Positions 1-41,616 of a stretch of DNA of 41,616 bases are shown here, piece by piece. The position numbers and the translations under genes were made by a program. Every line of letters begins with the position of its first letter. The stretch's first letter is position 1. The notes beneath the pieces are model-generated. The model had not been told where the DNA came from. It did not search any database and saw nothing but the letters and a program-made list of their open reading frames with translations. The stretch comes from Cyanobium sp. (lineage in GTDB: Bacteria > Cyanobacteriota > Cyanobacteriia > PCC-6307 > Cyanobiaceae), in NCBI GenBank assembly GCA_007135755.1, contig SLIG01000087.1, forward strand, positions 1 to 41,616. The letters run 5' to 3'.

Positions 1-382
1 CCCGTGAGTTGCAGTAAAGATGTGATTTGCATGGCGAGAATGAAGGCTAGGCGATATAGCTGACCCTCGCCGAGCGGCCTGTTCTGCACTGGAGATCGGG
101 GGTATTGAACCTTTGTTACTGAGCCCCAGAGCCCCTTGAGCATGGCCCTTATGCTGCGCCGAGCGGTCCCCTATCTGGGGTCTGGCCCCAGCCTCCACGG
201 TGGTTTTGGCAGTGCATTGCTCTTGGCGATTCCTCGCTTTCGGCGATTTCCTGCTGATGCCGCTGCGGCTGGAGCCCATGGATGCTCCGGCTCGTCCGGT
301 CTGTCCATGGGGCCCGATGGCGCTGCCGTTGTCCCTGGTTCCCAGCTCCTGGTGTCCAGCGGATGAGGCCTCGCTCCCCAGG

Positions 383-418
383 GGTGGGGACCCCCACCTC
401 GACTCTGTCCCTCGAGGA
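383..418 (+). promoter_or_regulatory. psaA 5' leader: alternative hairpins and Shine-Dalgarno GAGGA
   Basis: GGTGGGG(383-389)/CCCCACC(392-398) and CCTCGA(397-402)/TCGAGG(412-417); GAGGA at 414-418 lies 8 nt before the psaA ATG. Confidence 0.4.
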
Positions 419-426
419 ATCACTCG

Positions 427-2730
427 ATGACCATCAGCCCACCAGAGCGTGGGAAAAAGGCTGAGGCCATGGTCGACCGGAACCGCGTTCCGGCCACGTT
501 CGAGCTTTTCGAAAAGCCCGGGCATTTCGACCGCAGCCTGGCCAAAGGTCCCAAAACCACCACCTGGATTTGGAACCTCCACGCCAACGCTCACGACTTC
601 GACAGCCACACGAGCGACCTCGAAGAGGTCTCTCGCAAGATCTTCTCGGCTCACTTCGGCCACCTGGCCGTCATCTTCATCTGGCTGAGCGGCGCCTTCT
701 ATCACGGTGCCCGCTTCTCCAACTACACCGGCTGGCTGGCTGACCCCCTGCACGTCAAGCCATCAGCTCAGGTGGTCTGGCCGATCTTCGGCCAGGAAAT
801 CCTCAATGGTGATGTGGGGGCCGGGTTCAACGGCATTCAGATCACCTCCGGACTCTTCCATGTCTGGAGGGCCTGGGGCTTCACCAATGAGTTCCAGCTC
901 CTCTGCACCGCCATCGGTGCCCTGGTGATGGCCGGCCTGATGCTCAACGCCGGCGTCTTCCACTATCACAAGGCCGCCCCGAAGCTGGAGTGGTTCCAGA
1001 ACGTTGAGTCCATGCTCAACCACCACCTGGCTGGCCTGCTGGGTCTGGGCTCCCTGTCCTGGACGGGACACCTCCTGCATGTGTCCCTGCCCACCACGGC
1101 CCTGATGGATGCCATCGATGCCGGTGAGCCACTGTCCATCAACGGACAGACCATCGCCACCTATGGCGATATTCCGCTCCCCCACGAGTTCCTGAATCAG
1201 GACGTCATTTCCCAGCTGTACCCCGGTTTCGGTGCGGGCATCTCCGCCTTCTTCACCGGCAACTGGGCGGCCTACAGCGATTTCCTCACCTTCAAGGGCG
1301 GCCTCAACCCCGTCACCGGAAGCCTGTGGATGACCGACATCGCCCACCACCATCTGGCGATTGCGGTGCTGTTCATCGTGGCCGGTCACATGTACCGGAC
1401 CAACTGGGGCATCGGTCACAGCCTCAAGGAGATCCTGGAAGGCCAGAAGGGCGATCCCCTGCTGTTCCCAGCTCCCAACGGGCATGATGGCCTGTTCGAG
1501 TTCATGACGACCAGCTGGCATGCCCAGCTCGGTGTGAACCTGGCCCTGTTCGGTTCGCTCACCATCATCGTGGCGCATCACATGTATGCGATGCCGCCCT
1601 ATCCCTATATCGGGATCGACTACCCCACGCAGCTGTCACTGTTCACCCACCACATGTGGATCGGCGGCTTCCTCGTGGTTGGCGCTGGTGCCCACTCGGC
1701 CATCGCCATGGTGCGCGACTACGACCCTGCCAAGCACATCGACAATGTGCTCGACCGCGTGCTCAAGGCCCGTGATGCCCTGATCAGCCACCTCAACTGG
1801 GTGTGCATCTTCCTGGGCTTCCACAGCTTCGGCCTCTACATCCACAACGACACCATGCGTGCCCTGGGTCGTCCCCAGGACATGTTCAGTGACTCCGCCA
1901 TTGCCCTGAAGCCCATCTTCGCGCAGTGGATTCAGGGTCTCCACGCCGCTGCTGCCGGCACCACCGCTCCCAATGCCCTCGCGGGTGTGAGCGAGGTGTT
2001 CAACGGCTCCGTGGTGGCTGTGGGTGGCAAGGTGGCGGCGGGCCCGATTCCCCTGGGCACGGCGGACTTCATGGTCCACCACATCCACGCCTTCACGATC
2101 CACGTCACCGTGCTGATCCTGCTGAAGGGTGTGCTCTATGCCCGCAGCTCTCGCCTGGTTCCCGACAAGGCGAACCTGGGCTTCCGCTTCCCCTGCGACG
2201 GCCCCGGCCGTGGCGGTACCTGCCAGGTCTCAGCCTGGGACCACGTGTTCCTGGGCCTGTTCTGGATGTACAACTCCCTGTCGATCGTGATCTTCCACTT
2301 CTCCTGGAAGATGCAGAGCGACGTGTGGGGCACCGTCAACGCGGATGGCAGCGTCCAGCACATCACCAACGGCAACTTCGCCCAGAGCGCCATCACCATC
2401 AATGGCTGGCTGCGTGATTTCCTGTGGGCCCAGGCCGCACAGGTGATCAACAGCTATGGCTCCAGCTCCAGTGCCTATGGCCTGATGTTCCTGGGTTCCC
2501 ACTTCATCTGGGCCTTCAGCCTGATGTTCCTGTTCAGCGGCCGCGGCTACTGGCAGGAGCTCATCGAGTCCATCGTCTGGGCTCACAACAAGCTGAAGGT
2601 GGCGCCGGCCATCCAACCCCGTGCGCTCTCCATCACTCAGGGCCGTGCCGTGGGTGTCGCCCATTACCTACTGGGCGGTATCGCGACCACCTGGTCCTTC
2701 TTCCTGGCCCGCATGATTGCGGTCGGCTGA
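427..2730 (+). CDS. psaA: Photosystem I P700 chlorophyll a apoprotein A1
   Basis: 767 aa; PsaA N-terminus [10 protein letters not shown] cluster motif [12 protein letters not shown]; multi-pass membrane protein. Confidence 0.99.
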
Positions 2731-2748
2731 CCTCTCTGACCTTTCCCA

Positions 2749-4977
2749 ATGGCAACGAAATTTCCTTCGTTCAGCCAGGGTCTGGCGCAGGACCCGACAA
2801 CCCGCCGTATTTGGTACGGGATTGCTACGGCTCACGACTTCGAGAGCCACGACGGCATGACCGAGGAGCGGCTTTACCAGAAGCTGTTCTCCACCCACTT
2901 CGGACACCTGGCCGTCATCGGCCTCTGGGTTTCGGGCAACCTGTTCCATATCGCCTGGCAGGGCAACTTTGAACAGTGGGTCGCCGATCCGCTGAATGTC
3001 CGTCCCATCGCTCACGCGATCTGGGATCCCCACTTCGGTGAAGGGGCCATCAGCGCCTTCACCCAGGCCGGGGCCTCCTCACCGGTGAATGTGGCCTACT
3101 CGGGCCTCTACCACTGGTGGTACACGATCGGCATGACCACCAATGCCGAGCTGTACCAAGGGGCCATCTTCATGATGATCCTCTCGGCGTGGGCACTCTT
3201 TGCCGGCTGGCTCCACCTCCAGCCAAAGTTCCGGCCTTCCCTGGCCTGGTTCAAGAACGCTGAATCCCGCCTCAACCACCACCTGGCGGTTCTGTTCGGC
3301 TTCAGCTCCATCGCCTGGACCGGCCACCTGGTCCACGTGGCCATCCCCGAGTCCCGCGGCCAGCACGTGGGTTGGGACAACTTCCTCTCGGTGTCACCGC
3401 ACCCGGCAGGCCTTGGTCCCTTCTTCACCGGCAACTGGGGCGTCTATGCCCAGAACCCCGACACCCAATACCAGGTGTTCGGGACCGCCGAAGGCTCCGG
3501 CAGCGCGATCCTCACCTTCCTGGGTGGTTTCCACCCGCAAACGGAAGCCCTCTGGCTCACTGACATCGCCCATCACCACCTGGCGATCGGCGTGATCTTC
3601 GTGATCGCCGGCCACATGTACCGCACAAATTTCGGTATCGGCCACTCGATCCGCGAGATCCTCGAGGCCCACAATCCCCCCAAGGGAACGCCCTTCGGCG
3701 GTGCCCTCGGAGCCGGACACAGGGGTCTGTACGACACCGTCAACAACTCGCTGCACTTCCAACTCGGCCTGGCCCTGGCCAGCCTTGGTGTGGTCACGAG
3801 CCTGGTGGCGCAGCACATGTATGCGCTGCCGTCCTACGCCTTCATCGCCAAGGACTACACCACCCAGGCAGCCCTCTACACCCACCACCAGTACATCGCC
3901 ATCTTCCTGATGTGCGGTGCCTTCGCCCACGGCGCGATCTTCTTCATCCGTGACTACGACCCCGAGGCCAACAAGAACAACGTTCTGGCCCGGATGCTCG
4001 AGCACAAGGAAGCGATCATCAGCCACCTGAGCTGGGTCTCCCTGTTCCTCGGTTTCCACACCCTGGGCCTCTACGTCCACAACGACGTGGTTGTGGCCTT
4101 CGGTACCCCCGAGAAGCAGATCCTGATCGAACCTGTGTTCGCCCAGTTCGTGCAGGCCTCCTCAGGCAAGGCCCTCTACGGCATGGATGTGCTGCTCTCC
4201 AACTCCGAGAGCATCGCCTCCACCGCCTGGCCCAACTACGGCGCCGTCTGGCTCCCCGGTTGGCTGGAGAGCCTCAACTCGGGCACCAACTCCCTGTTCC
4301 TCCAGATCGGTCCTGGTGACTTCCTGGTGCACCACGCCATCGCGCTTGGTCTCCACACCACCACTCTGATCCTGGTGAAGGGCGCCCTGGATGCCCGCGG
4401 TTCGAAGCTGATGCCCGACAAGAAGGACTTCGGCTACTCCTTCCCCTGCGACGGCCCCGGCCGTGGCGGCACCTGCGACATCAGCGCCTGGGACGCCTTC
4501 TACCTGGCTGTGTTCTGGGCCCTGAACACCGTGGGTTGGGTCACCTTCTACTGGCACTGGAAGCACCTGGCCATCTGGCAGGGCAACGTGGCCCAGTTCA
4601 ACGAATCCAGCACCTACCTCATGGGCTGGTTCCGTGACTACCTGTGGCTCAACAGCTCCCAGCTGATCAACGGCTACAACCCGGCCGGCACCAACAACCT
4701 GGCTGTCTGGGCCTGGATGTTCCTGTTCGGTCACCTGGTGTGGGCCACCGGCTTCATGTTCCTGATCTCCTGGCGGGGCTACTGGCAGGAACTGATCGAG
4801 ACCATCGTCTGGGCTCACCAGCGCACTCCGCTCGCCAACCTGGTGGGCTGGCGCGACAAGCCCGTGGCTCTCTCGATCGTCCAGGCTCGTGTGGTGGGTC
4901 TGGCTCACTTCACCGTGGGCTACTTCCTCACCTACGCCGCCTTCCTGATCGCCTCAACAGCTGGCAAGTTCGGCTGA
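2749..4977 (+). CDS. psaB: Photosystem I P700 chlorophyll a apoprotein A2
   Basis: 742 aa; N-terminus [58 protein letters not shown] motif; 18 bp after psaA. Confidence 0.99.
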
Positions 4978-5014
4978 TCTTCAGCCAGCTCCTGCTCCCA
5001 CTCGAGGGACATTC

Positions 5015-5041
5015 AACCCCGGCTCCAGCCGGGGTTTTTTT
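5015..5041 (+). terminator. Rho-independent terminator of psaAB
   Basis: CCCCGGCT-CC-AGCCGGGG followed by TTTTTTT. Confidence 0.9.
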
Positions 5042-5114
5042 CATGTCTGGCGCCAGGCTCCAGCCAACGCCAAGGCCAGTTCCAGCCCCATCGCCAGCCC
5101 CGGCATCAGATCAC

Positions 5115-5429
5115 TCACTCAGGCTGGCTTCGGCTGGCTTCCAGGTAGTTGCTGCGCACGTAGGCCCAGTCTTCACAGCGCAGTTCGTCACCGTCGGTGA
5201 CGGCCCGTTCACCGTGCTGGCACTCCACCATCGCCTGATGGCCCTGGCGCATCAGTTCCTCGTTGAGCCTGGCGTTGCAACCGCCGAGGGCCATCCCGAG
5301 CGGTAGCAGGCTGGCCAACAGGGCCCGTGCCCGCTGCTTCGTTCTGCGCTGCTCCGCCGGTGTTGGCCGTGGGCCCTGGGTGGTTCGGCTGGGCTGACGC
5401 CGGGGCAGGGAGGGGTGTGACAAGTCCAT
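5115..5429 (-). CDS. Putative small lipoprotein, cyanobacterial hypothetical
   Basis: In-frame ATG at 5429 (MDLSHPSLP...) of the longer track ORF; lipobox-like LALGGC after a hydrophobic stretch (LLASLLPLGMALGGC). Confidence 0.6.
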   Translation of the reverse strand: MDLSHPSLPRRQPSRTTQGPRPTPAEQRRTKQRARALLASLLPLGMALGGCNARLNEELMRQGHQAMVECQHGERAVTDGDELRCEDWAYVRSNYLEASRSQPE

Positions 5430-5430
5430 G

Positions 5431-5454
5431 AAAAAAGCCCCGCGGAGCGGGGCT
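5431..5454 (-). terminator. Rho-independent terminator downstream of psaL
   Basis: On minus: AGCCCCGC-TCC-GCGGGGCT followed by TTTTT. Confidence 0.88.
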
Positions 5455-5531
5455 GGCGACGGTTGCAAGTGGAATGGAACAAGTGGAATGGCAAGAGAGG
5501 CCGCTGAAGGCCTCCTGACGGAGCCTCCCGT

Positions 5532-6020
5532 TCAGCCGGCGCTCCACACACCGCCCAGGTGGGCCAGGGGGCTGTTGAGGGCAATGCTGGCCAGGAACCA
5601 GGCAAACGCGGCGCCGCCGCAGCCACCAAGCCAGAAGCCGCTGGCGAACTCGGCCCAGCCGGCCTTGGTGAACAGGTCGGCGGGAGGGTTGTCGATGGTG
5701 GCATCGGCCGGCTGCACGTTGGGGCCGCTCCCGGCCGTGCCGTAGATCGAGAGGCAGACGGTGAGGATCGACACCAGCCCGATCGCCCCCAGCAGGCCGG
5801 CGGTGGCGGCGTAGTCGGTCATGCGCAGGGGGCCGGTGAAGGCGAAGGGCCCATAGAGGAGGTAGCCATGGGCCATGCCCACTTCCAGGCCCCGGCGGTT
5901 GGGAGACAGGGAGGGGCGATAGGCGGGCAGGGCGTTCAGGAACGCCTTGCTGAAGTAGCTGCTGTTGACGGGGGTGGCCAGATTGCCGACGCAGGGGTCG
6001 GCCACGGGGGTCACGGTCAT
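5532..6020 (-). CDS. psaL: Photosystem I reaction center subunit XI
   Basis: 162 aa; PsaL features ([42 protein letters not shown]). Confidence 0.97.
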
Positions 6021-6069
6021 GGGGTGGTGGAAGGGGGCTGGACGGTGCAGGGTGGATGGAGGGGCCGCC

Positions 6070-6186
6070 TCACTCGGTGGCTTCGATCACGTTGAACAGC
6101 AGGGCCATGGCTACCGCTGCGCCGAGAATGCCCACGAGCGGAACCAGCACGGACGGCATCCAGGCGGCAGCAAAATCTCCAGACAT
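6070..6186 (-). CDS. psaI: Photosystem I reaction center subunit VIII
   Basis: 38-aa ORF absent from the supplied track: [38 protein letters not shown]; single TM helix; directly upstream of psaL. Confidence 0.93.
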
Positions 6187-6276
6187 GACAGGGGCCGATA
6201 CTTACCATCGGCACTGTAAAGATCGCCGCTGGAGCCGCCTTTCGGGCGCCCCAGTGGCGACATAAAAGTTCAATCC

Positions 6277-6801
6277 ATGGGTCCGTCGATCGTTGCCGGG
6301 GCCGCCGCCCTGCTGCTGGTGCTCACCTGGAGCCTGCGGCGTCGCACACCACCCGCGCTGCTGCGCAGCACCGATGCCAGTGCCATCGCCGCGCTCAACC
6401 GGGCTCAGATTGCCCTGTTGCGCCAGGATTCAGGCTCCAGCGACGCAGGGCCTGCCGGCGCTGGGGCCGATGCGGTGGACGCTCCGGCCTCCAGGGCCGC
6501 TGGGGCGGGCGATGGTTCCATGCCCCCCCGCGCCGACGTCCGCCAGCGCGCCCAGCTCAGGTCTCGCCTGGAGCGGCAGCTGCGCGGGGATGGGACGCAA
6601 CGCCAGCAGGCCATGGCTATCGCCCGCCGCTGGGGTCAGCCGGATGCCCTGCCAGTGCTGCGCCGCGGCCTGCGCGATGTGGATCTCCGCGTGGTGGCGG
6701 AGGCGGCTCTGGGCCTGGAGCGCTTCCGCTGCTGCCCCCGGGCGGCCGCCACTGCGGGCCCTCAGCCGCCGCTGCCCCGCAACGTCTCGCGCACCCGGTA
6801 G
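6277..6801 (+). CDS. HEAT-repeat-like hypothetical protein with N-terminal TM segment
   Basis: 174 aa; N-terminal hydrophobic segment; RRWGQPDALPVLRRGLRDVDLRVVAEAALGLERF resembles a HEAT repeat. Confidence 0.6.
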   Translation: MGPSIVAGAAALLLVLTWSLRRRTPPALLRSTDASAIAALNRAQIALLRQDSGSSDAGPAGAGADAVDAPASRAAGAGDGSMPPRADVRQRAQLRSRLERQLRGDGTQRQQAMAIARRWGQPDALPVLRRGLRDVDLRVVAEAALGLERFRCCPRAAATAGPQPPLPRNVSRTR

Positions 6802-7712
6802 ATCGGTCGCCCCTGGCTTTCGTGATAGGTGCGCATCTGCAGCTCGGCCAGCAGGCCGAAGCAGAACAGCTGCACACCGGTGAGGAAGCTGATCAGGGCC
6901 ATCAGCAGCAGGGGCCGATCTCCCAGGTCGGTGCCCAGGATCAACTTCTCACCCACCAGCCAGAGGCTGATCAGCAGCCCCCCGCCCATCGCCGCCAGGC
7001 CGCCACCGCCGAACACGTGCATGGGGCGCGTGAGGAAGCGTTTCATGAACCACACCGTGAGCAGGTCCATCAGCACCCGGTAGGTGCGGTCGATGCCGTA
7101 GTTGCTGTGGCCGAAGCGGCGGGGCTGATGGTTCACCCGCACCTCGGCGATCCTGGCGCCCTCGATCGCCGCCAGGGCGGGCAGGAAGCGATGCAGCTCG
7201 CCGTAGAGGTTGAGATCGGCGACCACCTCGCGCCGGTAGGCCTTCAGGGAACAGCCGTAGTCGTGCAGGCGCAGGCCGGTGACGCGCCCGATCAGCCGGT
7301 TGGCGAGTCTGCTGGGCAGCAGGCGGCTGAGTGCCGCGTCCTGGCGCCGGTGGCGCCAGCCGCTCACCAGGTCGTATCCCTCCTCGAGGCGTCGCAGCAG
7401 GAGGGGGATGTCACGAGGGTCGTTCTGCAGATCGCCGTCGAGGGTCACGATCACCTCCCCCCGGCTGGTGTCGAAGCCGGCGGCCATGGCGGCCGTCTGG
7501 CCGTAGTTGCGGCGCAGCAGCACCGCCACCAGCTCGGGCACCTCGCTCTGCAGCTGCCGCAGCACCCCCGGTGTGCCATCCCCCGAACCGTCATCCACCA
7601 GCACCAGCTCGAAGCCCAGTCCCAGCGGACGCAGGGCATCGAGCAGGTCCCGCACCAGCAGCGGCAGGGTCTGTTCCTCGTTGTAGAGCGGCACCACCAC
7701 GGAGAGATCCAC
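6762..7712 (-). CDS. Family 2 glycosyltransferase (Dpm1/GtrB-like) with C-terminal TM helices
   Basis: MDLSVVVPLYNEEQTLP, VDDGSGDGT, TLDGDLQNDPRDIP motifs; two C-terminal hydrophobic segments. Confidence 0.93.
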   Translation of the reverse strand: MDLSVVVPLYNEEQTLPLLVRDLLDALRPLGLGFELVLVDDGSGDGTPGVLRQLQSEVPELVAVLLRRNYGQTAAMAAGFDTSRGEVIVTLDGDLQNDPRDIPLLLRRLEEGYDLVSGWRHRRQDAALSRLLPSRLANRLIGRVTGLRLHDYGCSLKAYRREVVADLNLYGELHRFLPALAAIEGARIAEVRVNHQPRRFGHSNYGIDRTYRVLMDLLTVWFMKRFLTRPMHVFGGGGLAAMGGGLLISLWLVGEKLILGTDLGDRPLLLMALISFLTGVQLFCFGLLAELQMRTYHESQGRPIYRVRETLRGSGG

Positions 7713-7736
7713 AGCACTGCGGCAGTTGCGGGGAAC

Positions 7737-8549
7737 CTACGCGGGCAGGGGGCTGCCGTCGTGGCAGCGCATCACCCGCCCGGCGCCGCGCAGCTCGCGG
7801 CGGTAGTGCTGGGCCACCGGGTGCCGGTTGCGGGGGTTGAGGTCGTCGGTGCCGAGGCCGTTGCGGCCATGCTCCCGGCCCGAGCTGTGCAGGTAGCGGC
7901 CTCCGCCCAGGTGCAGTCCCACGTGGGTGCAGCGCCGCGGGCTGCCGAAGAAGATCAGATCACCCGGCTGCAGCAGCTGGACCTGGCCCGGCCGCACGGC
8001 CACCGGCTGGCAGAAGCGCTCCTGCAGGTAGGCGTCCCGCGGCAGCCAGATGCCAACGCTGGCGAAGGCGGCCTGAACCATGCCGGAGCAGTCGAAGTCG
8101 GGGCCGAGGGTGCCGCCCCACAGATAGGTGTTGGGGCGCTCGGCCGCCTCCAGGGCCCAGCCGAGCACCTGGCTGAGGAGCGGTTGGATGGCGGTGCGCT
8201 GCAACAGTCGCGGCCGGGGGCGGCTGGCGGCCACGGCGATCCCGAGCAGGGCTTCGGGGTTCACCCAGCCTGGGTAGCCATCCTCCAGCAGCCGCACCTG
8301 CAGCCGTTGCCCCGCAGCGCTGGTGGCGGCTGCCGGGCCAAGCACCTGCAGGCGCCGACCCGCTCCGGCCTGGGTGGCCAGGCCCTCGCCCCTGGGCCAG
8401 GCATGGAGATCAAGGGCTGCCTGCAGTTCCCAGATGCTGCCGGGCCGCAGCAGCTCCCGTGCCACCGGCGTTCCCGCCTCTGGCCCGCTGCCGCCTGGCA
8501 TGCCGGGGCCGGGGGTGGCGCCGACTGACTCGAGGGGCAGGGAGGGCAT
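7737..8549 (-). CDS. NlpC/P60 family cell-wall endopeptidase
   Basis: Catalytic motifs DFDCSGMVQ, THVGLHLGGG, YLHSSG; SH3-like N-terminal region. Confidence 0.9.
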   Translation of the reverse strand: MPSLPLESVGATPGPGMPGGSGPEAGTPVARELLRPGSIWELQAALDLHAWPRGEGLATQAGAGRRLQVLGPAAATSAAGQRLQVRLLEDGYPGWVNPEALLGIAVAASRPRPRLLQRTAIQPLLSQVLGWALEAAERPNTYLWGGTLGPDFDCSGMVQAAFASVGIWLPRDAYLQERFCQPVAVRPGQVQLLQPGDLIFFGSPRRCTHVGLHLGGGRYLHSSGREHGRNGLGTDDLNPRNRHPVAQHYRRELRGAGRVMRCHDGSPLPA

Positions 8550-8581
8550 GCCTAATCTCGCCGCAACGGTTGCCGGAAGTG

Positions 8582-9487
8582 ATGGCGTTCTACAGCCCCA
8601 GTCCGGCCATGGACCAGACCCTGGCGGATCTCGTGCGGGCGCTGGAACTGCAGGGCCGCACCGGCCTGGGCCAGAGGCTTTCGATCACCTGGGTGCGCTA
8701 CCCGAGCTCCCCGCGGCTGTCCGGAGCGGCCGCAGGTACTGGAGCGAGCTGGGCGGGCAGCCGTCAGCGCTACCCGGCCAGCGTGGTGAAGCTGGTGTAT
8801 CTGATCGCCGCCGAAGCCTGGCTGCAGGACGATCTGCTGGTGGACGAGCCTGAGCTGCGCCGCGCCCTGGCGGCGATGATTCAGGACTCCAGCAACGACG
8901 CCACCGGGCTGGTGGTGGATCTGCTCAGCGGCACCACCAGCGGTCCGGCGCTGCCGGCGGCGGCGATGGTCGGCTGGATCGAGCAGCGCCAGCTGGTGAA
9001 CCGCTGGCTGGCCGGACTGGGCTGGCCTGAACTGGAGGGCGTGAACGCCTGCCAGAAGACCTGGGGCGACGGGCCCTTCGGCCGCGAGCTCGAGTTCTAC
9101 GGCGCCAGCCTGGAGAACCGCAACCGCCTCAGCAGTGAGGCCACGGCCCGGATGCTGGAGGCCGTGATGGCCTCGGCTCTGGTGTCGCCGCCGGCCTGCG
9201 GGCGGATGCAGGCCCTGCTGGACCGCAGTCTCGATCCCGGCCTGCGGGCGGCCGATCCGGAAAACCAGGTGGATGGGTTTCTCGGTGAGGGCCTGCCGCC
9301 GGGATCCCTGCTGTGGAGCAAGGCCGGCTGGATGAGCCAGGCCCGCCACGATGCCGCCTACGTCGAGGCGGAGGATCACAACCCCTTCGTGCTGGTGGTG
9401 TTCAGTGAGGGTGAGGCCTGCGCGGCCGACACCACCCTGCTGCCCGAGATCTCCCGCAGGCTCAGTGCCGCCTGCAGGGTTGGGTGA
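8582..9487 (+). CDS. Beta-lactamase class A-like serine hydrolase
   Basis: SxxK (SVVK), SxN (SSN in MIQDSSNDATG), KTG-like KAG (LLWSKAGW). ATG at 8582 chosen within the 8459 track ORF. Confidence 0.85.
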   Translation: MAFYSPSPAMDQTLADLVRALELQGRTGLGQRLSITWVRYPSSPRLSGAAAGTGASWAGSRQRYPASVVKLVYLIAAEAWLQDDLLVDEPELRRALAAMIQDSSNDATGLVVDLLSGTTSGPALPAAAMVGWIEQRQLVNRWLAGLGWPELEGVNACQKTWGDGPFGRELEFYGASLENRNRLSSEATARMLEAVMASALVSPPACGRMQALLDRSLDPGLRAADPENQVDGFLGEGLPPGSLLWSKAGWMSQARHDAAYVEAEDHNPFVLVVFSEGEACAADTTLLPEISRRLSAACRVG

Positions 9488-9509
9488 GGGGTCGTGGGTG
9501 AGGAACAAC

Positions 9510-9597
9510 GGAGAGGGAGGGATTCGAACCCTCGACAGAAGTTGCCTCCTGTAACTCCTTAGCAGGGAGCCGCTTTCAACCGCTCAGCCACCTCTCC
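9510..9597 (-). tRNA. tRNA-Ser(GCU)
   Basis: Class II tRNA: GGAGAGG acceptor, CTCCC-TGCTAAG-GAG anticodon arm with GCT, variable arm, GGTTCGAATCC T-arm. Confidence 0.97.
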
Positions 9598-9657
9598 AGC
9601 GGCTTCAGGAGCTTACCTGAACGCACCGGTCCGTCCGGCTCTCCGATGGCTGCCGCC

Positions 9658-12150
9658 TCAGCCCCCCCGGAAGATGCGCTGCACGCGCCGGCCGTCGACC
9701 TGCACCAGCAGGTCGTAGGGGATGGTGCCTGCCTGGATGGCCGCCTGCTCCGGGCGGAGCACCTGGCCCTCGTGGGCCCCGAAGATCAGCACCTCATCAC
9801 CCACTGCCGCATGCGGCAGTGGGTCCAAATCGATCGCCATCGAGTCCATCGACACACGGCCCAGCACCGCCAGGCGCTTACCCTGCATCACCACCTCGCC
9901 ACGGTTGCCGAACCGCCAGGGCACGCCGTCGTTGTAGCCAGCGGCCACGATGCCGATGCGCTGGCGTTGGGCGATCACCTGATAGGTGCCGTTGTAGCCG
10001 ATGCGCTGGCCCTTGCTGCAGTGGCGCACCTGCACCAGGCGGCTGATGAACGCCACCGCCAGCTCCAGCTCGATCGCGCCGGCCACGGCCGGCGAGGGAT
10101 GCAGGCCGAACAGGCCCAGGCCCACCCGCACCATGTCATAACGGGAGTCGGGGAAGCGTACGGCGCCGGAGGTGGCGGCCGCGTGCACCAGCAGGGGCGT
10201 GCCCAGTTCCCGGCGCAGCTCGTCCACCACCGGGTCAAACCTCCGCAGCTGAGCGGTGGTGTCGCCATCGGCGGCGGGATCATCGGCGCTCGCCAGATGC
10301 GTCATCACGCCGCTCACGGTCACGACGCCGGAGTCGCGCAGCAGCCGGGCGGCGGCCAGCGCCTCCTCCGGGGCCACGCCGAGGCGACCCATGCCCGTGT
10401 CGATCTCGAGGTGGACATCCAGGCGGGCGCCCATCGCCTGCAGTGTTGCCACCAGGGTGCGGGCAAACGGTAGGGAATAGACCACCGGCGTCAGCCGCCA
10501 GCGCACCGCCTTGTCCACCTCATCGGTGTCCATCAGCATCACCAGCACCGGCCGGTGCACGCCGGCCCGGCGGATGGCGGCACCCTCGTCGGCGGCGGAG
10601 ACGCCGATCCAGTCGATGCCGCTGTCCTGCAGCGCCGTCGCCAGCCGGGGCAGCTCGGTGCCGTAGGCCCAGGCCTTGAGCACCGCCAGCATCGCCACCC
10701 CGGGGCCGCAGAGGGCGCGGAAGCGGGCGACGTTGTCGCGGATGGCGTCGAGATCCACCAGCAGGCGGCGCGGCGCCATCGATTCCCAGATCGCCCGGGC
10801 CGCACTGCTCAGCTCCTGGCGGGCGGCACCCTTGAGCAGCACGGTGTCTCCGGGTTCGGCGAGCTGCCGGATCGTGTCGCGCAGGGCAGCGGTGTCGCCC
10901 AGTTCCCGGGCCGCACGGCCGGGATGGCGCGCATTCCAGGCCGCGGCGGTGTGGGTGCGGGCAGGATGGGGCAGCAGCAGCAGCTCCGCGAAGCCCCGCT
11001 CGGCCGCCATCCGCCCGATCAGCTCGTGTTCCCGCTGTTCGCCGGAGCCCAGATCCGCCATCCCACCGAACACGAACAGGCGCCGGCCGCCTTCCGGGGA
11101 GGAGGCCACCGTGGCCATGGCGGTGTGCACCGAGAGCGGATCGTCGCTGGCGGTGTCGTTGACAATCGTGATGCCCTCCGGAGTCCGCCAGGTCTCCATG
11201 CGGGTGGGACCGAACGTGTAGTCCTGCAGCACCGCCACCATCTCCTCGGCGGGAACCCCCAGCCGCTGGGCGGCGGTCATGGCGATCAGCAGGTCCTCGA
11301 TGAGGGGCTGGGAGCGGGTGTGTACCGACACCTGGGCCTGGCTGCCGCCCAGATCGAGGTGCAGCAGCATCCCGCTGCCCTGGGGGCTCTGGCCCAGCAG
11401 CCGCGGTGGTCCGGAGCCGGGGTGGATGCGGGGGCAGGGAAGCGGCTGGGCGTTCACCAGCGGGTCATCCGGGGCGATCACCCAGCCCAGCTCGTCCATG
11501 TTCTGGAACAGGCGCATCTTCTCGCGTGCCGTCACCTCGCGGCTGCCGAAGCTGCCCAGGTGGGCCAGGCCCACGTTCACCAGCACGCCGTGGTCGGGTG
11601 TCAGGATCGCTGCCAGGCGCTCCATCTCGCCCGGGGCCGAGATTCCGGCCTCGAAGATCCCCAGTTCGGTGCCGGGCGGAGCCGTGAGCACCGCCAGGGG
11701 CACGCCCACCTGGCTGTTCCAGCTGCCGGGGCTGGCGGCCACACGGAAGCGGCCGGCCAGCAGAGCGGTGAGGGCGGCCTTGACCACCGTCTTGCCGTTG
11801 CTGCCGGTGATCGCCACCACCTTGCGGATGTGGGTGCGGCGGTACCAGGCGGCGATCCGCTGCAGGGCCAGCAGCGGATCGCTCACCAGCAGGCGGGCAC
11901 AGCCCGGCCGACCCGGGCCTGAGTCGGGGCAGCGGTCCCGCCGCAGCACCACCAGCGACGCCCCGGCGGCTTCGGCCGCCTCCACGAAGTCGTGGCCGTC
12001 GCAGTGGCGGCCCCCCAGGGCAACGAACAGATCGCCCGGCAGCACCCGGCGTGAGTCGATGGCCACCGCGCGCAGGGGCTGCTCCGCCGGCACTCCCCGC
12101 AGCTCGCCATCCAGCAGGGTGACCAGCTCTCGTGGTGAGGGAAGGGTCAT
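9658..12150 (-). CDS. MurF (UDP-MurNAc-tripeptide--D-Ala-D-Ala ligase) fused to alanine racemase
   Basis: Uninterrupted ORF. N-half: AITGSNGKT P-loop, NSQVGVPL, FEAGISAPGEMERL. C-half: PLP-Lys region LKAWAYG, IGYNGTY, LGRVSMDSMAID, GTIPYDLL...RVQRIF. Start MTLPSPRELV (12150) preferred; 12192 is an alternative. Confidence 0.92.
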   Translation of the reverse strand: MTLPSPRELVTLLDGELRGVPAEQPLRAVAIDSRRVLPGDLFVALGGRHCDGHDFVEAAEAAGASLVVLRRDRCPDSGPGRPGCARLLVSDPLLALQRIAAWYRRTHIRKVVAITGSNGKTVVKAALTALLAGRFRVAASPGSWNSQVGVPLAVLTAPPGTELGIFEAGISAPGEMERLAAILTPDHGVLVNVGLAHLGSFGSREVTAREKMRLFQNMDELGWVIAPDDPLVNAQPLPCPRIHPGSGPPRLLGQSPQGSGMLLHLDLGGSQAQVSVHTRSQPLIEDLLIAMTAAQRLGVPAEEMVAVLQDYTFGPTRMETWRTPEGITIVNDTASDDPLSVHTAMATVASSPEGGRRLFVFGGMADLGSGEQREHELIGRMAAERGFAELLLLPHPARTHTAAAWNARHPGRAARELGDTAALRDTIRQLAEPGDTVLLKGAARQELSSAARAIWESMAPRRLLVDLDAIRDNVARFRALCGPGVAMLAVLKAWAYGTELPRLATALQDSGIDWIGVSAADEGAAIRRAGVHRPVLVMLMDTDEVDKAVRWRLTPVVYSLPFARTLVATLQAMGARLDVHLEIDTGMGRLGVAPEEALAAARLLRDSGVVTVSGVMTHLASADDPAADGDTTAQLRRFDPVVDELRRELGTPLLVHAAATSGAVRFPDSRYDMVRVGLGLFGLHPSPAVAGAIELELAVAFISRLVQVRHCSKGQRIGYNGTYQVIAQRQRIGIVAAGYNDGVPWRFGNRGEVVMQGKRLAVLGRVSMDSMAIDLDPLPHAAVGDEVLIFGAHEGQVLRPEQAAIQAGTIPYDLLVQVDGRRVQRIFRGG

Positions 12151-12242
12151 GGGGCAGGGCGTTCCGGCGGCATGCCCGGTCGTGGACGACACCGACCCCA
12201 GGGATCAGCTTCGTTAGCATTCTGAGAATGTTGGTTGTGGCG

Positions 12243-12788
12243 ATGGGGCACGTTCTCGTCCTCAATGCCTCCTATGAACCCCTCAACATCACCAGCTGGC
12301 GACGGGCCATGGTGATGCTGCTCAAGGGCAAGGCCGAGGGCCTCGAGCATGACCAGGCCCGGGTGATCCGCGACGACCTGCTGCTGCCCACTGTGATCCG
12401 TCTGCGCCAGTTCGTGCGGGTGCCCTACAAGCCCATGCCGCTCACCCGCCGCAACCTGTTCCATCGTGATGGGCATCGTTGTCAGTACTGCGGCTACAGC
12501 GGGGAGCGGCTCTCGATCGACCACATCCTGCCGCGCAGCCGCGGCGGCATCGACAGCTGGGAGAACGTGACCACCGCCTGCCTGCCCTGCAACGTGCGCA
12601 AGGGCAACCGCACCCCCAGGGAGGCGGGGATGGCTCTGGCGCGGCGCCCCCACCGGCCCCTCAGCGGCCCGGGATTCGAGGCCAGCCGGCTGGTGCGTGC
12701 CGGGCAGCACCGGGAGTGGGCCAAGTACGTGATCGGCCTGGAGGTGGTGGACGGCGACAGCAGCGGCGGACTCCGCCTGGTGGCCTAA
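12243..12788 (+). CDS. HNH endonuclease family protein
   Basis: CQYCGYSGERLSIDHILPRSRGGIDSWENVTTACLPCNVRKGNRTP; start MGHVLVLNASYEPLN. Alternative ATG at 12228. Confidence 0.92.
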   Translation: MGHVLVLNASYEPLNITSWRRAMVMLLKGKAEGLEHDQARVIRDDLLLPTVIRLRQFVRVPYKPMPLTRRNLFHRDGHRCQYCGYSGERLSIDHILPRSRGGIDSWENVTTACLPCNVRKGNRTPREAGMALARRPHRPLSGPGFEASRLVRAGQHREWAKYVIGLEVVDGDSSGGLRLVA

Positions 12789-12811
12789 CGCAGGGTCCTG
12801 GCGCTTGCGGC

Positions 12812-13915
12812 CTAGGAGGAGCTGGCGGCGGAGGCGGCCAGTTCCTCCAGTTGCCGGGCCTGGTCCGCGGCGATGCAGGCCGCGATCAGGTCCCCCAGGT
12901 CGCCGTTGAGCACGGGCTCGAGGGTGAAATTGCGGCCCAGCCGGTGATCGGTCACCCGGTTGTCCTTGTAGTTGTACGTGCGGATCTTCTCGCTGCGGTC
13001 GCCGCTGCCAACCTGGGCCAGGCGGGCGGAGCGTTCCTGGGCATTGGCCTCGGCCAGCTCACGTTCATAGAGCTTGGCCCGCAGGATCTCCAGGGCCAGC
13101 TCCCGGTTCTGCAGCTGGGAGCGCTGCTGGGTGCAGAAGATGCGGATGCCGCTGGGCCGGTGGAACAGGTCCACGGCCGTTTCCACCTTGTTGACGTTCT
13201 GGCCTCCGGCCCCGCCGGAGCGGGCGGTGCTGATCTCCAGATCGCCGGGCTCGATCCGCACCTCCACCGGATCGGCCTCGGGCATCACCGCCACCGTGGC
13301 GGTGGAGGTGTGCACCCGGCCCTGGGATTCGGTGGCCGGCACCCGCTGCACCCGATGGACGCCGGCCTCGAACTTCAGCTGGCTGAACACGCCCTCGCCG
13401 CGAACGGCCAGGATCAGTTCCCTGTAGCCCCCCAGCTCGGCCTCCGAGGCGCTCACCGGATCCACCCGCCAGCCGCTGCTCTGGGCGAAGCGCTCATACA
13501 TCCGCGCCAGGTCGCCGGCCCAGATCGCCGCCTCATCACCCCCTGCCCCGGCGCGGATCTCCAGCATCACGCTGCGCGCGTCGCGGGGATCGCTAGGTAG
13601 CAGGGCGAGGGTGAGCCGCTGCCGCAGGGCCGCCATCTGCTGATCCAGCGCGACCAGTTCTTCGCTGGCGAGGGCCGCCATGGCCGGATCGTTGCGTTGC
13701 TCCCGCAGCAGCTCACCGGCCTCGCGGTGCTCCTGCTCCAGTTGCAGAAGGCGCTGCTGGTCGAGCACCAGCGGTTCCAGCCGGGAGCGCTCGCGGGCGA
13801 TCCGCTGGAGCTCGGCCGGATTGGAGGCCACATCGGGGTCGGCCAGTTGCCGCTCCAGGGCCGCAAAGGTGCGGTGGGCGGTCTCCAGGCGCTCGTGGAG
13901 CAGGGAAAGGTCCAT
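12812..13915 (-). CDS. prfA: Peptide chain release factor 1
   Basis: [15 protein letters not shown] and [22 protein letters not shown]; start [11 protein letters not shown] at 13915. Confidence 0.97.
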
Positions 13916-14022
13916 GGCGGGATCCTGGCAGCGAGCGCCGCGGCTGATCAGCACAAAGCCGGATACCCGATGGCATCCGGCCGTTGGCAGCCCCCGGGTC
14001 GGGGTTGCTCAGGAGGTGACCT

Positions 14023-14310
14023 TCAGGCCTCGGGCTCGGCGGCAGTCCCGTCGCCGGCGTTGGCCTCGGTGGCGTTGGCCTCAGCGGCGGCGTTGGTGCT
14101 GGCACCGGCCATGCCGTACTTGCGCATGAAGCGGTCCACCCGGCCCTCGGTGTCGAGGATCTTCTGGGTACCGGTGTAGAAGGGGTGATTGCCACTCCAC
14201 ACGTCGACGTGGATCTCGGGCTGGGTGGAGCCGGTGGTCATCACCACCTCCCCATTGCAGATCACCTTGGCGTCGGGATACCAGGTGGGATGGATATCGG
14301 CCTTGGGCAT
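14023..14310 (-). CDS. rpmE: 50S ribosomal protein L31
   Basis: MPKADIHPTWYPDAKVICNGEVVMTTGSTQPEIHVDVWSGNHPFYTGTQ plus Ala-rich tail. Confidence 0.97.
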   Translation of the reverse strand: MPKADIHPTWYPDAKVICNGEVVMTTGSTQPEIHVDVWSGNHPFYTGTQKILDTEGRVDRFMRKYGMAGASTNAAAEANATEANAGDGTAAEPEA

Positions 14311-14312
14311 GA

Positions 14313-14714
14313 TCAGCGCTTGGAGAACTGGGGGGCTTTGCGGGCTTTCTTCAGACCGTACTTGCGGCGCTCCTTGGCGCGCGGATCGCGGCTCAGATGG
14401 CCTTCGGTCTTGAGGGGCCCACGGTTGTCGGGGGACAGGTCGCAGAGAGCCCGTGCCGCTCCCTGCTTGATGGCATCGGCCTGGCCGGTCAGGCCGCCGC
14501 CGCGCACGTTCACCAGCAGGTCGTACTCGCCTTCCAGACCCAGGGTCTGCAGGGGAGCTTTGACGGCGGCCAGGTAAACCGGGTTGTAGTTGAGGTAGTT
14601 ATCGCCGGGGCGTCCGTTGATGGTCACCGAGCCGCTGCCCGGCACCACCCGCACGCGGGCGACGGCGGTCTTGCGGCGGCCGGTACCCCAGTAGACGACG
14701 TTGGAGGAGCTCAT
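14313..14714 (-). CDS. rpsI: 30S ribosomal protein S9
   Basis: [15 protein letters not shown] ... [25 protein letters not shown]. Confidence 0.98.
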
Positions 14715-15163
14715 TGGGCGGTGGTGGCGGGATCGAGGGCGAGAGGCTGGGGATTCTGGGCGGCGTGGGGATGCTCGCTGCCCTTGTACACCTTCAGCTT
14801 GCGGAACAGCTGGCGGCCCAGGGCGTTGTGGGGGAGCATGCCCTTGATGGCCTTCTCCACGATCCGCTCGGGGATCCGGGCCTGCAGGTGGGCGAAGGTT
14901 TCGGTCTTCATGCCCCCGGGACGACCGGAGTGACGCCGGTAGAGCTTCTGGGTGGGCTTGTTGCCGCTCACCCGGATGCGCTCGGCGTTGATCACGACGA
15001 CGAAGTCACCGGTGTCGAGATGGGGGGTGTAGCAGGGCTTGGTTTTGCCGCGCAGCACCGAGGCCACTTCGCTGGCCAGACGGCCGAGAGTCTGATCCGC
15101 GGCGTCCACCAGGTACCACTGGCGGTCGATCGAATCGGTGGAGGGGAGGGGAGTTTTGTTCAT
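14711..15163 (-). CDS. rplM: 50S ribosomal protein L13
   Basis: [25 protein letters not shown]; start [16 protein letters not shown]; 4-nt overlap (ATGA) with rpsI. Confidence 0.97.
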
Positions 15164-15211
15164 AGCGCCTGGTCGGGCACCGGCAGGCCGTAGGGGTCTG
15201 AGCTGCATGGC

Positions 15212-16102
15212 TCACAGTGGCCTCAACCTACCGCCTGACCCGATCGGGTCTGCGGCTCGCTGGTTGGGGCTGCAGGGCGGCGGATCGCAGAGATCCAGCC
15301 GAAACCGCGGTTGGCAATCGTACCAGGCGGCGTCTGGAAACACCGGCTGGGGATAGCCCACGCGCAGCAGGCACAGCCCCTGGGGCGGAGCAGCCTCCTT
15401 CACTGCCGCCCGCTGGCCCTGGCGCCAGTGCTGTTCAAAGGCCGCCGGGGCCAGCCGGCCCTCCCCCAGGGCCAGCAGCTGCCCCATCAGCAGTCGCACC
15501 ATGCCGTAGAGGAAGCCGCTGGCCTGCAACTCCACGGTGATCAGATCCCCCTGGCGCTCCACCTGGGCATCCTGCAGGCAGGTGCGGCTGTGACGCCGGC
15601 GGCTGCCGGAGCGCTGAAAGGCCGCGAAGTCGTGCTCGCCCAGCATCGGTGCCAGCGCTGCGGCCATGGCGGCAGCGTCGATCGTCACCTGATAGCGGTG
15701 CCAGCTCCAGGGTGCCAGAAACAGATTGGGCCGCGCTCCGTTGTAGATGGTGTAGCGGTAGCGCCGATAGCAGGCCGAAAAGCAGGCGTGCCACTGGGGC
15801 GGTACCGAAGCGGCGGCGCGCACGCGCAGCGTCTGGGGCAGCCGGCCGTTGAGGGCCTTGGCCCAGCGCTGGGCTGGGATCGGTCCGGCGCAATCGAAGT
15901 GCACCACCTGGGCGGCGGCGTGAACCCCGTTATCGGTGCGTCCCGCGGCCATGCAGCGCCCCGGGCCCAGGGGGTCGAGACTGGCCAGCGCGTCTTCCAG
16001 CGTGGCCTGCACGCTGTGGGCATTGCGCTGCCGCTGCCAGCCGTGGAAGGCGCTGCCGTCGTACTGCAGGCAGAGAGCGATGCGGCGCAGGGGACGGTTC
16101 AG
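15212..16102 (-). CDS. truA: tRNA pseudouridine(38-40) synthase TruA
   Basis: [11 protein letters not shown] catalytic motif. The conserved N-terminus [27 protein letters not shown] lies upstream of the track GTG start (16012), so a CTG start at 16102 is proposed. Confidence 0.9.
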
Positions 16103-16449
16103 ACCAGTTCGATGATCGCCATCTCAGCGTTGTCCCCCCGGCGCGGCACGGTGCGCAGGATGCGGGTGTAGCCACCGCTGCGGTCGCCGTAGCGCTCCTG
16201 GGCCTTGTCAAACAGGGCGTGAACGAGCTGCTTGTCGTAGATGTAGCCGATGGCGCGGCGGCGAGCGGCGAGGCTGCCGTCCTTGGCCAGGGTGATCATG
16301 CGCTCGGCCTCATCCCGCAGGGCCTTGGCACGGGCCTTGGTGGTGGTCACCCGCCCTTCGCGGATCAGCTGCGTGGTGAGGCCGCGCAGCATGGCCTTGC
16401 GTTGGTCGGCGGGACGTCCCAGCTGGGGGACTCGGCATTGGTGTCGCAT
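16099..16449 (-). CDS. rplQ: 50S ribosomal protein L17
   Basis: [45 protein letters not shown]. Confidence 0.98.
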
Positions 16450-16484
16450 TGTGCTTGGGTCGGGAGGGGGTCGAAGGCCGCCGA

Positions 16485-17423
16485 TCAGGCGCTGGTGCGG
16501 CTCTGGGGCAGGGTGATGCCGATGCGCTCGAGCGCTTCGATCACCTCATCGGCCGACTTGGAGCCGAAGTTCTTGATCTCCAGCAGATCTTCGTAGCTGA
16601 AGCCCATCAGGTCACTCACGGAGTTCACCTGGGCGCGTTTGAGGCAGTTGTAGGCGCGCACCGAAAGGTTGAGCTCTTCCAGGGGAATCTGGGCCTCGGC
16701 GGAAGGCTCCGGCTCCTGGCCGGGCTCCTCTTCGGCGGTGAGGCTCGCCAGGGGCTGGAACAGGGCGATCAGCTGGTTGGCCGCCTGGGCCATGGCGTCG
16801 TCGGGGCTGAGGCTGCCGTCGGTTTCGATCTCCAGCCGCAGCCGTTCGCGGGCGGAGCCGCCCTCACCCACCGCGGTTTCGTCCACCGTGTAGTTCACGC
16901 GCTGGACGGGTTTGAAGACGGCATCGATCTGGAGCAGATCGATCGCGCTGGTGTCTTCGCTGTGGCGGTCGACGGGCCGGTAGCCGACACCGCGCTCCAC
17001 GTGCACCTCCAGTTCCAGGCTGTGGCCATCGGCCACTGTGGCGATCAGGCGGGTGGGATCGATCACCTGCACCTGGGAGGAGAACTGCAGATCGGCAGCG
17101 GTGACGGTGGCCGGGCCTGTGGCCACCAGGCGGCCGATCTCCAACTCGCGGCTGCGGCTGTTGACGGCGATCTGCTTGCAGTTCAGGAGGATGTCGAGCA
17201 CGTCCTCGCGCACGCCTGGGATGGTGGCGTACTCGTGGTTGACGCCGGCGATGCGCACTGCGGTGATGGCACTGCCCTCGAGGGCGCCGATCAGCACCCG
17301 GCGCAGGGCATTGCCAAGGGTGGTGGCCTGCCCGCGGTCGAGCGGGCCGATCAGGAACACCCCGGTCTGCGAGCGGTCGTCGTCGACCTGATGCTCAATC
17401 CGGTCAATTTGGTAGTGCAGCAC
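16485..17423 (-). CDS. rpoA: DNA-directed RNA polymerase subunit alpha
   Basis: [32 protein letters not shown]; alpha-[23 protein letters not shown]. Confidence 0.98.
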
Positions 17424-17480
17424 GGCTGAAGGCTCGGAGGGTTGGAGGTCGTCCCGGGAAGGGGCAGGGGGCGGCTCGGA

Positions 17481-17873
17481 TCAGACGCGACGACGCTTGG
17501 CGCGGCGGCAGCCGTTGTGGGGCAGCGGCGTGACGTCGCGGATCAGGGTGATTTCAAGGCCGGCCACCTGCAGGGCACGAATCGCGGTTTCCCGGCCGGA
17601 ACCGGGACCACGCACCAGCACCTCGATCTGGCGCATGCCCTGGTCGAGGGCCCGGCGGGCCGCAGCTTCAGCGGCTGTCTGGGCGGCGAAGGGGGTGCCC
17701 TTGCGGGCTCCCTTGAAGCCACTGGCGCCGGCTGAGCTCCAGGCGATCACTTCACCGGCCGTGTCGGTGATCGACACGATCGTGTTGTTGAAGGTGCTCT
17801 GGATGTGGGCCACGCCGTTGGGAACGTTGCGCTTGGCCTTCTTGGGACCGGACTTCTGGGGAGGCTTGGCCAT
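17481..17873 (-). CDS. rpsK: 30S ribosomal protein S11
   Basis: [30 protein letters not shown] ... THNGCR-like C-terminus. Confidence 0.98.
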
Positions 17874-18009
17874 GGGAGGGAGCCTGCTAGGGCAGGGAGG
17901 TGATCAGGTGGAACAGGGGCTCTGGTGACGGCGCGGTGGTGCCCACTGGCGTTCCGGGTTGAGGCCAGCTGAAGGGACCCAACGGGGAGGACAGTGGGCG
18001 GCCTGGAGG

Positions 18010-18063
18010 CCCCGGTATCGGGGAGGCCGGCAGAGCCCAGGGGGGGCCCCGGTGACCGGGGCC
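18010..18063 (-). repeat. Two GC-rich hairpins in the rpsM-rpsK spacer
   Basis: GGCCCCGGT-G-ACCGGGGCC (18045-18063) and CCCCG-GTAT-CGGGG (18010-18023), the latter flanked by GGCCT/AGGCC. Confidence 0.6.
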
Positions 18064-18069
18064 GGGGGC

Positions 18070-18441
18070 TTACTTCTTCTTGCCCGCCACGGTCTTGCGG
18101 GCGCCGCGACGGGTGCGGGCGTTGGTGCGTGTGCGCTGGCCACGCACCGGCAGCCCGAGGCGGTGACGACGGCCGCGCAGGCAGCCGATGTCCTGCAGCC
18201 GTTTGAGGGCCATGCCCTCCTGGCGGCGCAGGTCACCCTCGAGGGTGAAGCTGTCGGCGGCACCGCGCAGCTTCTGCACGTCGGCATCGCTGAGGTCCTT
18301 CACCCGCGTGTCGGGGTTCACGCCGGCTTTGGCGAGAATTTTCTGGGCGCGGGTCAGACCGACCCCATACACATAGGTCAGGGCAATCTCAACCCGCTTG
18401 TCGCGGGGGATATCGACGCCGGCAATCCGAGCCACGGGCAA
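18070..18441 (-). CDS. rpsM: 30S ribosomal protein S13
   Basis: [53 protein letters not shown]. Confidence 0.98.
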
Positions 18442-18455
18442 ACAAATGAAGGGCA

Positions 18456-18480
18456 GAAAACGCTCACCACAGAGGTGAGC
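18456..18480 (-). terminator. Attenuator-like hairpin between rpmJ and rpsM
   Basis: On minus: GCTCACC-TCTGT-GGTGAGC-GTTTTC. Confidence 0.4.
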
Positions 18481-18514
18481 AGGGGTGGCCGCTGGCGGCC
18501 GTGCACCAGGGCTC

Positions 18515-18628
18515 TCAGCCTTGGCGCTGCTTGTGCTTGGGATTGGTGCAGATCACCATCACCCGGCCGTGGCGACGGATCACCCGGCACTTCTCGCACA
18601 TCTTCTTGACTGAGGCACGCACCTTCAT
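18515..18628 (-). CDS. rpmJ: 50S ribosomal protein L36
   Basis: [37 protein letters not shown], internal start of the track ORF. Confidence 0.97.
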
Positions 18629-18708
18629 GGCGGTGTGCTCTCCAAATTTGCAAACCGACAACCTATCACAGAGGTCAACCCCTCCTGCCCAGCTCCGGAG
18701 GGGTTGGC

Positions 18709-19263
18709 TCACCCCAGCAGGGCGCTGATGCGCTCGCCGATCTGCTCCACGCTGCCCTCCGCCTCCACCGGCTGGAGCAGGTCCCGCTCCCGGTAGTAGC
18801 GAATCAGGGGCGCGGTCTGCTCGCGGTAGACCTCCAGCCGGTGGCGGATCACCGCTTCGTTGTCGTCGGCACGGCCACGGCTCAGCAGCCGCTGGATCAG
18901 CACGGCGTCGTCGAGCTCCAGCAGCACCACCAGCTCGATCGGCTGGCCCAGTTCCGCGAGCAGCGACGCCAGGGCCTCGGCCTGGGCCAGGTTGCGCGGG
19001 AACCCATCCAGAAGCCAGCCGTCCCCCGCGCTCTGGCCTTCCAGCCGCTGGCGCACGATGGCGAGCACCAGCGCATCGCTCACCAGCTCGCCGCGGGCCA
19101 TCACCGCTTCGGCCTCCTGGCCCAGGGCGCTGCCAGCGGCCACTTCGGCTCGCAGCAGATCCCCGGTGGAGAGGTGGAGCAGGCCTTGCGCGCTGGCCAG
19201 ACGCTCGGCCTGGGTGCCCTTGCCGGCCCCGGGGGGACCGAGGAACAGGAGTCGGTTCTTCAT
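18709..19263 (-). CDS. adk: Adenylate kinase
   Basis: [34 protein letters not shown]. Confidence 0.98.
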
Positions 19264-19327
19264 CGTGGGGGATGCCGGAAACAGGCGGTGGGTGGAGGGG
19301 GCAGTGTGGGGCGCTGACCTTGCCGGA

Positions 19328-20647
19328 TCACTGGCGCACCATGCCCTCGTAGCGCTGGGAGATCACGTAGGTCTGCACCTGCTTGGCCGTGTCGATGGCC
19401 ACACCGACCAGGATCAGCAGGGAGGTGGCTCCCAGGCCCTGGAAGGTGCGCACCTGGGTGGCGCCCTCCACGGCGGAGGGAATGATCGCCACGGCGCCCA
19501 GGAACAGGCCGCCCAGCAGGGTGAGCCGGTTCTGAACGCCACTGAGGTAGGTGGCGGTGGCGGATCCGGGCCGCACCCCGGGGATCGCCACCCCGCCCCG
19601 CTTGAGGTTGCTGGCGATGTCCACGGGGTTGACCGTGAGCGAGGCGTAGAAGAAGGAAAAACCGCAGATCAGGCCAAAGAACAACAGGGCGTAGAGCCAG
19701 GGGGTGCTGCTGGCGGGGTTGAGGTAGCCGGCCAGCTGGATCAGCCAGGGAGCACCGGTGAGGTTGGCGATGGTGAGCGGCAGAAACACAACAGCCGAAG
19801 CGAAGATGATCGGCATCACCCCGCCGGCGTTGAGCTTTAGGGGCAGGTAGCTCTGGCGCGCAGCCAGGACCCCGGACCCGCCCACCTGGCGCTTGGCGCT
19901 CACGATCGGAATGCGGCGGTTGCCCTCCTGCACGAAGATGATGCCCACGATCGTCACCAGGAACACCAGCACCAGTACCACGATGCCGCCCACGGTGGCC
20001 CGGTCACCACTCTGGGCCAGCTCGATGGTGGACCCCAGGGCCCTGGGAAGGGTGGCCACGATGTTCACGAAGATCACCAGTGAGGCCCCCTGGCCGATGC
20101 CCCGTTCGGTGATCACCTCGCTGATCCACATCACCACCATCGAACCAGTGACCAGGGCCAGGGCGGTCTGGATCACAAACACCGGCTCCGACAAGCCCTG
20201 GGTGGCGTACTGGCGCAGGATCAGGGCGAACACGATGCTCTGCAGGATCCCCCAGCCCAAAGCCACGTAGCGGGTGATCTGGGCGATCTTGCGGCGGCCG
20301 GCCTCGCCCTCGTTCTTTTGCAGCTCCTCCAGCTGAGGGATGGCCGCCGTGAGCAGCTGGATGATGATCGAGGCGTTGATGAACGGAAGGATCCCCAGGG
20401 CGAAGACGCCCAGGGTCGACAGACCGCCACCGGTGAAGATGTCCAGAAAGCCGATCAGCTGGCCGCCGCGGGCCAGGAACTCCTGAAAGGCCACCCGGTC
20501 GATGCCGGGCACGGGAATGTAGATCCCCAGACGCACCAGCAGCAGCAGGCCGAGGGTCGTGAGCACCCGGTCGCGCAGTCCCTTGGACTGGATCAGCTGG
20601 CCGAGGATTTCGGCGGCACTGGGATTGCGACCCCGACTGACAAGCAT
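19328..20647 (-). CDS. secY: Protein translocase subunit SecY
   Basis: GIYIPVPGIDRVAF, ALGILPFINASIIIQLL, KRGGVAIPGVRPG; ATG at 20647 (MLVSRGRNPSAAEILGQL). Confidence 0.97.
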   Translation of the reverse strand: MLVSRGRNPSAAEILGQLIQSKGLRDRVLTTLGLLLLVRLGIYIPVPGIDRVAFQEFLARGGQLIGFLDIFTGGGLSTLGVFALGILPFINASIIIQLLTAAIPQLEELQKNEGEAGRRKIAQITRYVALGWGILQSIVFALILRQYATQGLSEPVFVIQTALALVTGSMVVMWISEVITERGIGQGASLVIFVNIVATLPRALGSTIELAQSGDRATVGGIVVLVLVFLVTIVGIIFVQEGNRRIPIVSAKRQVGGSGVLAARQSYLPLKLNAGGVMPIIFASAVVFLPLTIANLTGAPWLIQLAGYLNPASSTPWLYALLFFGLICGFSFFYASLTVNPVDIASNLKRGGVAIPGVRPGSATATYLSGVQNRLTLLGGLFLGAVAIIPSAVEGATQVRTFQGLGATSLLILVGVAIDTAKQVQTYVISQRYEGMVRQ

Positions 20648-20654
20648 GGTGACA

Positions 20655-20698
20655 GGGGCGAGGGAGAAAGGGGCGAGGGAGAAGGAGGCGAAGGAGGA
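20655..20698. repeat. Three imperfect 15-bp tandem repeats upstream of secY
   Basis: GGGGCGAGGGAGAA at 20655 and 20670 (identical), degenerate third copy at 20685; pyrimidine tract on the secY sense strand. Confidence 0.7.
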
Positions 20699-20729
20699 GG
20701 ACTTGGGGGGCGTGGGCTGGCCAGGTGGC

Positions 20730-20764
20730 AAAAAGCCGCCCGCCGGGTACCCGGTCGGACGGCT
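20730..20764 (-). terminator. Intrinsic terminator/attenuator between rplO and secY
   Basis: On minus: AGCCGTCCG(A)CCGGGTACCCGGCGGGCGGCT followed by TTTT; about 14 pairs with one bulged A and one G-T. Confidence 0.7.
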
Positions 20765-20810
20765 CAGACCCTAGGGCGTCAGGCGTTGAGGCCCGGCTGG
20801 GAGGGCACGC

Positions 20811-21260
20811 TCAGACCAGTTCGCAGCTGCCGCCGGCGGCCTCGATCTTGCTGCGGGCGCTGGCTGTGAAACCAGCGGCCTGCACCGTGAGCTTCACGCC
20901 CAGGTCGCCGTCGCCCAGGATCTTGAGGGGATGCTTGGGGCTGGTGACGATGCCGGCCTCGACAAGCGATTCCAGAGACACGGTGCTGCCGGCCGCGCAC
21001 TCGGCCAGCTTGCCCACGTTGAGCACGGTGAAGTGCTTGGGATTCACCAGCTCGAAGTGCTTGAGCTTGGGGATGCGGCGGTAGAGCGGCATCTGGCCGC
21101 CTTCAAAGCCGGGGCGGGTGGGGCGGCCGGAGCGGGACTTCTGGCCGCGCATGCCGAAACCGCAGCTGGCGCCCTGGCCGGCGGCGATGCCGCGGCCCTT
21201 GCGCAGCTTGCGCCTCCGGGCTCCGGGTTTGGTGGTCAGCGACTGAAGAGTGGTGCTCAT
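20811..21260 (-). CDS. rplO: 50S ribosomal protein L15
   Basis: [31 protein letters not shown]. Confidence 0.98.
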
Positions 21261-21269
21261 GGCGAGGGC

Positions 21270-21914
21270 TCAGGAATAGATCTGCTCGAGGGAGATGCCA
21301 CGTTCCTGGGCGGTCTCCTTGTGGGTGCGCAACAGGCCCAGGGCGTCGATGGCGGCGCGGGCGTTGTTGAGGGGGGTCTTGGAGCCCAGACGCTTGGCCA
21401 GGACGTTCTTGATGCCGGCCAGCTCAAGCACCGTGCGGATCGAACCGCCGGCGATCACACCGGTGCCCGGTGCGGCGGGGCGGATCAGCACGCTGGCGGC
21501 ACCGTCGCGGCCATTGCTGAGGGTGGGAATGGAGCTGTGGCGGGTGAGGGGCACCTTCACGAGGTGCTTCTTGCCATCGGCCACACCCTTGCGCACGGCG
21601 CCGATCACATCGCCGGCCTTGCCGACCCCGACACCCACCTGGCCCTTTTCGTTGCCCACGACAACGATGGCCCGGAAGCTCATCTTCTTGCCGCCTTTTA
21701 CCGTCTTGGAGACACGGCGGATCTGCACCACCCGCTCCTGCCACTCGGAGTCACGCTCCTGGCCCCGGCGGCCATCGCGGCCGCGGCCGCCCCGGCGATC
21801 GCCGCCACGCCCTTCGCTGCGTCCGCGCCGCTCCTGCTGGCCAGCGGCTGCCGCGGGCACATCGGCTGCCGCCGGCACGTTGCTGGTCTGAACTTGGTCG
21901 TTGGTTTCGGTCAT
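21270..21914 (-). CDS. rpsE: 30S ribosomal protein S5
   Basis: [44 protein letters not shown]-rich N-terminal extension. Confidence 0.98.
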
Positions 21915-21928
21915 GGTGAGAGCAGGGA

Positions 21929-22294
21929 TCAGAACTGAAGGCCCGCTTCCCGGGCGGCATCAGCCAGGGCCTTGACCCGGCCGTGGTACAGGTTGCCGCC
22001 GCGATCGAAGACCACCTGGGAGATGCCCTTGGCGAGGGCGCGCTGGGCCACCAGCTGGCCCACCGCCAGCGACGCATCGCAGCCGCCGGAAGCCTTGAGG
22101 CTGGAGCGCAGCTGCTTGTCGACGGTGGAGGCCGAGCAGAGGGTGCTCTGGGCGTCGTCGTCGATCACCTGGGCGTAGATGTGATTGTTGGAGCGGAAGA
22201 CGGCCAGACGGGGACGCTCGGCGGTGCCGCCCAGATGGCGACGCAGCCGGCGATGGCGTTTCTGGGTCTGCTGTTTGCGGGAAAGGGAAGACAT
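21929..22294 (-). CDS. rplR: 50S ribosomal protein L18
   Basis: [59 protein letters not shown]. Confidence 0.98.
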
Positions 22295-22326
22295 GGAAAT
22301 ACAGAGTAGAAGCGCTCAGGCAGACC

Positions 22327-22866
22327 TCATTTCTTGCCGGTCTTACCGGCCTTGCGCAGGATCCGCTCGCCCTCGTACTTGATGCCCTTGCCCTTGTAGG
22401 GCTCGGGCGGGCGGATGGCGCGCACCTTGGCAGCCTCGTTGCCCACCAATTCCTTGTTGGCGCCTGACACCACCACGGTGGTGTTGCCTTCCACCGCGAA
22501 GCTGATGCCCTCGGGGGGAATGAGCTCCACCGGGTGGCTGTAGCCGGCGCTCACCACCAGCTTCTTCCCCTGCACGGCGGCCCGGTACCCCACGCCGGTG
22601 ATCTCGAGCTTGCGGCTGAAGCCCTGGCTGACTCCTTCCACCATGTTGGCCACCAGGGTGCGGCAGAGGCCGTGGCGCTCGCGGCAGCGGCGGCTGGTGC
22701 CGGCCGGCGCCACCACCAGGGTGGTGCCCTCCTGGCTGACGGTCACCCCCTCGGGCAGGGTGCGCCTGAGTTCCCCTTTGGGGCCCTTGACGGTGACGTC
22801 GAGGCCCTGGAGGCTGACGCTCACCTTGTCGGGAACGGGGATGGGTGCTTTACCGATACGTGACAT
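22327..22866 (-). CDS. rplF: 50S ribosomal protein L6
   Basis: [31 protein letters not shown]. Confidence 0.98.
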
Positions 22867-22881
22867 GACTAGTTCTCCTGA

Positions 22882-23283
22882 TCAGTAGACGTAGCACAGC
22901 ACTTCGCCGCCCACGCGCTGCTTGCGGGCGTCGCGGTCGCTCATCACTCCCTTGGAGGTGGAGATGATCGCCACGCCGAGGCCGCCGAGCACCTTCGGCA
23001 GCTGGCGGGTGTTCTTGTAGATGCGCAGGCCGGGCTTGCTCACCCGTTGCACGGAGCGGATCGTGGGCTGGCGGTGCTTGCCGCTGTATTTCAGCTCCAG
23101 CACCAGCTTGCGGCTGATGCCCTCGCCTTCCTCGCTGATGCCGGAGATGAAGCCCTCCTGCTGAAGCACATCGGCGATGCTGCGCAGCAGCCGGGAGGCC
23201 GGGATGCTGGTGGTTTCGTGCCGCTTCTCACTCGCATTGCGGATGCGGGTGAGCATGTCGGAAATGGGGTCGTGATTGGCCAT
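22882..23283 (-). CDS. rpsH: 30S ribosomal protein S8
   Basis: [40 protein letters not shown]. Confidence 0.98.
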
Positions 23284-23303
23284 GGATCAGGTCCGAAGAG
23301 GGC

Positions 23304-23843
23304 TCAGTTGCTGCGGAACGGCATTCCCATCTCGCGGAGGAGGGCCCGGCCCTCTTCGTCGTTACGGGCGGTGGTCACGATCGTGACGTCCATGCCACGG
23401 ATCGCATCGATCTTGTCGAAGGAGATTTCAGGGAAGATGATCTGCTCCCGGATTCCCAGGGTGTAGTTGCCGCGTCCATCGAAGCTCTTGGGGCTCACAC
23501 CGCGGAAGTCGCGGATGCGGGGCAGAGCGAGGTTGATCAGGCGCTCCAGGAAGGCGTACATGCGCTCACCGCGCAGGGTGACGGCCACCCCGATCGGCAT
23601 GCCCTGGCGGATCTTGAAACCGGCGATCGCCTTCTTGGCCCGGGTCACCACCACCTTCTGACCGGTGATGGTGGCGAGTTCGGTGATCGAAGCCTCGAGG
23701 GCCTTGGCGTTCTGCGCCGCTTCACCAAGACCCCGGTTGACGGTGACTTTCACCACCTTGGGGACCTCGTGGACGTTGGAGAGATTCAGATCCTTGAGGA
23801 GTTTGGGCTGAATCGTCTCCCGGTAGCGCTGTTTCAGGGACAT
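23304..23843 (-). CDS. rplE: 50S ribosomal protein L5
   Basis: [35 protein letters not shown]. Confidence 0.98.
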
Positions 23844-23947
23844 GACGGGGGAAGGGGGGTGCGCTTCTGGTCTGGGTCAGAAGGCGGACGGAACTCAGGG
23901 GACAGGAGCGATGCGGGGGGAGGCTGGGGAGACGGCCGGGTGGGCCA

Positions 23948-24304
23948 TCAATCCAGCAGTTCTCCGGTCTTCTTGAGACGGCGCTTCTTGTTGCCGTCCT
24001 TGTCGACCACGATCTCCACCCGGGAGACCACCTGTTTGGTGGTGGAGTAGAGCATCACGTTGGAGGCATGCAGGGAGGCCTCTTCGGTGACGATGCGACC
24101 GGTCTCGCCCTCCTGGGTGGGCTTGACGTGGCGCGTGCGCAGGTTGATCCCCTGCACCACGACGCGGTTTTCGTAGGGCAGGGTGCGCAGCACCTCACCG
24201 GTCTTGCCCTTGTCCTTGCCGGCGATCACCTGCACGGTGTCGCCTTTCTTGATGCGCAGCTTGGTGCGCACGGCGGGTTTGGCCTTGGGGGTTGCGGTTG
24301 CCAT
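23948..24304 (-). CDS. rplX: 50S ribosomal protein L24
   Basis: [40 protein letters not shown]. Confidence 0.98.
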
Positions 24305-24305
24305 C

Positions 24306-24671
24306 TCAGATCACCTCCGGGGCGAGGGACACGATCTTGGTGAAGTTGCGCTCCCGCAATTCCCGGGCCACCGGCCCGAACACGCGGGTGCCCTTGGGGT
24401 TGTTCTCGGTACCGAGAATCACGGCCGCGTTGTCGTCGAAGCGGATGGCATTGCCGGTTTCGCGGCGCAGGGTGGCGCGGGTGCGCACCACCACGGCCTT
24501 CACCACATCGGACTTCTTGACGCCCATGTTGGGCATCGCGTCCTTGACGGCGGCCACGATCACGTCGCCCACGTGGGCATAGCGTCGGTTGCTGCCCAGC
24601 ACACGGATGCACTGGATGCGCTTGGCGCCGCTGTTGTCAGCGACGTTGAGGAAGGTTTCCTGTTGAATCAT
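24306..24671 (-). CDS. rplN: 50S ribosomal protein L14
   Basis: [26 protein letters not shown]; start at 24671. Confidence 0.98.
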
Positions 24672-24684
24672 GGTGAGTTCCTCC

Positions 24685-24936
24685 TCAGGTGACGGGGGTG
24701 CTGGTGAGCACCTCGGCAACGGTCCAGCGTTTGGTGCGGCTGAGGGGGCGGGTTTCGGTGATCCGAACCCGATCGCCGACCTTGCAGCCGTTGGTCTCGT
24801 CGTGCGCCTTGTAGCGCTTGGTGCGGCTCACCGTCTTCTTGTAGATGGGATGGGGGAAGCGGTTCTCCACCGCGACCACCACCGTCTTGTCCATCTTGTC
24901 GCTGACGACGGTGCCGACCCGTTCCTTGGTTGCCAT
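24685..24936 (-). CDS. rpsQ: 30S ribosomal protein S17
   Basis: [31 protein letters not shown]. Confidence 0.98.
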
Positions 24937-24953
24937 GGGACTAATGGGGGGAA

Positions 24954-25190
24954 TCAGGAGGCGATTGGCGTCGAGGCGGCAGCGGTGCTGCCGGTGCGTT
25001 GACGCTCGTTACGCACCGTCAGCAGGTGGGCCAGCTTGATGCGGGCCGCCTTGAAGCGGTGGGGCTGTTCCAGCCGGCGGATCGCCTGCTGGAAGCGCAG
25101 ATCGAACAGCTCACGCCGGGTGGCGTTGATGCGTTCGTCGAGCTCGCTGTCGGCGAGCTGGCGCACATCGGTGATCTCGGGACGGGCCAT
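24954..25190 (-). CDS. rpmC: 50S ribosomal protein L29
   Basis: [28 protein letters not shown]-type sequence; position between S17 and L16. Confidence 0.97.
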
Positions 25191-25192
25191 GG

Positions 25193-25699
25193 TCAGGACT
25201 GCTGGGAAACGGCGGGCTCGGGAGCGGGCTCGACAGCCTCTGAGCCATTGGCCTCGGCGGCGGCTGCCGCAGCGGCGGCCTCCTGGTCGGCCAGGGTGAC
25301 GAACTTGGTCTTCACAGGGAGCTTGTACTGCGCCAGGCGCATGGCTTCCTGGGCGATGGCGGGGGTGATGTCAGCCCCCCCCATCTCGAACAGGATCCGC
25401 CCCGGCTTGATCACCGCCACCCAGAACTCCGGGTTGCCCTTGCCTGAACCCATGCGGGTTTCGGCGGGGCGCATGGTGACGGGCTTGTCGGGGAAGATCC
25501 GGATCCAGATCTTGCCGCCGCGCTTGACGTAGCGGGTCATGGCACGGCGGGAGGCCTCGATCTGGCGCGAGGTGATCCAGCCGCACTCCTGGGCCTGGAG
25601 GGCGTATTGCCCGAAGGCGATGGTGTTGCCGCGGGTGGCGATGCCGCGCATGCGGCCTCGCTGTTGCTTGCGGAATTTGACGCGTCGTGGACTCAGCAT
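25193..25699 (-). CDS. rplP: 50S ribosomal protein L16
   Basis: [36 protein letters not shown]; Ala/Glu-rich C-terminal tail. Confidence 0.98.
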
Positions 25700-25715
25700 G
25701 GTTCAGGCCTCCTGA

Positions 25716-26444
25716 TCACTCCCGGTTGGAGCGGTCTTCAAACTGTTGGGGCTGCCGGCTGGCCCGGCGACGGGGGGCGGCACCGATCGGCGGCTGATCC
25801 TGCTGACCAGGCAGCACCTCACCCTTGAACACCCACACCTTGATGCCCAGCACCCCGTAGGTGGTGCTGGCCACGCGGGTGGCGTAGTCGATGTCGGCCC
25901 GCAGGGTGTGCAGGGGCACCCGTCCCTCGCGGGTCCACTCGGTGCGGGCGATCTCGGCGCCGTTGAGGCGGCCGCTCACCTGGATCTTCAGACCCAGCAC
26001 GCCGGCCCGTTGGGCCCGCTGTACGGCCATCCGGATCACCCGGCGGAAGGCGACGCGCTTCTCCAGCTGCTGGGCGATGTACTCGGCCAGCAGGAAGGCG
26101 TCGGCGTCAACCCGCTCCACCTCCACCACATTGATGCGCACCTGGCGCTGGGCGTCACCCACGGTCGACTGGATGCCCGCCCGCAGTTCTTCGATGCCGC
26201 TGCCCTGGCGGCCCACCAGAACCCCGGGCCGGGCGGTCTTGAGCTCCACTTCGAGCTGGTCGGCCTTGCGGGCGATCAGCACGTCGGAAATGCCGGCGGA
26301 GCCGTATTTCTTGTGGATGAACTTGCGGATGCGGTCGTCCCCCTGCAGGAGGGCGGGGTAGGTCTTGCTTGGGGCGTACCAGCGTGAGCGGTGGTCCTGG
26401 GTGATCCCCAGGCGCAGGCCGGTTGGATGGATCTTGTGTCCCAT
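25716..26444 (-). CDS. rpsC: 30S ribosomal protein S3
   Basis: [24 protein letters not shown]; start at 26444. Confidence 0.98.
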
Positions 26445-26463
26445 CGGTCGGTGTCCTCGGGGT

Positions 26464-26817
26464 TCAGGTGGTGGGAGCCACAGCAATGCTGATGTGGCAG
26501 GTCTGTTTCTTGATCGCGTAGGCGCGACCCTGGGCGCGGGGTCGGAAGCGCTTCAGGGACGGACCCATGTCGGCATGGGCCTGACTGATCACCAACGTGG
26601 CCGGATCGAGGCCGAGGTTGTGCTCGGCGTTGGCCACGGCGCTGCGCAGCACCTTGGTGATCGGGCCCGTGGAGCGGTAGGGCATGAACTCGAGCAGGAT
26701 CAGCGCGTCGCGGTAGCTGCGGCCGCGGATCTGATCGAGCACCCGTCGCACCTTGGAAGCGGAGCCACGGATGAAGCGGCCATGGGCCACGGCCTGGCTG
26801 GGGGTGGTGTTGGCCAT
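26464..26817 (-). CDS. rplV: 50S ribosomal protein L22
   Basis: [55 protein letters not shown]. Confidence 0.98.
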
Positions 26818-26820
26818 GAC

Positions 26821-27096
26821 TTAGCGACCTCCTTTTTTGTCTTTGATGTGGCCTTTGAAGGTGCGCGTGGGGGCAAATTCCCCCAGTTTGTGGCCCACCA
26901 TCTGCTCGGTCACGTAGACCGGCACATGCGAGCGTCCGTTGTGCACGGCGATCGTGTGGCCGATCATCATCGGCAGGATGGTGGAAGCCCTTGACCAGGT
27001 CTTGATCACCGACTTGTCGTCGGCGGCATTCTGCTTCTCAACCTTGCGCAGCAGGCTGTCGGCAACAAATGGACCTTTTTTGAGTGAACGTCCCAT
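26821..27096 (-). CDS. rpsS: 30S ribosomal protein S19
   Basis: [43 protein letters not shown]. Confidence 0.98.
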
Positions 27097-27131
27097 GGCG
27101 GATCAGGCGGTGAGCAGAGCGGTGTGGGTCA

Positions 27132-27995
27132 TCAGGAATCGCGTCCGCCACGGCTCCGCTTGGAGGTGCGGCGACGTTTGCGCAGCACGAAACGGTTGCT
27201 GGGCTTGTTCCGCTTGCGGGTCTTGAGGCCCAGGGCCGGCTTGCCCCAGGGGGTGACCGGGCCGGAGCGGCCGATGGGGGCACGTCCCTCACCGCCACCG
27301 TGGGGGTGGTCGCAGGGGTTCATCACCGAGCCGCGCACCTCCGGCCGGCGGCCGAGCCAGCGCTTGCGGCCGGCTTTGCCGAGACTGGTGTTGCGCACTT
27401 CGGCGTTGCCCACCGCCCCGAGGGTGGCGTAGCACTCGCGGCGCACCAGGCGCACCTCGGTGGACGGCAGCTTGAGGGCCACGTAGTCGCCCTCCTTGGC
27501 CATCACCTGGGCGCTGGCGCCGGCGGTGCGCACCATCTGGCCGCCGCGACCGGCATAGAGCTCCACGTTGTGAACGCTGGAGCCGAGGGGGATGGCCGAA
27601 AGCGGCAGGGCATTGCCCGTTTCGATCGGGGCCTCGGGCCCGGCCACCAGCTGCTGACCGATCTCCACACCCGCCGGAGCGAGGATGTAGCGCTTCTCGC
27701 CGTCGGCATAGAAGAGCAGGGCCAGCCGCGCGTTGCGGTGGGGGTCGTAGTGGATGGCGGCCACCTTGGCCACCACGCCGTGCTTGTCACGGCGGAAGTC
27801 GACCACGCGGTAGAGGCGCTTGTGGCCGCCGCCGCGGTGGCGGCAGGTGATCACACCGCGGTTGTTGCGGCCCTTGCGGCGGTGCTTGGCCACCACCAGA
27901 CCCTTGACGCGATCGCGACCGGTGATCTCAGCGAAGTTGCTGGCCACCCGGGTGCGGGTGCCTGGAGTGGTGGGGCGGTAGTTACGGATTGCCAT
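27132..27995 (-). CDS. rplB: 50S ribosomal protein L2
   Basis: [51 protein letters not shown]. Confidence 0.98.
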
Positions 27996-28009
27996 GTGAT
28001 GTCAGACCC

Positions 28010-28312
28010 TCAGGACTCCGGGAACAGCTGGATGGCGTCGCCGTCCGCCAGGCGCACCACGGCCTTCTTCACCTGGGCGCGCTTGCCGGCGAAGCGGCCG
28101 ACACGCCGGGTGCGGCGGGGGGGATTCATGGTGCTGACGCCCACCACCTTGACGTCGAAGAGCTCTTCGACGGCGGCCTTGATGTCGGGCTTGGCGGCCC
28201 GGTGGTCCACCTCGAAGGTGTACTGGTTGAGTTCGATGGCCTGGGTGGCCTTCTCGGTGATCAGTGGCCGACGGATGACATCCGCGAGACGGCCTGCAAA
28301 ACGCTCAGTCAT
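28010..28312 (-). CDS. rplW: 50S ribosomal protein L23
   Basis: [28 protein letters not shown]; start at 28312. Confidence 0.97.
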
Positions 28313-28940
28313 CGCCGTAGACCTCCTGAATCTTCGCGAGAGCCTGCTCGCCCACCAGCAGATGGCTGGCATGCAGCAGGTCGAACACGTTGAGCTGATC
28401 AGCGGCGATCAGCTTCACCGTCGCCAGGTTGCGCACCGAACGGCGCACCACCTCACTGGGACGGTCGAGCACCAGCAGCACCTTGGCGCCGGCTTCGATG
28501 CCGAGTCGGGCCAGAGCCGCGGTGATCTCCCTGGTCTTGGGGGTCTCCAGGGCGTCACCGAAGTCCTTCACCACCGTGATGGCGTCGACGCGGCTCATCA
28601 GCGCCGTGCGCAGGGCCAGGCGGCGCTCCTTGCGGTTCATCGCCAGGCTGTAGTCGCGAGGCTTGGGGCCGAAGATGACGCCGCCGCCGGGGCGCAGGGG
28701 GGTACGGATCGAGCCCTGGCGGGCGCGCCCTGTGCCCTTCTGCTTGTAGGGCTTGCGGCCACCACCGGCCACCTCGGCCCGGGTGAGGGTGCTGGCCGTG
28801 CCCTGGCGGGCATTGGCCAGCTGCCGCACCACGGCCCGCTGCAGCAGATCGGCGGCGGTGCTGTCCTTGGCGACGCGGAGGTTGAGGTCGGCCTTGCCGG
28901 CCGTCTTGCCCTGCCAGTCGCGGATGTCACATGTAGCCAT
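28305..28940 (-). CDS. rplD: 50S ribosomal protein L4
   Basis: [37 protein letters not shown]; start [12 protein letters not shown]; overlaps the rplW start by 8 nt. Confidence 0.97.
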
Positions 28941-28951
28941 GGGTTCGCTCC

Positions 28952-29599
28952 TCAATTGCCGCTCTTGGCGCCCACCCGGTTGGCCGGGCGGATGTTGAGC
29001 AGGGTGCCGGGCTTGCCGGGCACCGAGCCCTTGACCACCAGCAGGTTGCGCTCCGCATCCACCTTGAGCACCGTCAGGCCGCGGGTGGTGGTCTGCTTGC
29101 CGCCGTAGCGGCCGGCCATGCGCTTGCCGGGGTAGATCCGGCCGGGGGTGGTGCCGGCCCCGGTGGAGCCAGGCAGCCGGTGGTTCTTGGAGCCGTGGCT
29201 CATCGGGCCGCGGCTGAAGCCGTGGCGCTTCTGATAGCCGGAGAAGCCCCGGCCCATGCTGTCGCCGCTCACATCAACCTTCTGACCGGGCTCGAAGCTG
29301 TCCACGGTGACGGCAGCGCCGAGTTCGAGCCCATCGAGGCTCTCGACGCGGTATTCCTTGAAGTGGCGCAGGAGATCGTCACCCGATTTGGCCAGGTGGC
29401 CCCGGGCGGGCTTGTTGACAAGCTTCTCGCGCACCTCGCCGAAGCCGAGCTGCACGGCGGTGTAGCCGTCGGTGCCGTTGGATTTGAGCTGGGTGACACG
29501 GCAGGGACCAGCCTCGATCAAGGTGACCGGGATGGACCTGCCCTCGTCGTCGAAGAACTGGGACATGCCCAGTTTCTTCCCAAGAATGCCGATGGACAT
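28952..29599 (-). CDS. rplC: 50S ribosomal protein L3
   Basis: [33 protein letters not shown]; start at 29599, internal to the track ORF. Confidence 0.98.
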
Positions 29600-29644
29600 G
29601 GGAGGGAGGTGAAGCGCCAGCTGGACATCGGGTGGTTCCCGAAT

Positions 29645-29678
29645 CCCGGACGCATCCGGGCTCCGGGGGAAGCCGGAG
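29645..29678 (-). promoter_or_regulatory. Tandem hairpins in the rplC 5' leader
   Basis: CCCGGA-CGCA-TCCGGG (29645-29660) and CTCCGG-GGGAAG-CCGGAG (29661-29678), adjacent. Confidence 0.4.
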
Positions 29679-29883
29679 AGCTGCAGCAGTCGTGACGGTC
29701 GGGCTGGGCCCCGGGCCCCATGGGACTGATCAAACAGACCCGATGGACAATCCAGGGTGCTAGCGAGACGGATCAGGACCCGTTCAGCGGCGGCTGGGAC
29801 TTGTCTGGACCGGACCGCTGGTGCGGCGCGTTCAGGCAGTTTCCCGACGGACGAGCGCAGGCTCGAACCGTATGGCCGGAGAA

Positions 29884-29903
29884 GATCACCACCACTGGTG
29901 ATC
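29884..29903. repeat. Perfect inverted repeat between rplC and ndhN
   Basis: GATCACCA-CCAC-TGGTGATC. Confidence 0.7.
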
Positions 29904-30067
29904 TGGTGACAGGATCTGGAGGCCCGGCTAGCGGACGGGCACAGATGTCTGGCACAGCGAACAAATGTAACCCATGGGGTGCCGCTCCCCACGCCCGAGC
30001 CAAAGGACTGGCCGCTGCATCTTCAGGGGGGCTGTCAGACTCCCCCCAGCCAACACGCACGCCTACG

Positions 30068-30523
30068 ATGCCGCTGCTGCTCTCCGGCAAGGGATTTCGC
30101 CAGGAGCTCGAGCGGGCCGGCGCCCTGGCCCTGTATGCACCCCTCGAAGGCGGCGCTGAAACCCGGCTGATGCGGCGCCTGCGGGCCGCTGGCTATCGCG
30201 CCCAGCTCACCTCGGCCCGGGGCCTGGGGGATCCGGAGGCCTTCCTGTTCCAGTTGCACGGGGTGCGTCCCCCCCACCTGGGGCACCAGAGCGTGGGCCG
30301 CGGTGCCGCCGTCGGCGAGACCTACCGGGTGATGCCCCAGCTCGGCGCCCTGCTGGAGGGCAATCAGCCGGTGCTGCTCTGGCTGCTGGAGGGTCAGGTG
30401 CTCTCCTCTGCTGAGCTGGCCTCGCTGGTTGATCTGACCAGCCGCGAGCCGAGGTTGAAGGTGGTGGTGGAACTGGGGGGCGCCCGGTCGCTGCGCTGGC
30501 AGCCCCTTCGCGAGCTGGTTTGA
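30068..30523 (+). CDS. ndhN: NAD(P)H-quinone oxidoreductase subunit N
   Basis: [43 protein letters not shown]; start internal to the track ORF. Confidence 0.95.
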
Positions 30524-31569
30524 TCCCGTCCCGCCGCAGTCCGGCCGCTGGGCTGCCCCCTGCTGCGCTGTCCCCTGAGGTCGCCCTGGCCAGGGGGCGC
30601 TGGGTGAAGTGGATCGCCGGTGCCAGCAATCAGGATCTGGCGGCGATCGAAGACCTGGCCGGCCTCTATGCCCTTGCCGGGGCCCACTGCCTCGATGTGG
30701 CCGCTGACGGGGCGGTGGTGGCGGCGGCGCGGCGGGGGATCAGCTGGGCGGAAGCCCATGGCGCGGCGCGGCCCTGGCTCATGGTGAGCCTCAGCGACGG
30801 CCAGGACCCCCATTTCCGCAAGGCCTGGTTCGATCCCCGCCGCTGCCCCCCCCGCTGTCCGAGGCCCTGTGAGCGGGTCTGTCCGGCCCTCGCCATCGGC
30901 GAGCGGGCCACCGGGGCTCCGGGGGTGCTGGCGGAGCGCTGCTATGGCTGCGGGCGCTGCCTGCCCGCCTGTCCGCTGGGATTGATCGAGGAGCGTGCAC
31001 GGGTGCTGGCACCGGAAGCAGTGGCTCCCCTGCTGGCCGCCCTCAGGCCGGAGGCTGTGGAGTTGCACACCAGCCCCGGCCGCCAGCAGGCGTTTGAGTG
31101 GCGCCTCGATCAACTGCTGGCCAGCGGGCTGTCGCTGCGGCGGGTGGCTGTGAGCGCCGCTGCGGAGGTGCCGGTGGCGGAGCTCTGGCAGCGCTTTGAC
31201 TCCCTGCGCGCCCGGGGCCTGCGCCCTCTCTGGCAGCTGGACGGGAGGCCGATGAGCGGCGATGTGGGCGATGGCACCGCCCGGGCGGCGGTGGCCCTGC
31301 TGGCCCGGCGTCGGCAGGCCATGCCGCCAGGGCCTCTGCAACTGGCCGGGGGCACCAATGGCCGCAGCCTGCCGCTGCTGGAAGCCACGCCGGCCCTGGC
31401 CCGGGCCTGCGCTGGCGTGGCCTTCGGCGGGGTGGCGCGCCGACTGCTGCAGCCGTTGCTGCTGCAGGCCCAGAGCCGGGGGGTGGCGTTGCGCCACGAC
31501 CCCGAACTGCTTCGCCAGGCTCTCGAGCTGGCCCGGTCGCTGCTGCGGCCCTGGCTAGAACGGACCTGA
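30520..31569 (+). CDS. ldpA: LdpA-like iron-sulfur protein (circadian light-input family)
   Basis: [32 protein letters not shown]; Cys motifs [14 protein letters not shown] and [15 protein letters not shown] start overlapping the ndhN stop. Confidence 0.92.
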
Positions 31570-31589
31570 TCCAGCCAGGGGCTACCCCG

Positions 31590-33263
31590 GTGTCCACGCA
31601 GCAGTCACCCCAGGGCATCACCGACGATCTCGATCGGCTGCTCGCGGTTCTTCCGGCTGCGGTGTCGGCGGCACTGGCCGGTGGACCGCAGCGCGAGCAG
31701 CTGCTGGAGGTGGTGCTCGATCTGGGGCGGGTGCCTGAAGCCCGTTACCCCGGCCGGGTGGTGGAACTGGGGGAGCGACCCATTGAGCGCGGTGACCTGG
31801 CTGCGGTGGTGGAGCGGCTGGGCGCCTTCGGCGGCGACAACCGGGCCGGCATCGAGCGCACCCTGCACCGCATCAGCGCCATCCGCAACCGCAGCGGCGA
31901 GATCGTGGGGCTCACCTGCCGGGTGGGCCGGGCCGTGTTCGGCACCGTGGCCATGGTGCGCGACCTGCTCGATGCCGGCCGCTCGCTGCTGCTGATGGGC
32001 CGGCCCGGGGTGGGCAAGACCACCGCCCTGCGCGAGATCGCCCGCGTGCTTGCCGATGAGCTGGGCAAGCGGGTGGTGGTGATCGACACCAGCAATGAGA
32101 TCGCCGGCGACGGCGACATTCCCCATCCCGCCATCGGCCGCGCCAGGCGCATGCAGGTCGCCCGGCCGGAGCTGCAGCACCAGGTGATGATCGAGGCGGT
32201 GGAGAACCACATGCCCGAGGTCATCGTGATCGATGAGATCGGCACCGAGCTCGAGGCCCTGGCGGCCCGCACCATCGCCGAGCGGGGGGTGGTGCTGGTG
32301 GCCACCGCCCACGGCAATGCTCTCGACAACCTGATCAAGAACCCCACCCTCAGTGATCTGGTGGGTGGCATCCAGTCGGTGACGCTGGGAGATGAGGAGG
32401 CCCGTCGACGCCGCACCCAGAAGACGGTGCTGGAGCGGGCCGCCGAGCCCACCTTCCCCCTGGCCGTGGAGATGCACAGCCGGGGACGCTGGCTGGTGCA
32501 CACCGACGTGGCCGCGACGGTGGACGCCCTGCTGCGCGGCCAGGCTGCCCGGCCTCAGGTGCGGGAACTGGGCGAGGACGGGCGCGTGCACATTCAGCAC
32601 GACCGCCCCCCCGCCGCCCCGGCCGGCAGCCGGGTCGTCGCTGGCGGTGCCGGGCCCGTGCGGCCGCGGCCCGCCGCCCATCCCCTGGCCGTGCCAGGGG
32701 GCATGGCCTCTCCTGCGGCCCTGGAGCCGTTCACAACCGTGCCGGCAGTGCCCCCGGGTGCGGCCCGGCCGCCCACTCCCCTGCGGGTGTACGGGGCCGG
32801 CATCCCCTCTCGCCTGCTGGAGCAGGTGGTGCGCGCCCGTTGCCTGCCGGCCCAGGTGGTGGCAGAACTCGACGCGGCCGATGTGGTGCTGAGTGTGCGC
32901 CAGCAGCTGGGCCGTGACCCCCAGGTGCGGCGCCGGGCCCGGGAGCTGGGGTTGCCGATCCTGGTGATCAAGAGCACGGCGTTGCCCCAGCTGCAGCGCG
33001 CCCTCGAGCGGTTGCTGGAGCGCCACCGCGGCGGCGCCTCGCCGACCCCTGAGCCTGTGGCCGGGGATGATCCCCACGGCGCCATGGAGGAGTGCCGGCT
33101 GGCCGTGGAGCAGGTGGTGCTGGCCACCGGCCAGCCGGTGGAGCTGCTGCCCCGCAGCGAGGAGATCCGCCGCATGCAGGCCGAACTGGCCGCCCGCTAC
33201 CGGCTGCGCACAGCGGTGTTCGGACGGGGTGAGGAGCAGCGCCTGCGGGTGTTTCCGGCCTGA
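31590..33263 (+). CDS. Ycf45-like R3H/AAA ATPase (SpoIIIAA-related)
   Basis: Walker [22 protein letters not shown]; Walker [16 protein letters not shown]-terminal R3H-like region; Pro/Ala-rich linker. Confidence 0.9.
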
Positions 33264-33300
33264 GCACCGGAGCCTGGAGGCAAGGCTCGGCCGGGGGCCG

Positions 33301-33330
33301 TTGACGAAGGGCAGGGCGCTGTGGGTAACT
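33301..33330 (+). promoter_or_regulatory. Candidate sigma70-type promoter upstream of tRNA-Gln
   Basis: TTGACG(33301-33306) - 18 nt - GTAACT(33325-33330). Confidence 0.3.
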
Positions 33331-33408
33331 GACTAGGCACACGGCGCTGCCGGTGCTGGAGTGGCCGCTGGAACCCTATCCCGCGTGTCCTCTCCTGCGT
33401 GTCTGCGT

Positions 33409-33480
33409 TGGGCCGTCGCCAAGTGGTAAGGCAGCGGGTTTTGGTCCCGCCATTCCTAGGTTCGAATCCTAGCGGCCCAG
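33409..33480 (+). tRNA. tRNA-Gln(UUG)
   Basis: TGGGCCG...CGGCCCA acceptor stem with G discriminator; GCGGG-TTTTGGT-CCCGC anticodon arm; GGTTCGAATCC. Confidence 0.97.
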
Positions 33481-33499
33481 TTTTTACCGCCTCCGCTCC

Positions 33500-34258
33500 A
33501 TGTCCGACACACCACTGCTGGTGTGCGATTTCGATGGCGTGCTCGTGGATGGCATGCCCGAGTACTGGTGGTCGGCCCGTCGCGCCGCCCTGGAGCTGTG
33601 GCCCGGCCTGGTGCTGCCCGAGCAGGCGCCCCCCGGCTTTGCCCGTCTGCGTCCCCTGATGCACCAGGGCTGGGAGATGGTGCTGATGGCGGCGGAACTG
33701 TCGCGCCCCGATCTGGATCTGCAGGCCCTGCTGGCCGCCTACCACCACGCCCTGCCCCAGGCGCTCCAGCGCTGGGGCTGGGGCTCCCAGCAGCTCCAGG
33801 CGGCCCTGGAAGAGGTGCGCCGGCAGGCCATGGCCCGCGACCTCCCGGGCTGGCTGGCGCTGCATCGCTTCTTCCCCGGCGTGGTGGAGCGGCTGCGCCG
33901 ACTGCCCGGCGAGCACGGTGAGTGGCTGGTGCTCACCACCAAGGGGGCTGCCTTCGCCCGCCGGATCCTGGAGGCGGCGGAGCTGGAGCCGCGCTGCGTC
34001 TACGGCCATGAGCAGGGCAGCAAGCCCGATGTGCTGGAGCGCCTGCTGGCCGAGGGCCGGCCGCTGTGGTTTCTGGAGGACCGGCGGCCGACCCTGGAGC
34101 AGGTGCGCGCCCGGCCACAGCTCGAGGCCGTGCGGTGCTTCCTGGTGAGCTGGGGGTACCTGGCCCCCGGCGACGCCGAGAACCTGCCGGAGGGGATTGC
34201 CTGGCTGGAGCCGGCGCAGTTTGCGCAGCCCCTGGCGCGCTGGCCGGGATCGGGATAA
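33500..34258 (+). CDS. HAD family hydrolase
   Basis: N-terminal LLVCDFDGVLVDGMPEYW; TTKGAAFARRIL; FLEDRRPTLEQV. Confidence 0.88.
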   Translation: MSDTPLLVCDFDGVLVDGMPEYWWSARRAALELWPGLVLPEQAPPGFARLRPLMHQGWEMVLMAAELSRPDLDLQALLAAYHHALPQALQRWGWGSQQLQAALEEVRRQAMARDLPGWLALHRFFPGVVERLRRLPGEHGEWLVLTTKGAAFARRILEAAELEPRCVYGHEQGSKPDVLERLLAEGRPLWFLEDRRPTLEQVRARPQLEAVRCFLVSWGYLAPGDAENLPEGIAWLEPAQFAQPLARWPGSG

Positions 34259-34272
34259 AGTACGTGTGTACT
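34259..34272 (+). promoter_or_regulatory. LexA (SOS) box upstream of recA
   Basis: AGTACGTGTGTACT fits the cyanobacterial consensus RGTACNNNDGTWCB exactly; overlaps the -10-like TACTAA (34269-34274). Confidence 0.75.
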
Positions 34273-34401
34273 AAGCGCCGCTGAGACGCGGGCGCCCCTT
34301 CGGTGGCACTGGCTTGTTGGAATCGCGAGCTCCGGGCCGGCCTCCATGGCCCCGGCAGGATCACCTCGCGGTCTGTTCCATCGCGCCATCCCCATGCCCC
34401 C

Positions 34402-34446
34402 CGATTTGAAGCCCGCTGACCTGAAGTCCGCTGACCTGAAGGTCGC
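34402..34446. repeat. 15-nt in-frame tandem repeat in the recA leader
   Basis: GATTTGAAGCCC-GCTGACCTGAAGTCC-GCTGACCTGAAGGTC, would encode [14 protein letters not shown]. Confidence 0.65.
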
Positions 34447-34498
34447 CAGCTCCAGCGACCCCCGTTTGCCCCTCCGCCACACTCCCCCCCACTCCGCC

Positions 34499-35638
34499 AT
34501 GGCCCCCACCGGTAACGCAGCCAGTGCCCCTGGAGCTTCCTCGGCCGCTGCCGGCAACGGCGCCGATGCCCGGGCCGCGGCTGAGCGCGAGAAAGCCCTG
34601 GGCCTGGTGCTCAACCAGATCGAGCGCAACTTCGGCAAGGGTTCGATCATGCGCCTGGGGGACGCCTCCCGCATGCGTGTGGAGACCATCTCAACCGGCG
34701 CCCTCACCCTCGATCTGGCCCTGGGCGGGGGCTACCCCAAGGGCCGGGTGGTGGAGGTCTACGGCCCCGAGAGCTCGGGCAAGACCACCCTCACCCTGCA
34801 TGCCATTGCCGAGGTGCAGCGCCGGGGCGGCGTCGCCGCCTTCGTGGACGCCGAGCATGCCCTCGATCCGGTGTACGCCGCGGCCCTCGGGGTCGACATC
34901 GAGAACCTGCTCGTCTCCCAGCCCGACACCGGTGAGATGGCCCTGGAGATCGTCGACCAGCTGGTGCGCTCAGCCGCCGTCGACATCGTCGTGGTCGACT
35001 CGGTGGCCGCCCTCACGCCACGGGCGGAGATTGAGGGGGAGATGGGGGATCTGGCGGTGGGCAGCCAGGCCCGTCTGATGAGTCAGGCGATGCGCAAGAT
35101 CACCGGCAACATCGGCAAATCAGGGTGCACGGTGATCTTCCTCAACCAGCTTCGCCAGAAGATCGGCGTCACCTACGGCAACCCGGAAACCACCACCGGT
35201 GGCAACGCCCTGAAGTTCTACGCCTCGGTGCGTCTGGATATCCGCCGCATTCAGACGCTCAAGCGTGGCACCGAGGAATACGGCATCCGCGCCAAGGTGA
35301 AGGTGGCCAAGAACAAGGTGGCGCCTCCTTTCCGCATCGCTGAGTTCGACATCCTCTTCGGCCGCGGCATCAGCACGCTGGGCTGTCTGCTCGACCTGGC
35401 CGAGGAAACCGGCGTGGTGGTGCGCAAGGGGGCCTGGTACAGCTACGACGGCGACAATATCGGCCAGGGACGGGACAACACCATCACCTGGCTGGAGCAG
35501 AACCCCGACCAGTGCGCCGAGGTGGAGCGCCTGACCCGCCAGAAGCTCACGGAAGGGTCCGAAGTGACGTCCAACTCCATGAAGCCCCTGGCGGCCGCGG
35601 CCCGCTCGGCTGAGCTGCCGGCCCCAGCCGCCGGCTGA
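34499..35638 (+). CDS. recA: Recombinase RecA
   Basis: [64 protein letters not shown] 34499 preferred; in-frame ATGs exist at 34346 and 34394. Confidence 0.97.
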
Positions 35639-35653
35639 CGACCGGGAGGAGCT

Positions 35654-36028
35654 TCAGGAGCGGCGCCTGGCCTGGATCACCACGCCGCTGTTGCCCGCCC
35701 CAGCCTCAACTGGGGCCGGGCCGGGCTCCTGCAGCACCTGGGCGACGCGCTGCAGCTCCTGGATGGCGTCAGCACCTTCGAGCTTCACCAGTTCGTGGCC
35801 GTCGCGGGATTCCACCCAACTGATGCCGAAGTCGGACACAAGGAAGCGGACCATGTGGTTGGTGCCCAGGTTGGCCACAAAGGAGGCGCTGGAGCCCTCA
35901 CGCCCGTCGCCACAGGTGTAGCAGGTGGCGGCCAGCCCGCGTTTCTGGAGGCTGAGGGCCAGAGCGTCGAGGCTGAGCACCAGATCGCGAACCAGGCAGC
36001 GGTATTGCTCGGCAAGACGGGGAAACAT
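35654..36028 (-). CDS. DUF1815-type cyanobacterial protein
   Basis: MFPRLAEQYRCLVRDLVLSLDALALSLQKRGLAATCYTCGDGREGSSASFVANLG recalled as DUF1815; not searched. Confidence 0.8.
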   Translation of the reverse strand: MFPRLAEQYRCLVRDLVLSLDALALSLQKRGLAATCYTCGDGREGSSASFVANLGTNHMVRFLVSDFGISWVESRDGHELVKLEGADAIQELQRVAQVLQEPGPAPVEAGAGNSGVVIQARRRS

Positions 36029-36140
36029 GGACGCGGGCCGGAAGATCTCTGGACAATAAGGTTTTCTTCAGATTCTCGTGGGTGTAAATACCGATCCCCA
36101 CACCGGATGTTCTCCGTTCCGGTCCAGTCCGCTCTCCCGC

Positions 36141-36389
36141 TCAGCCGTCGGCCAGGGTCCACCAGCCGGCCGCCGGACCGATGAAGCGCACCGTGATCCA
36201 GAAGATCACCAGGGCGGCGATGCCGATCCAGGCGCCCCGGGTGGTGATGGCCACGAAGCGGTCGGCCTGATTGCGGGTGAGTGGCAGCCAGGGCGCCAGC
36301 CGCGGGGCGTTGTCCACCTCGGCCGCCGCCGTGGGGCGGCTCTGCCGGGGGGGCAGGCCCTGGCTGTTGCGACGCCTGGCTTCGCCCAT
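36141..36389 (-). CDS. DUF2839-type small membrane protein
   Basis: MGEARRRNSQGLPPRQ...ITTRGAWIGIAALVIFWITVRFIGPAAGWW; one TM helix. Confidence 0.8.
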   Translation of the reverse strand: MGEARRRNSQGLPPRQSRPTAAAEVDNAPRLAPWLPLTRNQADRFVAITTRGAWIGIAALVIFWITVRFIGPAAGWWTLADG

Positions 36390-36395
36390 CGGTCT

Positions 36396-36411
36396 CTCAC
36401 GCGCTCGTGAG
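36396..36411 (-). repeat. Perfect hairpin just upstream of the DUF2839 start
   Basis: CTCACG-CGCT-CGTGAG. Confidence 0.5.
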
Positions 36412-36492
36412 GAAGGCTAATCAGGCCCCGGGCCGCTTCCGGAGCCCTCCATCCCTGAGCCTCGATGCGGGGGCTGCTCAGGGCGGGGGGCA

Positions 36493-37935
36493 TCAGTGCG
36501 GCAGCAAGCGGCTCAACGGCAGCCAGGGATCGAGGGCGCTGAGCACCTGCCGGCCCCAGCTCCTGCCGCGCAGGCGCCCATCGAGGATGGCCAGACGCCC
36601 CCCGGAGCGGCGCAGACCCGCCACCCCCAGCTGCAGGCGGGTCAGGCCGTCGGGTAGCAGGCGCTCGCGGAACCAGTCACGACCCTGGCGCCGCAGGGCC
36701 TGCACCTGGGCGGCCGTGAGTGGATCCTCCAGGCTGGCGATCGGCAACAGCGCCACCACCACCTGACAGGGCAGGGGCAGGCACTGCTGATGGTCCAGCC
36801 ACCAGCTCCAGCCGCAGCAGAGCACGCCGTTGGCGTCCGGGGCGGTGCTCTCCTGCACCACCCGGCTGCCGAATTCGGCGGCCAGGCCACTGGTGAGCGC
36901 CCGCCGCAAGGCCCCGTCGTCGAGGAGGATCACGGTCAGCCCCCCCTGCCCCAGCACCAGGCGGCGGCACTGCTCCAGCAGGTGCTGGCCAAAATGGGGA
37001 CTGTTGGGCAGAGGCTGCCTGAGCGGGGCGAACAGGGGCAGCGGATCGGCCAGGGGGGGATCCCCCAGCTCGACGCTCACCTGGGGGTTGAGTCCCAGCG
37101 GATCGCCTGTCTGAACGGCTGGGCTGAGCTGACCGATCACAACGGCGCCGCGCTGCTCGAGCAGCCCCTCGAGCACCGGCAGGGGCTCCAGGGGCTGGCG
37201 ATGCAGGGTCCACTGCAACAGTCGGGGATCGCGCTGGGCCCAGCTGGTCCAGCGCTGGTTGCCGCTGGCCAGCCAGCGGGGCCAGGGTTGGGGCAGTGGC
37301 CCGAGTAGGGCCAGCAGCTGCCGCAGGGGGGCTTCGTCCTCCTCTGCCAGCGGAACCAGCCCGCTGGGGCTGGGTGGATTGGCCAGCACCCGCCGGCTGA
37401 GCCTGGCGTGGAGCTCCAGCACGGCAGCGGCGGCGCTCGGTTGGGCACGCTGCAACTGGTCCCAGTGGGCTGGCTCCAGCCGGATTGCCAGCGCCTCCCG
37501 GAACTGTCCATCGAGCTGTTCGGCTTCGGGGAGCACCAGCTGGCGGTCTCCAAGAGCGCCCCGCCGCCAGGCGGCCACGAGCTGGTGGTGGCTGAGCAGC
37601 CACACCCTCGCTTCCCCCGGGTCCTCCCCCTCCAGACAGGGCAGGGCCAGCCGCGGGTCGGCGGCGAGCAACCGCGGCAGCTCCAGCTGCAGCAGCCGCT
37701 GGCGCAGGGGCGCGCTCACCACGACCGCCAGGCGGCTGTCGCTGAGGGCCAGGGGCACCAGCAGGCTGATCAGCCAGCTCGGATCGGTGCCCGGAGCAAG
37801 CCGCACCAGGGTGTGGTCGCGGCGGCGCAGGCTCCGGCCCACCAGGCGGCTGAGGGTGAGATGGTGGGGCCAGCGCTCGCTGCCCTCGCGCTGCAGCAGG
37901 GCCTTGAGCTGGTGGTGGGCGCGGGCTTCGAGCAT
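36493..37935 (-). CDS. DinG-helicase-like protein without recognisable ATPase motifs
   Basis: C-terminus RRSGGRLAILDGRLRGRSWGRQVLSALDPWLP resembles the end of DinG/XPD-type helicases; no P-loop or DEAH found. Confidence 0.55.
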   Translation of the reverse strand: MLEARAHHQLKALLQREGSERWPHHLTLSRLVGRSLRRRDHTLVRLAPGTDPSWLISLLVPLALSDSRLAVVVSAPLRQRLLQLELPRLLAADPRLALPCLEGEDPGEARVWLLSHHQLVAAWRRGALGDRQLVLPEAEQLDGQFREALAIRLEPAHWDQLQRAQPSAAAAVLELHARLSRRVLANPPSPSGLVPLAEEDEAPLRQLLALLGPLPQPWPRWLASGNQRWTSWAQRDPRLLQWTLHRQPLEPLPVLEGLLEQRGAVVIGQLSPAVQTGDPLGLNPQVSVELGDPPLADPLPLFAPLRQPLPNSPHFGQHLLEQCRRLVLGQGGLTVILLDDGALRRALTSGLAAEFGSRVVQESTAPDANGVLCCGWSWWLDHQQCLPLPCQVVVALLPIASLEDPLTAAQVQALRRQGRDWFRERLLPDGLTRLQLGVAGLRRSGGRLAILDGRLRGRSWGRQVLSALDPWLPLSRLLPH

Positions 37936-37994
37936 CCGCTGTCAGCCGGTGAGCCGGAATCGTAGGAAGCTGGCCCCAGGGCACTGCAGTCGTG

Positions 37995-38900
37995 ATGACA
38001 ACTTCCCCCTCCGCCGTCGCCGCCCCGCCAGCGGCGGCGGCCCTGCAGGGTCCGATCGGCCTGGTGGGCCTGGGTCTGATCGGCGGCTCCCTGGGGCTCG
38101 ATCTGCAGCGCTGCGGCCATCAGGTGCGGGCCTTGGTGCACCGTGCCAGCACGGCCGAGCGGGCCCGGCAGCGCGGCCTGGCCCAGGTGGTGGACACCGA
38201 CGCCGCGGTGCTGGCCGGCTGCCGGCTGGTGGTGCTGGCCCTGCCCCTCGACCGTTTGCTGGATCCCTCCCCCGCCCTGGTGGCCGCCCTGCCCGCCGAG
38301 GCGGTGGTCACCGACGTGGGCTCGGTGAAGGGACCGGTGCTGCGGCGTTGGCGCGGCCTGCATCCGCGTTTTGTGGCCAGCCACCCGATGGCCGGCAGTG
38401 CCGAGGCGGGGGTGGAGGCCGGCCGCGCCGATCTGTTCCGGGGCCGGCCCTGGGTGGCCACGCCGGAGGCCGGGGGGGATGGTCGGGACCTGGCGGCCGT
38501 TCAGGCCCTGGCCGTGGCGGTGGGGGCCCGCTGGCTCACCTGTGATGCCGCCGCTCACGACCGGGCGGTGGCGCTGATTTCCCATCTGCCGGTGCTCACC
38601 AGCGCGGCCCTGCTGCTGGCCGCTGAGCAGGGGGCCGCCGGCAGCCCGCAGGAGTGGGACCTGCACCGGCTGACCCGCGCCCTGGCATCCAGCGGCTTCG
38701 CCGACACCACGCGGGTGGGCGGGGGCAACCCGGAGCTCGGGGTGCTGATGGCCCGCTGGAACCGGGAGGCGTTGGCCGAGGCCCTGACGGGCTATAGGCA
38801 CTGCCTCGAGCAGCTGGAGCAGCGACTGGCGGCGGCCGACTGGGAGGGCCTGGAGGGAGAGCTGCGCCACTGCCGTGACCTGCGGCCGGAGTTTCTCTGA
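37995..38900 (+). CDS. tyrA: Prephenate/arogenate dehydrogenase
   Basis: IGLVGLGLIGGSLGLDLQRCGHQV; VTDVGSVKGPVL; FVASHPMAGSAEAGVEAGRADLF. Confidence 0.93.
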   Translation: MTTSPSAVAAPPAAAALQGPIGLVGLGLIGGSLGLDLQRCGHQVRALVHRASTAERARQRGLAQVVDTDAAVLAGCRLVVLALPLDRLLDPSPALVAALPAEAVVTDVGSVKGPVLRRWRGLHPRFVASHPMAGSAEAGVEAGRADLFRGRPWVATPEAGGDGRDLAAVQALAVAVGARWLTCDAAAHDRAVALISHLPVLTSAALLLAAEQGAAGSPQEWDLHRLTRALASSGFADTTRVGGGNPELGVLMARWNREALAEALTGYRHCLEQLEQRLAAADWEGLEGELRHCRDLRPEFL

Positions 38901-38946
38901 GGGGCCGGATCAGCGGGGCAGGGGAGCCCTGATCAGGGCTCCAGGA

Positions 38947-40485
38947 TCAGGGCTCCAGCTCGAGGGACAGGCCCCGGCTCGCCAGCAGCTGGCGGCTCGC
39001 GGTCAGGGCCGAGAGGCTCACACCCGCCGTGCCCTCCCCGGGGTAGATGGCATCGCCGCAGAGCCACAGACCCCTCAGGGGGGTGCGGCTGGCCAGGCCG
39101 AAGGGACCGAAATTACGTGGCCGCTGCCCCAGGCCCCCCACGAAGCCGAAGGGCCGGCTGGTCCAGCGGGCAAAGCCCCGCGGGGTGGCCAGCTCAGCAT
39201 GCAGCCAGGCCCCGCGCGGCAGGCCCAGGCCGCGCTCCAGTCCGGCCTGGATCGCGCGCAGGGCTTCGGCCTTGGCGGCGTCGTAGGCGCTGGCTTCGAG
39301 GGCGAACCAGGGCCGGGCTGGCGTGAACACGCTGGCGATCACCGTGGCCTGGCCCGCCGGCGCCCGGCCGTCACCCTCCTCGCTCACCGACACGAACAGG
39401 GAGCCCGGGCTGGTGCCGTCGAACTGCAGGTGATGGGGCACGGCGGCCGGCAGCGCCGGCCGCGGCACGGCCCCGTAGAGCACCAGGGCGCCGGAGGGAT
39501 CGGCCAGCCCCTGCAGGCGGCGGCGGTAGCCCTGGGGCAGGCCATCACCCAGCAGGTCCGGCAGGCCCTGGGGCGGGATCGCGAGTACCACGTCGCGGGC
39601 GAGCAGGGTGCTGCTGGGGCCCTGGCCGCCCCGGTTCACCGCCAGTTCCCAGAGGCCGGAGGCTGTCCGGCGCAGCCCGCTGAGCCGCTGGCGCAGCCGC
39701 AGTCGGCCTCCGGCCTGCTGCAGCGCCAGCTCCAGCTGGCCGCTGAGCGCCTGCATCGAGCCCTGGAGGTGCCAGAGGCCCAGGGGCTCCTGGGCCACGG
39801 CCAGCACGGTGGCGCCGTAAAGGGCGGCGGTGCGATCCGCTGGTTCCTGGGAGTAGAGCCGCAGTTGCAGATCCAGAAAGCGCCGCAGCCGCCGGTCGCC
39901 GCCGCAGCCGCACAGGGTGAGCAGATCGGCCACGGTGGAGGCAGCCAGCAGCGCTGAGGCCAGGTTGGCCGGCCCCAGGGCCCGCAGCGTCTGCGCCAGG
40001 TCTCCGGGGCTGCGGGGCGGCAGCACCGGATCGCCGGCGGCGAAGCGCCAGTTGGCCCGGTGCAGGGCGGCGCAGAGCTGCCAGAACGGTTCGCTGCCGG
40101 GGAAGTGCCGCTGGCGCTCGGCCTGCCAGCGCCGGGGATCCCGCCACACATGCACCGGCTCGCCGCCGTCGTCGAGGTGCACCACACAGGCGGGATCCAG
40201 GGGGGTGGCAGCGGGAAGCGGCACCCCCAGGTGCCGGAACAGGCGGGCGTGGCTGCCGTCCGGTTCCAGCCCCGCCACCTGGGTGGCCCCCACATCAAAG
40301 GTGTAGGGACCGCGCCGGAAGGTGCCGGCGCAGCCGCCGCTCTGGTGGTGGGCCTCCAGCAGGTCCACCGCCAGACCCGAACGGGCCAGCAGCGCCGCCG
40401 CCGTGAGACCGGCGATGCCCGCACCCACCACCACCACATCGCGGGGGGCTTGGTGGCGGGGGGCACCGGTGCGCAGCTCGCTCAT
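38947..40485 (-). CDS. crtD: CrtD-like C-3',4' carotenoid desaturase / FAD-dependent oxidoreductase
   Basis: DVVVVGAGIAGLTAAALLARSGLAVDLLEAHHQSGGCAGTFRRGPYTFDVGATQ; C-terminal GLWLCGDAIYPGEGTAGVSLSALTASRQL; start at 40485. Confidence 0.82.
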   Translation of the reverse strand: MSELRTGAPRHQAPRDVVVVGAGIAGLTAAALLARSGLAVDLLEAHHQSGGCAGTFRRGPYTFDVGATQVAGLEPDGSHARLFRHLGVPLPAATPLDPACVVHLDDGGEPVHVWRDPRRWQAERQRHFPGSEPFWQLCAALHRANWRFAAGDPVLPPRSPGDLAQTLRALGPANLASALLAASTVADLLTLCGCGGDRRLRRFLDLQLRLYSQEPADRTAALYGATVLAVAQEPLGLWHLQGSMQALSGQLELALQQAGGRLRLRQRLSGLRRTASGLWELAVNRGGQGPSSTLLARDVVLAIPPQGLPDLLGDGLPQGYRRRLQGLADPSGALVLYGAVPRPALPAAVPHHLQFDGTSPGSLFVSVSEEGDGRAPAGQATVIASVFTPARPWFALEASAYDAAKAEALRAIQAGLERGLGLPRGAWLHAELATPRGFARWTSRPFGFVGGLGQRPRNFGPFGLASRTPLRGLWLCGDAIYPGEGTAGVSLSALTASRQLLASRGLSLELEP

Positions 40486-40527
40486 CCCTTCCCGGGCAGC
40501 GGTAGCGCTGGACAAGCAGATCTGTGC

Positions 40528-41478
40528 ATGACGCCATGCTGGCAAGCGCTCCGCGCCGGACGCGCCGTGACGGCCTCCACCCAAGACCTGCTGGCCACCT
40601 GGCTCGACGAGCGGCTTGGGCTCAGCCTCCGGGCCATCGCTCCCGTGAGCGGTGGCTGCATCCATCGCGCCTGGTGCCTGCGCCTGGATGGCGGCGAGCG
40701 GCTGTTCGCCAAGACCAACCAGGCCTCAGCCCTGGCGATGTTCGAGGCTGAGGCCACCGGGCTGCGGGCGCTGGCACGCTGGGCCAGCCCTCCCCTGCGC
40801 GTGCCCGAGCCCCTGGCCGTCGGCCTGGCGGGTCCGCTGGCGGTGCTGCTGCTGCCCTGGCTGGAGCTCGATGGTGGCGCCGCTCAGGGTGCGAACGGCT
40901 GGCGGGCCCTGGGAGGTGCCTTGGCCCAGCTGCACCGCCGCAGCTGCGGTGGCGAGAGCCGCGGCTATGGATTCGAGGCCGACAATTTCATCGGCTCAGC
41001 CCCCCAGATCAATGCCTGGCACAGCGACTGGGGCACGTTCTTCGCCGCCTGCCGCCTGGCTCCCCAGTTCCGGCGCGCGGCGGCGGCGGGACGCCCCCTG
41101 GCCGGGGCTGAGCGGCTGCTGGCCGGGTTGCCGGCCCTGCTGGGCAGCCACAGCTGCCGGCCCGCGCTGGTGCACGGGGATCTCTGGAGCGGCAACGCCG
41201 CCCTGCTGGCCAGCGGTGGCGGGACCCTCTTCGATCCGGCCTGTCACTGGGCCGACCGGGAGGTGGATCTGGCCATGGCCCGGCTGTTCGGTGGCTTTCC
41301 GGCCGCGTTCTTCGCCGGCTATGAGGAGGCCTGGCCGCTGCCGGACGGGGCCGGGCATCGGCAGGAGCTGTACAACCTCTACCACCTGCTCAACCACGCC
41401 AATCTGTTCGGAGGCGGCTACTGGCACCAGAGCCAGGCCAGCCTTGATGCCCTGCTGCGGGGCGGGGCGGCGGGGTGA
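40528..41478 (+). CDS. Fructosamine kinase family protein
   Basis: VSGGCIHRAWCLRL, LFAKTN, LVHGDLWSGNAAL, DPACHWADREVDLAMARLFGGF. Alternative GTG start at 40567. Confidence 0.9.
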   Translation: MTPCWQALRAGRAVTASTQDLLATWLDERLGLSLRAIAPVSGGCIHRAWCLRLDGGERLFAKTNQASALAMFEAEATGLRALARWASPPLRVPEPLAVGLAGPLAVLLLPWLELDGGAAQGANGWRALGGALAQLHRRSCGGESRGYGFEADNFIGSAPQINAWHSDWGTFFAACRLAPQFRRAAAAGRPLAGAERLLAGLPALLGSHSCRPALVHGDLWSGNAALLASGGGTLFDPACHWADREVDLAMARLFGGFPAAFFAGYEEAWPLPDGAGHRQELYNLYHLLNHANLFGGGYWHQSQASLDALLRGGAAG

Positions 41479-41509
41479 GCGTTCTTTTCTCGGTCAGCCC
41501 CTTGTTCGG

Positions 41510-41616
41510 TCAGCCGAGGTATTCCGAGCGCAGGGTCTGGATCCGGGACACCACCGCCTGGCGCTTCTCACCGGTGGTGAGGTTCGCCCAGCTCCAGCGG
41601 CCGACCACCACCAGCC
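41510..41616 (-). CDS. Hypothetical protein, partial (C-terminus only)
   Basis: Minus frame ...LVVVGRWSWANLTTGEKRQAVVSRIQTLRSEYLG*, open to the window edge. Confidence 0.5.
   Translation of the reverse strand, partial: LVVVGRWSWANLTTGEKRQAVVSRIQTLRSEYLG

Follow-up and report, generated by a model that had tools for sequence, protein, structure and literature searches.

Fusions of MurF with alanine racemase (Alr) are already known as such, and an NCBIfam model exists for them. This model, PRK11930/NF008897, describes a bifunctional UDP-MurNAc-tripeptide:D-Ala-D-Ala ligase/alanine racemase, which is abundant in Bacteroidota. In the literature searched, no characterised MurF-Alr fusion was found, and the fusion is not described in cyanobacteria or Myxococcota. 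The substrate of canonical MurF is D-Ala-D-Ala, the product of Ddl, a separate protein acting between Alr and MurF. A precedent for a MurF-type domain in a new role with a partner is MurT of MurT/GatD, which has two asparagines in the adenine pocket and whose activity is abolished by the substitution N267Y (PMC6113224).

A murF-alr fusion gene with the domain order of PRK11930/NF008897 is encoded in the window, the 41,616-nucleotide stretch of Cyanobium sp. DNA analyzed here (Table 1). The protein aligns to NF008897 over its full length (residues 24-841), yet its score of 564.5 bits is below the equivalog cut-off of 804; a relative from Myxococcota (L151) scores 578 bits. It also differs from the described family in belonging to a separate branch from Myxococcota, Acidobacteriota, and Cyanobacteria, in the loss of the D-x-Y-N motif, and in occurring as an allele at the native alr locus. 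Myxococcota and Acidobacteriota here designate the phylum of a Myxococcales MAG and the phylum of an Acidobacteria MAG, respectively. The halves share their folds and catalytic cores with stand-alone MurF (TIGR01143) and Alr (TIGR00492), but stand-alone MurF is set apart in the tree from the MurF half of the window. MurT has no N domain, whereas this MurF half has all three Mur domains. Very probably, the gene is a foreign fusion of the Myxococcota/Acidobacteriota subtype that was swapped in place for the native alr, with the Alr half as the working racemase and the MurF half as an altered second ligase. Within the literature searched, and as far as shown here, the non-Bacteroidota branch, its arrival in cyanobacteria, the allelic exchange in place with the native alr, and the presence of a separate MurF alongside the fusion are new.

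Table 1. Features of the murF-alr locus and its flanks in the window.
Feature	Position	Strand	Remarks
murF-alr fusion gene, probable CDS	9658..12150	minus	ATG 12150 to TGA 9658-9660, 830 aa
MurF half	10798..12150	minus	P0001 residues 15-465; Mur ligase N, middle, and C domains
Alanine racemase half	9670..10761	minus	Residues 478-841; TIGR00492 274 bits, cut-off 168
ATP P-loop TGSNGKT	11788..11808	minus	Residues 129-135, Mur ligase
NDTASDDP	11137..11160	minus	Residues 345-352; aligned with the MurF motif D-x-Y-N-A-N-P
Lys506, predicted PLP-binding lysine of Alr (KAWAYG)	10675..10677	minus	From alignment
Tyr733, predicted catalytic tyrosine of Alr (IGYNGTY)	9994..9996	minus	From alignment
Exchanged tract	9616..12241		DNA comparison with G997 and G030/G1023
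tRNA-Ser (GCT)	9508..9598	minus	Lies downstream, with 59 bp between it and the fusion; one of the two conserved edges of the exchange
HNH endonuclease gene, divergent neighbour	12243..12788	plus	Putative ATG 12243 (listed ORF 12132-12788); other conserved edge
prfA	12812..13954	minus	Conserved flank; then ribosomal-protein genes, truA, rpoA
Beta-lactamase-fold (PF13354) gene	8459..9487	plus	Conserved flank beyond tRNA-Ser
NlpC/P60 peptidase gene with SH3 domain	7737..8549	minus	Conserved flank
Glycosyltransferase family 2 gene	6762..7712	minus	Conserved flank

As had been stated in the preliminary description, MurF and Alr are joined in one uninterrupted frame (9658-12192, minus strand; 844 aa counted from GTG 12192), and both are intact. 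The start codon is probably ATG 12150 (residue 15), because P14-M15, with the Met of PCPMTLP, is identical in all five fusions of the first alignment and an in-frame stop just upstream is apparent in several relatives. Residues 42-456 match the Pfam domains Mur_ligase N/M/C and residues 479-840 match Ala_racemase N/C, all five above their cut-offs. The AlphaFold model is confident (mean pLDDT 89.8), and its halves match solved structures of alanine racemases and MurF, including P. aeruginosa MurF (4cvk/4cvm) with Foldseek.

Among 400 genomes of Cyanobiaceae, the fusion occurs in 26, which belong to three genera, g1 (4 genomes), g6 (20), and g51 (2); g1 and g6 also include genomes with an ordinary alr. 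Across the cyanobacterial phylum only 3 of the 386 sampled genomes encode it, which agrees with the earlier statement that cyanobacteria usually have separate genes. An assembly frameshift joining two genes, the alternative named beforehand, is rejected because the fusion is present also in these Cyanobiaceae genomes, one of which (G062) is a single contig, and in Myxococcota and Acidobacteriota; contamination is likewise ruled out, with cyanobacterial genes on both flanks. One MAG, G1183, contains two overlapping pieces of the fusion (C158:5-2008 and C74:7927-9117), which could be two copies or the product of a fragmented or mixed assembly.

The gene order rpoA-...-prfA-HNH-(alr or fusion)-beta-lactamase-like-NlpC/P60-GT2 is identical in all 17 loci compared, and the stand-alone alr of relatives and the fusion occupy exactly one slot, between the HNH gene and tRNA-Ser. 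Conserved genes resembling cell-envelope functions (the beta-lactamase-fold protein, the NlpC/P60 peptidase, and the GT2 glycosyltransferase) adjoin this slot. The nearest relative of the window by flanking genes and DNA is G997, which bears an ordinary alr. The two show 96% DNA identity up to 9615 and from 12242, and no homology in between, pointing to an in-place exchange of about 2.6 kb. The reverse pattern is seen against G030 and G1023, which are ~95% identical to the window in 9616-12241 only and ~80-85% identical in the flanks. The edges of the exchanged tract coincide with the start codon of the HNH gene and with tRNA-Ser. The tree of flanking genes implies a minimum of five switches between alr and fusion, and monophyly of the fusion-bearing genomes is rejected (AU p = 6e-7). 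Thus, the native alr was replaced by the fusion in place at the alr locus. Homologous recombination in the conserved flanks would be the simplest mechanism. The in-place swap, the loss of the native alr, and the standing of the MurF half as a second MurF go beyond the preliminary description.

The fusion is horizontally acquired, as had been proposed, and its sequence relationships place it in the Myxococcota/Acidobacteriota subtype. In the scan of genome contigs, matches were found at 35% in a Myxococcales MAG, at 39% in an Acidobacteria MAG (MurF half), and at 26-31% in Bacteroidota. Searches of the two MAG phyla revealed much closer fusions: four from Myxococcota (G692, G624, G677, and G582; L151-L154), encoded in 7-9 Mb genomes and 63, 62, 57, and 54% identical to the window fusion over the whole length, and two from Acidobacteriota (46 and 43%). 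In the Alr tree, the cyanobacterial fusions form one clade (support 97) beside G692/G624 (94), and the native cyanobacterial alr is placed elsewhere. In the MurF tree, every fusion MurF half falls in one clade separate from all stand-alone MurF, while the cyanobacterial clade has no resolution in the tree of the MurF half alone (support 19). The Alr and MurF trees concur on the neighbours of the cyanobacterial fusions. In the whole-protein tree, 15 cyanobacterial fusions are one clade (99/98), sister to G692/G624 (100/99), and together these are nested stepwise within the Myxococcota/Acidobacteriota fusions. Grouping with cyanobacterial homologues is rejected by the AU test for Alr (p = 1.4e-5) and MurF (p = 7e-69), so that neither half branches inside its cyanobacterial counterparts. 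The donor lineage would be placed at the phylum level only, under a MAG-rich sampling, and the nesting suggests the direction of transfer. Most likely the fusion entered Cyanobiaceae once, and would then have spread among relatives via homologous recombination at the alr locus, displacing the native stand-alone alr.

Two other origins were considered. The preliminary description had taken several motifs as Bacteroidetes-like. Two of them, S-x-NSQ and EAGIS..GEM, do mark fusion-type MurF and are held in common with the Bacteroidota fusions, along with the equal domain order and the full-length match to PRK11930. Acquisition from Bacteroidota is nevertheless highly improbable, as the identity is 26-31% against 62-63% to the closest Myxococcota-phylum fusions, and grouping with Bacteroidota is rejected for both Alr (p = 1.7e-9) and MurF (p = 1e-4). 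What the Bacteroidota fusions likely share with the window is one original fusion event, as both halves are in one clade with them (support 99 and 99.9 for MurF, and 91 and 97 for Alr, in two trees each). Construction in place, with a murF copy inserted before the native cyanobacterial alr and diverging later, would account for the position of the fusion exactly at the native alr site. It is extremely improbable, however: the Alr half shares only ~30-37% identity with the native alr and clusters with those of other fusions, vertical descent is rejected for both halves, and stand-alone MurF lies outside the one clade that contains every fusion MurF half.

The Alr half exceeds the curated TIGR00492 cut-off, and the search with this model found no other alr in the genome of the window. 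Lys506 and Tyr733 are invariant across the 95 Alr rows checked, and every catalytic position checked in the alignment is kept. These conserved residues and the lack of another alr suggest that the Alr half is the working alanine racemase of the cell. Among 20 fusion genomes, G685 is unique in having a second alr over the cut-off (C262:537-1694, L289), whose branch in the Alr tree is very long. As a single-copy gene of the peptidoglycan pathway, this locus is presumably essential, and two distantly related alleles, the native alr and the foreign murF-alr, are swapped at it by recombination among close cyanobacteria. Such allele pairs in close relatives make it possible to test cleanly what difference the fusion makes.

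The MurF half scores 275.4-277.6 bits against TIGR01143, narrowly under the cut-off of 288.6, which its near-clade relatives exceed. The P-loop K134/T135, E181, H211, K225, R331, D346, and K454 are kept; among them, K134, T135, E181, H211, and K225 represent the GK(T) of the P-loop, the Mg-binding Glu, the His, and the predicted carbamylated Lys. K134/T135, E181, H211, K225, and R331 hardly vary among the rows; one row has H211N. The P-loop TGSNGKT is found in all fusions, and in stand-alone MurF likewise apart from N132 and one T129. The D-x-Y-N-A-N-P motif and an adenine-pocket Asn are absent: the former is replaced by NDTASDDP, as the reading NDTASDDPLS in the preliminary description correctly had it, and the latter by N300D. 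Degenerate motifs are likewise seen in G692, G624, G677, and G582 (NDATSSDP, NDAASADP, NDACSSDP, and NDACSADP), and the loss of Y348 and N349 is common to the cyanobacterial/Myxococcota near clade.

Compared with 45 stand-alone MurFs, N157S and N160S are changes of fusions generally (N at 160 in 45/45). N300D (N in 44/45) and Y348A/C/T (Y in 45/45) are restricted to the branch of the window. Position 349, N in 45/45, is S or A in this branch and S in some other fusions. R457 is replaced by A in most cyanobacterial rows. The alignment with P. aeruginosa MurF places L297 and D300 at the positions of the paired asparagines, and they would correspond to the adenine-pocket asparagines of MurT. N300D, Y348A, and N349S are predicted to fall in the adenine and amino-acid sites. 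Purifying selection acts on both halves, with dN/dS of 0.15-0.33 (MurF) and 0.08-0.28 (Alr). A decaying pseudodomain was considered for the MurF half, and the dN/dS argues against neutral decay.

The genome of the window also encodes a separate MurF (L002, 467 aa) and a separate Ddl. In the proposed pathway, the Alr half would supply D-Ala, and the house Ddl and MurF would carry it into peptidoglycan. The fused MurF domain would be a second ligase, still using ATP but with altered adenine and amino-acid pockets, that works beside the house MurF and does not replace it. This role is less certain than that of Alr, and the MurF half may be retained mainly through its fusion to the only Alr. It could also be inactive, given the score just under the TIGR01143 cut-off and the changes at near-invariant residues. 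The channelling of D-Ala supply and use suggested earlier is weakened by the stand-alone MurF and by the separate Ddl; as the latter acts in between, a direct hand-over from Alr to a MurF of the canonical type is unlikely.

A fully redundant ordinary MurF, joining UDP-MurNAc-tripeptide and D-Ala-D-Ala, would fit the kept catalytic core, the three-domain model close to MurF, the near-clade relatives that pass the TIGR01143 cut-off, and the absence of murF from the dcw cluster of G692 and G624. With a house MurF present, and with N300D, Y348A, N349S, and the fusion-wide N157S and N160S at positions near-invariant in stand-alone MurFs, it is possible but rather doubtful. A MurF half without catalytic activity, serving Alr as a scaffold or regulator, seems unlikely: both predicted adenine-pocket Asn positions (L297 and D300) are changed, Y348 is lost, and a single Asn-to-Tyr change in this pocket abolished the activity of the related MurT (PMC6113224), but the kept P-loop Lys/Thr, Mg ligand E181, H211, K225, and R331 are hard to reconcile with it. 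It is quite unlikely, though conceivable, that in the branch of the window the half does not add D-Ala-D-Ala but is a different ligase, its pockets for amino acid and nucleotide having changed; for example, it might add D-Ala from its own Alr directly to UDP-MurNAc-peptide, giving a tetrapeptide precursor, or to another acceptor. Channelling would then be chemically direct without the Ddl step, and the separate MurF in nearly every fusion genome examined would be explained.

Most of the Myxococcota and Acidobacteriota fusion genomes tested retain a stand-alone MurF; in G476, a fragmentary assembly, it was not found. The neighbourhoods of the Myxococcota fusions are unlike that of the window, include acyltransferase and radical SAM genes, and proved uninformative. 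The dcw cluster of G692 and G624 reads murE-mraY-murD without murF, so the fusion might be the working MurF there. However, both genomes encode another MurF-like protein (L256:4669-6468(-) on G692 C56 and L257:5999-8224(+) on G624 C249), which scores 218-224 bits against TIGR01143, has an intact DAYNSNP, and carries, instead of the UDP-binding N domain, a hydrophobic N-terminal stretch that apparently spans the membrane. Its gene directly adjoins a Ddl gene, and the protein is possibly a membrane-bound MurF/Ddl replacement.

In Bacteroidota, a stand-alone MurF (358-403 bits) was found in all 12 genomes tested, and a further MurF match lies in a longer fusion-type frame in 11 of them. In all 12, the stand-alone MurF scores far above the MurF half of the fusion. 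The annotation as bifunctional MurF/Alr thus deserves doubt there too. Nearly every fusion genome examined, those of Bacteroidota among them, encodes a separate MurF in addition to the enzyme annotated as bifunctional, which makes the job of its MurF half a directly testable question.

No relative of the fusion was found in the viral contigs searched for carriage by mobile elements, and the sole match among plasmid records is distant. It is a gene of Phocaeicola (OY725991.1, 14734-16926), 28% identical to the fusion over 87% of its length. This gene is listed as vanT of a vanG cluster, but the glycopeptide-resistance label is probably wrong and the gene a MurF-Alr fusion.
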